Below, piece by piece: positions 1-64,000 of a stretch of DNA of 64,000 nucleotides. The translations under genes and the position numbers were made by a program. The notes under the pieces were generated by a model that was given only the letters and a program-made list of their open reading frames with translations, had not been told where the DNA came from and did not search any database. Origin of the DNA: Myxococcota bacterium (lineage in GTDB: Bacteria > Myxococcota_A > UBA9160 > SMWR01); NCBI GenBank assembly GCA_039030075.1, contig JBCCEW010000002.1:186001-250000 (forward strand). The letters run 5' to 3'. The stretch's first letter is position 1; every line of letters begins with the position of its first letter.

Positions 1-1
1 C

Positions 2-751
2 CGCTTCGGGCTGGTGCCGTCCCTGGCGCTGGTCGGCACGCTGTTCGCGGCCGTGTTCTGGTGGGCATCCCCCGCCGAACGCGGGTTGGGCTGGCCCTGG
101 TCCGGTTCCCCCCGAACGCTCTCGACCGCGCATGCGGAGGTGACGACCACCGCGTTGTCGGACGGCACGCGCGTGACACTCGGCGGTGCTTCTGAGCTCG
201 AGATCGCATTCGACCGGCAACACCGCAGGCTGCGACTCCTCTCGGGCGAGGCCTACTTCGAGGTCGCGCACGATGCCGATCGACCCTTCGAGGTCACCGC
301 GGGGGCGACCCAGGCGCGCGCGCTCGGAACCGCATTCGAGATGCGGCGGCGAGGCGAACGGACGGTCGTGGCGGTCGCCGAGGGGATCGTCGGTGTCGGC
401 GACGGCCAGTCCTCGCTGGATCGCGGAGTTCGGTTGAATCCCGGCCAGCGCGTCATCGTGTCCGATCGGCGCGGCGCGGGCGATCTCGCGCACGTGCGGG
501 TCGAGTCGGTCGGAGCCTGGCGGCGCGGTCGGCTGGTCTTCACGAATGCCACGCTTGCCGATGTCGTGGCCGACGCGAGTCGCTACCACGACCGCCCCGT
601 CGTGCTCGCCGATCCCGACCTCGGCGCCCTGCAGGTGACCGCCTCGTTCCGCGCGGAGGACATCGACGCGCTGCTCGCCGGGCTCACCGAGATGTTCCCG
701 GTGCGCATCGACCGCTCGGGCGACGCCACCCGCATCCTCGCCCGCGATTGA
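2..751 (+). CDS. FecR-family anti-sigma regulator (5' truncated)
   Basis: The reading frame is open to the window's left edge, so the N-terminus is missing. The visible part begins with a transmembrane stretch (about the first 25 residues), followed by a FecR periplasmic domain with the typical core LSDGTRVTL and the segment GEAYFEV. A C-terminal STN/DUF4974-like repeat contains GRLVFTNATLADV. FecR proteins span the inner membrane and pass a TonB-receptor signal to an ECF sigma factor; such a sigma gene would be expected just upstream, outside the window. No TonB receptor follows it: the next gene is convergent. The family is secure, the regulated target unknown. Confidence 0.85.
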   Translation, partial: RFGLVPSLALVGTLFAAVFWWASPAERGLGWPWSGSPRTLSTAHAEVTTTALSDGTRVTLGGASELEIAFDRQHRRLRLLSGEAYFEVAHDADRPFEVTAGATQARALGTAFEMRRRGERTVVAVAEGIVGVGDGQSSLDRGVRLNPGQRVIVSDRRGAGDLAHVRVESVGAWRRGRLVFTNATLADVVADASRYHDRPVVLADPDLGALQVTASFRAEDIDALLAGLTEMFPVRIDRSGDATRILARD

Positions 752-795
752 GCGGCGTCGCGGAGCGGCGACGACCGGACCCGATCGTCGCTCGC

Positions 796-2061
796 TCAGT
801 CCTCGAAGAAGCGCGCGAGTTCGTCTTCGCGGGCGGCGGCGTCGCGGAAGCCGAGCTCGGTCAGAGGGGCGAGGAAGTCGCCGTCGAAGAGGAGGTAGGA
901 AAACAGGTCGCTCTCGGCGCTGCGCGGGTCGTCGCCCAGGTTGCGCATCGCCAGCCGGAAGAAGGGCGAGCGCAGCTTCGCTTCCGGGATGTCCTGCAGC
1001 ACGTCGGCGGCCAGGGCACCGAGGTCGGCGGTGGGCCGGATCACCAGGTCGTCGATCAGGCGGAAGCGCTGGCCGCGCTCGCTCGTCGACACCTCGTTCA
1101 GCCGGTGGGTGTACTCCTCACCGAAGGCCTTCTCGCCGTCGCGAATCATGTCGTTCATCACGCGCATGCGCGCGAGGTCCGTGTCCAGGTGATCGAGCAG
1201 CATCGAGTTCAGGATCTTCCCGAACAGGAAGGCGGGGTTCGCGTAGTCCTCGACCCGGTGCCGCGCGAGGGTTTGCGCATGGGCGTGCTGGGCGTGGGGC
1301 CGCAGCGCCACCACCAGCACCTTGTCGGCGCCGAGTCGAAGCGCCGGCGAGAGCGGCGTGTTGAGGCGCAGGCCCCCGTCGGCGAAGTAGGTCTGGGAGA
1401 TGCGCACGGCCGGGAAGAGCAGCGGGATCGCGGCGCTGGCCAGTGCATGGGTGGGACGCAGGTGGGTCACCTTCGGTACCACCGAGGGATCGCGCGTCCA
1501 GCCCGGCAGGTCGCGGTCGCGGGTCTCGAGGAAGGCGACGACGCGGCCCGTGGCGATCTCGGTGGCGGCGACGCACACGGCACTCACGTGGCCCTGGTTG
1601 ACGTTGCTCCGGATCCGTCGCCACGGCACCGCGCGCACCACCATGCGCTCCAGGGGCTGGGTGTTCAGGAGGCCGTAGATGCGCTCCGGCGGGCTTCCGC
1701 CCCGCATGGCGTCGGCCATGCGTCGCAGCCCCAGCATTCGCCGGGGGAGGCCCAGCAGGTCGCGCCGGCTGAAGGGCAGGACCTCCTCGATCTTCATCCG
1801 CCGCCAGAAGTCGACGAGCTGGGCGCCGCGGACGGGGCCCTGCTGGGAGGTCGCGGCCATGTAGCACGCGTGGATGGCCCCGACCGAGGTGCCGCACAGG
1901 ATGTCGAAGGTGACCGGCTTGCCGATGCGCTTCGGCAGCTCTTCCACCAGGTAGCGGACGACTCCGGCTTCGTAGGCGCCGCGGGCGCCGCCGCCAGAGA
2001 AGACCAGGGCCCGCCGGGGCGAGCGACCGGGAGCCGGGGCTTCCGCGGGAGCGCTAGCCAA
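796..2061 (-). CDS. patatin-like phospholipase family protein
   Basis: Patatin-fold lipid acyl hydrolase with a Ser-Asp dyad. The oxyanion-hole motif GGGARG (about residue 23), the nucleophile elbow GTSVG (about residue 57) and the later DGG motif (ADGGLRLN) are all present, so catalysis looks intact. The gene converges on fecR and lies directly downstream of efp. I chose the TTG at 2061, which overlaps the efp stop by 8 bases; the frame stays open to a start at 2208, but those residues are low-complexity and run inside efp. No signal peptide is evident. The substrate is unknown; the family includes esterases and phospholipases. Confidence 0.82.
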   Translation of the reverse strand: MASAPAEAPAPGRSPRRALVFSGGGARGAYEAGVVRYLVEELPKRIGKPVTFDILCGTSVGAIHACYMAATSQQGPVRGAQLVDFWRRMKIEEVLPFSRRDLLGLPRRMLGLRRMADAMRGGSPPERIYGLLNTQPLERMVVRAVPWRRIRSNVNQGHVSAVCVAATEIATGRVVAFLETRDRDLPGWTRDPSVVPKVTHLRPTHALASAAIPLLFPAVRISQTYFADGGLRLNTPLSPALRLGADKVLVVALRPHAQHAHAQTLARHRVEDYANPAFLFGKILNSMLLDHLDTDLARMRVMNDMIRDGEKAFGEEYTHRLNEVSTSERGQRFRLIDDLVIRPTADLGALAADVLQDIPEAKLRSPFFRLAMRNLGDDPRSAESDLFSYLLFDGDFLAPLTELGFRDAAAREDELARFFED

Positions 2062-2617
2062 CCCGCTCGACGTACTCGCCGGAGCGGGTGTCGACGCGGA
2101 TGGTTTCCCCTTCCTTGATGAAGAGGGGCACCTGCACGACCGCTCCGGTCTCGAGGGTGGCGGGTTTCGTGGCACCCGAGGCCGTGTCGCCCTTGAGGCC
2201 GGGGTCACACTGGGTGATCACCGCCTGGATGAAGGCGGGCAGCTCGATGTTGATCGGTTTGTTCCGCCAGAACACGACGTCGACGTCGAGGTTCTCTTTG
2301 AGATACTTCCGGGCGTCGCCGATCTGCTCGAGCGTAAAAGGAATCTGGTCGTAGGTTTCCTGGTCCATGAAGATCAGCGACTCCCCGTCCTGGTAGAGGT
2401 ACTGCATCTTCTTGTCCTCGACGTCGGCCTCGTCGAGCTTCTCGCCCGAGCGGAAGGTCTTCTCGAGGACCCGACCCGTCCGCAGGTTCTTGATCTTCGT
2501 CCGCACGAAGGCGCCGCCCTTGCCAGGCTTCACGTGCTGGAAGTAGGTCATCACGAACGGCTCACCGTCGATCTCGACTTTGAGGCCGTTGCGGAACTGA
2601 GAGGTATCGACCGCCAT
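2054..2617 (-). CDS. efp: translation elongation factor P
   Basis: EF-P, 187 residues, binds stalled ribosomes and promotes peptide-bond formation at polyproline stretches. The N-terminal KOW-like domain carries the loop KPGKGG with the tip lysine at residue 33, the site modified by lysylation or other means in relatives. Two OB domains follow, with the expected family ending (RVDTRSGEYVERV). The start is the ATG at 2617, preceded by an AAGGGAG ribosome binding site; the open frame reaches 12 codons further without similarity. It lies between the SDR gene and the patatin gene, same strand. No EpmA/EarP-type modification gene is seen in the window. Confidence 0.97.
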   Translation of the reverse strand: MAVDTSQFRNGLKVEIDGEPFVMTYFQHVKPGKGGAFVRTKIKNLRTGRVLEKTFRSGEKLDEADVEDKKMQYLYQDGESLIFMDQETYDQIPFTLEQIGDARKYLKENLDVDVVFWRNKPINIELPAFIQAVITQCDPGLKGDTASGATKPATLETGAVVQVPLFIKEGETIRVDTRSGEYVERVG

Positions 2618-2680
2618 GAGGCTCCCTTCGGTGGGCGAGCAGTCTAGCGGCAACCCGGGGCCCCTGCTGGAGCCCGAATC

Positions 2681-3691
2681 TCAGGCCGAGGACGCCGTTT
2701 CCAGCCGCAAGCTGCCGTCGCCGGCGCGGGCCAACCCGATCCGATCGCCGGGTGCGAAGCCGAGTTCCCGCTCGGCCCGCTGGGTGTCGAGGGTGAAGCC
2801 GTAGCGGAGGCTGCGCGACAGCGGCGCCGGCGCCGAGCGACCGCCGCTCCAAGGCAGCGCGATCCGCGTCCAGCCCAGGATCGGGCTCGGCACCGCCCAG
2901 GCGGCGCGCCCGGTCCAGCGGGCGAGTTGGGAGAAGGGCACGGCCTCGCGACCCGCGACGTTGTAGATGCCCGGGCGGTCACTGTGGACGGCGGCCTGGA
3001 GTGCGCGGGCCGTGTCCTTGTCCGAGATGACCGCGCACATCGGGTCGAAGCCGAGCGGGCGTGCCCGCCGCGAGCGGCCCTGGAGCGCCGGGTTCAGGTA
3101 GGCATCGCCGCCCGCCGCAACCACTGTCGGCGCTCGCAAGAGCACCACGCGCAGCCGGTCGTTGTGGACCTCGCCGTGGATGATCATGTCGGCGTCGACC
3201 CACGCCTTCTGCTCCGGGTCGATCTTCGGGTCGAAGTCGAGCTCGCTGTCCTCGGTGAGGCGGTTCGCGTTCCCGGGCTGCAGCTTGTAGACGAACGCGC
3301 TGCCCAGCGCGACCAGGTGGCGAATCGTCGGGGTCTCGAGGCAGTGCTGGAGCACCAGCCGCACCTCGGCCGTCCGCGCGTCGAGGCCGCCGAGGGCGGG
3401 CGCACTGGGCACCGAGGTCGCGCCGTGCTGGGGCAGGTGGACCACGCTGTCGATCTCGAACTCGCGGAACGCCGCCGAGTGGAACAGATCGCTGGCCGGC
3501 CGATGGCGGGAGAGGGCGACCCGGGCGTAGCGGACCGCCGGCCCGTCCTGGGCCAGGTAGCGGTCGAAGGAACGGGGCGTGGGGCCGCTCCCTACCAGGA
3601 ACAGCGCCTCGACCTCGGGGTCGTGGAACAGGCACTTCACCACCCGACGACCGATCGGCTCGTCGGCGTGGGTGACCAGGACACGCTTCAC
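2681..3691 (-). CDS. atypical extended SDR, NAD(P)-binding (copy 1)
   Basis: Extended short-chain dehydrogenase/epimerase fold, 336 residues. The N-terminal Rossmann strand MKRVLVTHADEPIG has a degenerate glycine motif. The Ser position is kept (S131 in GSAFVY), but the usual catalytic YxxxK is not: the aligned segment reads D158-PEQ-K162. It resembles the product of 9575-10492 along its length, including a shared GFDPM segment and a later YNVAG/FNVTG segment. The GTG start at 3691 overlaps the stop of the acyltransferase upstream as GTGA, implying translational coupling. It is the last gene of the parA-acyltransferase-SDR operon. Substrate unknown. Confidence 0.8.
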   Translation of the reverse strand: MKRVLVTHADEPIGRRVVKCLFHDPEVEALFLVGSGPTPRSFDRYLAQDGPAVRYARVALSRHRPASDLFHSAAFREFEIDSVVHLPQHGATSVPSAPALGGLDARTAEVRLVLQHCLETPTIRHLVALGSAFVYKLQPGNANRLTEDSELDFDPKIDPEQKAWVDADMIIHGEVHNDRLRVVLLRAPTVVAAGGDAYLNPALQGRSRRARPLGFDPMCAVISDKDTARALQAAVHSDRPGIYNVAGREAVPFSQLARWTGRAAWAVPSPILGWTRIALPWSGGRSAPAPLSRSLRYGFTLDTQRAERELGFAPGDRIGLARAGDGSLRLETASSA

Positions 3692-4791
3692 GGGCGGTTC
3701 CGATCGATCAGCCGCTGGATGCGCGTGCGCACCTGCTTCGAGAGATGCTTCACGAGGCGCGCATCGTCGGCGCCTTCCGGACCGAAGCGTTCGTGGAAGT
3801 CGAGCGGTTCGCCGTAGACGATGCGGTAGCGCACCGGATAGGGCAGGAGCCCGAGCGGCCCGAGCCAGGGGAAGGTCGGAGTGATCGGCGCGACAGGAAT
3901 CCCCAGACGCTTCGCGAGGCCCTCCCAGTCATAGAGGACGGGTGTCTGGTCGTCGGAGCCGATCACCGCCATCGGCACGATCGGCGCCCCGGCGCGGAGC
4001 GCGCGCTCGACGAAGCCGACGCGGAAGGGCTGCAGCCGGTAGCGCTGGGTGATCGTCTTGCGGATGCCGGCGACTCCTTCCGGGTAGACGAGCACCAGCT
4101 GGTCGTGACCCAGGAGGTCCGAGAAGTTCTCACGCGTCCCGATCACCTGGCCCACCCGCGCGTAGAACACGTTCACGCCGGGCAGCTCGCCGGCCCAGCG
4201 GTCGACGATCGCGCGAGGCAGGCGCGGCGGATCCGTGTGGAGCAGACAGTCCACCACCGTCATCGCCGCGTCGAAGGGCAAGAGCCCCGCGTGGTTCGAG
4301 GCCAGCACGCACGCTCCCCGTTCGGGCAGGTGCTCGTGTCCGGAGCTGGTGACCCGGAAGTAGGCACGGTAGAGGGCGTAGAACCAGGGCAGCGTGCGAC
4401 GCGCGGCCTCCGGCGAGAACCCGAAGCGGTCGTAGCGTCCCTCGCCCTCGACGAGGTGACCGAGTGCGGCGAGTGCGCGTCGGGCCCGCTCGGGGAGCAC
4501 CCGGTCCAGGAGCTGGAGGTCCTCGGGCAGCTCGATCTCGGCGAGCGTGGGGACGCCCTCGGCGGCGGGCGCGCGGCGCGGTCGCGGGCGAGGCGTGGTG
4601 GCGCGGGTGCGGGTCCGGGCGGGGCGCCGGGAGCGACCGCGTTCGTGCTCGAGCCAGTCGAGGCGCGCCTCGACCGGGTCAGGTGCGCCCGACTCGAGGA
4701 AGGGATCGCGCTCGGGCAGCAGCGCCGGTGCCTCTTCCGCGCTGGACTCCGGGAGCCAGGCGCCCGCTTGGGATTCGCTCGACTCAGACAT
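3688..4791 (-). CDS. lysophospholipid acyltransferase-like protein (copy 1)
   Basis: LPLAT/PlsC-superfamily acyltransferase, 367 residues. A disordered, Arg/Pro-rich N-terminus (about residues 1-80) precedes the catalytic domain. The active-site block reads SNHAGLLPFD, so the His (H167) and Asp (D174) are six residues apart rather than the four of the classical HX4D motif. A PEG motif (VYPEGVAG) follows. The start is the ATG at 4791, overlapping the parA stop by 8 bases (ATGTCTGA), and the stop overlaps the SDR start. The protein closely resembles the product of 10495-11379, including the block FPWLGPLG, but that copy lacks the Arg-rich tail. It probably acylates a lipid; acceptor unknown. 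Confidence 0.85.
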   Translation of the reverse strand: MSESSESQAGAWLPESSAEEAPALLPERDPFLESGAPDPVEARLDWLEHERGRSRRPARTRTRATTPRPRPRRAPAAEGVPTLAEIELPEDLQLLDRVLPERARRALAALGHLVEGEGRYDRFGFSPEAARRTLPWFYALYRAYFRVTSSGHEHLPERGACVLASNHAGLLPFDAAMTVVDCLLHTDPPRLPRAIVDRWAGELPGVNVFYARVGQVIGTRENFSDLLGHDQLVLVYPEGVAGIRKTITQRYRLQPFRVGFVERALRAGAPIVPMAVIGSDDQTPVLYDWEGLAKRLGIPVAPITPTFPWLGPLGLLPYPVRYRIVYGEPLDFHERFGPEGADDARLVKHLSKQVRTRIQRLIDRNRP

Positions 4792-5614
4792 GCTCGTCCA
4801 CCGGAGCGCGCAGCTCGAGTTCTTCGGCGAGTTGCGCCAGGGTCTTCGCGCCGCGGTCGCGCGGGGCAAATTCGAACACGCTCATGCCCCGGGCCTGGGC
4901 CTCGTCGATGCGCACGTGGTAGCCGAGCACGCTGTGGGCGACTTCCTTCGGGAAGCGGGCCTTCAGCTGGTCGTGGATCTCCTGGGCCAGCTTCGTGCGG
5001 CGGGCGAAGGTCGGCACCACCATCGTCACGGTGAGGTCCGGGTGGTCGTAGCGATCGCGCACGGTGGCCAGCGTGCGCATCAGCTCGGCGCAGCCGTCGA
5101 GGGCCAGGTAGGTGAGCGGCACGGGGACCACGACCTCCTGTGCCGCCCGCAACACGTTCAGCGTCAGCGGCCCGAAGGACGGCGGCGCGTCGAAGAACAC
5201 GAAGTCGTAACGGTCGAGCTCCTGGGCGGCGTCGAGGGTCGCGGCGAGGCGGCCGGTCGGGTCGGGGTCGCTCGCGTCCTGGAAGCCGGGGAACAGGCCG
5301 AGCGACTTGTTCGCAACGACCAGGTCGAGCCCCGGGATGCGCGTGTGGACCACCGGCAGCACGGCGCTGTCCGTCGCGCGGGCGTCGAGGCTGTCGCCGA
5401 GCATCTCGTCCAGCAGCAGGTCGATCGCCGATCGCGCCGGCGCGCGATGGTCGACGCCGAAGACCTTCGCGAGCTGGCCCTGGGGGTCCATGTCGATCCC
5501 CAGCACCCGGTGGCCACGATGGAGCGCGAGGTAGGCGCCCAGGTTCGCGACCAGGGTGGTCTTGGCGCTCCCACCCTTTTCATTGATGAATGCGATGCGA
5601 CGCGGCGCGTGCAT
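4784..5614 (-). CDS. ParA/MinD-family ATPase
   Basis: P-loop ATPase of the ParA family, 276 residues. The deviant Walker A motif KGGSAKT (K13 and K18) is intact, as is the Walker B region (FVFFDAPPS) and the MDPQGQLA switch segment. No ParB or parS is visible, and the gene heads an operon of lipid-type enzymes, so chromosome partitioning is unlikely; a role in positioning a protein or complex is possible. The ATG at 5614 is chosen because the family N-terminus begins here (RRIAFINEKGG) and a G-rich ribosome-binding stretch precedes it; a GTG at 5719 would add 35 low-complexity residues. Confidence 0.88.
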   Translation of the reverse strand: MHAPRRIAFINEKGGSAKTTLVANLGAYLALHRGHRVLGIDMDPQGQLAKVFGVDHRAPARSAIDLLLDEMLGDSLDARATDSAVLPVVHTRIPGLDLVVANKSLGLFPGFQDASDPDPTGRLAATLDAAQELDRYDFVFFDAPPSFGPLTLNVLRAAQEVVVPVPLTYLALDGCAELMRTLATVRDRYDHPDLTVTMVVPTFARRTKLAQEIHDQLKARFPKEVAHSVLGYHVRIDEAQARGMSVFEFAPRDRGAKTLAQLAEELELRAPVDEHV

Positions 5615-5892
5615 GGCCCCCCCGGCCTGCAGCGGTGCTGTGGATCCGGTTCCCGTCCCGAACCGGCGCGGATGCGAGTCCTGGCCCCTGGACCCGGCCC
5701 GGGCGGCGCTCGCGCTCACCCTCGGCCTCGCGGTGAGGTCGCCCCGTCGTCTGCGGTTCGCGCGGCGGAAGGATCGACGGCAACGGGGAGCACGTCCCGG
5801 GCGGATCGCCCGAGGACACCACTGAGAAGAACTGCAAGAGGCCTTGCCAACGCGTCGCCTACGACGGGGGGTCGGATGCGGCCTGCCATTCC

Positions 5893-5921
5893 TAGTTACT
5901 GCCGCATCTCGTCCAAGTCAA
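5893..5921 (-). promoter_or_regulatory. candidate sigma-70 promoter for the parA operon
   Basis: Read on the minus strand, TTGACT (5921-5916) is followed after exactly 17 bases by TAACTA (5898-5893). The -35 box matches consensus at five of six positions; the -10 box is weak. Its position just past the etfBA terminator suits a new transcription unit. Confidence 0.4.
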
Positions 5922-5932
5922 TGCAATCGCTC

Positions 5933-5964
5933 AAAAAAACGGCCCCCGCGTGAACGGGGGCCGT
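5933..5964 (-). terminator. Rho-independent terminator of etfBA
   Basis: A perfect 10-bp stem (ACGGCCCCCG at 5939-5948 with CGGGGGCCGT at 5955-5964) and a 6-base loop. On the minus strand the stem is followed by a run of seven T (complement of 5933-5939). It lies about 57 bases beyond the etfA stop. Confidence 0.9.
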
Positions 5965-6020
5965 CGTTTCTGCGTCGTTTCGGTGCCCGCGTCTCGCGAC
6001 GCGGCACCGGCTGACCGGGG

Positions 6021-6992
6021 CTAGCCCTTGGCGGCCTTCACCGCGTCGGTCAGGGCGGGCACGATCTCGAAGAGGTCGGCCACCACGCCGAGGTTCGCGA
6101 CCTCGAAGATCGGCGCATCGGGATCCTTGTTGATCGCGATGATGTAGTTCGAGCCCTTCATTCCGACGAGGTGCTGGATGGCACCGGAGATACCGGCGGC
6201 GATGTAGAGCTTCGGCGTCACGACCTGGCCCGAGGAACCCACCTGGTACTCGTGCGGGAGCCAGCCCGCGTCGACCACCGGGCGGCTCGCACCCATCGCA
6301 CCGCCGAGCGCATCGGCGAGCGGCTGGATGACTTCCCCGAACTTCTCCGGGTCGCCGACGCCGCGGCCACCCGAGACGATCACCTCGGCCTTCGAGAGGT
6401 CGACGCCCTTCGCCTCGGACACCTTGATCTCGACGAACTTGCTGTGGTTCGCCTCGATCGTGGCGTCGAGGGCCTGGACCGACCCGTCGGTGCTGCCGTC
6501 GTAGGGCGCGGTGGCGCCAGGCTGCACGGTGGCCACGACCTTCTCGGAGCTCGTCGTCATGGTGGCGTCGAGCTTGCCGTTGAAGACGCGGCGCTTGAAC
6601 ACGAGGTTGCCGTCGGCGACGTCGACGTCGAAGCAGTCGCTGACGAAGCCGGCGTCGAGGGCCGCGGCGACGCGCGGGGCGACGTCCCAGCCACTGGGCG
6701 TGTTCGAGATCAGCACCAGGTCCGCGCCCGTCGCCGCGATGGCGGCCTTGATCGCCCCCGCCGCAGCTTCGGCGTTGTAGTTCGCGAGCAGGGCGTTGTC
6801 GACGGTGTGGACCGTGCCGCCGCCCTTCTTCGCGAAGGCTTCGGCCTCGCCGCTCACGCCGTCGCCCACGACCAGGCTCTGGACGTCGCGGCCACTGGCA
6901 CCCGCGACCTTCTGGGCGAAGGCGGCGAGCTCATAGCTCGCCTCGCGGATCTGACCGTTCTGGATTTCCGTAACGATGAGAATGCTACCCAC
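6021..6992 (-). CDS. etfA: electron transfer flavoprotein, alpha subunit
   Basis: ETF alpha, 323 residues, carries FAD and passes electrons from acyl-CoA dehydrogenases to ETF-ubiquinone oxidoreductase. The N-terminal ETF domain starts GSILIVTEI, and the C-terminal FAD-binding domain shows the diagnostic VSGGRGVGDPEKF, VGSSGQVVTPKLYIAAGISGA (split here as VGSSGQVV and LYIAAGISGA) and IAINKDPDAPIF segments. The start is the GTG at 6992, preceded by GAAGGAG, 19 bases past the etfB stop; the open frame extends further upstream only inside etfB. It is the second gene of etfBA. It could serve methylsuccinyl-CoA dehydrogenase of the ethylmalonyl-CoA pathway as well as beta-oxidation. Confidence 0.97.
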   Translation of the reverse strand: MGSILIVTEIQNGQIREASYELAAFAQKVAGASGRDVQSLVVGDGVSGEAEAFAKKGGGTVHTVDNALLANYNAEAAAGAIKAAIAATGADLVLISNTPSGWDVAPRVAAALDAGFVSDCFDVDVADGNLVFKRRVFNGKLDATMTTSSEKVVATVQPGATAPYDGSTDGSVQALDATIEANHSKFVEIKVSEAKGVDLSKAEVIVSGGRGVGDPEKFGEVIQPLADALGGAMGASRPVVDAGWLPHEYQVGSSGQVVTPKLYIAAGISGAIQHLVGMKGSNYIIAINKDPDAPIFEVANLGVVADLFEIVPALTDAVKAAKG

Positions 6993-7011
6993 GGTTGACT
7001 CCTTCGGGGGG

Positions 7012-7794
7012 CTAGAGAACCCCCAGCTCCTTGATCTTGCCCACGAGTCCACCGACGACCTCGTCCGTCGAGCCGGACAGGATCTCCGCGGTATCACCCT
7101 TCTGGGGCGGAGCGATCGATTCGATCTTCACCTTCGCCGCGCTCTCGCCCACCTGACCGCCGAGGCCGAGGTCGGCCGCGGTCTTGGTATCGAGGGGCTT
7201 CTTCTTGGCGGCCATGATGCCCTTGAGCGACGCGTAGCGGACCTGGTTGAGACCGGTCTGCACGGCCACGAGGCAGGGCGTCTGGAGCTCCTGCACCTCG
7301 GAGGCGCCGCCCTCGATCTCGCGATCGATGGTGAGCGTGCCGTTGGCGCGGGAGATGGCGACGGCGGCCGTCGTGTGCGGCACACCGACGAGCTCGGCGA
7401 GCATCGGCGGTACCGACGCGAAGTTGCCGTCGTCCGACATCAGACCCATGAAGATCAGGTCCGGGTTCTCTTCCTTGGCGATCGCGGCGAGGACCTTCGC
7501 GATGCCCAGGGCGTCGGAGCCCTCGGTGTCGGGATCGTTCACGTGGATGGCGCGGTCGGCGCCCATGCCCAGCGCGGTGCGCAGCGCCTGGGTGACCCGG
7601 TCGGGTCCGATCGAGACCACCACGACATCCGCTTCTCCATCGTCCTTGATGCGGAGCGCCTCTTCGAGGGCGTAGGTGTCGTAGCTGTTGATCTCGAACT
7701 TGATGTTGTCTTCCACGATCCAGGTGCCGCCGCCATTGATGTCCAAACGGGCATCCTGATGGGGCACCTGCTTCAGGCACACCATGATCTTCAT
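7012..7794 (-). CDS. etfB: electron transfer flavoprotein, beta subunit
   Basis: ETF beta, 260 residues, AMP-binding partner of EtfA. The N-terminus MKIMVCLKQVPHQDA is typical, and the conserved segments LTIDREIEGG and QTGLNQVRYASLKGIM (the ETF beta signature region) are present. The ATG at 7794 has GGAGG nine bases upstream; the frame extends 25 codons further but that part covers a terminator-like hairpin and is not conserved. etfB leads etfA by 19 bases, as is usual. Confidence 0.97.
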   Translation of the reverse strand: MKIMVCLKQVPHQDARLDINGGGTWIVEDNIKFEINSYDTYALEEALRIKDDGEADVVVVSIGPDRVTQALRTALGMGADRAIHVNDPDTEGSDALGIAKVLAAIAKEENPDLIFMGLMSDDGNFASVPPMLAELVGVPHTTAAVAISRANGTLTIDREIEGGASEVQELQTPCLVAVQTGLNQVRYASLKGIMAAKKKPLDTKTAADLGLGGQVGESAAKVKIESIAPPQKGDTAEILSGSTDEVVGGLVGKIKELGVL

Positions 7795-7833
7795 GGGGGA
7801 TGGCCTCCAGGTAAGGGGGGGGAAGGGGGAAAC

Positions 7834-7859
7834 GAAAAACCCGGCGCGCAGGCGCCGGG
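7834..7859 (-). terminator. terminator-like hairpin upstream of etfB
   Basis: Stem CCCGGCGC (7840-7847) with GCGCCGGG (7852-7859), a 4-base loop, and on the minus strand a following run of five T (complement of 7835-7839). It ends only 40 bases before the etfB start, so it either ends the upstream hydrolase transcript or acts as an attenuator in the etfB leader. Confidence 0.7.
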
Positions 7860-8043
7860 GGCCATTCAAGGCGGGCGAACCCTAGTCGACCGCGACGGGC
7901 CCCGCAAGCCGCCGACGGCGGAAAAACCGTACCGAACCAGTGGCTTACGCGGACTCCGCGTCAGCCCGGAGCGCCCACCCGGCGCCTCGGCGAGTCGGGT
8001 AGGGACGCGATTCCAAACGAACTTTGGGGGGCCCGGCGAGCGC

Positions 8044-8748
8044 TCAGGCCACGCCCATGAACTGGAGGAACTGCTCCAGGCTGGTCACACGCAGGAACGG
8101 ATTGCTGCGCTTCTCGTTGCCCAGGGTGTCGTAGGCCTCGGTCGAGTAGAGGTGGCCCGGGTAGACCAGGGTCTCGTCCGGCAGGCGGCCCAGGGTCTCG
8201 TTCAGGCTCCGGTACATGGCCTCCGGGTCGCTGCCCGGCAGGTCCACCCGGCCACAGGCGCCCAGGAACAGGGTGTCCCCGGACACCAGTCGGCTGGGCT
8301 GCCCGTCCTCCTCCACGAGGAAGCACTGGGATCCCGGGGTGTGCCCCGGGGTGTGGAGCATGCGGACGCGGACCGGGCCCAACTCGATCGTGTCGCCGGC
8401 GGCCACCCGGGAGAGGTCCGACTCGGACGCCCCGGTCACCTGCTTGGTGCCGTCGGCCTCGTGCTCGTTCACGTAGAGCGGAACCGGATGGCGCTCGAGC
8501 AGGCGGTCGACGCCTTCGATGTCCATCCCGAAGATCGAGCCGCCCACGTGATCCTGGTGGTAGTGGGTGACCAGGGCGCCGGTAACGTTCATGCCGTCGG
8601 CTTCGGCCTGGTCGAGCAGGGCGTCCACGCTCCACGCCGGGTCGACGATCACGGCTTCGCGGGTGGTGCGACTTCCGATCAGGTAGGCGAGATTGGCCAT
8701 CCGCCCGACGGGGATCTGTTCGAAGTAGAGGTCCGACTCCCCGCTCAC
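8044..8748 (-). CDS. MBL-fold metallo-hydrolase, glyoxalase II-like
   Basis: Metallo-beta-lactamase fold hydrolase, 234 residues. The metal motif HYHQDH (HxHxDH) is intact, with further ligands in TPGHTPGS, the SGDTLF aspartate and the YPGH histidine. The arrangement is that of hydroxyacylglutathione hydrolases and persulfide-type enzymes. The GTG start at 8748 overlaps the upstream hydrolase stop as GTGA. The ending (LEQFLQFMGVA) is short, without the C-terminal substrate-binding helices of classical glyoxalase II, so the exact thioester substrate is open. Cytoplasmic; no signal peptide. Confidence 0.88.
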   Translation of the reverse strand: MSGESDLYFEQIPVGRMANLAYLIGSRTTREAVIVDPAWSVDALLDQAEADGMNVTGALVTHYHQDHVGGSIFGMDIEGVDRLLERHPVPLYVNEHEADGTKQVTGASESDLSRVAAGDTIELGPVRVRMLHTPGHTPGSQCFLVEEDGQPSRLVSGDTLFLGACGRVDLPGSDPEAMYRSLNETLGRLPDETLVYPGHLYSTEAYDTLGNEKRSNPFLRVTSLEQFLQFMGVA

Positions 8749-9467
8749 GCAGTGCCGCCGAGCAGCGCCTGGATCCACTCGTCCAGCGCATTGCTCATCT
8801 GCTCGTAGACCTCTTCCGGGGTACGTCCTGACTTCTTCAGGACCTTGAACTTGTGGTCGGCCTCTTGGATCACCTTCAGGATCGTCGGGGCGCCCACGCG
8901 CGTCAGGGTGCGGCGCAGCGCGTCGACATCGCAGAACTTGTCGCGGTCGCCCTGGAGGAAGAGGGCCGGGGATACGATCCGGAACAGCTGCTCGGGCTGC
9001 AGCTCTTCCGGGTTGCTCGCCGGATGCAGCGGGTAGCCCGCCAGGAACAGGCCATCGACCCGCACGCGGGAACTCGCGAGGTCGGCCGCCACCTGGCTGC
9101 CCATCCCCACGCCCCCCAAGAAGAGATGGGCGGGGGCCGCCGTCGGGTCGCGCCCCAGCGCGCTGATCGCCGCGCGCAGCGCCCGGCGCAGCACCGGCAT
9201 CTCGTCGACCTTCCGCTTCCCCGCCTCCGCGAAGGGGAAGTTGAACCGCAGCGAGAGGTAGCGGCGCTCCGTCAGCTCGCGGTGCACGCCCACGATCGCC
9301 GGATCGTTCATGTCGGCCCCGGCGCCGTGTGCCATCACCACGCTCACGCGGGACCCGGTGGGCCACCAGCGGGGCACGCCGAGCACCGCCGACACTTCTT
9401 CCATGCCGTGCACCGACTCGGAGAGCGGAATCTTGATGTCTTCGTAGCGCGATGACGGTTCGACCAC
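8745..9467 (-). CDS. KANL3/Tex30-type alpha/beta hydrolase lacking the nucleophile serine
   Basis: Alpha/beta-hydrolase fold, 240 residues, of the KANL3/Tex30/DLH-like group. Visible landmarks are MAHGAGADMND (oxyanion region), the elbow at residues 119-123, GDRDKF with the acid and ADHKF with the histidine. The elbow reads G-V-G-M-G, so residue 121, the usual catalytic serine, is glycine (codon GGG); a serine follows at 124. A standard serine-hydrolase mechanism is therefore unlikely. The GTG start at 9467 has GAGGG upstream. It is translationally coupled to the MBL-fold gene and divergent from the SDR gene at 9575. Confidence 0.82.
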   Translation of the reverse strand: MVEPSSRYEDIKIPLSESVHGMEEVSAVLGVPRWWPTGSRVSVVMAHGAGADMNDPAIVGVHRELTERRYLSLRFNFPFAEAGKRKVDEMPVLRRALRAAISALGRDPTAAPAHLFLGGVGMGSQVAADLASSRVRVDGLFLAGYPLHPASNPEELQPEQLFRIVSPALFLQGDRDKFCDVDALRRTLTRVGAPTILKVIQEADHKFKVLKKSGRTPEEVYEQMSNALDEWIQALLGGTA

Positions 9468-9574
9468 GTTCCCTCAGGGGCTCTAGCGAGCCGGCACGTT
9501 AGCACGGCCGTCCAGAGTGCTCGGCGCGGGGCCCCGGTTCTGATACGGTAGAGCGGTAACCCCCCGAGGCGTCG

Positions 9575-10492
9575 ATGGAAAAGGTATTGATCACGGGGAT
9601 TTCGGGAGGCCAGGGACGGCTCCTGGCCCGCCGGCTCCGAGAGAACTACGAGGTCTGCGGCGTCGACCGAGTGGGTTGGGAAGGCGCCCCTCGGGGTGTC
9701 CAGGTTCACCTCGTCGATATCCGGAAGAAGAAGTTCGAGGACGTGATCCGCACGGAGATGCCCAACGCGCTGGTGCATCTGGGCTTCATCCGACACTTCC
9801 GGGGCAGTGACCGCGAGCGCTACGACACGAACGTGCGCGGCACGAAGCAGCTGCTCGATCACTGCATCCACCACGGCGTGCAGAAGGTCGTGGTGCTCTC
9901 CAGTTCCTACGTCTACGGAGCGTTCCCCGAGAATCCCTACTACCTCGACGAAGACGCGCCGCTGTCGGCGAGTCGCTCCTACCCGGAGATCCGCGACCTC
10001 GTCGAGGTCGATGCGCTCGCCTCGGCCTACCTGTGGCGCTATCCGCACCTCCATACCTGTGTGATCCGTCCGGTGAACGTGCTCGGGACCTACGTCCACT
10101 CGATCGTCGGCCAGTACCTGCGTCAGGGCCGCGTACCCACCGTGATGGGCTTCGACCCGATGATGCAGTTCATCCACGAGCAGGACGTCTCCGAGGCGGT
10201 GGCCCTCGCCCTCGAACACGGCCTGCAGGGAGTGTTCAACGTGACCGGTCCCGGCCAGGTGCCGCTCCACACGGCGATTCGCGAGACGGGGGGCAGCGCG
10301 CTGCCCGTGCCCGAGCCGATCCTGCGTGGCTACTTCGATCGCGGCTTTCGCTGGGGCTTCAACCCGTATCCGCCGGGCGTGATCGACTATTTGAAGTACC
10401 CCGTCACGATCGCGGGCGACCGTTTCGTCGAGGCTACGAACTTCCGGCCTCTCTTCGGGCTCGAAGAGATCTTCTCGAGCGTGGTGCACTAG
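9575..10492 (+). CDS. atypical extended SDR, NAD(P)-binding (copy 2)
   Basis: Extended SDR/epimerase, 305 residues. The Rossmann motif TGISGGQG (residues 7-14) is good and the serine is present (SSSYVYG, about 110), but the tyrosine-lysine pair reads Y136-PEI-R140, an arginine replacing the lysine. The later GFDPMMQFIHEQDV and FNVTGPG segments match the other copy at 2681-3691. It is followed two bases after its stop by an acyltransferase, reproducing the two-gene module, here without parA and in the order SDR then acyltransferase. NAD(P) binding is likely; substrate unknown. Confidence 0.85.
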   Translation: MEKVLITGISGGQGRLLARRLRENYEVCGVDRVGWEGAPRGVQVHLVDIRKKKFEDVIRTEMPNALVHLGFIRHFRGSDRERYDTNVRGTKQLLDHCIHHGVQKVVVLSSSYVYGAFPENPYYLDEDAPLSASRSYPEIRDLVEVDALASAYLWRYPHLHTCVIRPVNVLGTYVHSIVGQYLRQGRVPTVMGFDPMMQFIHEQDVSEAVALALEHGLQGVFNVTGPGQVPLHTAIRETGGSALPVPEPILRGYFDRGFRWGFNPYPPGVIDYLKYPVTIAGDRFVEATNFRPLFGLEEIFSSVVH

Positions 10493-10494
10493 GG

Positions 10495-11379
10495 ATGGCG
10501 GGAGAAGGCTGGGTCGACACGCTGCAGGAGCTGGCGGGCGAGTTGGTGCCGAGCGGCGACAGCGATCTCCGCTCCGAGATCGACGCCCAGCTGGCGCGGG
10601 TTCCGAACGAGCTGAACGAGTACGGGTTCGACCGTTTCGGGATGTCTCTCGAAACCATGCGCAGCAGCACCTTCCCGGGAGCGCTGCTCTACAAGTACTA
10701 CTTCCGGGTGGAGACCCACGGCATCGAGCACATGCCCGAAGGGCGGGTCCTCGTCATCGCCAACCACGCGGGACAGCTGCCTTTCGACGCAACCATGCTG
10801 TCGACGGCCCTGCTCCTGGAGGCCAACCCGCCGCGCCTCGCGCGCGGCATGGCCGAGTACTTCGTGTCCACGGTGCCGATGGTGAACGTGATCGCGGCGC
10901 GCGGTGGAGCCATGGCCGGGACGCCCCGCAACTGCACGCTGATGCTCGAGAACGAGGAGTGCGTGATCGCCTTCCCGGAGGGCGTCCGGGGCATGAACAA
11001 GCTCTACCGCGATCGCTACGAACTCCAGCGCTTCGGCCTCGGGTTCATGCGACTCGCCCTCGAGACCGACACCCCGATCGTGCCCGTCGGCATCGTGGGT
11101 TCCGAGGAGCAGCAGCCGGGCTTCGCGAACCTGAAAGGGCTGGGCCGGATGATCGGGATGCCGGCGCTGCCCATCACCCTCGGGTTCCCGTGGCTCGGAC
11201 CGCTCGGGATGCTCCCGCTTCCGGTGAAGTACCGCATCCACTTCGGGAAGCCGCTGCGCTTCGAAGGAGAAGCCGACGAGGACGACGCCCAGATCCAGAC
11301 CCGGGTCGACGTCGTGAAGCGCGAGATCAAGTCGCTGCTCGATCACGGCGTCGCCGAGCGCACCGGCATCTTCACCTGA
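10495..11379 (+). CDS. lysophospholipid acyltransferase-like protein (copy 2)
   Basis: LPLAT-superfamily enzyme, 294 residues. The active-site block NHAGQLPFD has H91 and D98 (HX6D, as in copy 1), followed by the FPEGVRGMNK motif. The C-terminal block FPWLGPLGMLPLPVKYRI is shared with copy 1 almost residue for residue. The start is the ATG at 10495, two bases after the SDR stop; the frame continues upstream inside the SDR gene but without similarity. No N-terminal Arg/Pro-rich extension is present. It probably transfers an acyl group to a lipid acceptor made or recognised with the SDR. Confidence 0.87.
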   Translation: MAGEGWVDTLQELAGELVPSGDSDLRSEIDAQLARVPNELNEYGFDRFGMSLETMRSSTFPGALLYKYYFRVETHGIEHMPEGRVLVIANHAGQLPFDATMLSTALLLEANPPRLARGMAEYFVSTVPMVNVIAARGGAMAGTPRNCTLMLENEECVIAFPEGVRGMNKLYRDRYELQRFGLGFMRLALETDTPIVPVGIVGSEEQQPGFANLKGLGRMIGMPALPITLGFPWLGPLGMLPLPVKYRIHFGKPLRFEGEADEDDAQIQTRVDVVKREIKSLLDHGVAERTGIFT

Positions 11380-11411
11380 TCGATCCGGACCCCATCTCCA
11401 CCGGATCGATC
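11378..11411. repeat. perfect 11-bp inverted repeat after acyltransferase copy 2
   Basis: GATCGATCCGG (11378-11388) and CCGGATCGATC (11401-11411) with a 12-base spacer; the left arm overlaps the stop codon. Only a weak T-rich end follows, so it may be a Rho-independent-like terminator or an operator for the Nudix gene. Confidence 0.6.
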
Positions 11412-11449
11412 TTCATCGGATCGGGTGGGCGCTTCGCTACCTTTCTAGC

Positions 11450-11980
11450 GTGGCACGCCAAAGACACGAAGCCCGCCTGGTCACCGTCTCCTTCGTGATG
11501 CACGACTCCAGCGTGCTCCTCGTGCAACACCCCGAAGAGGGCGACCGCTTTCGCGGCCAGTGGAACGGGATCGGCGGTCACGTCGAGGCGGGCGAGGACA
11601 TCCGAGCCGCCGCGCGACGTGAGCTGCGCGAAGAAGCCGGACTCGACGTCGATGCGCTCTCGCTGCGCGGCGTGGTCCACGAGACCGGGATGGTTGGTCA
11701 CGCCCATGTGCTGTTCGTGTTCGTGGGAAGCGCCGTCGACGCGCGCGTGCATTCGCCCGAGGGCCGCGCGTTGCGTTGGCAACCGCTCGAGCGCCTCGCA
11801 GAGCTGCCGCTCGTCCACGACGTGTCCGTCCTGTTGCCGCGCGCGCTCGATGCCGAGGAGCCCTTCTTCGCGACCGAACGCTACGACGGCGGCGATCGCC
11901 ACACCGAGTTCTTGATCGACGGCGTGGCGCTGCCGTCCGCGCCGAACGTCCTGGGCGCCGGGGGAAACCATGGCCGATGA
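11450..11980 (+). CDS. Nudix hydrolase
   Basis: Nudix-family pyrophosphohydrolase, 176 residues. The complete Nudix box GX5EX7REUXEEXGU is visible (starting GGHVEAGE and ending RELREEAGLDV), so Mg-dependent hydrolysis of a nucleoside diphosphate derivative is expected. The architecture resembles MutT/8-oxo-dGTPase-like members; the preferred substrate cannot be read from sequence. Start is the GTG at 11450; an ATG 16 codons later is possible. Its end overlaps the next gene by 11 bases. Confidence 0.88.
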   Translation: MARQRHEARLVTVSFVMHDSSVLLVQHPEEGDRFRGQWNGIGGHVEAGEDIRAAARRELREEAGLDVDALSLRGVVHETGMVGHAHVLFVFVGSAVDARVHSPEGRALRWQPLERLAELPLVHDVSVLLPRALDAEEPFFATERYDGGDRHTEFLIDGVALPSAPNVLGAGGNHGR

Positions 11981-12434
11981 ACCCATCACCATCGAATTGA
12001 ACCCGCGCGAGCAGCGAGTGTACGAACGCTTCCGGAGTCGCGTGCGCGAGGTGGTGCCCGGATCGTCGACGGACCTCCGCGACATGCTGCTGCTCCTGCC
12101 CGATTTCACCGTGTTGCTCTCGCGTCTCTTGCGCGACCGCCGCGTCCCGCGCACCTCGAAGCTCGTTGCCCTCGTGGGCATCGGCTACGTGCTCTCGCCC
12201 ATCGACGTCCTCCCGGCGCTCTTGCTCGGGCCGATCGGACTGATCGACGATTTCGTGGTCGTGACCGCGGCGCTTTCCCGCTTGATCAACCACGTGCACC
12301 CGGACGTGGTGCGCGATCACTGGCCCGGCCAGGGGGACGCCCTCGCCGTGATCCAGCGCGCCGCCGCCTGGTGTGAGGAGTTCGTAACCGGGAAGCTCGG
12401 CGGCTGGGTGCGCGGCCGACTGGGTCTGTCCTAG
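11970..12434 (+). CDS. YkvA/DUF1232 membrane-associated protein
   Basis: DUF1232 protein, 154 residues. The domain signature is visible as YVLSPIDVLPALL followed by GLIDDFVV, with two short hydrophobic helices (about residues 66-100). Function of the family is not established. The ATG at 11970 lies inside the Nudix gene, so the two are probably co-translated. It converges on the thioesterase gene. Confidence 0.85.
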   Translation: MADEPITIELNPREQRVYERFRSRVREVVPGSSTDLRDMLLLLPDFTVLLSRLLRDRRVPRTSKLVALVGIGYVLSPIDVLPALLLGPIGLIDDFVVVTAALSRLINHVHPDVVRDHWPGQGDALAVIQRAAAWCEEFVTGKLGGWVRGRLGLS

Positions 12435-12452
12435 ACCCCCGCGCAAAGCGTT

Positions 12453-12911
12453 TCAGCGCACGCGCGTGCGCGGTTCGCTGTCTCCGACCAGCGCAGCCAG
12501 GGCGTCGCGCCGCTCGGAGGGCAGCCGGCGGACCTTCCCATCGGTGTCGACGGCCGCGTGCTCGGTGAACCCGGTGGCGATCGGGGCTCCCTCGACGCAC
12601 AGGTTGTAGGCCATCCGCAGCGACGCGAAGCGGACCGTATCGGCCCATACCCGAATCTCGACTTCGTCCGCGAAACGCGCGGGCATGTGGTAGTCGACTT
12701 CCACCCGGATCGTGGCGAAGTGATAGCCCGCTTCGACGTAGCGCTCGTAGGGCTGGTCGTGTTCGCGCAGCCAGGCGATCCGGCCCAGCTCGAAGTACCG
12801 GACATGGTTCGAGTGGTGGACGATGCCCATCGCATCGGTCTCGAAGAACGGGACCGCGTGTCGGAGGGTCGTGACCGCCGCGCCTTCGGGCGGCTCGGGA
12901 GCCCGCTTCAA
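12453..12911 (-). CDS. acyl-CoA thioesterase, YbgC/4HBT hotdog family
   Basis: Hotdog-fold thioesterase, 152 residues. The active-site stretch ETDAMGIVHHSNHVRYFE carries the aspartate (D26) typical of 4-hydroxybenzoyl-CoA-type thioesterases; the HSNHVRYFE part is diagnostic of YbgC-like enzymes. It hydrolyses an acyl-CoA or acyl-ACP. The apparent start is the TTG at 12911, overlapping the stop of the nuclease gene upstream as TTGA; no alternative ATG/GTG lies between there and the domain, so the unusual start looks real. Confidence 0.87.
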   Translation of the reverse strand: MKRAPEPPEGAAVTTLRHAVPFFETDAMGIVHHSNHVRYFELGRIAWLREHDQPYERYVEAGYHFATIRVEVDYHMPARFADEVEIRVWADTVRFASLRMAYNLCVEGAPIATGFTEHAAVDTDGKVRRLPSERRDALAALVGDSEPRTRVR

Positions 12912-13849
12912 GAGCCGACGCCCGGCGAGAAACCGAAGCTGAGCTGGCCCGGATCCGCGACGGCCGGCGCGGGGCCGTCATCGCGCTTGCGCCGCGGCGG
13001 TCGCGTGGCGGCAGGACGCGGCGCGTAGACGGGACGCTCTTCGTCGCGCTCGGGGCTGGCCGGGCAACCGAGCCGGTATTCGCACCAGCGGCACAGGGCG
13101 CTGGTCTTCGCCGGGAACGCGGGCGCGCTGCGGATCCGGTCGATCAGCCCGCGCGTGTCGTCGCGCAGCTGGTCGAGCTGGGCCGGCGTGCGTGTCGAGA
13201 CCCGCGTCTTGCCCTGGCGCAGGTAGTGCCAGACGAGACGTACGGGCCGACCCTCGCCGAAGCGAGCGCCGATGCCCAGCTGATAGAGCGCGAGCTGGCG
13301 GTCGGAGTCGATCTGCGACTGGCTCGGGACCCGGGCCGACGTCTTGTAGTCCTGGATCTCGATGGTGCCGTCGCTGGTGCGCGCGATGCGGTCGATGAAC
13401 CCCTGCAGGCGGTACTGACCGGTGCCGTCGAGGTCGAACCGGACGTGCTCCTCGACCGCGAGCGTCTCGTCACCGTCGAAGGGGTAGTGGTCGTGGTAGT
13501 AGTTCGAGAGGCAGTGCTCGCCCAGCTCGATGTAGTGAAGCAGCGGGGTTCCGGCGCGCACGATCCGCACGCGGGTCGGGTCGTAGGCTTCCTCGAAGAG
13601 TTTGCGGTAGCGCCACAGCACCTTCGGCAGCGTCGGAACGCGACCGGTGGCCGCGGTCTTGTACAGGCGCTCGAGCACCTCGTGAACGCGCTTGCCGACG
13701 AAGCCCTCGATCGACTCGCTCTCGGCCGGGATCTTCCAGAGGTAGCGGTACTGGAACTTCTGGGGGCAGTTCTCGAAGGAGGACAGCCGCGAGTGGCTGT
13801 AGACCTCTTTGCCCGACCCGTTTCTGGCCACGTCAGCGGACCCCATCAT
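12908..13849 (-). CDS. RecB-like PD-(D/E)XK nuclease with Fe-S-type cysteines
   Basis: PD-(D/E)XK nuclease of the RecB/Cas4/AddB group, 313 residues. Nuclease motifs in order: [12 protein letters not shown] (His), GFIDRI (Asp), EIQDYKTS (the D-x-K core) and QLALYQLG (the QxxxY helix). One cysteine near residue 28 (FENCPQK) plus [10 protein letters not shown] near 260 gives a four-cysteine set like the iron-sulphur pins of AddB and Cas4. No helicase domain is fused and no CRISPR array is near, so this is a stand-alone nuclease. The C-terminal 50 residues are Arg/Pro-rich. Confidence 0.87.
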
Positions 13850-14054
13850 TCACGGCTCCCGCGCGGGCGAGGCCGGTCGCATGCTTGCACGGGCCCGCGC
13901 GCTCCGAAGGCACGACGCGGGCCGCAGAGAGCGAACGCCAGGCCGAGGGGAGGATGGGGTCCACGCTCGCTCGACCCGCATCGTACTACTGGCCCCCGGG
14001 GGCCTCAAGCGGGGAGCACGCTACACTGGCAGCGCGCCCCAAGGAGCCCGCTCC

Positions 14055-14969
14055 ATGTCCTCCGGGAAGTCCGTCCTCCTCGGGTCTCGTGATCCGATGC
14101 TCGATCCCCACGTCGTCGAACGCACCGTGAGTGCCCTGGTGGCGAGTTCCGAGAGCGCCCTCGCCAAGGCCGCCAGCGAAGGCCTGCCCGAGCGCACCGA
14201 GGTGGCCGACTGGGTCGAGCGCACGAAGCGCCTGGTGCTGATGCAGCACGAGCGTTCGACCCTGCGCTCGGAAGTGCCCCAGCTGGCCATGCGCCTGCAC
14301 GAACTCCTGTGCGCGGTCCAGCTCCCGGACGGCCTCGAGCCGATGGCCGTGGTCGAGGACTTCCTGCCCCGGCTCCCGATCATTCGCAGCCGGCTGGCCG
14401 AGGACGTCGAGGCCGCCTACCGGGGCGATCCGGCGGCCCGCGGGTTCGGTGAGATCGTCGCGGCCTATCCCGCCGTACGGGCGATCGCGATCCATCGCAT
14501 CGCCCATGCGCTGGCGGCGCTGCGCGTGCCGATCCTGCCGCGGATGATGGCCGAGCACGCCCACGACCGAACCGGCATCGACATCCACCCCGGTGCCCGG
14601 ATCGGGCGCCGCTTCTTCATCGACCACGGCACCGGCGTGGTGGTTGGCGAGACGACCGAGATCGGCGACGACGTCCGGATCTACCAGGGCGTGACCCTCG
14701 GCGCGCTGTCGCCGCGCCAGGGTGAGTCGCTGCGCGGTCAAAAGCGCCACCCCACCATCGAAGACGGGGTCACGATCTACGCCGGCGCCACCATCCTCGG
14801 CGGTTCGACGGTGATCGGCCGTGAGAGCGTGATCGGCGGCAACGTCTGGATCACCGAGTCCATCGCGCCGGGCTCCCGCGTGGTGGCCGAACCGCCGCGT
14901 CATGGGGTGCAACCACGACGCGACGCGGGCGGGTTCGAGCAGCTGGGCTGGCCCCTCGACGAGAAGTGA
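14055..14969 (+). CDS. cysE: serine O-acetyltransferase
   Basis: Serine acetyltransferase, 304 residues, first step of cysteine synthesis (serine plus acetyl-CoA to O-acetylserine). The N-terminal helical part is followed by a left-handed beta-helix of hexapeptide repeats with the signature [15 protein letters not shown] and [17 protein letters not shown], containing the catalytic His/Asp. The length and helical N-terminus fit the EpsC/SAT type found with Fe-S genes. AAGGAG lies eight bases before the ATG. It opens a tight operon with the Mrp-like ATPase, CcmH-like and adenosyltransferase genes. Confidence 0.92.
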
Positions 14970-15859
14970 CGAGTCCCGACGCGCCCGAGTTGCTCGATTC
15001 GCTCGAGGACGCGGAGCGCGTTCGGGAGCGCACCCTGGCGAGCCTGGCAGAGGTCGGGCGCATCGTCGCCGTGATGAGCGGCAAGGGGGGCGTCGGCAAG
15101 AGCGCCGTCGCCACCCAGCTGGCCGCGTGCCTCGGCCACGACGGCCGCAGCGTGGGGTTGCTCGACGCCGACCTGCACGGACCCTCGGCCGCGAAGATGC
15201 TCGGGCTCCGCGGCCAACCGATTCGGGTCGGGGGCGACGGCCAACTGCGTCCCGCCGTCGGGCCGGGTGGGATCCGCGTGCAGAGCATGGACTTCTTCCT
15301 GCAAGGCAATCAGGCGCTCGACTGGGACGGCGCGGCGGGGGAGGGCGCCATGCTGCGCAGTGCGATGGAGCAGTCGGCACTCGCCGATCTGATCGGTCGC
15401 ACGGCCTGGGGCGAGCTCGACACCCTCGTCGTCGATCTGGCGCCGGGTTCCGACCGCCTGCCCGCCCTGCGGCGCTGGTTGCCGGACACGGTGGTCGCCG
15501 TCGCCGTGACGATCCCCAGCGAGGTGTCGCTGCTGGCGGTGGAGCGCTCGTTGCGACGCGCCCACGAGGCGCGGATCCCGGTGCTGGGACTCGTCGAGAA
15601 CTTCGCGAGCGTCGTCTGCGATGCCTGCGGTCACGAATCGGCGCTGTTTCAGGAAGCCCCCGCTGCGACGCTCGCGCACAAGATGGGCATTCCCCTGCTC
15701 GCCCAGATTCCGTTCGACGCCGCTCTGGCGCGCGCGGCGGATCGGGGCGACCTCTATGCCGTCGGGGCCGGAACCGGGACGCCGGTCGGGCGCGCGTTCC
15801 GCGATCTCGCGGAGCGCGTGTTGGGGTACGCTGCCGCCGCGGAGGGCGCCGACCAGTGA
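14966..15859 (+). CDS. Mrp/NBP35-type P-loop ATPase, Fe-S carrier
   Basis: Mrp/ApbC-family ATPase, 297 residues. The Walker A GKGGVGKS (about residue 40), the [13 protein letters not shown] block and the C-terminal CDAC motif (CxxC, in the context VVCDACGH) mark an iron-sulphur cluster carrier. Walker B (LVVDLAPGS) is intact, though the usual LPPGTGD core is changed to LAPGSDR. The GTG start overlaps the cysE stop (GTGA). Position between cysE and ccmH suggests sulphur/cofactor assembly. Confidence 0.87.
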
Positions 15860-16431
15860 TGCACCAAGGGAGAGTCGCGGCACCGCGCATGCGCCGAGCC
15901 CATGCGCCGCGCGCCGCGGGCGTGATGGTGGCCATGCTGCTGGCGCTCGCCGCCGACGGAACCGCGGCTCAGGAAGCGGCCGACGACCCCGAAGGTCCGC
16001 CGCCCTGGGCGTATGCGATGGCCGGTGAGCTGCTGAGCCCGTTCTGTCCGGGGCGCACGCTCACCGAGTGCCCGAGCCCGCAAGCCGAGAGCCTGCGGAT
16101 GTGGATCATCGTGCAGGCCGCGGCGGGTCGCAGTCGCCAGGACATCGAGGCCGAGCTCTACGAGCGCTACGGCGACGACATCCGCTCGACGCCCCGCACC
16201 GACGGCATCGGGATCACCGCGTACCTCTTGCCGGCGTTCGCCTTCTTCGGCGGCGGTGGCTTGTTGGCCTGGTTCCTGGTGATGGCGACCCGGCGCGGAG
16301 GTGGCGGCGGAGGCGGGGACGGTGCGCCGCCGCCCGCTCCGCTCGACGCCGAGCAGGAGCGCCGGCTCGACGCCGCGCTGCGCGGCGAGGATGCCGACGA
16401 AGCTCCGAAGGACGAGGATCGAGACGCATGA
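15859..16431 (+). CDS. CcmH-like cytochrome c biogenesis protein
   Basis: Membrane protein of 190 residues with an N-terminal signal/anchor (about 15-38), a CcmH-type domain and one transmembrane helix near residue 117, followed by a Gly-rich and acidic tail. The domain has SPFCPGRTLTECPSP and a later ELYERYGDDI, matching CcmH except that the usual close CxxC is spread as C-x8-C. CcmH reduces apocytochrome for haem attachment; the family fit is reasonable. The ATG at 15859 overlaps the mrp stop (TGATG). Confidence 0.75.
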   Translation: MHQGRVAAPRMRRAHAPRAAGVMVAMLLALAADGTAAQEAADDPEGPPPWAYAMAGELLSPFCPGRTLTECPSPQAESLRMWIIVQAAAGRSRQDIEAELYERYGDDIRSTPRTDGIGITAYLLPAFAFFGGGGLLAWFLVMATRRGGGGGGGDGAPPPAPLDAEQERRLDAALRGEDADEAPKDEDRDA

Positions 16432-16985
16432 AGGTCTACACGCGCCGGGGCGATGCCGGCGAGACGGATCTCTTCGGCGGAGGCCGGGTACCGAAGGACG
16501 CGCTGCGCGTCGAAGCCTACGGCGCTGTCGATGAACTGAACGCCAGCGTGGGCGTTGCGGCCGCCGCCACGGACAGCGGCGATCTCGCACCCGCCTTGCA
16601 GGAGATCCAGTCGCTCCTGTTCGCGTTGGGTGGGGCACTCGCGACGCCGGACCCGGCCCATCGCGCGAAGAGCGGCGTGCCCGAGCCGACCGATGCCGAC
16701 GTCGCGGCCCTCGAAACCCAGATCGACGCGCTCGAAGAGGAGCTCGAACCCCTGCAGCGCTTCGTGTTGCCGGGGGGAACTGCGGCGGCGGCGGCGCTTC
16801 ACGTGGCGCGCACGATCTGCCGCCGGGCCGAGCGACGTTGCGTCGAACTCGCCCGCCACGAAGACGTCTCCGCGACCGGGCTCGCCTTCCTGAACCGGCT
16901 ATCCGATCTCTTGTTCGTGATGGCGCGCGTCGCGAACAAGCGGGCCGGGCAGCCCGACGTCGAGTGGGAGGGCATCGGGCGCTAG
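16428..16985 (+). CDS. cob(I)alamin adenosyltransferase, PduO type
   Basis: ATP:cob(I)alamin adenosyltransferase, 185 residues, makes adenosylcobalamin. The N-terminal signature YTRRGDAGETDLFGGG, the VDELNASVG segment and the C-terminal ARTICRRAERR and LNRLSDLLFVMAR helices are characteristic of the PduO class. The ATG overlaps the previous stop (ATGA). Adenosylcobalamin is the cofactor of the ethylmalonyl-CoA mutase encoded at 21381-23369. Confidence 0.95.
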   Translation: MKVYTRRGDAGETDLFGGGRVPKDALRVEAYGAVDELNASVGVAAAATDSGDLAPALQEIQSLLFALGGALATPDPAHRAKSGVPEPTDADVAALETQIDALEEELEPLQRFVLPGGTAAAAALHVARTICRRAERRCVELARHEDVSATGLAFLNRLSDLLFVMARVANKRAGQPDVEWEGIGR

Positions 16986-17114
16986 CCGCGCCGGTGTCGC
17001 GCCGAGGATTACGGTGGGTCGATCGAGTCGCATGCGCAGCCAGGTCCCGATCAGCAGGCCGCTCACCAGCGACAAGAGCAGTGCGATGCCCACGCTCTTC
17101 AAGACTTTTCCCAT
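16899..17114 (-). CDS. possible small membrane protein
   Basis: A 71-residue frame beginning MGKVLKSVGIALLLS, whose first 30 residues form a convincing hydrophobic helix followed by a basic juxtamembrane RMRLDRP. The last third runs antisense inside the adenosyltransferase gene, and no good ribosome binding site precedes it. It could be a genuine small membrane protein with a 3' overlap, or only chance. Confidence 0.35.
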   Translation of the reverse strand: MGKVLKSVGIALLLSLVSGLLIGTWLRMRLDRPTVILGATPARLAPDALPLDVGLPGPLVRDARHHEQEIG

Positions 17115-17147
17115 CGCCGGGCAGCATAGGCGAGAATCCGTTCCGCG

Positions 17148-17534
17148 ATGAAGATCTTCGTCTATGGCACGCTGCGTCGCGGCGCACCGATGCACGGTCT
17201 CCTCGAGGGGCGCGTCCGCTTCCTCGGCGCGGGCAGTGTCGCCGGTCGCCTGCTGGACCTCGGTGCCTTCCCCGGTCTCGTTCCGCCCGAGGCCGAGGGG
17301 GATCGCGTCGAGGGGGAGCTCTTCGCGATCGTCGAGGGGGAAGCCGAGTCGCTCCTCGACGCGGCCGACCGCTACGAGGGCGAGACCTTTCGACGGAGTT
17401 GGGAAGCCGTCGAGGGCCCGGCGGGCCCCGAGGAAGCCTGGCTCTACTGGTACATCGGAGAGCGCACCGGGCCCGAGCTCGACCCGGGCGATCTGCCTAC
17501 GAACGCAAAAGGTCCAGGATCTCCTCGCGGTTGA
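17148..17534 (+). CDS. gamma-glutamylcyclotransferase-like (AIG2/GGCT) protein
   Basis: GGCT-fold protein, 128 residues. The start [11 protein letters not shown] contains the substrate-cradling YGTL motif, and the helix [15 protein letters not shown] carries the expected glutamate. The family cyclises gamma-glutamyl amines or peptides to 5-oxoproline. Its 3' end overlaps the convergent SNF2 gene by 38 bases. Confidence 0.83.
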
Positions 17535-20409
17535 GCGGGGCCACCGTGCCCTCGCCGAGTGCCGCCTCGCCGAGAGCGCGCTTGCGCTCCTGCAACGCAA
17601 GGACGCGCTCTTCCACCGTGTCCGTCGCGACCAGCCGCGCGACGACCACGGGCCGGGTCTGCCCGATGCGGTGCGCGCGGTCGGCGGCCTGGGCCTCGAC
17701 GGCCGGATTCCACCACGGATCGAGGATGTACACCGTGTCCGCCGCGGTGAGGTTGAGCCCGCTGCCGCCCGCGCGCAGCGACACGAGCAAGACGGGCGGG
17801 CCGTCCTCGGCCTGAAACGCGTCGACCACCGCCCCGCGGTCGGCGGTGCTGCCGTCGAGTCGGGCGAAGGGCAACTCGGCGTCTCGCAGGACGGGCTCGA
17901 CGCGATCGAGGAGCGACGTCCACTGAGAGAAGACGAGGGCCTTGTGCCCCTCGGCCACCGACGACTCGAGACGCTCGCGGAGCACCTCGAGCTTTGCCGA
18001 CGTCGTCACCTCGCTGCCCGGAACGAGGCCACCGTGACACGCCGCTTGTCGCAGGCGCAGCAGCGCTTCGAGGGCCTGTAGCGGGTTCGCCCCCGCCGCG
18101 AAGCGCTTCGCCACGTCGTCGCGGGTGGCGGCGCGGATCGTGTCGTAGAGCGTCCGCTCGGGTTCGGAGAGCTCGACGTGCAACACGATCTCGGTGCGCG
18201 GCGGCAGCTCGGGGGCGACGTCGCGCTTGAGTCGGCGCAGCACGAAGGGCCGGATGCGGCGTCGCAGCCGCTCCGCCGCTTCGGCGTCGCCCGCCGCAAT
18301 CGGTTTGGCGTAGATCTCGTCGAAGCGCTTGCGGTCGCCGAGCCAGCCGCGCGCGAGGAACTGGAACTGGCTCCACAGCTCCGCCAGGCGATTCTCCACC
18401 GGCGTACCCGACAGTGCGATCCGAAACCGACCGGGCAGGGCGTGGGCCGCCCGCGCCACCTGGCTGTCCGGATTCTTGATGGCCTGGGATTCGTCGAGCA
18501 CCACGCAGTCCCAGTCGATCTCGCCCAGCTTCTTCGCGTCGAGGCGCAGGAGCGCGTAGCTCGTGACGGTGAGGTCGGCATCGGGATCGAGGCTTCGGCT
18601 GGCACCGTGGTAGCGACACACGGAGAGGTCGGGCCGAAAGCGCTCCGCCTCCGCCGCCCAGTTGGGCAGCACGCTCGTGGGGGCGACGACCAGCGTGCGT
18701 CCGCGCACGGCGCACAGGGTCTGGAGGGTCTTGCCGAGCCCCATGTCATCCGCCAGCAGGGCCGGCAGGCCCGCGTCGCGCAGGCGCCCCAGCCAGGCGA
18801 CGCCGTCCTCCTGGTAGTGGCGCAGCGTCGCTCGGAGCCCGTCGGGGAGGGCGGGCGATGCGTCGTCCTCGCCCTCGAGCCGTTCGCAGAGAGCGAGCAC
18901 GTCTGGGGCCGGCGTCAGGTCGTGGTCTGCTGCGAAGGCGATGAGCTCCGGCCAGGCCGTGGGCGGGAGCGCGTCGCGCTCGCCGCGTGCGGCGAGCAGG
19001 TCGGCCACCCGAGCACCGTGGGCACGCAGCCAGTCGCTCGGGATCTCGGCGAAGCCGCCGCCGTCGAGCGGGACCCAGCTCTCGCCTTCGCGCCATGCGC
19101 TCAGCACGGCGCCTGCCGAGGCCGTGCCCTCCCCATCCCCTCCGGCGAAGGAGAGGTCGAAGCGATCCCCGTCCAACGTCGGGCGGGGTTCGAGGGACCC
19201 GCGTCGTGCGAAGCCGCGCAGGGTGGAATCGTCGGCGAGGTCCGGCCAGCGGCGCAGGCGGTCGGCGAGCGCGAGGGCATCGCCGCCCGTGCTCTCGAGA
19301 CGGCGGCCGGGTGCGAGCTCGAGCTCGCTCTGCAGCTGACGCAACAGCGCCCGCTCGGCCGCTTCGTCCCGCAGCGGCACGGGGCCCCCGAGCGCGACGA
19401 GCTGACCCGCGTCGACGCGCGCGGTCGGCGGGTCGCCGTACACGAGCAGCGGCAACACGCGCAGCGTGTCGCCGTCGCGCGCGATCTCGAAGGAGAGGCG
19501 CGGCGGTTCGCGGTGGGTCTTCGGGAGCCGGTTCGTTGCGATCTCGACGGGGATCCGCTCGCGCAGCGAAGGCAGCACCTCCGTCACGAGCGCAGCGGCT
19601 TCGTCGGCGGCGTAGTCGCGGCCGCGACGCAGCTCCTCGAGCTCGCGCCCCGACAGGTTCGAGGCGCCGGCGCGACACAGGGTCTGGTCGTCGAGGAGCA
19701 CGAGGTCGCCCTCGAAGCGTTCCAGGATGCGCGGGTCGGGACGCACGCGCAGACGGAAGCCGGCGGGACCGTCCTCGAGCCGCCCCTGGAACCCGACCTG
19801 CTCGCTACTGGCCGTGATCGGCGTTCCGTCGAGCTGGACGTCGGCGATGCGCGCCAGCGCTGCGAGCACGGCGCTCCACACGCCGCGCGGGAGCACGCCG
19901 CGACGCTGGGTGCCGAGCGCGCTCTCGAGCGCGACGTCTTCGCCGGTCGCCAGGAAGTCGGGACCGTCCACGCGACCCGAACGCACGGCCGCGATCGTGC
20001 TGCGCAGCGGGCTCTCGCCCGTCTCGGCAACGACGACCCGCTCGAAGGAGAGCGCGCCATTCTCGCGCGTCAGTCGTACGGCGAGTCTTCCCGCCTCGGC
20101 CTGGCGCCCGGCGGGCAGCGACTGGCCGGCATTGCGCGCGCGGCGCACCGCGATGACGGCGGCCGCCGCGTGTTCGCAAGCGGGTTCACGGCTCGCGCAG
20201 TCACAGTCCCAGTCGGCGTCGTCCGGGTAGAGCACGACCGTCGGGGACACCACCGCGTTCGGGACCGCCACGCGCACGACGATCTCGTCGTCAGTCTCGC
20301 GTTCGCCGCTCACCGCCTCTGCGCGGGCGAGCTCCACGCCACGTGACCAGCTGCCCGACGAGCACTGGGAGCGCAGCTCTTCGAAGAGTTCCTCGAGCGG
20401 ACCGCTCAC
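17497..20409 (-). CDS. SNF2-family helicase with SWIM zinc finger
   Basis: SNF2/RapA-like ATPase, 970 residues. Near the N-terminus a SWIM zinc motif CDC-x5-ACEH is present. After a long middle region, the helicase core follows: Walker A DDMGLGKT, Walker B variant VVLDESQ, motif [12 protein letters not shown], and in the second RecA lobe motif VI RAHRIGQ. Such proteins translocate on double-stranded DNA and remodel protein-DNA complexes, often in stress or repair; partners unknown. The GTG start at 20409 lies eight bases past the meaB stop, suggesting co-transcription with ecm and meaB. Confidence 0.93.
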
Positions 20410-20416
20410 CGGGACC

Positions 20417-21391
20417 TCACGCGCCGCCGAGTCGTTCCTCGAGCGTGCGTGTGAGTCGCGCCAAGGCGGCGAAGGCGCTCTCGTCCGTCGACTGGTTCAG
20501 CTGGTCTTCGACCCCGGCGACGCCGCCGACGCGCTCGAGGCCGAAGCTGCCGAAGCGACGCCGCAGACTCTCGACCACGAACCGCCGGCGTCCACTCTCG
20601 CGGCGCGCCGCGAGCTGTCCGGCGGCCAGGGCGTGTTCCCTGTGGGTGTCGAGCAGGTCGAGCAGGGCATCGATGCCCGTCCCGTCGCGGGCGGACACCA
20701 GTTCGACGGGCGGCGCCCAGTCCTTGGGGTCGCGCTCGGTGAGCCGCAGACCGCCTTCGAGCTCGCGCGCCGTGCGCTCGGCGAGCGGTCCGACGTCGGC
20801 CTTGTTCACGGCGAAGAGGTCCGGCAACTCGAGGATGCCGGCCTTCATGAACTGGAGGGTGTCACCGCCGCCCGGGTTGGCCACGAAGAGCAGGGAGTCG
20901 GCGAGTGCCGCGATCTCGCCTTCGGATTGACCCACGCCGACGGTCTCGACGAAGACGTGGTCGAAGCTGGCGGCGAGGATCGAGACCGCGGCCCAGGTGC
21001 TCTCGGCGAGACCGCCGAGCCGGTCGCGCGCGGCCATCGAACGGATGAACACGCCCGGGTCCCCCGCCCCCGAGCGCATGCGGATCCGGTCGCCGAGGAG
21101 CGCGCCGCCGGTGCGCTGGCTCGAGGGGTCGACGGCGACGACGGCGACGGTCGCGTCGCGTCGGCGCAAGCCGCGCACCAGCGCGTCGAGCAGCGTGGAC
21201 TTCCCAGCGCCGGGCGCACCGGTCACGCCCACCCGCGCCGCTCCCGGGAACGGTGCGTCCTGGTCGAGGGCGTCGAGCAGGGCGAGCGCTTCGGCGCGCT
21301 TCGCGGGACGCCGATCGTCGGCGAGGTTCAGCGCCTCCGCGACGGCGCCGCGGTCCCCTGCGCGCAGGCGTTGGACGAGCTCAGGCGGCAG
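20417..21391 (-). CDS. meaB: MeaB/ArgK-type G3E GTPase, B12-mutase chaperone
   Basis: GTPase that protects and reloads adenosylcobalamin-dependent acyl-CoA mutases. Walker [10 protein letters not shown], the [11 protein letters not shown] block, [10 protein letters not shown] and NKADV (base recognition) are all present. A GTG at 21232 would begin at VGVTGAPG and cut off the conserved N-terminal helix. That helix ([18 protein letters not shown]) is encoded in frame upstream with no ATG, GTG or TTG available, so I place the start at the CTG at 21391, overlapping the mutase stop by 11 bases. Length then is 324 residues, normal for the family. Directly downstream of ecm. Confidence 0.9.
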
Positions 21392-23369
21392 CGCGGGAGT
21401 CCGCCACGACGTCGACGATCTCGTCCATGATTCGCGTCAGGTCGAAATCCTTCGGGGTGTATACGCGCGCGACGCCGGCGGCTCGTAGCTTCTGTGCGTC
21501 GTCGTCCGGGATGATGCCGCCCACCACGACGGGCACGTCGCCGCAGCCGACCTTCCGTAGTTCCTCGAGGACGTCGATCACCAGCACGCCGTGGGAGCCC
21601 GACAGGATCGAGAGGCCGATCACGTGGACGCCTTCGTCGCGGGCCGACGCGGCGATCTCTTCGGGTGTCAGCCGGATGCCCTCGTAGACGACCTCCATGC
21701 CGACGTCGCGTGCCTTCACGGCGATCTGCTCGGCGCCATTGCTGTGGCCGTCGAGGCCGGGCTTGCCCACCAGGAGCTTGAGCGGGCGTCCGAGCTGGGC
21801 TTCGATGGCCTGGACCCGTTCGCGCACGGCGGCGGTGCCGTCGCTCGCTTCGGCGGCGCGCCCCTCGACCACGCCGGTCGGCGCCCGGTACTCGCCGAAG
21901 CGCTGCCGCAGCGTGTCGGACCACTCGCCGGTGGTGACGCCGGCCTGGGCGGCTCGGATCGAGACGGGCATGACGTTGCGTCCGGATGCCAGGGCGTCGT
22001 CGAGCTCGCGGAGCGCGGCCTGCACTTCGGCGTCGTTGCGCTTCGCGCGAAAGGCGCGCAGCGCCTCGATCTGATCGCGCTCGGCCGAATCGTCGACCAC
22101 CAGGATGCTCTGCTCGTCCTCGTCGGTGAGCGGGGAGGGCTCGGCCTCGGTGTAGGCGTTCACGCCGACCACGGTCTGCTCGCCGTTCTCGATCGCGCGC
22201 AGGCGTCTCGTGTTCGATGCGACGAGCTGCTGCTTCATGTAGGCGCTCTCGACCGCGGCGACGGCCCCGCCCATCTTGAGCACGCGTTCGAGCTCTTCCT
22301 TCGCGCTCGCCTTGAGCTCTTCGACCTTCGCCTCGACCACGTGGGACCCGTCGAAGAGGTCCGGGTACTCGAGCAGGTCGGTCTCGTAGGCGAGGATCTG
22401 CTGGATCCGCAGGGACCACTGCTGGTCCCAGGGGCGCGGCAGACCGAGGGCCTCGTTCCACGCGGGCAGCTGCAGGGCCCGGCAGCGGGCCTTCTTCGAG
22501 AAGGTGACCCCCAGCGCTTCGAGCACGATGCGGATGACGTTGTTCTCGGGCTGGGCTTCGGTGAGGCCCAGGCTGTTCACCTGAACCCCGTAGCGGAAGC
22601 GGCGCAGCTTCGGATTCTCGACGCCGTAGCGCTCACCCGTGATCTCGTCCCAGATCTCGGCCATCGCCCGGCACTTGCAGATCTCTTCCACGAAGCGGAT
22701 GCCCGCGTTCAGGAAGAAGGAGATGCGGCCGACGACGTTGGGAATGACCTCGGGCGAGACGTCGCCACTGTCGCGGACGCCGTCGAGCACGGCGATCGCG
22801 TTCGCCATGGCGTAAGCGATCTCCTGGGTGGGTGTCGCTCCGGCTTCCTGCAAGTGGTAGGAGCAGATGTTGATCGGATTCCACTTCGGAATCTTGTCGA
22901 CCGTGTAGGAGACCATGTCGGCGATCAAGCGCATGGACGGCTCGGGCGGGAACACGTACGTGCCGCGCGAGAGGTACTCCTTGATGATGTCGTTCTGGGT
23001 GGTGCCCTGGAGCGCCGCCGCATCGACTCCGTTGCGCTCCGCGTTCGCGACGTAGAGCGAGAGCAGCCAGGCCGCGGTCGCATTGATCGTCATCGACGTG
23101 TTCATGCGATCGAGCGGGATCTGATCGAAGAGCGTCGCCATGTCGTCGATGTGGGAGATCGGCACGCCCACCTTGCCGACTTCGCCGCGCGCCAACGCGT
23201 GATCCGAATCGAAACCGGTCTGGGTCGGCAGGTCGAATGCGACCGAGAGACCCGTTTGTCCCTTGGAGAGATTGCTGCGATAGAGGGCGTTGCTCGCCTT
23301 CGCCGAAGAGTGACCGGAGTAGGTCCGGAACACCCAGGGGCGGTCGCGTTCGGGAGTGGGGGCGCTCAT
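21381..23369 (-). CDS. ecm: ethylmalonyl-CoA mutase
   Basis: Adenosylcobalamin-dependent acyl-CoA mutase, 662 residues, converting ethylmalonyl-CoA to methylsuccinyl-CoA. The substrate-binding TIM-barrel half starts RPWVFRTYSGHSSAK and has QTGLSVAFDLPTQTG and the active-site block QNDIIKEYLSRGTY. The fused C-terminal cobalamin domain has DGHSNG (the D-x-H-x-x-G cobalt-ligand motif) and LSILSGSH. By recollection it agrees strongly with characterised single-chain Ecm/MeaA proteins and less with methylmalonyl-CoA mutases, which are longer or split. Followed by meaB in an overlapping arrangement. Confidence 0.9.
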   Translation of the reverse strand: MSAPTPERDRPWVFRTYSGHSSAKASNALYRSNLSKGQTGLSVAFDLPTQTGFDSDHALARGEVGKVGVPISHIDDMATLFDQIPLDRMNTSMTINATAAWLLSLYVANAERNGVDAAALQGTTQNDIIKEYLSRGTYVFPPEPSMRLIADMVSYTVDKIPKWNPINICSYHLQEAGATPTQEIAYAMANAIAVLDGVRDSGDVSPEVIPNVVGRISFFLNAGIRFVEEICKCRAMAEIWDEITGERYGVENPKLRRFRYGVQVNSLGLTEAQPENNVIRIVLEALGVTFSKKARCRALQLPAWNEALGLPRPWDQQWSLRIQQILAYETDLLEYPDLFDGSHVVEAKVEELKASAKEELERVLKMGGAVAAVESAYMKQQLVASNTRRLRAIENGEQTVVGVNAYTEAEPSPLTDEDEQSILVVDDSAERDQIEALRAFRAKRNDAEVQAALRELDDALASGRNVMPVSIRAAQAGVTTGEWSDTLRQRFGEYRAPTGVVEGRAAEASDGTAAVRERVQAIEAQLGRPLKLLVGKPGLDGHSNGAEQIAVKARDVGMEVVYEGIRLTPEEIAASARDEGVHVIGLSILSGSHGVLVIDVLEELRKVGCGDVPVVVGGIIPDDDAQKLRAAGVARVYTPKDFDLTRIMDEIVDVVADSRAAA

Positions 23370-23634
23370 GGGGCGTGGACTCGCGTTTCGGGCGCGGCCA
23401 GAATGGCGCGCAAGTACGCGAGAAGATTAACGAAAGTGCCTCGTTTGGCGCCAGCTTACCCGCGTCTGCGGTTCGCCCCGGAACCCCCCGAGATTCCTCG
23501 GGTTCGGGTGAATTCCCGAAGACCCACGTACGTCTACGAAGCCCGCCCGGCCCCGAGCCCCGCTCGTTCGGTCCGGCTCGCGCGCGACGCGGCATGCTGC
23601 CTGTCGCCCCACCCCGGGCGGGCTAACTTTCGAC

Positions 23635-24594
<960 letters not shown>

Positions 24595-24598
24595 CCTC

Positions 24599-25345
24599 TT
24601 GATTGCGTTCACTAGACGACCGGCTGCGCCGGCCGTCCTTGGTGTCGGCGCAGCGATTCTTCGAATCGCACCGCGCCGACGACACCCTCCGGTCTCGCGG
24701 CGTCGCGCCGGGTGGCGGGTTCTGGTGGTGTGCTTGTGCCTGGGCGCGAACGCGTGTCTGCCCACGCAACCCACGCGGCATCTGCTGCACTTCGCGGAGG
24801 AAGCTCCGGCCGAGGGCAGCTTCGCGCCCGATGTGGCGGTCCGGGACCTCGACGGAGCAGAGCGTCGGCTCTCGGAGTGGATCGGGGAGCGTCCGGTCGT
24901 ACTCCAGCTCGGAAGCTACTCCTGCCCGCTGTTTCGACAGCGACGGCACTGGATGAACCGCATGGCCGAGGGCTGGAGCGACCGGGTCCAGTTCCTCGTG
25001 GTCTACACCCAGGAGGCGCACCCGATCGATGCGGCGAGCCCGTGGACGCCCGAGGTCTGGGACCCCTGGGTGAATGGATGGTCCGGTGTCCGCATGACGA
25101 AGGCCGTTTCCTGGCAGGAGCGCCGGGACGCCGCCGAGCGGGCGCAATCCGAGCTCGACCTCGCGATGCCCGTACTGCTGGATCGCATGACCGATGACGC
25201 CTGGCGCCAGTACGGACGCGCTCCCTCGCCCGCCTTCGTGATCGATCGCAACGGGCGCATCACCCTGCGTCAGGTCTGGGTGAACCCGGGACCGATTCAC
25301 GACGAGCTTCGCCGGTTGGTCGCGGAACCGAGCGAGGCGCCGTGA
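24599..25345 (+). CDS. deiodinase/redoxin-like secreted protein (cysteine form)
   Basis: Thioredoxin-fold protein, 248 residues if begun at the TTG at 24599. A basic N-terminus and hydrophobic helix end in GANACLP, which could be a lipobox or signal-peptidase site. The domain matches the iodothyronine-deiodinase-like family: LGSYSCPLFRQ holds the catalytic position, cysteine where vertebrate enzymes have selenocysteine. In bacteria such proteins are thought to be redox enzymes rather than hormone deiodinases. It starts four bases past nadA, so shared transcription is likely. Start uncertain. Confidence 0.7.
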   Translation: MIAFTRRPAAPAVLGVGAAILRIAPRRRHPPVSRRRAGWRVLVVCLCLGANACLPTQPTRHLLHFAEEAPAEGSFAPDVAVRDLDGAERRLSEWIGERPVVLQLGSYSCPLFRQRRHWMNRMAEGWSDRVQFLVVYTQEAHPIDAASPWTPEVWDPWVNGWSGVRMTKAVSWQERRDAAERAQSELDLAMPVLLDRMTDDAWRQYGRAPSPAFVIDRNGRITLRQVWVNPGPIHDELRRLVAEPSEAP

Positions 25346-25439
25346 CTGTCGGGTCGCGGCCGCTGCGTCCCACACGCGCACCGGGTCCCTTACCCGCCAG
25401 GTAATCGCGGGGCTTCCCTCGATCCCGCATGCTGTCGGC

Positions 25440-26243
25440 ATGGCGGGTCGACGCACGACGGAATCCGGGTTCGGGGCGCTGCTGCGCGACGCCCGGAAGG
25501 CGCGCGGCGTCTCCCAGCTGACCCTCGCACTCGACGCCGACGTGTCGGCGCGCCACCTGAGCTTCCTCGAGACCGGGCGCGCCGAGCCCAGTCGCGAGAT
25601 GGTGCTGCGCCTGGCGGAAGCCCTCGACCTCCCGTTGCGCGAACGCAACCTCTGGCTGACCGGGGCGGGCTTCGCTTCGATCTACACGGAGACCTCCCTC
25701 GACGCGCCGGAGATGGCCACGCTACGCCGCGTGCTCTTCGGCATGATCGATCGCTACGACCCCTACCCGGCACTGCTGATCGATCGGGGCTGGAACGTCG
25801 TGCACGCGAACGCTGCGCTCGGGCGCACCTTTGCCCGCTTCGTCGGGACCGACCCGGTCTGGACCGCCCAGCCCCTGAACCTCGTGCATCTCACCTTGCA
25901 TCCGGGTGGGCTGCGTCCCTGGCTCGTCAACTGGGACGACGTCGCGGCCTATACGCTGCTGCGGCTCTCGAGAGAAGCGGCGCTGGCCTCGGAGTCCGAC
26001 GAACTCGCCGCGCTCCTCGAAGCGGCGCGGGGGTATCCGGACCTGCCGCCGGCGCGACCGACGGTGCCCGAAGGGCCCGTCCTCCCGCTCCACTTGAAGC
26101 GTGACGACCTCGAGCTGCGTCTGTTCAGCACGGTTACGACCGTCGGCAGCCCGGGAGACATCACCCTCGAAGATCTCCGCATCGAAGCCTTCGTCCCGGC
26201 CGACGACGCGAGTGAAGCCGCGCTCCACGCGCTGGCGGAGTAG
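25440..26243 (+). CDS. XRE-family regulator with MmyB-like ligand domain
   Basis: Transcription regulator, 267 residues. Residues about 10-65 form a Cro/C1-type helix-turn-helix (GVSQLTLALDADVSARHLS, RAEPSREMV). The rest matches the MmyB-like PAS-type domain (IDRGWNVVHANAAL, LNLVHLTLHPGG), which in relatives binds a fatty-acyl-like ligand. It usually controls a neighbouring gene, here most simply the small membrane protein at 26324 or a short-chain dehydrogenase elsewhere. Confidence 0.88.
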   Translation: MAGRRTTESGFGALLRDARKARGVSQLTLALDADVSARHLSFLETGRAEPSREMVLRLAEALDLPLRERNLWLTGAGFASIYTETSLDAPEMATLRRVLFGMIDRYDPYPALLIDRGWNVVHANAALGRTFARFVGTDPVWTAQPLNLVHLTLHPGGLRPWLVNWDDVAAYTLLRLSREAALASESDELAALLEAARGYPDLPPARPTVPEGPVLPLHLKRDDLELRLFSTVTTVGSPGDITLEDLRIEAFVPADDASEAALHALAE

Positions 26244-26323
26244 CCACCCCGCGTTCGTCTGCACCGAACCGGCTCCACCCGGGCATCACCCGGATCGCGC
26301 CCGACACCATAAGGAGACACTCC

Positions 26324-26734
26324 ATGTCCGATCAACGTCTGCTCAAGGGAGCCCTGCTGGCGAACGCCGCCTTCTCGACCTGCTCCGGGGCCGCGAGCCT
26401 GCTCTTCGCCGATGCGCTCGGAGAGTTCCTCGGCGGCATCCCCGGTTCCGAACTCATGGGCCTGGGTGTGGGGCTGCTCGGCTTCGCCGGGTTCGTGTTC
26501 TGGCTCTCCCGGCGAGATGTCGTGCCGGCGGCGCTCGGCTGGGGAGTCGTCGCGGGCGACGTCGCCTGGGTGTTGGCCACGGTGCCGATCGTGGCGTCGG
26601 ACGCGCTCTCGCGCGGGGGCGATTGGCTCGCGCTCGGCATCGCCGACGTCGTGCTGCTCTTCGCGATCCTCCAGGGCGTGGGTCTCTGGCGCAGCCGGTC
26701 GCTGACGGGCTCGGCGGCGGAGGCCACGTCCTAG
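26324..26734 (+). CDS. small four-helix integral membrane protein
   Basis: 136 residues with four predicted membrane helices (about 5-28, 42-62, 67-90, 98-122) and no soluble domain. AAGGAG lies nine bases before the ATG. The family is unnamed to me; small MmyB-associated membrane proteins of this size are common. It probably shares regulation with the XRE gene upstream. Confidence 0.75.
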   Translation: MSDQRLLKGALLANAAFSTCSGAASLLFADALGEFLGGIPGSELMGLGVGLLGFAGFVFWLSRRDVVPAALGWGVVAGDVAWVLATVPIVASDALSRGGDWLALGIADVVLLFAILQGVGLWRSRSLTGSAAEATS

Positions 26735-26816
26735 GTCGGGGAGGGCGTCGCGGGGCCGAGAGGCCTCGCTGACGCCCGGCGTCCTTCATCGACGATCGAA
26801 TCAATTCGTTGACGAC

Positions 26817-26833
26817 TGTCAGTGAAACTGGCA
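26817..26833. promoter_or_regulatory. candidate TetR operator before the P450 gene
   Basis: Inverted repeat TGTCAGT-gaa-ACTGGCA, matching at six of seven pairs, 35 bases before the P450 start. A TTGACG hexamer (26809-26814) lies just upstream as a possible -35 box. A TetR gene follows the P450 gene, a common autoregulated layout. Confidence 0.5.
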
Positions 26834-26867
26834 AGGTCTCGTTCCGCACCCGCTGGAGCGACCCGCC

Positions 26868-28097
26868 GTGCCCAACCCCGACCTTGCCGACTTCTCCCCC
26901 CACGCCGCGTCCTTCTACGAGGGAGGCGAGGCCGACGCCGTCTTCCGACGCCTCCGCGCCGAAGACCCGCTCCATTGGAGCGAACGCTTCGGCTACTGGG
27001 CGGTTACGAAGCACGCCGACATCCAGTCGATGTCCCAGCGACCCCGCCTGTTCTCGTCGGAACAGGGCTCGCAGCTCGCGGAGCTGGTGCGCATCGCGGA
27101 AGGGCGCCCACGTCCCGACGCCTCGCGTGCGGACCAGCTGGCTCGCGCCACGCTCCTGCGGATGGATCCGCCGCGCCACAACCAGCTCCGGAAGGCCGTG
27201 ATCGGGGCGTTCACGCCGCGCCAGGTAGCCGCGCTGGAACCGCGCATCCGGGAGATCGCCCGGCACACCCTGGACACCGTGGGGGAGGGCGACCGCATCG
27301 ATCTCGTCGAGCGCGTCGCGGTGCCGCTCCCGATGATCGTGATCGCCGAGCTGCTGGGCGTGCCGCCCGAGCACGGCCCGCGGTTTCGCCGTTGGTCCGA
27401 CGCGATGATCGCGGCGGGCGCCGGAGAGTTCGGCGACGAGACCCGCGCCGCGTCGACCGAGTTGATCCAGTACGTGCTGGCGATCGCCGAGGAGCGGCGC
27501 AGGCGGCCCCGCGGCGACCTGATCTCGCGACTGGTTGCCGCGGAAGTCGACGGGCAACCGCTCTCCGATCTCGAGATCGGGATGTTCGGGCTCACGCTGC
27601 TCGTCGCCGGGAACGAGACCACCCGCAACCTGATCGCCGGTGGATCGCTCGCGCTGCTGCACCACCCTGAACAGCACGAGCGCCTGCTCGCGACGCCGGG
27701 CTTGCTGCCGAACGCGATCGAGGAGATGCTCCGCTTCGTGACACCGATTCGCCACGTCACTCGCCGCGCGACCGCCGACGTCGAGGTGCGCGGTCGCACC
27801 GTCCGCGCCGGCGATGCCCTCGTGTTCTTCTACGGCTCAGCGAACCGCGACGAGGAGGTCTTCGGTCCGGACGCGGAGCGCTTCGACATCACCCGGTCCG
27901 ACGCGCGCCGGCATCTGTCCTTCGGCTTCGGCGAGCACGTCTGTCTGGGGGCGGCGCTGGCGCGGCTCGAGGCGCGCGTGCTCTTCGAGGAGCTCTTCGC
28001 CCGCTGGCCCCGCTTCGAGCTGGCGGAGACACCGCAGCCGCTGGGATCGCCGCTCGTGAACGGCCTGGCTTCCTTGCCGGTGCGCCGGGCCGCGTAG
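26868..28097 (+). CDS. cytochrome P450
   Basis: Soluble bacterial P450, 409 residues. The I-helix oxygen-activation motif AGNETT, the K-helix E-x-x-R (EEMLR) and the haem-binding loop FGFGEHVCLG are all intact, so it should be a functional monooxygenase. It needs ferredoxin and reductase, not encoded nearby. The GTG start is at 26868. The family is close to bacterial CYP groups acting on fatty acids, terpenes and sterols; the substrate cannot be told. It overlaps the TetR gene by one base and heads an operon with it and an SRPBCC protein. Confidence 0.95.
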   Translation: MPNPDLADFSPHAASFYEGGEADAVFRRLRAEDPLHWSERFGYWAVTKHADIQSMSQRPRLFSSEQGSQLAELVRIAEGRPRPDASRADQLARATLLRMDPPRHNQLRKAVIGAFTPRQVAALEPRIREIARHTLDTVGEGDRIDLVERVAVPLPMIVIAELLGVPPEHGPRFRRWSDAMIAAGAGEFGDETRAASTELIQYVLAIAEERRRRPRGDLISRLVAAEVDGQPLSDLEIGMFGLTLLVAGNETTRNLIAGGSLALLHHPEQHERLLATPGLLPNAIEEMLRFVTPIRHVTRRATADVEVRGRTVRAGDALVFFYGSANRDEEVFGPDAERFDITRSDARRHLSFGFGEHVCLGAALARLEARVLFEELFARWPRFELAETPQPLGSPLVNGLASLPVRRAA

Positions 28098-28690
28098 TGG
28101 CGTCTCCCTTCGAGCGTCCGGGACCGCGCGAGCAGCAGCGTTTGCGCACGCGCGCCCAGCTCTTCGAAGCGGCGCTGGCCGAGTTCGCGAAGGTGGGTTT
28201 CGAGCGGGCCAGCATCGCCGAAATCGCGCGGGCGGTGGGGGTCTCGCGCCCGAGCTTCTACTTCCACTTCCCGACGAAGGACCACGTCCTGCTCGAGCTC
28301 CAGTGGCACAAGGAGAACGAGATCGTCGAGCAGCTGCGCCCGGCGGCCGATCTGCGCGCGCTGCTCGAGGCCCTGCCCGACGCCGTCTGCGATGCCTACG
28401 ACAGCATCGAGGGGCCCGGCGTCGCGCGCGACGTCGCCTTCGTCTACGCCCGGCGCCCTGCGAAGCTGCCGTTGGCCGAACAGCCGTTTCCGCTGGTGCG
28501 CCTGTTGGAGGAGCGCTTCGCGGCGGGCGCGGCGCGGGGCGAGCTGCGTGCCGGGATCGAACCCGAACGCGCGCCCTTGATGTGCCTGACCAGCGTCTTC
28601 GGCTATCTCATCGCGAATCGACCGGAAGCCGAGCGTCGTGCCGACCTGCGCACGATCGCGGGGCTGTTCCTGCCGGAGGGAGTCGATTGA
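28097..28690 (+). CDS. TetR-family regulator
   Basis: TetR regulator, 197 residues. The N-terminal helix-turn-helix carries FAKVGFERASIAEIARAVGVS and the SFYFHFPTKDHVL end. The C-terminal ligand-binding part is like the BetI/FabR type. GTG start at 28097 shares one base with the P450 stop. Likely represses its own operon through 26817-26833. Confidence 0.92.
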   Translation: MASPFERPGPREQQRLRTRAQLFEAALAEFAKVGFERASIAEIARAVGVSRPSFYFHFPTKDHVLLELQWHKENEIVEQLRPAADLRALLEALPDAVCDAYDSIEGPGVARDVAFVYARRPAKLPLAEQPFPLVRLLEERFAAGAARGELRAGIEPERAPLMCLTSVFGYLIANRPEAERRADLRTIAGLFLPEGVD

Positions 28691-29196
28691 TGCGTGAAGT
28701 CACCGCGCGGGCGCGCATCGCGCTGCCGCAAGCGACGTGCTGGGAGAAGCTGTGCGACTTCACGCGCGCCCTCGAGTACGTGCCCGGCCTCACTTCCCTG
28801 GAGGTCACGACGGAGCAGCGCGAGGGCGTCGGGGCGAGTCGCGTGGTCGTTCACGAGACGACCGGGGCGATGAACGAGACCGTCACCGAGTGGACCGAGG
28901 GGCAGGGCTTCTGGATGCGCCTGCATCGTGGCGAGAAGGGCCCGATGCCTCCGCTGCGCGAGGCCCAGTTCCGGTACTGGCTCGAAGCCCAGGGCGCGGA
29001 CGCCTGCGACATCGTCCTGACCCTGCGGTACGCCCTCGGCCTCGGGCCGCTGGGCGCGCTTCTGGATGCGCTCTTCCTGCGACGCACGCTGGCGAAGAAC
29101 CTCCTCGATACGGCGCTGGCCCTGGCCGAGCACTACGAGACCGGCGCGCGCGTCACGCCGGAGAAGCTGGCGGCCCGCCGCGCCCGCGCGGCCTGA
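28690..29196 (+). CDS. SRPBCC/START-like lipid-binding protein
   Basis: 168 residues; a helix-grip (polyketide-cyclase/SRPBCC) fold is indicated by REVTARARIALPQATCW at the start and the long C-terminal helix (RRTLAKNLLDTALALAEHYE). Such proteins bind hydrophobic ligands. ATG at 28690 overlaps the TetR stop (TGATG). It may deliver or sequester the P450 substrate. Confidence 0.8.
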   Translation: MREVTARARIALPQATCWEKLCDFTRALEYVPGLTSLEVTTEQREGVGASRVVVHETTGAMNETVTEWTEGQGFWMRLHRGEKGPMPPLREAQFRYWLEAQGADACDIVLTLRYALGLGPLGALLDALFLRRTLAKNLLDTALALAEHYETGARVTPEKLAARRARAA

Positions 29197-29255
29197 TCCG
29201 GGAGCTCGCCGTCCCGGCGCAAGCAACCGATGCCCACCGCTAGAGTGGGTCCATT

Positions 29256-30272
29256 ATGGCGTCCTCGCGCGAAGCCCAGCTCTCGTTCTTTCCCGAGCAC
29301 GAGCGCTGGCGTCGGGTGGGACCGGCGACCGTCGACGACGCGACGCGACAGCTGGCCGAGCGTCTGCCGGGCGGCGTGTATCTGGGCACCTCGTCCTGGT
29401 CCTTCCCGGGCTGGAGCGGAATCGTCTACGACCGCGAGGCCACGACGAACCTGCTCGCGCGGCATGGCCTGGCCGCCTACGCCCAGCATCCACTGCTGCG
29501 GGCGGTCGGAATCGATCGCAGCTACTACGCCCCCCTCGCGGAGGAGGCGTATCGCGCGTACGCCGAGGTGGTGCCCGAGGGCTTTCGCTTTCTCGCGAAG
29601 GGCCAGGACGTGTGCACGCTCGAACGCTTTCCGTCGCACCCGCGGTTCGGCGCGCGCGCGGGCGAGCCGAACCCCCACTACCTCGACCCCGCCTACGCGA
29701 GCGACCAGGTCGTGGCGCCTTTCGCCGCTGGGCTGGGACGGCGCGCCGGTGTGCTCGTCTTCCAGTTCACGCCCCAGCGCACGAGCGAGGCCGAGCCGAT
29801 CGGTGCGCTGGCAGTGCGCCTGCACCGTTTCCTCGAGGCCCTGCCGAAGGGCGTGCTCTACGCGGTCGAGATCCGCCACGAGCCGTGGCTCTCCGACGCG
29901 TATGCGGAGGCCCTCGACGCGGCGGGTGCTGCTCCTTGTCTGACCGTCCACCCCAGCATGCCCGGACTCGCCGAACAGGCCGCGCGCTTTCCGCGGGCGC
30001 CGGCGCTGGTGGCGCGCTGGAACCTGGGAGGGCGGCGTCGCTACGAGCAGGCGAAGGAGCGCTACGCGCCCTTCGATCGCATCGTCGATCCCGACGTGTC
30101 CTCGCGCGGAGCGCTGGCGGGGTTGGTGGCGTCGGCGACCGCGTCGGGGCGCCCGAGTTTCATCACCATCAACAACAAGGCCGAGGGGTCGGCGCCCCTG
30201 TCGGTCCGGCAGCTGGCTGCCGCCATCGGGGAGGCTGCGACCCCTCCGGCGGCTGGCGAGGAGGCGCCGTGA
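29256..30272 (+). CDS. DUF72 (YecE-like) protein
   Basis: DUF72 family, 338 residues, TIM-barrel-like. The signature LGTSSWSFPGWSG, the EGFRFLAKGQ segment, the EIRHEPWL motif and the C-terminal NNKAEGSAP ending are conserved in this family. Biochemical function is unsettled; the barrel and conserved acids suggest an enzyme. Its stop overlaps the SelW-like start. Confidence 0.88.
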   Translation: MASSREAQLSFFPEHERWRRVGPATVDDATRQLAERLPGGVYLGTSSWSFPGWSGIVYDREATTNLLARHGLAAYAQHPLLRAVGIDRSYYAPLAEEAYRAYAEVVPEGFRFLAKGQDVCTLERFPSHPRFGARAGEPNPHYLDPAYASDQVVAPFAAGLGRRAGVLVFQFTPQRTSEAEPIGALAVRLHRFLEALPKGVLYAVEIRHEPWLSDAYAEALDAAGAAPCLTVHPSMPGLAEQAARFPRAPALVARWNLGGRRRYEQAKERYAPFDRIVDPDVSSRGALAGLVASATASGRPSFITINNKAEGSAPLSVRQLAAAIGEAATPPAAGEEAP

Positions 30273-30550
30273 CCGCGCGACCCGTCGTCGAGATCGAGTA
30301 CTGCACCCGCTGTCGTTGGCTGCTCCGCGCCGCGTGGATGGCCCAGGAACTCCTGCAGACCTTCGAGAGCGATCTCGGTGGGGTGCGTCTGACGCCAAAC
30401 GAAGAGGGCGGGGTCTTCGACGTGCGCCTCGACGGTGACGCGCTCTTCTCCCGCGCGTCGGAAAGCCGCTTCCCCGAGAGCAAGGAACTCAAACGCCTCG
30501 TGCGCGACCGGGTCGCTCCCGGCCGCGACCTCGGTCACGTCGATCGCTGA
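30269..30550 (+). CDS. SelW/SelT/SelH-like Rdx protein (Cys form)
   Basis: Small redox protein, 93 residues, thioredoxin-like. EIEYCTRCRWLLRAAW contains the CxxC redox site (cysteine instead of the selenocysteine of mammalian SelW) and the C-terminal FPESKELKRLVRDR is typical. GTGA overlap with the DUF72 gene indicates coupled translation. The partner protein is unknown. Confidence 0.9.
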   Translation: MTARPVVEIEYCTRCRWLLRAAWMAQELLQTFESDLGGVRLTPNEEGGVFDVRLDGDALFSRASESRFPESKELKRLVRDRVAPGRDLGHVDR

Positions 30551-30556
30551 CGCGGA

Positions 30557-32521
30557 CTAGCGCCCCGGCGAGTACCAGATCGGCGAGGTCCAGGCGCGCT
30601 CCTGGATCACCGGGCGATGGTCCTCGGCGCAGCAGCCCTCGAAGCCGCGCGTGATCGTGCTCGAGTCGCTGCACACGACACCGGCGCTCACGCACAGCTG
30701 CTGGCTCCAGCGACAGGTCGGATTCTCGAGCACGCGCGCGTAGTAGAAGGCACGCTCGTTCGGATCGAAGTCCGGATCTTCCCAGACGCTGCAGAGGCTC
30801 GCTTCACCCGCGCCCGAGGGACGGCAGGTCGCCGTGTCGACGGAGGCGCCGTTGTCGCCGCCGGCCACGTCGTAGACCTTCTCGCGGGACGCGCCGCCCT
30901 CGACCCAGCCCTTCACGATCTGGATGCGCTGCAGCGGCATGCCCGGGTGGGCATCGGTGCCCGGATCCTGCAGGGCCGACACCGCGAAGCGGGGCGCCCC
31001 CGCGTCGGCGGGGCGCTTCGGGAGATCGCCGCCCATCGGGACGCCACCGTCGTAGCCCGCCTCCGCGAAACCGTCGCTTCCGCAGAGGCCGCCTTCGTAG
31101 CCCCAGCCGCCGAAGAATCGGACGACCGGACGCGTACCACTGGTGCCGTAGGCCTCCTTGCGGGTGAGTGCGGCGAACACCGAGTCGCGGCTGTTCTCCT
31201 CGGCCCAGACCACGGCCAGGCCGCCCGGGTTGAACTCGAGGTTGTCGGGCAGACCGATGGGCAGGCCGAAGACCGCGTTGTTGCCCGCACCCCCATGGCC
31301 CTTCGAGTCGTACTCCATGGCCAGACCGGGGGCCGCGAGGTGGGTGTCGGTGCTCGCGATGATTCCGTACTTCAGCGAGTTGACGCCGATCGTCGCTTCC
31401 TGGAGCAGGCCCTTCTTGAGGGCTTCGCGCACCATCGCCGAGCGCTTCGGCTTCGGCGTCACGTTCGAGGTGATGCCGAGCTGTGCCAGGCGGGAGACGC
31501 CCGCAAAGGAGTCGTAGTCGAGTTTCTCGAAGGCGCACGCTTCGTCGACCGTGTCGCCGCCGAGCAGGCACTCGGAGTCGCCCTTGTGCTGCATGATCTC
31601 GACGAGGGGCTCGTAGCGCTGCCGGCGTCGGGCCTCTTCCTTGGTCACGCGCAGACCGCCGTCCTTCTCGGTGCGGAGCTTGCCACTCGCGAACATCAGG
31701 CCGTCGCCGCTGATGTTCGAGTTGTGCGGGATGGTGAGGACGTCGCAGCCCTTCTTCCCCTTCACGCACTGGCGCTCGAGTCCGACCCAGAGGTCGTAGG
31801 CCGAAGGGGTGTCGACCCAGGACATGGCGAAGTCGGGGACCACGTGGTTCCGGAAGATCACGTTGCGGTGGAGATTTTCGCCGTTGCCGACCGAGGCGGT
31901 CCATTCGTAGCCCGCGAACGCCGTGAAGCTGCACTCGGCGGTGCGGTCATAGGCTTCTTCGGCGGCGTCCTGGATGTCCTGCCACGCAGCGCGGTGGTTC
32001 ACCGCGCACGCGCCGTCGCGCTTGTCGCCGCAGAAGTTGAAGCGCTCGCGGCCCAGCAGAGTGCGCGCCGCGCTCACCATCGCCATCGGGCCGAGGTTGC
32101 GCATGTACCAGCAGGCGTCCGAGTCGTAGCCGGGCGAACCCTCGACGTAGCAGGCCCGCACCTCGCCCAGCATCTCGCTGTGGTCCGAGACGGCGGTCCA
32201 GTCGAGGGGCCGATCGATCTGGATCGAGCGCATCGCCTTGCCGGTCGCGGGGTCGTAGGGCTGGATGCCGATCTCTTCACCCTTCGCGAAGCGGTAGGCG
32301 TCGCGCGGAGTGTTGAGCGTGCTCTGGGAGCGCGCGTCGAAGGAGAAGGCGGTGTGGACGTGGGTGTCTCCGAAGAGCGGCTGACGCAGCGCTTCGTGAC
32401 TCGCGCAGTCTTCCCGCTTTTCGGTGCGCTCGAAGGCGTGCTCCGCGGCGAACGCCGAGACCGGTAGCCACAGGCACACGAGGAGCGCGGTCCCGCGCCC
32501 GAGTCGTTGGGTGAAGGACAT
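30557..32521 (-). CDS. secreted DUF3604 protein, PHP-like
   Basis: DUF3604 family, 654 residues, with an N-terminal signal peptide (cleavage probable after VSAFA). GDTHVHTAFSFDA near the mature start provides the His cluster of PHP-like metal sites; DWTAVSDHSE, IPHNSNISGDGL, STDTHLAAP supply further His/Asp residues. Periplasmic metallo-hydrolase activity is likely; the substrate is unknown. AGGAGG-type RBS precedes the ATG at 32521. It is the last gene of the mch-mcl run and may share its transcript, although its link to the pathway is unclear. Confidence 0.85.
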   Translation of the reverse strand: MSFTQRLGRGTALLVCLWLPVSAFAAEHAFERTEKREDCASHEALRQPLFGDTHVHTAFSFDARSQSTLNTPRDAYRFAKGEEIGIQPYDPATGKAMRSIQIDRPLDWTAVSDHSEMLGEVRACYVEGSPGYDSDACWYMRNLGPMAMVSAARTLLGRERFNFCGDKRDGACAVNHRAAWQDIQDAAEEAYDRTAECSFTAFAGYEWTASVGNGENLHRNVIFRNHVVPDFAMSWVDTPSAYDLWVGLERQCVKGKKGCDVLTIPHNSNISGDGLMFASGKLRTEKDGGLRVTKEEARRRQRYEPLVEIMQHKGDSECLLGGDTVDEACAFEKLDYDSFAGVSRLAQLGITSNVTPKPKRSAMVREALKKGLLQEATIGVNSLKYGIIASTDTHLAAPGLAMEYDSKGHGGAGNNAVFGLPIGLPDNLEFNPGGLAVVWAEENSRDSVFAALTRKEAYGTSGTRPVVRFFGGWGYEGGLCGSDGFAEAGYDGGVPMGGDLPKRPADAGAPRFAVSALQDPGTDAHPGMPLQRIQIVKGWVEGGASREKVYDVAGGDNGASVDTATCRPSGAGEASLCSVWEDPDFDPNERAFYYARVLENPTCRWSQQLCVSAGVVCSDSSTITRGFEGCCAEDHRPVIQERAWTSPIWYSPGR

Positions 32522-32591
32522 CGTCTCCCCTCCTGCGCCTTCGCGGTGTGGGCGAAGACCGTCGATGCTGGAACCTCGGGCGGCGGTCGGG

Positions 32592-33662
32592 CTAGTCCGC
32601 GACGTCCGCCTCGCTGAACTCGTAGGACGAGCGCAGCTCGGGGTCATTCTTCGCGAGAAGTTTCGCGAGCGCCACCATAACGTGACACTGCTTCACCGTG
32701 GCATCGTCCTGCATCTTGCCGTCGATCATCACGGCACCCGTACCATCTCCCATCTCCTTGAGGACGTGCTTCGCCCACAGCACCTCCTCGACCGGCGGGC
32801 TGAACACCTTCTTGGCGATGTCGATCTGCACCGGGTGCAGGCTCCAGGCGCCGACGCAACCCATCAGGAAGGCGTTCCGGAACTGGTCTTCGCAGGCCAC
32901 CGTGTCCTTGATGTCGCCAAAGGGGCCGTAGTAAGGGAGGATCCCGTTGGCGTTACAGGCGTCGACCATGCGCGCCATCGTGTAGTGCCAGAGGTCCTGC
33001 TGCGCCGTGGTGCGCGGCGCTTCGATGTCCTCGCCTTCCGGGTCGGTGCGCACCAGGTAGCCGGGGTGACCGCCACCCACGCGCGTCGTCTTCATGCGAC
33101 GCGACGCGGCCAGGTCGGCCGGTCCGAGCGACAGGCCCTGCATGCGCGGGCTCGCCGCGCAGATCTCCTCGACGTTCGCGACGCCGAGCGCCGTCTCGAG
33201 GATGGCGTGGATGAGCAGCGGCTTCTGGATGCCGGCGCGCGCCTCGAGCTGGGCAAGCAGGCGGTCGACGTAGTGGATGTCCCAGGCGCCTTCGACCTTC
33301 GGGATCATGATCACGTCGAGTTCGTTTCCGATCTCGGTGACGAGCGTGAAGATGTCGTCGAGGAACCAGGGGCTCTCGAGACAGTTCACGCGGGTCCAGA
33401 GCTGGCAATCGCCGAAGTCGGTCTCGCGCCCGATCTTCACGAGCCCCTCGCGCGCCGCGATCTTGTTGTCGGCCTTGATCGCGTCCTCGAGGTTGCCCAG
33501 CAGGACGTCGCACTTCTTCGCTATGTCCGGGACCTTCGTCGCCATCTTCGGGTTCGAAGGGTCGAAGAAGTGGATCATCCGGGAAGGCGTGAAGGGGATC
33601 TCGCGCGGCGGGGCCGGCGCGCCGATCGCCATCGGCTGGAAGAAATCCTTGGCACTTCGCAT
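32592..33662 (-). CDS. mcl: (S)-malyl-CoA / beta-methylmalyl-CoA lyase, Chloroflexus type
   Basis: HpcH/HpaI-family aldolase, 356 residues. The N-terminus [15 protein letters not shown], the block [18 protein letters not shown] and [23 protein letters not shown] are as I recall in the Chloroflexus malyl-CoA/beta-methylmalyl-CoA/citramalyl-CoA lyase. It cleaves beta-methylmalyl-CoA to propionyl-CoA and glyoxylate, and handles malyl-CoA. Acidic metal ligands (the ED of NLEDAI, and the E of PKVEG) are present. Gene order mch-mcl agrees with the ethylmalonyl-CoA pathway. Confidence 0.9.
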
Positions 33663-33842
33663 GGTCGCCTCCTCTGCGCCTCCGACGCGGTGGACGGAGA
33701 CGCGGGTCGTCGCTTGTCAGGGGCCGTCCCGGGGCGCCGGCCAGGAGGGGGCGGCGCGGGGAGCGGGGGGTCTTCGCTGGGCGGACGCTAGCGCAACCCA
33801 TCCGCCCGGGAGGCGCCGGGAACTCGTCTGGGCACCGCCACG

Positions 33843-34952
33843 CTAGGCGTAGTGGCTGCGTCGCTTGACCGCGATCTCGCGGTCGAGCTCGAAGATCGGG
33901 ACCTTCTTCCAGCCGGCCGGGGCGTCGTCGCTCGCGGGCGCGTCGGCGTCCTGGACGAACTTGTGGCCCAGCAGCCGGGCTTCGAGGATGCCCAGATCCG
34001 GGCGACCCTCGAGATCGCGTTTACCGCGGATCTCGGTCGCAGCGAAGACCGTGTCGCCGGCGAAGAGCGGCGCCGTGTGGCGGCCCGTCGGGTAGGAGAT
34101 GTCGCCGAGGGAGTTGTCGCCGACGTCGGGCGAGGACAGCCCGAGGCAGAGCGTGAACGGGATGCCGCCGAAGATGATCAGCTGCCCGCCGACGTACTGG
34201 GACGGGTTCTGGTCGATCATGAACTGGTTGCAGTGCACCTGGCTCGTGTTGTCGAGCACCGCGGTCAGGTGGATGTGCTCGCTCGTCATGGTGCGACCGC
34301 GTGAGTGCTCGATCCGCGTGCCGACCTCGAAGTCCTCGAAGTAGCTGTCCGGGCTCGAGAGGTGCGCCATCGACTTGTAGTCGACGCTCGGGTCATGGGC
34401 CGGGAGCCAGAGGTCGCAGGCGACCGGATCCGGGTCCACCTCTCCCGGGTGAAGCTCGGCGTCGTCGTCGCGCTTGTAGACCTGGACCTTGCGCTGCCAG
34501 GACATCACCACGGCCTCGTCGCTCGCGCCGATGTTCTTCCGCGCCGTCGACTGCACGTGAACGATGCCCAGGTTGGGGCGGCTCGACGACGGACGCACGT
34601 TCAGCACCTTCGTCTCGACTTCGATCGTGTCTCCGACGTAGACCGGCGCGCCGAAGCGCATGTCGATGTACTCGAGGTTCGCGCGTGCGTTCTCCGAGAT
34701 GTCCTCGACGGTCTGGCTGAACGCGATCAGCATCGTGAGGCCGGGCGGGGACGTCAGGCCCTCGAAGCCGTACGCGCGGGCGTAGCGCGCGTTCTTCGTC
34801 AGCGGGTTCGACGTCATCGCGAACTCGGTGAACGTCGTGAAGAGCCCCTCGGTCAGGGTCTTCCCGCCCTTGTGGCGGAAGATCTGACCGGGTCGGAAGT
34901 CTTCGAGGAAATTGCCGGTGCGCTTCTGGATCGTGCGGGTGACTTCGGTCAA
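33843..34952 (-). CDS. mch: mesaconyl-CoA hydratase (beta-methylmalyl-CoA dehydratase)
   Basis: Double-hotdog MaoC-type hydratase, 369 residues, adds water to mesaconyl-CoA giving beta-methylmalyl-CoA. The N-terminal half has FLEDFRPGQIFRHKGGKTLTEG with NPLTKNARYAR; the C-terminal half repeats the pattern with YFEDFEVGTRIEHSRGRTMTSEHIH. Length and architecture match Mch of the ethylmalonyl-CoA and 3-hydroxypropionate pathways. Lies 180 bases upstream of mcl. SD AAGGGAGG sits close to the ATG. Confidence 0.9.
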   Translation of the reverse strand: MTEVTRTIQKRTGNFLEDFRPGQIFRHKGGKTLTEGLFTTFTEFAMTSNPLTKNARYARAYGFEGLTSPPGLTMLIAFSQTVEDISENARANLEYIDMRFGAPVYVGDTIEVETKVLNVRPSSSRPNLGIVHVQSTARKNIGASDEAVVMSWQRKVQVYKRDDDAELHPGEVDPDPVACDLWLPAHDPSVDYKSMAHLSSPDSYFEDFEVGTRIEHSRGRTMTSEHIHLTAVLDNTSQVHCNQFMIDQNPSQYVGGQLIIFGGIPFTLCLGLSSPDVGDNSLGDISYPTGRHTAPLFAGDTVFAATEIRGKRDLEGRPDLGILEARLLGHKFVQDADAPASDDAPAGWKKVPIFELDREIAVKRRSHYA

Positions 34953-34982
34953 GGGAGGGTTCCTATCGATGGGGGCGGCAGC

Positions 34983-35744
34983 CTAGCCCGCGAAGCCGTC
35001 CCCTTCCAAGCCGTCGTGCGGCGCGGCCCCGTCGGAGTCGCGGGCGGGGCAGGCCGCGCCGAGTCCGCACCGATCGACGCGGCCGCGCAAGCAGGCGCGC
35101 TGGCCGAGAGCCTCGAACCAGAACTCGACCTCGTCGGGGGAGAGATCGGGCGCCCGCTCCGCACACGCCGCGAGAAAAGCCGCCGGGCCGTCCGCCGGTT
35201 CGGCTCCCTCGGAGATCCAACCCAGATGCTGGGCAGCAGCCCAGGCCGCGGGGGCGAGCGGGGTCTCGGCGGCGGCCGGCCACACGCCCCGGAGTGGCCG
35301 CAGGAACCGGAGCACGGTCGTCGCGCCGAAGCCGGGCGCGAGCCGGGCGAGCCCGCCTCCGAGTTCCTCCAGGCCGTCGGCGGCTCCCGCCAGGCGCTCG
35401 AAGTCGCCCTCGTAGTCGACCACCAGGGCGTGGGCCGCCCGGCAAAGGCTCCCCGCGACGGGCTCGGGTCGGCGCAGCCCGACCTCGGCGAGACAGGCGG
35501 CCAGGGCGCTGGGCCCGGCGGCGACGAGCGCCGCGGGACTGCAGCCCCAGTCGGTCTCGAGCCGGCGCAGGGCGGCTTCTCGTTTCGCCTCGGCATCACG
35601 CTCGGACGCCAGCCGGCACCAGCACCACCAGCGCGAGCGGTCTTCCGGGCGCGCGAGGTCCAGCCCGAGGCGCGATTGCGGCGATGCGCCCAGGCGCCCG
35701 GAGAGCGTCTCGAGCCAGCCCGAATCGCGCAGGCCGTCGGTCAT
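34983..35744 (-). CDS. hypothetical protein with possible HhH-type helices and C-terminal cysteines
   Basis: 253 residues, no confident family. The segment LEELGGGLARLAPGFGATTV resembles the LPGVG-type hairpin of HhH-GPD/endonuclease III glycosylases, and C-terminal cysteines occur as C-x7-C-x5-C (RACLRGRVDRCGLGAACP), reminiscent of a degenerate Fe-S loop. No catalytic lysine/aspartate can be assigned. It is 31 bases upstream of mch, same strand, and divergent from the Ccr-like gene. Composition is normal for the window. Confidence 0.6.
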   Translation of the reverse strand: MTDGLRDSGWLETLSGRLGASPQSRLGLDLARPEDRSRWWCWCRLASERDAEAKREAALRRLETDWGCSPAALVAAGPSALAACLAEVGLRRPEPVAGSLCRAAHALVVDYEGDFERLAGAADGLEELGGGLARLAPGFGATTVLRFLRPLRGVWPAAAETPLAPAAWAAAQHLGWISEGAEPADGPAAFLAACAERAPDLSPDEVEFWFEALGQRACLRGRVDRCGLGAACPARDSDGAAPHDGLEGDGFAG

Positions 35745-35766
35745 GCCTTGGGGATTCCTCGGGAAA

Positions 35767-35796
35767 TTGCGTGCGCGAGTTGGCGCGTGCTACACC
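35767..35796 (+). promoter_or_regulatory. weak candidate promoter for the Ccr-like gene
   Basis: TTGCGT (35767-35772) and TACACC (35791-35796) separated by 18 bases, 35 bases before the ATG at 35831. Both boxes are only moderate matches. Confidence 0.28.
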
Positions 35797-35830
35797 GAGG
35801 GGCCGTTCTAGCACAGGACCCAACCCCCCC

Positions 35831-36991
35831 ATGCCCCGAGCCTATTCGATCACCTCCGAGGCGATCGCCGCCGAACACGAGCGCGTTGGCGGTGACCACG
35901 ACCAAATCGACATCGCACGCGTCGTCCAGCTCGACGACCTCAAGCTCCGCGACGTGGGGCCCGAGGACGTCAAGCTCCGGATCCTCGCGGTTTCTGCCGA
36001 ACACAACATCAACCACGCCGCGACCGCCGACACGATGAACATCGCCGAGGCGCGGGGCGGGAAGATCTACCCGGGCAACAGCGCGCTGGGCGAAGTGACC
36101 GAGGTGGGTGCGAACGTCACCGGGTTCGAGCCCGGCGACATCGTCATCACCCACTGCAACGGCGATCCCGACCCGTACGGCTACCCGCTGCGCATCTGGG
36201 CCTACGACATGCCCGATTCGATCGGCTGGTACGGCGAAGAGGCGGTCGTGGGGGCCTGGCAGATCATCCCGGCGCCGCTCGACTGCGGCCTGAACCTCTG
36301 GGAAATCGCCGCCTTGCCGCTGCGCGCGCCGACCGCCTACCACATGTGGCGTCGCGCCCTCGGGATCTACCGCGTGAAGGTGGGCCGCGACCAGCGCGCG
36401 AAGTTGAACGTCCTCGGCTTCGGCGGTGGCGTCTCCGAACTCTTCCTGATGCTGGCGAAGCACGAGGGCCACCGCGCCTTCTTCTGCTCGGGCAGCCCGG
36501 CGCGACGGAAGCAGCTCGAGGCTCAGGGCATCGAGCCGATCGATCAGAAGGAGTTCAACCGCTTCACGGGCAAGGACGACGTCAAGGCGTTCAACAAGCA
36601 CGTGAAGGGGCTGACGAACGGCGAGGGCTGCCAGATCGTCTGCGACATGCTGCGCGGTCCCGTCTACCCGGCCGGCCTCGCGATCCTCAGCCGGATGGGA
36701 GTGAACATCTCCTCCGGATGGCAGCTCTCGACGGCCGTCGACTACAACTCGGCGAACGTTTCGGTCCGCCAGATCACCATCGACCACTTGCACTACGAGA
36801 CGGTGCCGGGCTGCGCCGCGGCCACCGAGCTCTACGGCAGCGTGTTCAAGCCCACGATCCACGAAGAGATCTACAAGTTCGAGGATCTGCCGCGCGCATT
36901 CGTCGAGATGCACGAGAACATTCAGACGGGCATTCCGATCGTGCAGGTCGCGAGCGACCTGCCGGCGTCGGTCAAGGGGCTGGTGCCCTGA
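35831..36991 (+). CDS. MDR-superfamily reductase, candidate crotonyl-CoA carboxylase/reductase
   Basis: Medium-chain dehydrogenase/reductase, 386 residues, no zinc-ligand cysteines of alcohol dehydrogenases. The N-terminal domain has EHNINHAATADT, where Asn residues align with the NYN segment that helps hold CO2 in crotonyl-CoA carboxylase/reductase, and VITHCNGDPDPYGYPLRIWAYD resembles the Ccr motif VIHCN...RIWGYE. The NADPH loop is unusual (FGGGVSELF). Shorter than known Ccr (about 430). The context (mch, mcl, ecm nearby, transhydrogenase directly downstream) supports a Ccr role, but the divergence allows another enoyl-CoA reductase. Confidence 0.62.
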   Translation: MPRAYSITSEAIAAEHERVGGDHDQIDIARVVQLDDLKLRDVGPEDVKLRILAVSAEHNINHAATADTMNIAEARGGKIYPGNSALGEVTEVGANVTGFEPGDIVITHCNGDPDPYGYPLRIWAYDMPDSIGWYGEEAVVGAWQIIPAPLDCGLNLWEIAALPLRAPTAYHMWRRALGIYRVKVGRDQRAKLNVLGFGGGVSELFLMLAKHEGHRAFFCSGSPARRKQLEAQGIEPIDQKEFNRFTGKDDVKAFNKHVKGLTNGEGCQIVCDMLRGPVYPAGLAILSRMGVNISSGWQLSTAVDYNSANVSVRQITIDHLHYETVPGCAAATELYGSVFKPTIHEEIYKFEDLPRAFVEMHENIQTGIPIVQVASDLPASVKGLVP

Positions 36992-37076
36992 CACACCGGC
37001 GTGAAGGGCTACCGCGCGCGTCGCACCCCCACACGTCTCGCACGCACTGAACGCCACCCAAGCACGGGCTCTCTCC

Positions 37077-38240
37077 GTGCAGAGAGTCGGGAAGGATTCC
37101 CAGGTGATCATTGGAGTTCCTGCGGAGACTGCCCCGGGAGAGCGCCGCGTCGCGCTCGCACCGGACGCGGTACGCACCCTCACGCGCGATGAGATCGAAG
37201 TCGTCGTGCAATCCGGCGCCGGTGAGTCCGCTGGCTTCGACGACGCCAGCTACGAGCAGGCAGGCGCCCGGCTGGTCTCGAGTGCCGCCGACGCCCTCGC
37301 CGTCGACCTCGTAGTGAAGGTCCAGGCACCGAGCCAGGAAGAAGTGGCCCAGCTCCGCGAGGGAGCGTCGTACATCGGCTTCCTGCGTCCGCTCGACGCC
37401 CCCGAGGTCGCGCGCGCCTTGGCTGGCCGCAAGACCACCGCGTTCTCGATGGAGCTGATGCCACGGATCACGCGTGCTCAGTCGATGGATGCGCTGTCGT
37501 CCCAGGCGACGATCGCGGGCTACCGCGCCGTCCTGCTCGCCTCGACGTCGTTGCCGAAGATCTTCCCGATGCTCGTCACCGCGGCGGGCACGATCCAGCC
37601 GGCGCGCGTCTTCGTGATCGGCGCGGGCGTGGCGGGCTTGCAGGCGATCGCGACCGCGCGACGCCTCGGTGCGGTGGTCGAGGCCTACGACACCCGCCCC
37701 GTCGTCGCCGAACAGGTGGAGAGTCTCGGCGCGCGCTTCATCGAGCTCGACCTCGATACGGGCGACGCCGAGGACGCTGGCGGCTATGCGCGGGCCCAGA
37801 CCGAGGAGTTCTACGAGAAGCAGCGCTCGGAGCTCGGCAAGAAGCTCGCGAACAGCGACGTCGTGATCACGACGGCGCTCGTCCCCGGCCAGGCCGCGCC
37901 GCTCCTGATCGACGAGGCCGCCGTGCAGGGCATGAAGGCCGGGTCGGTGATCGTGGACCTGGCCGCGGAGAACGGCGGCAACTGCGCCTGCACCGATCCG
38001 TCGGGCGCGACCGTGGCCCACGGGGTCCAGATCCTGCCGGGGTCGAACCTGCCCAGTGAGATTCCGGCGAACGCCAGCCAGATGTACGCGAAGAATCTGG
38101 TGACCTTCATCAAGCACCTGGCTCCCGAAGGTGAGCTCACCTTCGATCTCGAAGACGAGATCACCAGCGGCGCGATGCTCACCCACGAGGGGGAGGTCAC
38201 CAACGACCGCGTGAAGACACTTCTCGAGGGAGGCGCCTAA
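37077..38240 (+). CDS. pntAA: NAD(P) transhydrogenase, subunit alpha-1
   Basis: Soluble NAD(H)-binding domain I of the proton-translocating transhydrogenase, 387 residues. GVPAETAPGERRVALAP at the start, FVIGAGVAGLQA (NAD loop) and DLAAENGGNCACT are characteristic. GTG start at 37077. First gene of a three-subunit operon; with AB and B it transfers hydride from NADH to NADP driven by the proton gradient, supplying NADPH to reductases such as the Ccr-like enzyme immediately upstream. Confidence 0.96.
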   Translation: MQRVGKDSQVIIGVPAETAPGERRVALAPDAVRTLTRDEIEVVVQSGAGESAGFDDASYEQAGARLVSSAADALAVDLVVKVQAPSQEEVAQLREGASYIGFLRPLDAPEVARALAGRKTTAFSMELMPRITRAQSMDALSSQATIAGYRAVLLASTSLPKIFPMLVTAAGTIQPARVFVIGAGVAGLQAIATARRLGAVVEAYDTRPVVAEQVESLGARFIELDLDTGDAEDAGGYARAQTEEFYEKQRSELGKKLANSDVVITTALVPGQAAPLLIDEAAVQGMKAGSVIVDLAAENGGNCACTDPSGATVAHGVQILPGSNLPSEIPANASQMYAKNLVTFIKHLAPEGELTFDLEDEITSGAMLTHEGEVTNDRVKTLLEGGA

Positions 38241-38531
38241 GTGCTCGACAATCCCGCCGCCGCGCTCACGATCTTCGTGCTCGCGATCTTCGTGGGCTTC
38301 GAAGTGATCTCGAAGGTGCCGCCGCTGCTGCACACCCCGCTGATGTCCGGCTCGAACGCGATCTCCGGCATCACGATCGTCGGAGCCATCCTCGCCGCAG
38401 GGTCGGAGAACACGACGATCTCTACCTGGTTGGGCTTCATCGCCATCGTCTTCGCGACCATCAACGTGGTAGGCGGCTTCATGGTGACCGACCGCATGCT
38501 CGGCATGTTCAAGAAGAAGGATCGGGGATAG
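38241..38531 (+). CDS. pntAB: NAD(P) transhydrogenase, subunit alpha-2
   Basis: Membrane part of split alpha subunit, 96 residues, three transmembrane helices. FVGFEVISKVPPLLHTPLMSG contains the conserved HTPLMS motif facing the membrane interface. GTG start directly after the pntAA stop. Confidence 0.96.
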   Translation: MLDNPAAALTIFVLAIFVGFEVISKVPPLLHTPLMSGSNAISGITIVGAILAAGSENTTISTWLGFIAIVFATINVVGGFMVTDRMLGMFKKKDRG

Positions 38532-38535
38532 CCGC

Positions 38536-39933
38536 GTGAGCGATCAGATCGTCCAGTTCGCCTACCTGGCTTCGGCCATCCTCCTGATCCTCGGGATGCG
38601 GAACCTCGCGTCCCCGAAGACGGCGCCGCGCGGCAATTGGATCGCCGCGACGGGTCTTCTGATCGCCGTCGTCGCGACGCTGCTGATGAACGAGGTGGTC
38701 AGCTTCGGCCTGATCATCGCCGGCATCGTCGTGGGTGGCGCGATCGGAGCCGTGCTCGCGACGCGCATCCAGATGACCGCCATGCCCCAGATGGTGGCGC
38801 TGTTGAACGGCTTCGGAGGCGGCGCTTCGGCGCTGGTGGCCTCCGCCGAGCTCCTCGAGTACTCGCGCCTGGGGGTCGCGCCCGAGGGCATCGTGCCCAT
38901 CGCCATCGTGATCGGTGTGTTGATTGGCGCGGTCACCTTCACCGGCAGCCTCGTCGCGTTCGGGAAGCTCCAGGAGCTGATCACCGGCGCGGCGGTGGTG
39001 TACCCGGGCCAGCAGATCGTGAACGGCGCGCTGGCGCTCCTCACCCTCGGGCTCTCCGTGGCGGTCGTGGTCGATCCGCTCGCGCTCGGACCCTACTGGG
39101 GCGTCGTCGGCCTCGGTCTCCTGCTCGGTGTCCTGTTGGTGATCCCGATCGGCGGCGCCGACATGCCCGTCGTCATCTCGCTCCTGAACTCCTACTCGGG
39201 TCTCGCTGCGAGTGCGACGGGCTTCGTGCTCGGAAACGCCGGGCTCGTGATCAGCGGAACCCTGGTCGGCGCGTCGGGAATCATCCTCACCAAGATCATG
39301 TGCGATGCGATGAATCGCTCGCTCGGCAACGTGCTCTTCGGCGCTTTCGGCGCGGTCGACGAGACGGCCGCGAGCAGCGGCGCCGGCCCGGATACGCGCA
39401 CGGCGAAGGGCTACACGCCCGAGGACGCTGCGGTCATCTTCTCGAACGCGCGCTCCTGCATCGTCGTGCCCGGCTACGGCATGGCGGTGGCCCAGGCCCA
39501 GCACGCAGTTCGCGAGCTCTCGGACATCCTGGCCGAGCACGACATCACCGTGAAGTTCGCGATCCATCCCGTTGCGGGTCGGATGCCGGGCCACATGAAC
39601 GTGCTCCTGGCCGAGGCCGACGTCCCGTACGAGAACCTCATCGAGATGGACGAGATCAACCCCGAGTTCCCCGAGACCGACGTGGCGCTGGTGATCGGCG
39701 CCAACGACGTGGTGAACCCGGACGCGCGCACCGAGAAGAGCAGTCCGATCTTCGGGATGCCGATCCTCGACGTCGACCGTGCCCAGCACGTCTTCGTGAT
39801 CAAGCGCAGCATGAACCCGGGCTTCGCCGGGGTGCAGAACCCGCTGTTCTTCAACGACAACACGATGATGATCTTCGGGGACGCGAAGGGGACGGTGCTC
39901 AAGCTCGTAGAGTCGATCCGCGATCTCGCCTGA
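38536..39933 (+). CDS. pntB: NAD(P) transhydrogenase, subunit beta
   Basis: Beta subunit, 465 residues. About nine membrane helices with LLNGFGGGASALVA and the ISLLNSYSGLAASATGF pore segment, then the NADP-binding domain III with GYGMAVAQAQH, HPVAGRMPGHMNVLLAEA and KRSMNPGFAG. GTG start four bases after pntAB. Last gene of the operon. Confidence 0.97.
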   Translation: MSDQIVQFAYLASAILLILGMRNLASPKTAPRGNWIAATGLLIAVVATLLMNEVVSFGLIIAGIVVGGAIGAVLATRIQMTAMPQMVALLNGFGGGASALVASAELLEYSRLGVAPEGIVPIAIVIGVLIGAVTFTGSLVAFGKLQELITGAAVVYPGQQIVNGALALLTLGLSVAVVVDPLALGPYWGVVGLGLLLGVLLVIPIGGADMPVVISLLNSYSGLAASATGFVLGNAGLVISGTLVGASGIILTKIMCDAMNRSLGNVLFGAFGAVDETAASSGAGPDTRTAKGYTPEDAAVIFSNARSCIVVPGYGMAVAQAQHAVRELSDILAEHDITVKFAIHPVAGRMPGHMNVLLAEADVPYENLIEMDEINPEFPETDVALVIGANDVVNPDARTEKSSPIFGMPILDVDRAQHVFVIKRSMNPGFAGVQNPLFFNDNTMMIFGDAKGTVLKLVESIRDLA

Positions 39934-40103
39934 TCCTGGGAGGTCGTCTGGGCCGTCCCACGACGCCAGCTGATATCATCGCCGCGGCTTCCGGGCGTGG
40001 TTCGTTCCGACGCGGAACGCTGGCCGCGAGGTGAAATCGCTGGAGCCGTCCGAGATCGCTGAAGGCTGTCCGGGAATCGCAAAAAGTCAGGACGAGAGAA
40101 GGG

Positions 40104-41066
40104 ATGCGTCGGTCTCGATCCCAATCCAGGGCGGGTCACGGGCTTCGAGCGATGGCCGCTCTGGTGGCGTTCGTGGGTCTGGGCTGCGGGCCCGGCGCGA
40201 CGGTCACCACGTCGCGCGCCGCGCAAGCGGAGTCGCCTGACTTCGCGACCCCCACGCTGTGGCGCGCTTTGCGCCCGGACGGCGGCGAGGCCTTCTACCT
40301 GTTGGGGTCGGTGCACCTCGGTCGCACCTCGATGCTGCCACTGCCGGCGAGCGTCGACCGGGCCTACGCCCGCTCCGACGAACTGGTCCTCGAAGTGGAC
40401 TTCGACGAACTCGAGAGCGAGAGCGCCATGCGGCTGGCGCGCCGCTACGGCTTCGTCAAAGCGCCCGAGACCCTGAGCGATCGCGTCTCCGAGGACACCC
40501 TCGACGCGCTCGAGGACTATCTCGAAGACCGGGGCGACGCGCTCGCGACCTATCTGCAGTTCGAGCCCTGGTTCCTCGCCACCCATCTCACCAAGCGCGA
40601 GGCCCTGCGGCTGGGCCTCGACCCCGAGTTCGGCATCGATCAGCTGTTCGCAACTCGAGCCGCGCGCAAGAAGCCGATCGCGGCGCTGGAGACCGCCGAG
40701 TCCCAGTTCGCGTTGCTTGCCGGCCTGCCGCGGGACGTGCAGGAGCGCATGCTGCTCGATGCCCTGCGTCGCAGCGACGAGCTCGCGAGCGAGACCGAGA
40801 GCCTGATTCGGGCCTGGGAGCGCGGCGACGATGCCGAGCTCGCCCAGATCGCGTTCCGCTCGCTCCACCGCACTCCCGAGCTCGACATCTTCTACGAGCA
40901 GATCGTCTTCGGGCGCAACGAGAGCATGGCGAAGCGCCTGGCCGTGCTCGCCCAGGACGGGAAGCTCCGCTTCGTCGTGGTGGGCGCGGCTCACCTGATC
41001 GGCAAGCGGGGCATCCCTGCGCTGCTGCGCGACTACGGCTTTCGCCTGCAGAAAACGAGGGAATGA
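40104..41066 (+). CDS. TraB/GumN-family protein, putative lipoprotein
   Basis: TraB/PrgY/GumN fold, 320 residues. A signal peptide ends in a GLGC lipobox at residue 28. The conserved GSVHLG near residue 68 and GAAHLIG near residue 302 are the two GxxH-type motifs of this family, proposed to bind metal and act as a peptidase-like enzyme. Followed one base after the stop by a hydrolase gene. Function in bacteria not known. Confidence 0.85.
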   Translation: MRRSRSQSRAGHGLRAMAALVAFVGLGCGPGATVTTSRAAQAESPDFATPTLWRALRPDGGEAFYLLGSVHLGRTSMLPLPASVDRAYARSDELVLEVDFDELESESAMRLARRYGFVKAPETLSDRVSEDTLDALEDYLEDRGDALATYLQFEPWFLATHLTKREALRLGLDPEFGIDQLFATRAARKKPIAALETAESQFALLAGLPRDVQERMLLDALRRSDELASETESLIRAWERGDDAELAQIAFRSLHRTPELDIFYEQIVFGRNESMAKRLAVLAQDGKLRFVVVGAAHLIGKRGIPALLRDYGFRLQKTRE

Positions 41067-41067
41067 C

Positions 41068-41772
41068 GTGAACCTCTCGGAAGTCGATCTCGGGTTCCTG
41101 GCCGTCCCCGATTCCGGGGACGGGCCGGGTGTGGTCATGATCCACGACGTCTGGGGCCTCGCGGACCACACCCGCGACCTCGCCGCGCGCCTGGCGAGCG
41201 AGGGCTTCGTCGTGCTGGCGATCGATCTCTACCGGCGCGAATCCAGCGTCGAGATCGCCAACCCCGGTGCCTGGATGCGCGCGCTCTCGGATCCCCAGGT
41301 GCTCGGCGATCTGCGGGAAGGTGCGCGTTACCTCGCCACGCGCACGGCCGGGCGGGTCGGCGTGGTCGGCTTCTGCATGGGCGGGAGCTACGCCCTGATG
41401 GCGGCCTGCAGTGATCTGGGCTTTGCCGCGGCCGTGCCCTTCTATGGCCTGCTCTCCCACGATCATGGGCTGCTTCACGACCCGGACGGCCTCGACCCGG
41501 CGAAGAAGCCCGAGGCGCCCCTCGCGATGGCGCCGCGGCTGGGCTGTCCGCTGCTCGCCTACTTCGGCGCCGAGGACGAGTTCGTCCCGGTGGACGATGT
41601 ACGCGCCCTCGAGGCGGCGCTGCCCGCGGAACCCGCGAGCGAGATCATCGTCGTACCGGACGCCGGCCACGCCTTCATGAACGACACGCGGCCCGACGCC
41701 CACCGCCCCGAGGCGGCCACCGCGGCCTGGAGCCGCACGGTCGGGTTCCTGCGCCAGCACCTGGCCGGCTAG
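41068..41772 (+). CDS. dienelactone hydrolase family protein
   Basis: Alpha/beta hydrolase of the DLH type, 234 residues. GFCMGG carries the cysteine nucleophile, EDEFVP the acid and DAGHAFMND the histidine, so all three catalytic residues are present. It probably hydrolyses a lactone or ester; real dienelactone use is not implied. GTG start at 41068, one base after the TraB stop, so operon. Confidence 0.88.
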   Translation: MNLSEVDLGFLAVPDSGDGPGVVMIHDVWGLADHTRDLAARLASEGFVVLAIDLYRRESSVEIANPGAWMRALSDPQVLGDLREGARYLATRTAGRVGVVGFCMGGSYALMAACSDLGFAAAVPFYGLLSHDHGLLHDPDGLDPAKKPEAPLAMAPRLGCPLLAYFGAEDEFVPVDDVRALEAALPAEPASEIIVVPDAGHAFMNDTRPDAHRPEAATAAWSRTVGFLRQHLAG

Positions 41773-41819
41773 TCGGTCGGCTCTCCGCGACGGCCGCTCC
41801 GTTTTCGGCCGCGGGCGAG

Positions 41820-42530
41820 CTAGCGGGGGCGCGCGACGACCAGGGCCAGGGTGCGATCGCGGGTGGCGAAGCGGGTGACGCTGCAGGCCACGGGCACCTC
41901 GCGTCCTGCGCTGTCCTGCAGGCTCGCTTCGAAGCGGCGCGGCTCGGCGCCTTCGGTCATCGCCTCGAGTTCGGTCCACCAGGCCGACTGTCGGGACTGG
42001 GGCACGAAGGCCATCGCGTCGACCCCGAGCAGGGCGTCTCGGGCGACGCCCAACAGGGCGCCGGCGGCCGGGTTGGCGTCGACGATGTGGCCCGAGTTCG
42101 CGTCCAGGGCAAGGAAGCCGTCCGCGACCCGATCGATCGCCGCGGTCACGGCACGGCGCTTCGCGCGGGGAGCCCCCTTCGCGCGCCGCGGCCGGGATGT
42201 CTGGCGCAGTCGTCCCACGAAGGTCTGCTGGAGAGGGCGCAGCGCGCTCTCGAGATCGGCGGCCACGCCGGCATCGGCGCGCTGGGCCGCCCCGATCCAG
42301 GCGTCGAGCAGCGCCGCGGCACGGCGGTCGTGAACGTGCACGCCGTCCAGGGCGGGTTCGCTGGCGCCGCGGCCCGAGAGATGGGCGGCGACGAAGGAGC
42401 GGAAGCGGCGGAGCAGCTCGGCTTCGGGGCTGGCCGGACGCGGCGCCGCAGGGCCGAGCTGGGACTGCATCAACGCCTCGATCTGGAGGCGATGGCGAAT
42501 CAGGAACCTGGCCAGCTCCGCTCCAACCAC
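41820..42530 (-). CDS. PAS-domain protein
   Basis: 236 residues: an N-terminal helical region (LARFLIRHRLQIEAL) like RsbR-type non-haem globin/coil domains, an Arg/Lys-rich linker near residue 115-130, then a PAS domain (ANPAAGALLGVARDALLGV, near 150-235). No output domain. It may be a regulator or adaptor. It is divergent from the PilZ protein, and the two starts are 63 bases apart. Confidence 0.8.
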   Translation of the reverse strand: MVGAELARFLIRHRLQIEALMQSQLGPAAPRPASPEAELLRRFRSFVAAHLSGRGASEPALDGVHVHDRRAAALLDAWIGAAQRADAGVAADLESALRPLQQTFVGRLRQTSRPRRAKGAPRAKRRAVTAAIDRVADGFLALDANSGHIVDANPAAGALLGVARDALLGVDAMAFVPQSRQSAWWTELEAMTEGAEPRRFEASLQDSAGREVPVACSVTRFATRDRTLALVVARPR

Positions 42531-42593
42531 ACCGGAAGTTTACTGGCACAGGGCATCTGCGCGCCCGTCTCAATTTCGGCGCAGGGTCGGCCG

Positions 42594-43247
42594 ATGCAGG
42601 CAGCGATGTCCGAGCTCCCGCAGCAGCGCATACTCCTGTCACACGCTCCCTCCGAGGCCTACGCCCCGATGACCCGGGTGATCCTCGGGAAGCTCGGCTA
42701 TCTGATTCTGCTTCCCGAGGAGCACGAGTCGATCGACGATGGCTCGCCCGAGATGAAGCCCGTCGTGCGCATCCTGGACGAGCGCCAGCTCGCCGAGGTG
42801 CCCGACGAGCACGACTCGGTGCCGATCCTGATGATCACCGGGCGCCATGGCGTCACCGGCGCCGACCCGCGCATTGCGGGGGCGGTGCGACGTCCCGCCG
42901 GCATGCACGAGCTGTTTCGCCTGATCCAGCAGCTCACCGAAGACACCCCGCGCTCGACGCCGCGGATCGCCACCCATCTCACCGCGACCTGCCGACACGG
43001 CTCGCGCGAGTGGACGACCACCATGCTGTCACTCTCGGAGAACGGCTGCCTGGTGCGGAGCCCCGAGCCGATGACCCTCGGCGGTCGCATCGAGATCGAG
43101 TTCGATCTGCCGGAGGTCGGGAAGCTCGATCTCGAGGCCGAGACCGCCTACCAGCTGCTGCCCGACGTCGGCATGATCTTCCATGCGACGCGCGGCGCCG
43201 ATCGCCAGGCGATTGCCTCCTACCTCACGAAGGCGTTGCTGGCCTGA
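42594..43247 (+). CDS. pseudo-receiver plus degenerate PilZ protein
   Basis: 217 residues. Residues about 10-120 resemble a response-regulator receiver without the acidic pocket (PILMITGRHG supplies the threonine region; RRPAG replaces KP). Residues about 125-215 resemble a PilZ domain, but the RxxxR motif reads RIATH and the D/NxSxxG motif reads SLSENG, so c-di-GMP binding is doubtful. Start ATG at 42594; a second ATG is 12 bases later. The stop lies inside the convergent glycosyltransferase, a 23-base tail overlap. Confidence 0.75.
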   Translation: MQAAMSELPQQRILLSHAPSEAYAPMTRVILGKLGYLILLPEEHESIDDGSPEMKPVVRILDERQLAEVPDEHDSVPILMITGRHGVTGADPRIAGAVRRPAGMHELFRLIQQLTEDTPRSTPRIATHLTATCRHGSREWTTTMLSLSENGCLVRSPEPMTLGGRIEIEFDLPEVGKLDLEAETAYQLLPDVGMIFHATRGADRQAIASYLTKALLA

Positions 43248-44391
43248 CGAGTCGCAGGGGCGACTGCGGCGCTTCGATGCGCGCTCCGGTCACCTCGCAG
43301 TAGAGGTTCTCGAGGGCCTCCACCGTGTCGCGGATGTCGTGCTGTCGACGCGCGCGCGCGGCAGCTTCGCGACCCAGTCGTTCGCGCAGGGGCGGGTCGT
43401 TGGCGAGCAGCGACAGCGCTCGGGCGAGGGCGAGCGCGTCTCCGCCGCGCACGAGCCAGCCGTCCTCGCCCGACGTCACCACTTCCGGAACGCCGCCGAC
43501 GGCGCTCGCGACGACCGGGCGTCCGAGGGCCTGGGCTTCGAGCAGGGCCAGCGGCAGCCCTTCGTGGCGCGAGGGCAGCACCACCAGGTCGGCGATGCGC
43601 ATGAGACCGAATACGTCGCTGCGGTGGCCGAGCAGGCTGACGCGGATGTTCGCGGGTAGGCGCCGCGCGGCGCGTTCGATCGCGTCGCGTTCGGGGCCGT
43701 CGCCGGCGAGCCAGACATCGAAGGGCACGCCTTCGCCGAGTTCGCCGAGGGCGGCGAGCAGGACGTCGTGCCCCTTCACCCGCTGCAGGCTGGCGGGAAC
43801 CAGGAGCGTCACGGCGCCGCGACGCGCGATCGGACGCGGGTTCGGGGCCTGTCGCGCGGACGCTTCGAGGGCGGCGAAGTCGACACCGTTCGGGATCACC
43901 GAGATGCGCGACCCCCAACGGTCCCCGACCTCGCGGAGTGCGCTGGCCCGCACCCGGTCGGAGACGGCCACGACCGCGTCCTGCCAGCGGTAGGAGGCCG
44001 CGTTCAACCAGCGCGAGGCCGGGCGATAGACGTCCTGGGTGGTGTGCTCGGTGTAGACGACGCGGGTGGGCAGCCCGCGGCTCGCGATCCGCGCGAGCGT
44101 CCCCGGCACGGGGAGGTGGGCGTGCAGGACGTCCGCCTGTTCCGCGCGGAGCCAACGTCGCAGGGCTCGGGTGGCCCGGGCCGGGCGGGACGTCGGCGGC
44201 AGCTTCTCGAAGGGCAGCGCGGCGGCGGCAAGCGCGCGGGCGACCGGCCCCTCTTCGTCGTGGGCCGCGAAACCGTAGTCGAAGCGGCGGCGATCGAGGT
44301 AGGGCAGGGAGTTCAGGATCAAGCGCTCGGCACCGCCGAGTTCGGTGGTCTTCAGCAGGATCCGGACCCGGAGCGGCGCGTTCGCACTCAC
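43225..44391 (-). CDS. GT4-family glycosyltransferase
   Basis: Retaining GT-B glycosyltransferase, 388 residues. The N-terminal TTELGGAERLI glycine loop and the C-terminal PSRHEGLPLALLEAQALGRPVVAS (EX7E motif) are classic. It adds a sugar to a lipid or polysaccharide; donor unknown. GTG start at 44391 overlaps the TPR gene stop (GTGA). Confidence 0.93.
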   Translation of the reverse strand: MSANAPLRVRILLKTTELGGAERLILNSLPYLDRRRFDYGFAAHDEEGPVARALAAAALPFEKLPPTSRPARATRALRRWLRAEQADVLHAHLPVPGTLARIASRGLPTRVVYTEHTTQDVYRPASRWLNAASYRWQDAVVAVSDRVRASALREVGDRWGSRISVIPNGVDFAALEASARQAPNPRPIARRGAVTLLVPASLQRVKGHDVLLAALGELGEGVPFDVWLAGDGPERDAIERAARRLPANIRVSLLGHRSDVFGLMRIADLVVLPSRHEGLPLALLEAQALGRPVVASAVGGVPEVVTSGEDGWLVRGGDALALARALSLLANDPPLRERLGREAAARARRQHDIRDTVEALENLYCEVTGARIEAPQSPLRLVRPATPS

Positions 44392-44921
44392 GGAGCCGGT
44401 GCCGCCGGCAGGGTGTCGCCGAGGGCGCGCCACTGGGCGTAGGCGGCTTCGGCTTCGGCCTCGAGGCCAAGGGCTTCGGCAGCGAGCGCCCAGCCCGCGA
44501 CGGCCCGGCTGTCTTCGGGCGCCAGCTGGGCGGCGCGCTTGAAGGCGGTGTAGGCGTCCTGGTCGCGCTGTCGCCGCCGCTCGAGCGCGCCCAGCGCGAT
44601 CGAGGTCTCGACGTCGTCCGGGACGGCCTGGAGTGCCACCTCGAGATGGCCGACCGCCCGTGCGAGATCGCCGCGTTCGGCGTGGATCTCAGCGGCGCGG
44701 CGACGCAGCCGCGGGTCGTTGGGCCGACTGCGGACCGCGAGCTCGATCTCGCGGACCGCTTCGACCTCGCGGCCCTGGGCCAGGTAGGCGTTGGCCAGGC
44801 TCGCCGGATCGGGCTCGGGCGCACCCGCGCAGGCCAGCCAGGCGGCCCCGAGCAGGGTCCCCAAGGCGACCGCGGCGGGCAGGCGGGCCGACGAGTCCTT
44901 CTGGCGGGTGCGGACGTGCAC
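44388..44921 (-). CDS. TPR-repeat lipoprotein
   Basis: 177 residues. An N-terminal hydrophobic segment ends at AWLACAG, a possible lipobox. Two or three tetratricopeptide repeats follow (DPASLANAYLAQGREVEAV; AEIHAERGDLARAVGHLEVALQAVPDD). Such proteins usually scaffold other envelope proteins; here the coupled partner is a glycosyltransferase. Confidence 0.8.
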   Translation of the reverse strand: MHVRTRQKDSSARLPAAVALGTLLGAAWLACAGAPEPDPASLANAYLAQGREVEAVREIELAVRSRPNDPRLRRRAAEIHAERGDLARAVGHLEVALQAVPDDVETSIALGALERRRQRDQDAYTAFKRAAQLAPEDSRAVAGWALAAEALGLEAEAEAAYAQWRALGDTLPAAPAP

Positions 44922-45014
44922 CCCGTCTGGATCGGTCGACCGATCGGGGCCTTTGACCGGTTTTTTGCGTGTTCCTGGGGGCCCTCGCGGTGCCCCTGGA
45001 GGCCTCGCGACGCG

Positions 45015-45473
45015 CTAGCCGCCGCCGGCGATCTGCTTCTTGCGGTCCATCCAGCCTCGGATCATCTCGGCGAAGTGCGCCGGGTTGTAGATGTCCTCTT
45101 CGAAGGACCACAGGTGGCTCCCGGCGTACTTCAGCAGCGTGAAGTTGTACGCCTGGTGGAGACTGCCGTCGCCGGGATCCTCCATGCGGTTCCACACCTG
45201 GCAGGTGATCCAGCCGCGTTCTTCGTCGATCGTGTACCACTCGATCGGGAAGTACTTCATCTCGTTGTTGATCGGCTGGGACATCGTGTCGCTGATCCAG
45301 CGGCGAATCGCCTCGCGTCCGCCGAGCTGCCCGTAGTGGTGCTCGATGTAGGTGGCATCGACGGTGAACTGGTCGGCCCAGGGGCTCCAGTCGCCGCTGG
45401 TCCCGGCCTCGAGGCCCAGTCGCTGGTAGTTCTCGAACGCGTCCTCGAGTTCGCTGCGGCTCCACTTGCCCAT
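45015..45473 (-). CDS. NTF2/SnoaL-like protein
   Basis: 152 residues, cone-like alpha+beta fold indicated by FENYQRLGLEAGTSGDW, the DATYIEHHYG segment and IRRWISDTM. Family members include polyketide cyclases and steroid isomerases; polar pocket residues D/H are present but no specific assignment is possible. AGGAGG stands seven bases before the ATG at 45473. Confidence 0.82.
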   Translation of the reverse strand: MGKWSRSELEDAFENYQRLGLEAGTSGDWSPWADQFTVDATYIEHHYGQLGGREAIRRWISDTMSQPINNEMKYFPIEWYTIDEERGWITCQVWNRMEDPGDGSLHQAYNFTLLKYAGSHLWSFEEDIYNPAHFAEMIRGWMDRKKQIAGGG

Positions 45474-45554
45474 CGTTCCCTCCTGTTCCCGCACCGTCGG
45501 TGCGCGCGGAGGGTCACCATACGGGAAGCCACGCTCGGGGTGAAGCGTCGTCGC

Positions 45555-46586
45555 TCAGTCGAGCAGCAAGGTCACCTTGACCGCTCCCGTGCCCTTGTCG
45601 CCGGCGACCGCGAAAGCGGTTTCGATCTCGTCGAGGGGGCGCTGGTGGGTCGTCAGGGCCGAGAGGCGTCCGGCATCGGCGGCGAGCAGGTCGATCGCGT
45701 CGGCGAAGTCGGCGCGCGGCGGCCCCTGGGCATAGCAGTTCGACCAGACCAGATGGGTCTCCTTGAGCAGCAGCGGGAACGGCGGCAGCGACACCTGGTC
45801 GAAGAGGCCGAGGACCGCGATCATGCCGCCGGGTCGCACTGCCGCGATGCCGGCTTCGAGGGTGTTGGCGCTGCCGCCGACGGTCTCGACGACGAGGTCG
45901 ATGGCCGCGTTCTCGGCGTCGGGCGCGAGCTGCTCGGGGCGTGCTTCGGCCTCGCCGAGCACGCGGTCGGCGCCGAGTGCGCGGGCCAGCTCCACCTGAT
46001 GATCGTGACGGGCGGTGATCCAGACCTCGGCGGCGCCCAGCGCCTTCGCCGCGGCAATCGTGAGCAGTCCGATCGTGCCCGCACCGAGGACAAGCACCCG
46101 CTGGCCCGAGGCGATGCCACCCTGGCGCAGCCCGTGGATGCAGACGGCCATCGGCTCGGCGAGCGCGCCCAAGGCGGGCGTCAGCGGTTCGGGCACCGGA
46201 TGGAGTCGTTCGCCGGGCACGCAGATCTCTTCCGCGAAGCCGCCGGGCAGGTGGATGCCGAACAGCGCGAGCCGCGGGCAGAGGTTCATGCGGCCCGAGG
46301 TGCAGAGCGTGCAGTCCCCGCAACCGCGCAGGGGTTCGACTGCGACGCGGGTGCCGATCGCAGGCCTCGTCGCGCCCTCGCCATGGGCCACGACGTGCCC
46401 GAGCATCTCGTGCCCCGGCGTGTGTCCGACGGGCCAGAGTCCCGCGTGTCGAAAGTGGAGGTCGGTGCCGCAGACGCCACAGGCGGTCAGGCGCACGCGC
46501 GCCTCGCCCGGCGCCGGCTCAGGTCGCGGAACCCGTTCGATCGCGAGGGTGTTCCCGTCCCAGCGCGCGAGGCGCATCGCGCTCAT
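45555..46586 (-). CDS. zinc-dependent alcohol/threonine-type dehydrogenase
   Basis: MDR dehydrogenase, 343 residues. Catalytic zinc ligands CGVCGTD and GHE are present, the structural zinc lobe has four cysteines (CGDCTLCTSGRMNLC), and the NAD loop GAGTIG is intact. The amino-acid order resembles sorbitol/threonine dehydrogenases. Substrate unknown. Lies 39 bases from the DHS-like gene stop, same strand. Confidence 0.92.
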   Translation of the reverse strand: MSAMRLARWDGNTLAIERVPRPEPAPGEARVRLTACGVCGTDLHFRHAGLWPVGHTPGHEMLGHVVAHGEGATRPAIGTRVAVEPLRGCGDCTLCTSGRMNLCPRLALFGIHLPGGFAEEICVPGERLHPVPEPLTPALGALAEPMAVCIHGLRQGGIASGQRVLVLGAGTIGLLTIAAAKALGAAEVWITARHDHQVELARALGADRVLGEAEARPEQLAPDAENAAIDLVVETVGGSANTLEAGIAAVRPGGMIAVLGLFDQVSLPPFPLLLKETHLVWSNCYAQGPPRADFADAIDLLAADAGRLSALTTHQRPLDEIETAFAVAGDKGTGAVKVTLLLD

Positions 46587-46625
46587 CGCGGGGCTTCGGG
46601 TCGCAGCCCGCGCGGCTCGGGTGTC

Positions 46626-47672
46626 CTAGCCACCGAGGCGCTCCATCACCGCCCGCACGACCAGGGGCCACGCGATCGTCGCGTCGGCGAAGACTTCGAC
46701 GTGGCGGCCGCCTTCGCTCTCCGGAACGAACTTCCCCCACGACACGCCCTCGGTGTAGCTGCAGCCCGACAGCCCGCCCCAGTGTTCGGGCTCGGGGCAG
46801 ATACGCACGGCGTAGCGGTAGCGGCGCACGGGCTCGTCACTGCCGATCCGCGCGCGCAGGATCTCGAGGTAAGGGCCGACCTGCTGGGCCCAGTTGCGGG
46901 GGACCCCGCCGCCGATCGTGAAGATGCCGAGGTTCTCGTGTTGGCGAATCTGTTCGGCGAAGTGATCGAGATCGAGGAACGGATCGAAGGCGAGAGGCGC
47001 CTCGCCGCCGCGGCGTCGCAGGTGGTTGAAGATCGCGAGGTCGAGTCCCAGCTCCGAATCGGTGAACGCGGGCACGTACACCGGGACGCCTTTCTCTCGA
47101 GCGCTGCGCAGGACGCCGCGGCCTGCGCCCTCGGCGATCAGCCGTTCACCGAGCCGCTCGCAGATGAGCGCACTCGACAGCACCGCGTCCGCCGGGAGGT
47201 CGGAGAGCGCGGCCTGCAGGATGCGCTCGACGTCGTCGAGGTTCTGTTCGAGCTCGATGGTGTCGTAGACGCGGTTGTAGCCCTTCTCGTAGAGCTCTTC
47301 GTCGCGCATCGAGGTGCGGTGCTTGAAGTGCAGCATCCCCGCTCCCTCGGAGAGGCCGTGGGTCATCAGCGCGCCCGTGGACACGATCGCCTGGATCCAG
47401 CCGCGATCGATCATCTCGCAGATCACGAGCCCCTGTTTCGCGATCGTCATTGCGCCGGAGATGGTGAGGACGCGGAAGCAGCTCTCGTCGCGCACCATCG
47501 CCTCGAGGACATCGGCGGCTTCGCCGAGCCGCCGACCTCCGAACGCGGTCTGGCTCATCGAACGGACCAGCGCGTCGACACTCCCCGTCTGTGTCAGGTC
47601 GAGCGGAGCGAGCGGTTCGAGCCCGTCCTCGTGCCCCTTGCCGTAGGCGTCCTGGTTTCGTGCTTGGCTCAT
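46626..47672 (-). CDS. deoxyhypusine-synthase-like protein
   Basis: 348 residues of the deoxyhypusine synthase family, an NAD-dependent aminobutyl transferase. The NAD-side motif [10 protein letters not shown] and the C-terminal [11 protein letters not shown] with the lysine corresponding to the catalytic Lys of eukaryotic DHS, plus ADATIAWP, are present. Bacteria lack eIF5A, so such proteins usually make spermidine-derived polyamines (homospermidine-like) or act on unknown targets. The ATG at 47672 overlaps the YyaL stop (ATGA). Confidence 0.87.
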
Positions 47673-49750
47673 GATGCGGCGGGCGTCTCCTCGGTGAGCG
47701 GAAGTGGCGCGAGATCGGCCTCTGCCGTGATCGGTAGCGAACAGGTGGTCCCGCGACACACGTAGGCGGTGGCGCGGCCGTCGATGGCGACCCGCGACGC
47801 GAGCCAGCTCGGGTCGACGCCGGCGGGTCGTTCGTCGGGCGTCGCCACCAGCACGCCGTCCTCGGGTGTGAGCGCTCGGCGGGCCGCGAGCGCGAGCGCG
47901 TGTCGGTGGGCGTCGTCCGGGCCGACGATCACCGCCACCGACGGGCCATGCTCCGCGAGCCAGGCGGCACGAGTCAGCGTTGGCAGTGCCTCGGGCGCGC
48001 GTTCGAGCACGTTGCCGTAGGTCTGGAGCACGCGGCGGGCTACGCCATCCGGCTCTACGCGACCGGAGAGCGCCGCGACCCGCAGCAACCCGAGGGCCGC
48101 GAGACCTGCCGAATGGGGGGTGGCGCCGTCGTGGTCCGATCGGGGGCGCTGGGCGAGACGTTCTCCGTCGGTGGGGGTGAGGAAGAAGTCACCCTCGTCG
48201 GCGTCGTAGAAGCGCGTGCAGAGCGCGGCGGCGAGTGTCAGTGCGCGGTCGAGGAAGCGCTCGCCCGCGCCGGCCCGGTAGAGATCGAGGCAGGCTTCGA
48301 GCAGGGTCGCGTGATCGTCGAGGAACGCCAGGACGTGGGCGCGTCCCTGGTTCCAGACGCGCAAGAGGCGTCCCTGGTCGTCGCGCAGGCGGGCGTCGAG
48401 GAAATCGGCGGCAGCAGCAGCGGCGTCGAGCCAAGCGGATTCTTCGAGGAGCGATCCCGCGCGCGCGAAGCCGGAGAGGGTGAGTGCGTTCCAGGAAGTG
48501 ACGCGCTTCTCGTCGGTGTCCGGTGCCGCCCGCTGCTGGCGCGCGGTGTAGAGTGCGGCGCGTTCTTGCGCGAATCGCGACCGCACCTCCCGCGCGCGGT
48601 CCGTCAGCACCGTCTGGCCGCCTTCGAAGTTGCCCGTTTCGGTGACCGAGTAGGCGTCGCAGAACGCTTCGGCCGGCTCACCCAGCACCCCGGCCACTGC
48701 ATCGGGGCGCCACACGTAGAAGCATCCTTCCTCCCGGACGCCGTTCGGGTTCTCGCTGTCGGCATCCTGGCTCGCGAACCAACCGCCGTCGGGCGCACGC
48801 ATCTCGCGCTCGAGGAAGCCGATCGTCTCGCGCACCGGCCAGAGCAGGTCGTCGTCGCCCGCGCCGCTGCGGCGCCACGCTTCGAGGTAGGTCCGCAAGA
48901 GTTGCCCCTGGTCGTAGAGCATCTTCTCGAAGTGGGGCACGCACCAGTGCGCGTCGACGCTGTAGCGGTGGAAGCCGCCTCCCAGGTGATCGTAGAGACC
49001 CCCGCGTGCCATCTCGCGGCAGGTGCGCACGACGTGTTCGAGCGCTTCCACGCCCTGGCGCGCCGGCAGCACGTCGATCCCCGCGAGCAGCAGGTCGAGA
49101 GAGGTGGGCGTCGGGAACTTCGGCGCGCCGCCGAATCCACCGTGGCGCGGGTCGGCTCGTTGCAGCATCCCCTGGCAGGCCCGGACGAGGCACGCCCGGC
49201 CGGGCGGAGGGGCATCGGCGCCAGCAGGCTTCCGGGACAATGCCTCCGTGATCTGGGTGGCGGTGGAGAGCACCTCTTCGCTTCGGTCGTGGTACGCCTC
49301 GGCGATCGACAGCAAGACCTGGCGGAACGCGGGCATGCCGTGGCGCGGTTCCGGGGGGTAGTAGGTGCCGCCATAGAACGGGCGTCCGTCGGGCAGACAG
49401 AACACCGTGAGGGGCCAACCGCCGTGTCCGGTCAGGCCGGTGACCGTGTCCATGTAGATCTGGTCGACGTCGGGGCGCTCTTCGCGGTCGACCTTGATGC
49501 ACACGAACGCACGGTTCATGAGTGCCGCCGTCTCGGGATCTTCGAAGGACTCGTGCTCCATCACGTGACACCAGTGGCACGCGCTGTAGCCGATCGACAC
49601 GAGGAGCGGGAGCGCTTCGCGCCGGGCGCGCTCGAGGGCCTCTTCGCCCCAGGGAAACCAGTCGACCGGGTTCCACTGGTGCTGCCGCAAGTAGGCGCTG
49701 GTCTCGTGGGCCAGCCGGTTCGGTTTGCGGTCGTCGGAGGGAGCAGACAA
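47669..49750 (-). CDS. YyaL/SPATA20 thioredoxin-domain protein
   Basis: 693 residues. N-terminal thioredoxin-like domain with the active site CHWCH (context [10 protein letters not shown]), a central alpha/alpha-toroid of the N-acylglucosamine-epimerase type ([27 protein letters not shown]) and a C-terminal region. Family members' function is unresolved. The TTG at 49750 is the only start compatible with the conserved N-terminus [14 protein letters not shown]. Confidence 0.93.
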
Positions 49751-49896
49751 CGGGGGGCGAACCTCGCGCGAGGGCGCCTACACTACCAACCCCCAGCCGA
49801 ACCCGCCCGGTGCGACGGCGTTCCGCGGGGCCCCACGCGCGCACTCTCGGTCCGGTCGGCGCGTCGCGGAGGCTGGACCGCGGGGAGATTCGTCCG

Positions 49897-50643
49897 ATGA
49901 ACGTCGATGACGCGTGCGCCAAGGCCCTCGCCTACGTCGACGCGCACGGCGATGCGGCATCGCAGCAGCGGGCCCGCGCCATCCTGGGCGAGGGATCGGC
50001 GCAAGCGCTGCTCGACGCCGTTTCTGTCGACGAGGAAGACGTCCTTGCACTCCGGCGCGCACTCGGGTTGGCCGACGACCTGCGCGCGGTCTCGCTCGGT
50101 CCGGTCAAGGGGTGGTGCTCCGCGCTCGTGCGCATGCAGGCCGAGGACGGCGGGTGGCTCCCTGGAACCGACCTCGAGGCGCGTGTGTTCGAGACGGGCA
50201 TGATCGCCGGGCATCTCGCCAAGACGCCCTACGTGCGTCCGAGCGTGCTCGATGCAGCCGCCCAGTTCCTCGCGGAGCATTGGACGGTCGACCGGGTGCA
50301 GTCCGGGGCCTGGGAGGCGATCGCGGCGTACGCCCATGTGTTCGCCAACACCGACCACGACGACGCCGACGCGATCCTGCAGTGGTGTGGGCGCGAACTC
50401 GGCAAGGGGTTCGTCACCCATCGCTTCGGAGCGATCCAGACGGCGCGGGTCTTCGTGTACTGCGACGCCCACGGGATCCCCGGCGCCGAGCTCGGCACCG
50501 AGGAACTCCTGATCGCACTTCACTCGGAGCAGGGCCTGGACGGAGGCTTCACCTTCGCACCCGATCCGGCGTCCGAGCCCAGCGTACAGGCGACCCTCGA
50601 CGGCCTCCTCGCACTCCGACGGCTGTCGTCGCGCGGCGCCTAG
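49897..50643 (+). CDS. squalene-cyclase/prenyltransferase-repeat-like protein
   Basis: 248 residues. A repeat MQAEDGGWLPG resembles the QxxxGxW motif of terpene cyclase alpha/alpha toroids, with a second weaker SEQGLDGGFTF near the C-terminus. Too short for squalene-hopene cyclase (about 630) and without its DXDD motif, so enzymatic cyclisation is unlikely. The start is the ATG at 49897. It is followed 71 bases on by an acyl-CoA synthetase. Confidence 0.7.
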   Translation: MNVDDACAKALAYVDAHGDAASQQRARAILGEGSAQALLDAVSVDEEDVLALRRALGLADDLRAVSLGPVKGWCSALVRMQAEDGGWLPGTDLEARVFETGMIAGHLAKTPYVRPSVLDAAAQFLAEHWTVDRVQSGAWEAIAAYAHVFANTDHDDADAILQWCGRELGKGFVTHRFGAIQTARVFVYCDAHGIPGAELGTEELLIALHSEQGLDGGFTFAPDPASEPSVQATLDGLLALRRLSSRGA

Positions 50644-50714
50644 TCCACCGGCGCGTGCGCGGCGCATCTCGACAGGGCGGGCGCGCGGCCACTACCGTGC
50701 TGCCCGGAGGCAGC

Positions 50715-52328
50715 ATGTTCAATCTGGCTTGGCTCATGGAAGCGATCGCGGAGCGGGTTCCCGACCGGGAGTGTCTGGTCTTTCGCGATCGCCGCTTTCT
50801 CTGGAGGGACACACACGAGCGCACGCGGCGGCTGGCCGATGTTCTGCGCCGGGCCGGCCTCGGCTGTCACGTCGAACGCGGCCGGCTCGAGAACTGGGAA
50901 TCCGGCCAGGACCACGTCGGCCTCTATCTCCACAACGGCAACGAGTACCTCGAGGGCATGCTCGGTAGCTGGAAGGCGCGGGCCGTGCCGGTCAACGTCA
51001 ACTATCGCTACGTCGACGAGGAGCTGGTCTACCTGTTCCAGAACTCGGACGTACGCGCGATCGTCTTCCACGCGCGCTTCGCGCCGACGCTGGCACGCAT
51101 TCGCGCTCAGCTCCCCCAGGTCCGGCTCTGGCTCCAGGTGTCCGACGAAAGCAGCGAGCCGCTCCTGCCCGGGGCGATCGACTACGAGGCGGCGCTCGCC
51201 GGGGCCGACCCGAGCGCACCGCGCGACCTCTCGCCCGACGATCTCTACATCCTCTACACCGGCGGGACCACCGGGATGCCGAAGGGCGTGCTCTGGCGCC
51301 AGGAAGACATCTTCCGCTCGGCGTTCTACACGCGGCCCGTCGACACGGCCGAAGAGGTGGTGGAGCGCGCGGTGCGCGGCGACATCCGCGCCTTGCCCGC
51401 TCCGCCCTTCATGCACGGGGCCGCCCATTGGGTTGCGTTCAACATGTGGAGCCTCGGCGGGACGATCGTGGTGCAGAACGATCCCGCGCGACTCGACCCC
51501 GACGACATCTGGTCGACGGTGGAGCGCGAGCGTGTCACCGCCATGACGATCGTGGGCGACGCGTTCGGGCGTCCGCTGGCCGACGCCCTGGCGCATGGGA
51601 ACTACGACACCTCGTCCCTGCGGCTTCTGACCTCGGGGGGCGCGATCCTCACCGCGTCGTTGAAGCGCGAGCTGCTGGAGCAGCTGCCCGGCGTCCAGAT
51701 CGTCGACGCGCTCGGATCCTCGGAGAGCGGCTCCCAGGCGCGCCACGAAACCAAGAGCGCAGGAGCGGCCGAGACCGGACGCTTCCAGCTGGCGCCCGAC
51801 AACCTGGTGCTGAGGGAGGACCTCTCGGGCCCGGTTGCAGAGGACAGTGGCGAGGTCGGTTGGCTCGCGCGCACCGGGCGCGTGCCGCTGGGGTACCTCG
51901 GGGATCCGGAGAAGACGGCGAAGACCTTTCCCGTGGTGGGCGGCGTCCGCTACGCGGTGCCCGGCGACCGGGCTGCGCTCGAACCGAACGGCGACTTGCG
52001 GCTGCTGGGCCGCGACTCGGTGACCATCAACTCGGGTGGCGAGAAGATCTTCGCCGAGGAGGTCGAGCAGGCCTTGAAGCACCACCCGGCGGTGTACGAC
52101 ACCGTCGTCGTCGGGACCCCCCACGAACGCTGGGGACAGCAGGTCACGGCCCTGGTGCGACTGCGACCCGACCAGACGCCCGCGGAAGAGGTGCTCCTCG
52201 CCGTCGCGCGCTCCCACATCGCGGGCTACAAGCTGCCGAAGCGCTTCGTGTTCGTGGACGAGATCCAGCGTTCCCCCAGCGGCAAGGCCGACTACCGCTG
52301 GGCGAAGGAGCGCGCGCTCGAAGGCTGA
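50715..52328 (+). CDS. AMP-dependent acyl-CoA synthetase
   Basis: ANL superfamily ligase, 537 residues. P-loop YTGGTTGMPKG, GERDRA-like motif (PGDRAALEPNGDL), the hinge GRDSVTINSGGEKIFAEEVE and the C-terminal lysine PSGKADY are all present. It activates a carboxylic acid with ATP and CoA; the members with this NSGG motif often handle fatty or bile-type acids. The frame opens upstream of the ATG at 50715, but without conservation. Confidence 0.92.
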   Translation: MFNLAWLMEAIAERVPDRECLVFRDRRFLWRDTHERTRRLADVLRRAGLGCHVERGRLENWESGQDHVGLYLHNGNEYLEGMLGSWKARAVPVNVNYRYVDEELVYLFQNSDVRAIVFHARFAPTLARIRAQLPQVRLWLQVSDESSEPLLPGAIDYEAALAGADPSAPRDLSPDDLYILYTGGTTGMPKGVLWRQEDIFRSAFYTRPVDTAEEVVERAVRGDIRALPAPPFMHGAAHWVAFNMWSLGGTIVVQNDPARLDPDDIWSTVERERVTAMTIVGDAFGRPLADALAHGNYDTSSLRLLTSGGAILTASLKRELLEQLPGVQIVDALGSSESGSQARHETKSAGAAETGRFQLAPDNLVLREDLSGPVAEDSGEVGWLARTGRVPLGYLGDPEKTAKTFPVVGGVRYAVPGDRAALEPNGDLRLLGRDSVTINSGGEKIFAEEVEQALKHHPAVYDTVVVGTPHERWGQQVTALVRLRPDQTPAEEVLLAVARSHIAGYKLPKRFVFVDEIQRSPSGKADYRWAKERALEG

Positions 52329-52342
52329 ACGCGCGCGCTGGG

Positions 52343-53056
52343 TCAGCGCACCGCGTCGAGGAGCCGTCGGATCCGCGCGGCGTTGGCGCCCAGGTCGCCT
52401 CTGCCCTCGCGGGAACGCGAGCGCACATCGATGACCGCGCCGCTGCCGTCGGGGCGGATGCGCACCACCACGTCGTCGACGAACTGGAACACGCGAGAGG
52501 TCTCGTTGGCTTCGAGCACGCCCGCCGCCGGGTCTTCGCGCACGATCGTCCAGCCGAGGTCGCGCATCGCCTGCAGCACGATCGCGAACGCCGCCGTCGG
52601 CGACTTCTCCAGCCGGAGCGCGGCAAGGTCCGGGTAGGCCGCGCGCTGCTGGCTCGCGAAGGCGTCGCCCGGATAGGCCATGTCGATCCCGAGCGCGTCC
52701 TGCGCCGCCACGAAGGCGGGCGGGTCGCCCGGGTCGGTGGTGATGTCGTTGATGGCGGGGAGGCCCGCCGCCGGACCGGCCGAGGCGCCGACCACCGCGA
52801 GGATCGCACCACTCGACAACGCACCGAAGAGCGCCTGTCCCCGACCGGCGCGGCCGGTGGTGGAGCGGGTGGCGTAGATGCCGAGCAGGCCGAAGAGCAG
52901 GCCGAACACGGCGAAGAGCCCACCCAGCATGTGGATCGGGAAGCCGACCTTCGAGGTCAGCGCACCGAGCTGGATCAGGAGCGGCGGGCCGAGGAACGCC
53001 GCGAGGGCGAGGATCGCCAGGCCGAAGCCCAGCTGGGCGAAACGCGAGGTGTGCAC
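52343..53056 (-). CDS. membrane protein with DUF1499 domain
   Basis: 237 residues. Three membrane helices (about 8-30, 38-60, 75-95) lead to a C-terminal DUF1499 domain (DITTDPGDPPAF, EDPAAGVLEANETSRVFQFVDDVVVRIRP). DUF1499 has unknown function. The GTG at 53056 has GGAGG seven bases upstream and is preferred to the ATG at 53086. Confidence 0.85.
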   Translation of the reverse strand: MHTSRFAQLGFGLAILALAAFLGPPLLIQLGALTSKVGFPIHMLGGLFAVFGLLFGLLGIYATRSTTGRAGRGQALFGALSSGAILAVVGASAGPAAGLPAINDITTDPGDPPAFVAAQDALGIDMAYPGDAFASQQRAAYPDLAALRLEKSPTAAFAIVLQAMRDLGWTIVREDPAAGVLEANETSRVFQFVDDVVVRIRPDGSGAVIDVRSRSREGRGDLGANAARIRRLLDAVR

Positions 53057-53150
53057 GCGAGCCTCCGGGTTGGGGCGCGGCAGCATACCACGAGGCTCCC
53101 CGCGCGGGGTCGGTCGCCGCCGGCCAGGCGAACCGGTACCGTCCGCCGCC

Positions 53151-53924
53151 ATGTCGATCGTACGCCGCGAGACCCGAGGAGCCACGGCGCTCCTCGTCAT
53201 GAACCGTCCGAAGGCGCTGAACGCCCTCGACGCCGCCACCCTCGAGGCCCTGGGTCAGGAGATCGCGGCGGTGGCCTCCGACCCCGACCTGCGTGCGCTC
53301 GTCGTCACCGGAGAGGGTCGCGCCTTCGTCGCCGGTGCGGACATCAGTGAGATGCAGGGACTCGATGCCCGCGAGGCCGGGATCTTCTCGCGGCTCGGCC
53401 ACCAGACCTTCGAGGCCCTCGAGGCGCTCTCGATCCCGACCATCGCGGCGGTCAACGGCTTTGCGCTGGGAGGTGGCTGCGAGCTCGCCTGCGCCTGTGA
53501 CTGGATCTACGCCTCGGAGAAGGCTCGCTTTGGCCAGCCGGAGGTCAATCTCGGGATCCTGCCGGGCTTCGGTGGCACGAGTCGTCTCGTGCGGCGCGTC
53601 GGTGTCGGCTGGGCGAAGGAACTCGTGATGACCGGAGAGCCCATCGATGCGGAGACCGCGGCGCGCATCGGATTGGCGAACCGGATCTTCCCTCCCGAGA
53701 AGCTGGTCGACGAGGCGGTCGCGATGGGCGAGACGATCGCGGCGAAGGGGGGGCTCGCCATCGCGTCAGCGAAGCGCGTGATGCAGCAGGGCCAGGATGC
53801 CGACGTGCGTGTCGCGCACGCCCTCGAGCAAGAAGCGTTCGCGGCGGCGTTCGCGACCGAGGATCGCAAGGAGGGGATGACCGCCTTCGTCGAGAAGCGC
53901 GACCCCGCCTTCAAGAACCGCTAG
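53151..53924 (+). CDS. enoyl-CoA hydratase/isomerase
   Basis: Crotonase fold, 257 residues. The oxyanion segment FVAGADISEM and the catalytic Glu pair (FALGGGCE and QPEVNLGILPG) are intact, so crotonyl-CoA-type hydration is likely. It could serve beta-oxidation or the crotonyl-CoA branch. Convergent overlap with the MCP gene by four bases. Confidence 0.93.
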   Translation: MSIVRRETRGATALLVMNRPKALNALDAATLEALGQEIAAVASDPDLRALVVTGEGRAFVAGADISEMQGLDAREAGIFSRLGHQTFEALEALSIPTIAAVNGFALGGGCELACACDWIYASEKARFGQPEVNLGILPGFGGTSRLVRRVGVGWAKELVMTGEPIDAETAARIGLANRIFPPEKLVDEAVAMGETIAAKGGLAIASAKRVMQQGQDADVRVAHALEQEAFAAAFATEDRKEGMTAFVEKRDPAFKNR

Positions 53925-55984
53925 CGGTCTTCCCGGTCGGTCTTGAAGCGACCGATCTCGCTCTCGAGGCGAGCGGCGCGTTCGAGCAACCCGGCGACGC
54001 CCTGGTTGATCTCTTCCGCGCCGGCCTTGCTCTCCTCGGTGACGTCCGTGAACACCTGCAGCGCGGTCTGAATCGTCTCACTGCTCTTCGCCTGGGCGCT
54101 GGTGGCCTCGGCGATCTGCTGCACCCGATTGCTGAAGTCGGATACGGCGCGCGTGATCAAGCTGCTGCCGCGGCGCTGCTCTTCGGTGGAGTCGCGTACG
54201 GCCATGCCGAGCTGGCGGATGTTGTCGACGGAGTCGGCGATCTCGCTGGTCGCGATCTGCTGGTCGTGCGTGGACTGGTCGATCGCGCGGCCGATCGTGC
54301 GTACCTCGACGAGCGACTGCTCGACGCGATCGAGCTCCAGCGCCTGACGCTCGGTGGCCTCCACGATGCGTCGCACGTGGTCGGTGGAAGCTCGGGTCTT
54401 GTCGAGGATGCGACTCAGCACTTCGCCTGCGACGTTCGAGCGCTGGACGCCCCGCTCGACGACGGTGCCGCCTTCCCCCACGGCCTGCACCGCTGTCTCG
54501 GTATCGGACTGGACCGCGCGGATCAGCTCGGTGATCTCGCGGGCCGAGTGGTGGGTGCGGTCGGCCAGGCCCTTCACCTGCTCGGCGACCACCGAGAAGG
54601 CGCGCCCGTGCTCGCCGGACTGGGCGGCGATGATGGCGGCATTCAGGGAGAGCAGGCTCGTCTGGTCGGCGACGTCCTTGATCACCTGGACGATCTCTTC
54701 GATCGACTGGGACTTGTCGGCGAGGCGCGACACGCGCCGCTCGAGGGCGCTGAAGCTCGACTGGATCTCGCCCATGGCGCCGATCGTCTCGCGCACCGCG
54801 TCCATGCCTTCGCCGGCTTCGCGACTCGACTCCTCGGAGAGGTCGAAGGTCTCGGCGGCGTTCTCCTTGACGTGCACGACGGAGGTGCTGAGCTCGGAGA
54901 GCCGTTCCGCCGTGTCGGCCGACGCCACCTGGAGGGACTGCACGCCCCCGGCCACCTGCGAGATGCTGGTCGTGACCTGGGTCGCCGCGCCGGACGCGGT
55001 GTCGATGGCGCCGGCGAGCTGGTCCATGTGGTTGGCGATCTCTCCGATCGCCGCGTCGAGCTGCAGCACCGAGGACGAGGTCTCGCGCGCGACGTCGGCG
55101 AGGCGCTCGGCGTTCACGTTCACGTCGCGAATCGAGTCACTCACCTGCTCGACCGACTCGGCCGAGTCCGCGACCGCGACCGACTGGCGACTGGCCTGAT
55201 TCGCCAATGAGGCGCTCCGCTCTTCCAGCACGCGGGACACTTCACTCACGCCACCGATGCTCTGGCGCACCTGCGCAACGAGTTCCCGGAGGCCGACGGT
55301 CATCGCGTTGAACGAGCCCACCAGGTCGCCGATCTCGTCGTCGGCGCTGCGCGACAGCGGACGCGTCAGGTCGCCCTGTGCGACGGCCGCGGTGTTGTCT
55401 CGCAGGGAGGCCAGCGGTTGGGCGATCTGTCGCCGCAGGCGTCCCGCGATCAGGAAGGAGAGGACCAGCGCGACGACACTCACGCCGGCACCCATCCAGA
55501 GGTACATCCAGATCCGGTCGGAGAGCGACTTCGTGTCGATCCAGAGCATGATCGTGCCGACCTGGACACCCTGGAAGGTGATGCTCTCGACCATCTCGAG
55601 GCCGCGGTCGCCGAACTCGTGGCCCTCGGGGCGCGGTGTCGGTGCCTTCCCCGGCTCGACCCCGGTGGAGTTCGAACGGTAGGCGGCGAAGGGGCGGCCC
55701 TGGATGTCGAAGACGTGGGCTTCCAGCACGTCGGGCACGGTGTTGAGCGCAGCCAGGTTTTCCTGGACCGCGCCGGCGTCATCGAAGGAGAGAGCGACCG
55801 CGCTGTTGGTGCCGACCACGCGCGCCAGCATCGTCCCGCGAGACACGAGGTCCTCGCGCAGGGTGCGCGACTCGTAGAGGATCAACGCGGCGAAGACCCC
55901 AAGCAGGGAGACCGTCGTCGTGAGGGCGATCGCCCAGACGAGCTGGCGGTCGATCGAGCGATCGTGGCGCCGTTCTCCGATCAC
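53921..55984 (-). CDS. CHASE8-HAMP-MCP sensor protein
   Basis: 687 residues. Transmembrane helix at 15-37, periplasmic CHASE8-like domain about 40-155 (NSAVALSFDDAGAVQENLAAL, VFDIQGRPFAAYRS), second helix 160-183, HAMP 183-235 (PLASLRDNTAAVAQGDLTRPL), then a long coiled-coil methyl-accepting signalling domain. The tip near 436-462 reads DVADQTSLLSLNAAIIAAQSGE, keeping the hairpin pattern but with I for E and Q for R. CHASE8 is the input domain of the diguanylate cyclase YfiN, which this gene's neighbour YfiR represses. GTG start overlaps yfiR stop (GTGA). No che genes are near. Confidence 0.85.
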   Translation of the reverse strand: MIGERRHDRSIDRQLVWAIALTTTVSLLGVFAALILYESRTLREDLVSRGTMLARVVGTNSAVALSFDDAGAVQENLAALNTVPDVLEAHVFDIQGRPFAAYRSNSTGVEPGKAPTPRPEGHEFGDRGLEMVESITFQGVQVGTIMLWIDTKSLSDRIWMYLWMGAGVSVVALVLSFLIAGRLRRQIAQPLASLRDNTAAVAQGDLTRPLSRSADDEIGDLVGSFNAMTVGLRELVAQVRQSIGGVSEVSRVLEERSASLANQASRQSVAVADSAESVEQVSDSIRDVNVNAERLADVARETSSSVLQLDAAIGEIANHMDQLAGAIDTASGAATQVTTSISQVAGGVQSLQVASADTAERLSELSTSVVHVKENAAETFDLSEESSREAGEGMDAVRETIGAMGEIQSSFSALERRVSRLADKSQSIEEIVQVIKDVADQTSLLSLNAAIIAAQSGEHGRAFSVVAEQVKGLADRTHHSAREITELIRAVQSDTETAVQAVGEGGTVVERGVQRSNVAGEVLSRILDKTRASTDHVRRIVEATERQALELDRVEQSLVEVRTIGRAIDQSTHDQQIATSEIADSVDNIRQLGMAVRDSTEEQRRGSSLITRAVSDFSNRVQQIAEATSAQAKSSETIQTALQVFTDVTEESKAGAEEINQGVAGLLERAARLESEIGRFKTDREDR

Positions 55985-56538
55985 CGGCCTTCCTCGACGA
56001 CGCGCGCGAGAGCCAGGAGCCGCGAGCTGATCTTCAATCCCTCGCGCTCGGCGGCGCCCGGGTTGATCTCGAAGCGGAGCTTTCGACCATCGGGAAAGAA
56101 GTTGATCATGCCGCCCTGGGAGGCGAAGCCGGGCATCTCACTCACCGTGAGGACCCGTCCGCCGCGTGTCGCGGCGAGCAGGCTCTCGGGAGTGACGACG
56201 CCGTCGCGCGCCAGGAAGACGATGCGGCAGTCCGCAGACCCGTCGATGCTCGTCAGGTGACGCACCTCGACGGGGGTTCCGCCGAGGCTCGCGCCCTCGA
56301 GTGCGCGCGTCAGCACCGCGGTGCCCTCGGTGTCCCCGAGTAGACCGATGACGAGCTTGCCGCCCGCGGGCGTGTCCCCCGGCCAGGTGACGAGCTTCGC
56401 GAAGTTCAACAAGAAGGCCGCTTTGACCTTGTACTCGTCGTACTCCGCCCGGCTTTCCGGCGCAAAGCTGCACAGCCCGAGCATCGCCGCGAAAGCGAGC
56501 GTGAGCCGTCGATGAAGAGGTGTTGAGAGCTTGGTCAT
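55981..56538 (-). CDS. YfiR-family periplasmic regulator
   Basis: YfiR/DUF4154, 185 residues. Signal peptide with cleavage near SRAEYDEY; the mature N-terminus KVKAAFLLNFAKLVTWP is the family hallmark. In known Yfi systems this periplasmic protein represses a CHASE8 diguanylate cyclase. Only one cysteine (104) is found after the signal, unlike the disulphide-bearing Pseudomonas protein. It starts one codon beyond the TonB receptor stop and is translationally coupled to the MCP gene. Confidence 0.92.
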   Translation of the reverse strand: MTKLSTPLHRRLTLAFAAMLGLCSFAPESRAEYDEYKVKAAFLLNFAKLVTWPGDTPAGGKLVIGLLGDTEGTAVLTRALEGASLGGTPVEVRHLTSIDGSADCRIVFLARDGVVTPESLLAATRGGRVLTVSEMPGFASQGGMINFFPDGRKLRFEINPGAAEREGLKISSRLLALARVVEEGR

Positions 56539-56541
56539 CGA

Positions 56542-58512
56542 CTAGTACAGCCAGCGAACCGATCCGTAGAAGCTGCGGGGTACGTCACTCGCGCGAGTGA
56601 AGACCGAGTCGGCGAATTCCTGTTGGGGCTCGATCACGTTGAGGCCCACCAGCGAGACTTCGAGGTTCTCGCGGACCCGCCAGCCCAGCCGCATGTCGAG
56701 GCGGGCGTGGGCGTCGATCTGGTTGCTGTTGGTGCGGTTGGTCGCCTGGCGATCCACCCAGAAGAGGGTGGTGTCGAACTCGAAGTCCCACGGCAGGTTG
56801 ATGCGCGTCCCGATGTGGAAGGCGTGTCGGGGCGTCTCGGTCTCGGCGGCGTCGCGGGCGTTTGCGTCCGCCCCTCGCGACTTGAAGCTGAGGTCCGTGC
56901 GCGTGAAGTGGTAGCCGCCGGACAGGTTCAGGAAGTCGGTCACCGCCCACTGCGCCGCGATCTCGCTGCCGTAGCCGACGCCCCGCAACCGGTTGAAGAA
57001 GGTCTGGTTCTGGAGCGTGATCGGTCCGAACGGGAAGCTGGAGACCGTCTCGACCGAGCGCAGGTCGTCGTAGTCGTTGATGAAGAATGCGAAGTCGAGG
57101 GTCACCGGGTCGAGGGGTCGGGTGCGGTAGCCCATCTCGTAGGCGATGACTTCTTCAGCGTCGAAGCGAGACGAACCGACGATCTGCTGGAAGGTGTTCG
57201 GTGCCGTCGTCGAGGGCTGGAAGATCGCGACGTCCTCGTCCGACCGGGCCGGCGTTCGCACCGCCCGGGAGACCGACGCCCACAGGGTGTGGCGATCGTT
57301 CGGCGTCACCAGCACGCGGGCGCTGGGCTGCACCTCGAAGCCGCTGTAGTCGTTCTGCTCGAACTTCGAGCCGATCGTCAGCGAGAGCAGATCCTCGATG
57401 ACCTGGATCTCGTCCTGCAGGAAGAAGCTGCCGACGTTGTCGGTCTGGGCGCGCCCCCGGAAGCCGAGGCCCAGGCGACCGGAGATGCGGTCGGTCGAGG
57501 CACGGAAACCGGCGCCCCAGACCAGCCGATTCCCCTCGAAGGGCTGGAAGGAGTGCTGGAAGTCGACGTCGAAGGTGTCGCGGTGCTCCTCGATGATCGG
57601 AGTATCGCGGACGTTGCGGTCGTAGTAGAGCTGGAGCGACATGTCCGAGGTGTCGGAGAACTGGTGGGACGCCCGTGCAAGCACGTTTCCGCCCGTGTAC
57701 TCGTCTTCACCTTCGATGCCCACCGGTGCGATCGTGTGCTCGGCGTCGGCGTCGTAGAAGTCGCCCTGGACCGTGACCAGGGAATCCTCGGTGGCCTGCC
57801 AATCCAGGCGGCCGCCGGCGCGCACGCTCTGCCAATCGTCGTGCGCATCCCCGCCGAGCCGACTCTCGTAGTCGGCCCGGTCGGCGAACTTCCCGTAGAC
57901 GCGATAGTGAACGTTGTCACCGATCGCTCCGCCGAAGCGCGAGGCGCCGTTGAAGCGCTCGTGGGTACCGACGCGCGACACGGTGGCGAGGCCCTGGGTC
58001 TCGGTGGAAGTCTTCGTGATGATGTTGATCACGCCGTTGACCGCGTTGGCGCCCCACAGGGTGCCGCCCGGTCCGCGCACCACTTCGATGCGATCGATGT
58101 CCTCGAGCATGAGGTCGTGCTCGGCCCAGACGATTCCGGAGAACAGGGGGGTGTAGATCGAGCGACCATCGACCATCACGAGCAGCTTGTTCGAGTACTC
58201 GTCGTTGAAGCCGCGGGCAGACACGGCCCAGCGGTTCGCATCGATCTGGGCGACGTTGAGGCCCGGCACGCGTCGCAGGAGGTCGGGGATCGAGGTCGCC
58301 CCCGAGCGCCGAATCTCCTCGTGCGTGATTACCGTGACGGCGGCAGGCGTGTCCGCCGCGCGCCGCGCACTCTTGGTTGCGGTGGTGACCTCGAGTTCCA
58401 TCAGGTCCTCGAGATCCATGGCCACCAGGTCTTCCTCGACGGCTCCCGCCGAGGTCGCCCAGAAGACGATCGCCAGGCCCACCAGGACCTGGACTCCCCT
58501 TGTTTGCACCAT
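56542..58512 (-). CDS. TonB-dependent receptor
   Basis: Outer-membrane receptor, 656 residues. Signal peptide to SAGA; the mature start has LEDLMELEVTTATKSARRA, typical of the receptor subgroup found with YfiR. The plug domain (AAVTVITHEEIRRSG, GRSIYTPLFSG, IEVVRGPGGTLWGANAVNGVINI) and a beta-barrel with aromatic end (SFYGSVRWLY) are complete. It may import a metal complex, vitamin or oligosaccharide. The start is the ATG at 58512; the frame is open upstream only without conservation. It heads the operon with yfiR and the MCP. Confidence 0.93.
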   Translation of the reverse strand: MVQTRGVQVLVGLAIVFWATSAGAVEEDLVAMDLEDLMELEVTTATKSARRAADTPAAVTVITHEEIRRSGATSIPDLLRRVPGLNVAQIDANRWAVSARGFNDEYSNKLLVMVDGRSIYTPLFSGIVWAEHDLMLEDIDRIEVVRGPGGTLWGANAVNGVINIITKTSTETQGLATVSRVGTHERFNGASRFGGAIGDNVHYRVYGKFADRADYESRLGGDAHDDWQSVRAGGRLDWQATEDSLVTVQGDFYDADAEHTIAPVGIEGEDEYTGGNVLARASHQFSDTSDMSLQLYYDRNVRDTPIIEEHRDTFDVDFQHSFQPFEGNRLVWGAGFRASTDRISGRLGLGFRGRAQTDNVGSFFLQDEIQVIEDLLSLTIGSKFEQNDYSGFEVQPSARVLVTPNDRHTLWASVSRAVRTPARSDEDVAIFQPSTTAPNTFQQIVGSSRFDAEEVIAYEMGYRTRPLDPVTLDFAFFINDYDDLRSVETVSSFPFGPITLQNQTFFNRLRGVGYGSEIAAQWAVTDFLNLSGGYHFTRTDLSFKSRGADANARDAAETETPRHAFHIGTRINLPWDFEFDTTLFWVDRQATNRTNSNQIDAHARLDMRLGWRVRENLEVSLVGLNVIEPQQEFADSVFTRASDVPRSFYGSVRWLY

Positions 58513-58687
58513 GACGTGCCCCCCGTCCGCCGCGCGCAGAGAGTTGGGTTGCGCACGGCCCCGGAAGCCGAATCGGCGAACCCACCGGCGGGCTTGATGA
58601 TTGGGGGCTTTTGGCAACGCGCGCAGGGCGGCCCGGATCGGCCTCTTGCGAGTCGCCCGCGGGGGCCCTGGCGTAGCGGGGGCCTGC

Positions 58688-59284
<597 letters not shown>

Positions 59285-60688
59285 CTAGAGCACCTCCCGC
59301 ACGTCGGTGACCCCGCCGCGCAGCGCGGCAGCCGCGACCATCGCCGGCGACATCAAGAGGGTGCGGCCGGTCGGCGAACCCTGGCGGCCCTTGAAGTTGC
59401 GATTGCTGGAGGAGGCGCAGAGTTCGCGACCCACCAGCTTGTCGGGGTTCATCGCGAGGCACATCGAGCAGCCCGGCTCGCGCCACTCGAAGCCCGCGCT
59501 GCGGAAGACCTCGGGGAGTCCTTCCTCCTCTGCCTGGCGCGCGACCGCTTCCGATCCCGGCACCACGAGCGCCTTCACGCCGGGCGCGACCTTACCGGTG
59601 CGCGCGACGCGGGCGGCTTCTCGCAGGTCGCTGATGCGTCCGTTGGTGCACGACCCGATGAAGCACACGTCGACGGCGGTCCCGGCGAGGGGCTCTCCCG
59701 GAGTCAGACCCATGTAGCCGTAGGCTTCCTCGGCGGACCCACGCTCGTCGTCCGGCAGCTCGGCCAGGCGGGGCAGGGCTTCGTCGACGGCCACGCTCTG
59801 ACCGGGGGTGATGCCCCAGGTGACCGAAGGCGCGATTGCGTTGCCGTCGAGACTCACGCGATCGTCGTAGTGCGCGTCCGCGTCCGACGCCATGCCGCGC
59901 CACCAGGAAGCAGCGGGTTCGAAGGCGTCGCCCTGTGGCGAGAAGGGGCGACCGCGCAGATACTCGACGGTGGCATCGTCCGGGTTGACGTAGCCGCAGC
60001 GCGCGCCGCCCTCGATCGACATGTTGCAGACCGTGAGACGCTCCTCGATCGAGAAGCTGTCGAGCACCGGTCCGGCGTACTCGTAGGCGAAGCCGACGCC
60101 GCCCTTCACGCCGAGGCGTCGGATGATCGCCAGGATCACGTCCTTGGCGTAGACACCGCCCGAGAGCTTGCCCGTCACTTCGATGCGTCGGGTCTTCGGT
60201 CGGGCCATTGCGAGGCACTGGGTCGCGAGCACGTCGCGCACCTGGGAGGTTCCGATCCCGAAGGCCACGGCCCCGAAGGCGCCGTGGGTCGAGGTATGGC
60301 TGTCGCCGCAGGCGATCGTCGAGCCCGGCTGGGTCAGTCCGAGCTCGGGCCCGATCACGTGCACCACGCCCTGACGTCCGCTGCCCGGCCCGAAGAACTC
60401 GATCCCGGCCCCTCGGGTGTTCTCTTCGAGGGCGACCATCATCTCCTCGGCCAGGGCGTCGGCGAGTGGCCGCGCCTGACTATGCGTAGGGATGATGTGA
60501 TCGACGGTCGCGAAGGTGCGCTCGGGGAAGCGCACCGCAACACCCATCTCGCGAAGCATCGCGAAGGCCTGGGGGCTCGTGACTTCGTGGATCAGGTGGA
60601 GGCCGATGAAGAGCTGGGTCTGGCCTGTCGGGAGCTCGCGGACGGTGTGGGCGTCCCAAACTTTGTCGAGGAGGCTTTTGCCGGGCAT
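59285..60688 (-). CDS. leuC: 3-isopropylmalate dehydratase, large subunit
   Basis: LeuC, 467 residues, aconitase fold with [4Fe-4S] cluster. [26 protein letters not shown] and CSMCLAMN supply the cluster cysteines and active-site block. The ATG at 60688 gives the usual length; the open frame continues another 41 codons without conservation. Forms the leuCD operon. Confidence 0.97.
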
Positions 60689-60809
60689 GGGGAGGAGGGA
60701 ATAGCACACGCCCTGGGCCCACCGGCACACGCGTCGGGTGGCTGGCGCCGTCCGTCGAGGGTCTCCGGGGGAGGGCGGGCCGGGGCTCCTCTCCCTATGC
60801 TGCCGCGCC

Positions 60810-61475
60810 ATGGAACTGCTCTACACCGCGCACGTGCCCGGGGGCGATGGCCCCTTCCCGACGATCCTCGCCCTGCATGGCTGGGGAGCCAGCGGCCACG
60901 ACCTGATCGGGCTCGCGCCCATCCTTCATGCAGGACGCGCAATCGTGCTGTGTCCCCAGGGTCCGGTGGCCTTCCAGCCCGCCCCTAACATGATTGGGTA
61001 CGGCTGGTTTCCGCTCACCCAGGGTGGGCCGCCGGATCCCACCGCGATCAACATGGCCCAGGGCCTGATCGAGATCTTCCTGGAGGACGCCTGCCAGCGG
61101 TATCCCGTCGATCCCCAGAAGATCGTCCTGCTCGGATTCAGCCAGGGCGGGCTGATGGCCTACCGGCTGGCGCTCGCCGATCCGAAGCGCTTCGCGGGAC
61201 TCCTCGCCCTCTCCACCTGGCTCCCCGAGGAAGAGACCTCCGAGTCCGAGAAGACCGAGGGACTGGACCGCTTGCCGACGCTGATCATGCACGGCAAGGA
61301 AGACCCGATGATCCCGATCGACCGGGCCCATGCGGCCCGCGACGCGCTGCTCTCGCTCGAGGTGCCGCTCACCTTCCGCGAGTACGAGATGGGCCACGAG
61401 ATCAACCAGGACGCCCTGCGCGACATGGTGATGTGGCTCGAGGAAAAGGTGTTCGCAGGGCCGCCGGGCGCCTGA
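60810..61475 (+). CDS. phospholipase/carboxylesterase family protein
   Basis: Alpha/beta hydrolase, 221 residues. GFSQGG nucleophile, KEDPMIP acid and MGHEI histidine are all present; [11 protein letters not shown] gives the oxyanion region. Family members hydrolyse thioesters or short-chain esters. The ATG at 60810 ([10 protein letters not shown]) is favoured as the earlier codons are not conserved. Cytoplasmic. Confidence 0.9.
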
Positions 61476-61548
61476 CGACGCTCCTGGCTCGGCCTTTCCG
61501 AAGCGTTACGCTGACGCCTCTGGACCGACGGTCCGGCGTCGGCCGGGT

Positions 61549-61624
61549 CGGGGTGTAGCTCAGTGGCCAGAGCCTGACCTTTGGGTGGTCAGCGTCGTGG
61601 GTTCGAATCCCACCACCCCGACCA
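61549..61624 (+). tRNA. tRNA-Pro (anticodon TGG)
   Basis: Acceptor CGGGGTG pairs with CACCCCG, then discriminator A and an encoded CCA. D-stem GCTC/GAGC, anticodon stem TGACC/GGTCA with loop TTTGGGT (anticodon TGG), and T arm GTGGG-TTCGAAT-CCCAC. All stems are perfect. Confidence 0.97.
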
Positions 61625-61638
61625 ATCTGGTGGGCTCC

Positions 61639-61657
61639 GCATCCGCTCCGCGGATGC
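61639..61657 (+). repeat. hairpin after tRNA-Pro
   Basis: Perfect 8-bp stem GCATCCGC/GCGGATGC with a 3-base loop, 15 bases after the tRNA. No T-run follows, so it is a processing or termination structure only by position. Confidence 0.5.
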
Positions 61658-61712
61658 TGCGCGCCGAGCGGGCGGTGGCGGACGCACGGGGAAACCCGCG
61701 GTGGCGCGGGCA

Positions 61713-61856
61713 GGGGTGCGGCTTGCTCGGTTCCGTCCTGTGCCCCGGGCGGGCGTTGCCAGCTCGCTTGCTTGGGTGTCGGCGGGGGAGCGGCTTGCCC
61801 GGTTCGGTGCGGTGCCTGGAGCGGATGCTGCCAGCTCGCGGGCTCGGCGTGCGCCG
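61713..61856. repeat. two imperfect 72-bp direct repeats
   Basis: Two copies (61713-61784 and 61785-61856) share landmarks GCGGCTTGC and GCCAGCTCGC at exactly 72-base spacing, with roughly 70 % identity by eye. They occupy the tRNA-to-glycosyltransferase gap. I see no gene in this stretch. Confidence 0.55.
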
Positions 61857-61901
61857 CCGAGGGCGGCGGGGGCGTGTGCGCTACAACCCCGCTGAGCCGC
61901 C

Positions 61902-63005
61902 ATGTCGCAACCCCGCTCGATCCTGCTGGTCCGTCTGACGGCGCTCGGCGACGTGATCCACGTGCTGCCGAGTCTCGCGGCGCTGCGCGCGGCGCTGCCC
62001 GACGCGAAGCTCGGATGGCTGGTCGAGGACCGGGCCGCGCCCTTGCTCGAGGGGCACCCGCAGCTGGATCGTCTGCACGTTTTGCCCCGACACGAATGGG
62101 TGTCGGACCTGAAGGCGCTCCGGGTCGGTCGCGCGGTGGGCGGTTGGCGGCGTTTGTTCGCCGAGATTCGCGCCGAGGGTTACGAGGTAGCCCTCGACTT
62201 CCAGGCGAACTTTCGCTCCGGCGTCTGCACGTTCGCGTCGCGCGCGCCGCGGCGGATCGGTCAACCGGAACCCTTCGCGAAAGAGCAGAGCGGATGGTTC
62301 TACCACGAAACGCCGACCGTTCTGCCTGCGGCGGCGCACAAGATCACCCGCAACCTGCAGCTGCTCGAGCCTCTCGGACTCCTCCCCGCAGAGGCGCCGG
62401 CCCCTTCCTTGCCGGCGCGGCCGCAGACAGTGCCCGAGCTTCCGGAGACGAAGGATCGACCTTGGGTCGTCATCCATCCGGGCGTGTCTCCGGCTGGAGC
62501 GGTGAAGGCCTGGCGCGCCGAGCGCTTCGCCGAGCTCGGTCGTCGCTTGACGGCGGACGGAGCCCAGGTGTTCTTCAGCTGGGGAGGAGCGGGCGAACGC
62601 GCACTCGCGCAAGCCCTGGTGGGTGAAGCGCCGGGCACGCGGCTCGGGCCCGTGACGGATCTCCCCCAGCTGGCGTCGTTTCTGGAGCGCGCCGATCTCT
62701 TCATCGGGGTCGACTCGGGCCCGCTGCATCTGGCCGCTGCGTTGGGCACCCCCGTGGTCGGACTCTACGGTCCGAAGCACACGGGCACCTACGGCCCGTT
62801 CTGGTCCGAAGGCCAGGCGGTACCGGCCGACTACCCGTGCAGCCCGTGTCTGTATCGCCGCTGCCCGCGACCCGAGGCGACGAACGTGCGCCTGCCCGAC
62901 GGAACGGACCTGCGCATCTCGCCGTGTATGGACACGATCGAGGCCGCCGCCGTGCATGCCGAGGCCCGACGCGTGCTGGCCCGAGAGGCGCGCGTGCTCG
63001 AATGA
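61902..63005 (+). CDS. GT9 glycosyltransferase, heptosyltransferase-like
   Basis: GT9 enzyme, 367 residues. SILLVRLTALGDVIHVLPSL at the start and the donor-site GVDSGPLHLAAALGTPVVGLYG are the hallmarks of heptosyltransferases that build LPS inner core. It may act in LPS synthesis; other core genes are not in the window. Confidence 0.92.
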   Translation: MSQPRSILLVRLTALGDVIHVLPSLAALRAALPDAKLGWLVEDRAAPLLEGHPQLDRLHVLPRHEWVSDLKALRVGRAVGGWRRLFAEIRAEGYEVALDFQANFRSGVCTFASRAPRRIGQPEPFAKEQSGWFYHETPTVLPAAAHKITRNLQLLEPLGLLPAEAPAPSLPARPQTVPELPETKDRPWVVIHPGVSPAGAVKAWRAERFAELGRRLTADGAQVFFSWGGAGERALAQALVGEAPGTRLGPVTDLPQLASFLERADLFIGVDSGPLHLAAALGTPVVGLYGPKHTGTYGPFWSEGQAVPADYPCSPCLYRRCPRPEATNVRLPDGTDLRISPCMDTIEAAAVHAEARRVLAREARVLE

Positions 63006-63071
63006 GCCGAAGCGCGCCCGCCGGTGCGGTTCCGGCGTGTCCTTCGTTCCGCGGCCGGATATCGTAGGCGC

Positions 63072-63425
63072 ATGGCCCACACGCGACGCTGGACCTCCTG
63101 GGGGCTCTGTGCTCTCGTCGCTGGCGTCTTCGGGGTCGCCGACGCGGAAGCCGAACCCCTCTCGCCGCGTGCCCAGGCGCTGTTCGGACAGACCTGCGCG
63201 GTCTGTCACGTGAAGCCGGGCCTCGGCGTGCCGGTCTTGGGAGTCGAGGCCGACTGGATCGAGCGACGGGGCCGTGGCATCGATGCCCTGGTCGCCAGCA
63301 CGGTCCGCGGCGTCGGTCAGATGCCGCCGCTGGGGACGTGCGGCGCGTGTACGGAAAGCGACCTGCGTGCCCTCGTCGGGTTTCTCGCCGGCCTCGACCC
63401 GGCAGAGACCGAGGGGGCGCCGTGA
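63072..63425 (+). CDS. small periplasmic c-type cytochrome
   Basis: 117 residues. Signal peptide (cleavage near DAEAEP), haem site CAVCH at 42-46, and probable axial Met84 in VGQMPPLG. A second CxxC (CGAC, 90-93) has no following His. The gene overlaps the FAD-linked oxidase downstream (GTGA), so the pair probably transfer electrons from oxidase to cytochrome. Confidence 0.87.
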   Translation: MAHTRRWTSWGLCALVAGVFGVADAEAEPLSPRAQALFGQTCAVCHVKPGLGVPVLGVEADWIERRGRGIDALVASTVRGVGQMPPLGTCGACTESDLRALVGFLAGLDPAETEGAP

Positions 63426-64000
63426 CCGGTCTGTCGCGACGCGAGCTCGGCGCGGCGACGGCCTGGGCCGGCCTCGCGGGTCTGCTCACCGCCTGTCGCC
63501 CGACGACGACGGGCGCGTCGAAGCCCTACGCGGAGGCGTTCACGCCCGGGCAGGTGCTTCCCTGGACGAACTGGGGCGGCAACCAGAGCTGTCTGCCCGC
63601 ACAACGCATCGCTCCCGATAGCGAGTCCGCGTTGGTGGCGGCCCTCGCCGAGAGCGCGGGCGTGGTGCGACCGGTGGGCGCCGGCCATTCCTTCAGCGCC
63701 CTCGTCCCGAGCGAAGGCGCGCTGCTCTCCCTGGATCTCTTGAGCGGCGTCGCCAGCGTGGACGCCGCCACCGGGGAGGCCTGGGTCTGGGCGGGGACGC
63801 GGCTCCACCAGCTCGGGCCGGCGCTCCATGCACGGGGACAGGCGATGCCGAACCTCCCCGACATCGACTACCAGGCCCTGGGCGGCGCGATCGCGACCTC
63901 GACCCACGGGACCGGGAAGACACTGGGCTCGCTCTCCGCCTACATCACCGGACTGCGCCTGGTCACCGCGGACGGATCGCTCGTGGAGTGCGACGCCAAC
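63422..64000 (+). CDS. FAD-linked oxidase, aldonolactone-oxidase type (3' truncated)
   Basis: The frame runs off the right edge (193 residues visible). N-terminus SRRELG followed by a hydrophobic stretch and LLTAC suggests a twin-arginine lipoprotein signal. The PP-loop FAD domain has RPVGAGHSF, where the His of GHS is often the covalent FAD site, and ALGGAIATSTHGTG. Aldonolactone or sugar-alcohol oxidation is the family's chemistry. Coupled to the cytochrome gene. Confidence 0.85.
   Translation, partial: MTGLSRRELGAATAWAGLAGLLTACRPTTTGASKPYAEAFTPGQVLPWTNWGGNQSCLPAQRIAPDSESALVAALAESAGVVRPVGAGHSFSALVPSEGALLSLDLLSGVASVDAATGEAWVWAGTRLHQLGPALHARGQAMPNLPDIDYQALGGAIATSTHGTGKTLGSLSAYITGLRLVTADGSLVECDAN

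Follow-up and report, generated by a model that had tools for sequence, protein, structure and literature searches.

The YfiBNR system of Pseudomonas aeruginosa and the YfiR-DgcN system of Escherichia coli share a gene for a periplasmic protein, YfiR, that adjoins a gene for an inner-membrane protein with a CHASE8 (periplasmic PAS) and a HAMP domain, and their output is a GGDEF domain. A stretch of 64,000 nucleotides from an uncultured Myxococcota bacterium, referred to here as the window, contains a locus in which the input half looks the same but a methyl-accepting chemotaxis protein (MCP) replaces the GGDEF domain, and this raises the question of whether a Yfi-type envelope signalling unit can be read out by a chemosensory array. 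The preliminary description of the window had proposed that a TonB-dependent receptor, YfiR and a CHASE8-HAMP-MCP protein are encoded in one tightly spaced operon, that receptor occupancy is relayed through YfiR to such an array, and that the combination is not known to have been described.

The three-gene arrangement is confirmed as real. The genes lie on the minus strand at 53921-58512, in the proposed order of transcription, with YfiR starting 3 nt past the receptor stop codon and the TGA of YfiR overlapping the GTG of the MCP gene as GTGA (Table 1). Codon-position GC is like that of real genes, with 85-91% at third positions. By reading, the locus is flanked by leuD on one side and, on the opposite side, by an enoyl-CoA-hydratase-like gene in convergent orientation; no gene for an OmpA/Pal-like YfiB lipoprotein stands among the neighbours of the operon, and in comparison with YfiBNR the TonB receptor replaces that lipoprotein. 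The operon region gave no sigma-70-like promoter, and an Rfam search returned no upstream riboswitch that could serve as a clue to the substrate, its sole match being a tRNA at 61549-61621.

Table 1. Features of the locus (positions in the window) and che clusters of the same genome
Feature	Position	Strand	Evidence or gene content
TOL_0244-type TonB-dependent outer-membrane receptor, 656 aa, ATG at 58512, stop TAG	56542..58512	minus	Pfam Plug and TonB barrel; NF053590
YfiR-like periplasmic protein, TOL_0243 family, 185 aa	55981..56538	minus	PF13689, NF053591, phmmer
CHASE8-HAMP-MCP chemoreceptor, 687 aa, GTG start	53921..55984	minus	Pfam CHASE8, HAMP, MCPsignal; full-length alignment with 13 YfiR-linked relatives
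CHASE8 periplasmic sensor domain, residues 48-148	55541..55843	minus	PF17152, 54.8 bits (cut-off 27)
VALSF, residues 63-67, aligned to YfiN/DgcN AAVVF	55784..55798	minus	Alignments
HAMP domain, residues 183-233	55286..55438	minus	PF00672, 41.8 bits
Hairpin tip LLSLNAAIIAAQSGEHGRAFSVVA, residues 444-467, 228 residues past the HAMP DE.G motif	54584..54655	minus	Tip comparison; structure model
C2 che cluster			CheY, CheA, CheW, CheW, MCP, receiver with Zn ribbon, HEAT, CheR, CheB
C26 che cluster			Double-CheW CheA, CheW, dCache-MCP, CheB, HDOD
C19 che cluster			CheA, CheY, CheW, MCP, CheC; Dif-like by gene content

Profile searches bore out the domain composition expected of the output protein, in which CHASE8 and HAMP are followed by an MCPsignal domain (PF00015, residues 381-562, 135.9 bits) and Pfam detects no GGDEF. 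YfiR exceeds the cut-offs of both PF13689 (139.9 bits against 24.9) and the NCBIfam model NF053591 (126.5 bits against 125), and phmmer matches it to the solved P. aeruginosa YfiR (E 4e-6). Two observations had been named beforehand as speaking against the proposal, namely the lack of a CHASE8 match and a separate YfiN cyclase pairing with this YfiR. The CHASE8 match is clear, and a search of the draft genome (5.76 Mb in 55 contigs, 95% complete) found a single YfiR and a single CHASE8, so that a separate YfiN competing for YfiR is ruled out within the assembled sequence.

According to P. aeruginosa genetics, YfiR binding involves two sites, the AAVVF motif in YfiN and, in YfiR itself, a hydrophobic C-terminal patch (PMC3375315), and both have counterparts in the window. 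An ungapped C-terminal alignment pairs I160, F162, E163 and L183 of P. aeruginosa YfiR with L154, F156, E157 and L177, so the YfiN-binding hydrophobic patch, as defined by these four residues, is retained; F151 and I169 are not conserved, being I145 and A163 here. The disulfide Cys145-Cys152 of the P. aeruginosa protein is absent, with A139 and N146 at the aligned positions, which sets this YfiR apart from the P. aeruginosa branch, to which the disulfide criterion applies, and not from PF13689 as a whole. On the membrane side, AAVVF of E. coli DgcN aligns without gaps with VALSF of the MCP, and the Phe of the motif (F67) is invariant in 14/14 aligned MCPs and is also present in 12 aligned kinase CHASE8 domains. 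Judged by these alignments, the YfiR-binding interface motif of YfiN is kept in the CHASE8 domain of the chemoreceptor, and an AAVVF-like motif with a matching hydrophobic YfiR patch can be counted among the features shared with YfiBNR and YfiR-DgcN. AlphaFold2 models the N-terminal 160 residues as a PAS/Cache-like periplasmic fold (pLDDT 91), and the best PDB match to this CHASE8 model is the periplasmic domain of the LapD orthologue CdgS9. LapD-type periplasmic domains signal through protein binding. The full-length MCP model, which at a pTM of 0.34 is used for topology only, has a helix-turn-helix reversal near residue 456. A Glx-pair motif ~124 residues past the tip, a candidate methylation site, recurs in roughly half of the 14 relatives in the alignment.

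YfiR family matches occur in 37 of the 91 genomes of the class, and 53 YfiR loci of the class were compared. In 22 of them, the window not counted, a CHASE8-HAMP-MCP gene lies directly beside YfiR on the same strand, and because the pair recurs in these other loci its presence in the window is not due to chance. Of the other loci, one contains a broken MCP, one an MCP in convergent orientation and nine a CHASE8-kinase in place of the MCP; the rest show neither type near YfiR. Seven MCP and three kinase cases were confirmed with Pfam, the other kinases being assigned by motif, and incomplete genes account for two of the 22 MCPs (L064 at a contig end, L063 through a phage-integrase fusion). An MCP is missing from all 15 YfiR loci compared from the phylum outside the class, 14 of which have a CHASE8-histidine kinase, so the kinase seems to have been replaced by the MCP at the level of this class. 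A tree of the signalling domains needs a single label change for the YfiR-linked MCPs; the exact split has a support of only 35, and the set together with one long-branched outsider has 96 and resolves mostly by family groups. From this tree the YfiR-linked chemoreceptors appear to be essentially one clade. The CHASE8 tree needs three label changes.

Several loci of the survey depart from the common pattern. CHASE8-MCP genes are frameshifted or truncated beside an intact YfiR at L055:5400-7200 (genome G071) and L068:7053-7346 (genome G069). At L063:511-2106, a phage-integrase C-terminus is joined in frame to a CHASE8-HAMP segment with half of the MCP coiled coil, either by insertion or as an assembly chimaera. 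Genome G013 holds about ten YfiR homologues (e.g. L056, L060, L079 and L087), several of them with no nearby CHASE8 partner. Candidate CHASE8-MCPs in che clusters of Nitrospirota were rejected, as the domains proved to be sCache or sub-threshold CHASE8.

The receptor gives Pfam matches to Plug (2e-23) and TonB barrel (9e-29) and scores 619 bits against the NCBIfam model NF053590 (TOL_0244), covering positions 2-602 of 604 and staying under the cut-off of 645, so it is best described as a close relative of TOL_0244 below the equivalog line. TOL_0244-type receptors were found in 25 of the 91 class genomes, and all 25 belong to the 37 YfiR-bearing genomes (hypergeometric p about 1e-13, uncorrected for kinship). 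Within the YfiR-MCP loci, some of which end at contig ends, the receptor adjoins just 8 of 23, and the family was not detected at the threshold used in 8 YfiR-MCP genomes; for these reasons we regard the YfiR-MCP pair as the core and the TonB receptor as a real but optional input. The neighbourhood survey called for in the preliminary description thus upheld the pair and found the receptor at only part of the loci. At L066:5192-10026 a YfiR-MCP pair stands next to a leuD-like gene, as in the window, without a TonB receptor gene; the receptor seems to have been gained or lost at this syntenic position. At L101:2582-6977 a TOL_0244-type TonB gene is followed after ~120 nt by CHASE8-HAMP-MCP, and the 15-kb locus has no YfiR. 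For the step from receptor to YfiR the evidence consists of operon order and genome co-occurrence, which makes it a weaker link than that between YfiR and the MCP.

The genome encodes four MCPs, three inside che clusters (C2, C26 and C19) and the fourth the orphan of the window, whose gene is 216 kb from the C2 cluster. Between the HAMP DE.G motif and the tip lie 228 residues in both the window MCP and the C2 resident, against 179 in C26 and 158 in C19, and the tips are likewise NAAIIAAQ in the first two, NATIEAAS in C26 and NASIEAAR in C19. Only the window and C2 proteins thus combine an unusual tip of the form II[AS][AS][QH] with the 228 spacing, the tips of the C26 and C19 proteins being of the form IEA[AS][RS]. 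Across the class genomes sampled, the same spacing occurs in every measurable YfiR-linked MCP and every measurable C2-type resident. It corresponds to a hairpin of ~224 residues per arm, or 32 heptads, which places the window MCP roughly in the 64H class by an estimate from length and not by a class HMM. Chemoreceptors with this spacing and tip class, which have long hairpins (about 64H judged by length) and IIAAQ tips, are found in C2-type clusters and as orphans in Myxococcota, in relatives of Geobacter and in Nitrospirota. These residents and orphans differ in carrying other sensor domains (sCache or unknown ones); outside the CHASE8 group, none of those examined has YfiR as a neighbour.

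A C2-type CheA (at least 50% identical) is present in 24/25 genomes with a YfiR-linked MCP compared with 30/66 others (Fisher p 3e-6, a value that is optimistic because the genomes are related), and C2-type clusters with IIAAQ-type residents also occur in other Deltaproteobacteria and in Nitrospirota. Orphan receptors have been assigned by CheW-binding tip and heptad class in Myxococcus (PMC3945109) and in MiST (PMC6943060). By the same kind of comparison, the C2-type che system is the likely partner array of the window MCP. Two flagellin and five PilT-family genes in the genome point to a flagellated cell, probably also with retractile pili.

Two genomes were considered as natural experiments on this partnership and set aside. 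G071 has no C2-type CheA and a frameshifted MCP, but its use as a natural knockout was dropped, as it retains another IIAAQ-tip MCP and its assembly is fragmented. G082 has a C2-type cluster (L208:521-8700) with CheA, CheW, the Zn-ribbon receiver, HEAT, CheR and CheB and without a resident MCP; as proof that the YfiR-MCP is the sole receptor it was rejected, a second orphan with the same tip being present (L235). At L015:12384-16528 the genes between MCP and CheR encode a HEAT-repeat protein and a receiver that starts with a zinc ribbon, a pair widely conserved in the C2-type clusters found in Myxococcota, in other Deltaproteobacteria and in Nitrospirota.

On this evidence we favour, as probable though by no means secure, a Yfi-type envelope signalling unit with a chemoreceptor as its cytoplasmic output. 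YfiR would act as a periplasmic protein ligand of the CHASE8 domain, and its binding or removal would shift the transmembrane helices and HAMP so that the MCP coiled coil switches its signalling state; the MCP would join the C2 array and alter CheA activity. The TonB-dependent receptor may be a cis-encoded input that changes the amount of YfiR free for CHASE8, by sequestration, by release or by supply of a YfiR-binding solute. The sequences establish the three genes and their domains, the recurrent pair, the retained motif and the agreement in tip and length with one array; from these we infer the binding of YfiR to CHASE8, the physical contacts, the entry into the array, the role and ligand of the receptor, and the sign or direction of the response. 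Of the relay put forward in the preliminary description, the part in which YfiR feeds a chemosensory array via the CHASE8 chemoreceptor is well supported by comparison, because the pairing is conserved, the YfiR-binding motif is kept, and tip and length match one che cluster. The full relay, from the state of the TonB transporter through free YfiR and chemoreceptor output to CheA, falls somewhat short of an even chance. Counted against our explanation are the partial association with the receptor, the loci L066 and L101, the distance to the che cluster, the lost YfiR cysteines and the broken MCP genes of L055 and L068.

YfiR might alternatively serve as a solute-binding protein, the receptor importing a small molecule and liganded YfiR docking on CHASE8. 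This explanation stays alive because P. aeruginosa YfiR has been crystallized with vitamin B6 and L-Trp in the pocket that also takes F57 of YfiB (PMC4887326), and it would agree with the confinement of the receptor family to YfiR-bearing genomes and with the PAS/Cache-like fold of CHASE8. No upstream riboswitch points to a substrate, however, and P. aeruginosa genetics favour a plain repressor role (PMC3375315), and we therefore consider it unlikely. A solute or membrane cue could also be sensed by CHASE8 alone, with YfiR and the receptor as neighbours for other reasons; the likeness of the fold to Cache ligand-binding domains and the CHASE8-MCPs without a detected YfiR at L101 and possibly L104 would fit, but the 23 loci with a directly adjacent YfiR come from several family groups within the class, and the Phe of the YfiR-binding motif never varies, which leaves this reading rather improbable.

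That the MCP signals to another array, the C26 dCache-MCP cluster or the Dif-like C19 cluster, or outside arrays altogether, is prompted by the presence of three che clusters in the genome and by the mixed use known in some bacteria. We hold it to be very improbable, since length and tip are unlike those of C26 and C19 and the same as those of C2, and receptors of unequal length are thought not to mix (PMC3945109). An assembly or annotation artefact, which the draft state of the genome might suggest, is already contradicted by the same fused architecture in 22 other separately assembled loci and by the coherent gene tree, and its probability is negligible.

Against this background, the signalling unit with a chemoreceptor output can be set beside known systems. 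An NCBIfam trio of TonB receptor, YfiR and histidine kinase (NF053590, TOL_0244; NF053591, TOL_0243; NF053592) shares with the window the receptor family, the YfiR family and the CHASE8-HAMP input half, and differs in having a kinase where the window has the MCP signalling domain. The N-terminal half of the MCP protein scores 151 bits over positions 1-217 of NF053592 ('HK near YfiR-like'), short of the cut-off of 194, as the receptor falls short of that of NF053590. With these matches the TonB-YfiR-CHASE8-kinase trio must be regarded as already catalogued, and the difference lies in the output. Outputs of YfiN homologues were also known to be modular in 2012, comprising GGDEF, GGDEF-EAL, Hpt and histidine kinases (PMC3375315). 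The claim of an undescribed combination accordingly holds for the output, as no description of YfiR with an MCP output or with TonB was found in the open-access papers searched, and not for the trio or for output swapping as such; the new element is a chemoreceptor output on a known Yfi-type scheme.

Maltose-binding protein, the binding protein of an ABC importer, docks on Tar. The window offers a predicted parallel in which a periplasmic protein touches the sensor domain of a chemoreceptor, with the difference that a YfiR-fold protein and a TonB receptor take the place of the ABC importer binding protein. It would be a natural case of a protein ligand driving an MCP, probably tied to an outer-membrane transporter, and it would extend the modular Yfi scheme to chemosensory arrays. 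The comparison also names a concrete partner array, open to testing, for an orphan family of receptors in an uncultured class, and CHASE8 domains with swapped outputs form a natural set for studying how one input works different machines. These data suggest that an uncultured bacterium routes outer-membrane events to a chemosensory array and not to the usual c-di-GMP enzyme or histidine kinase; if the full relay is true, the cell would steer or reprogramme itself by outer-membrane transport, and not by a periplasmic ligand.
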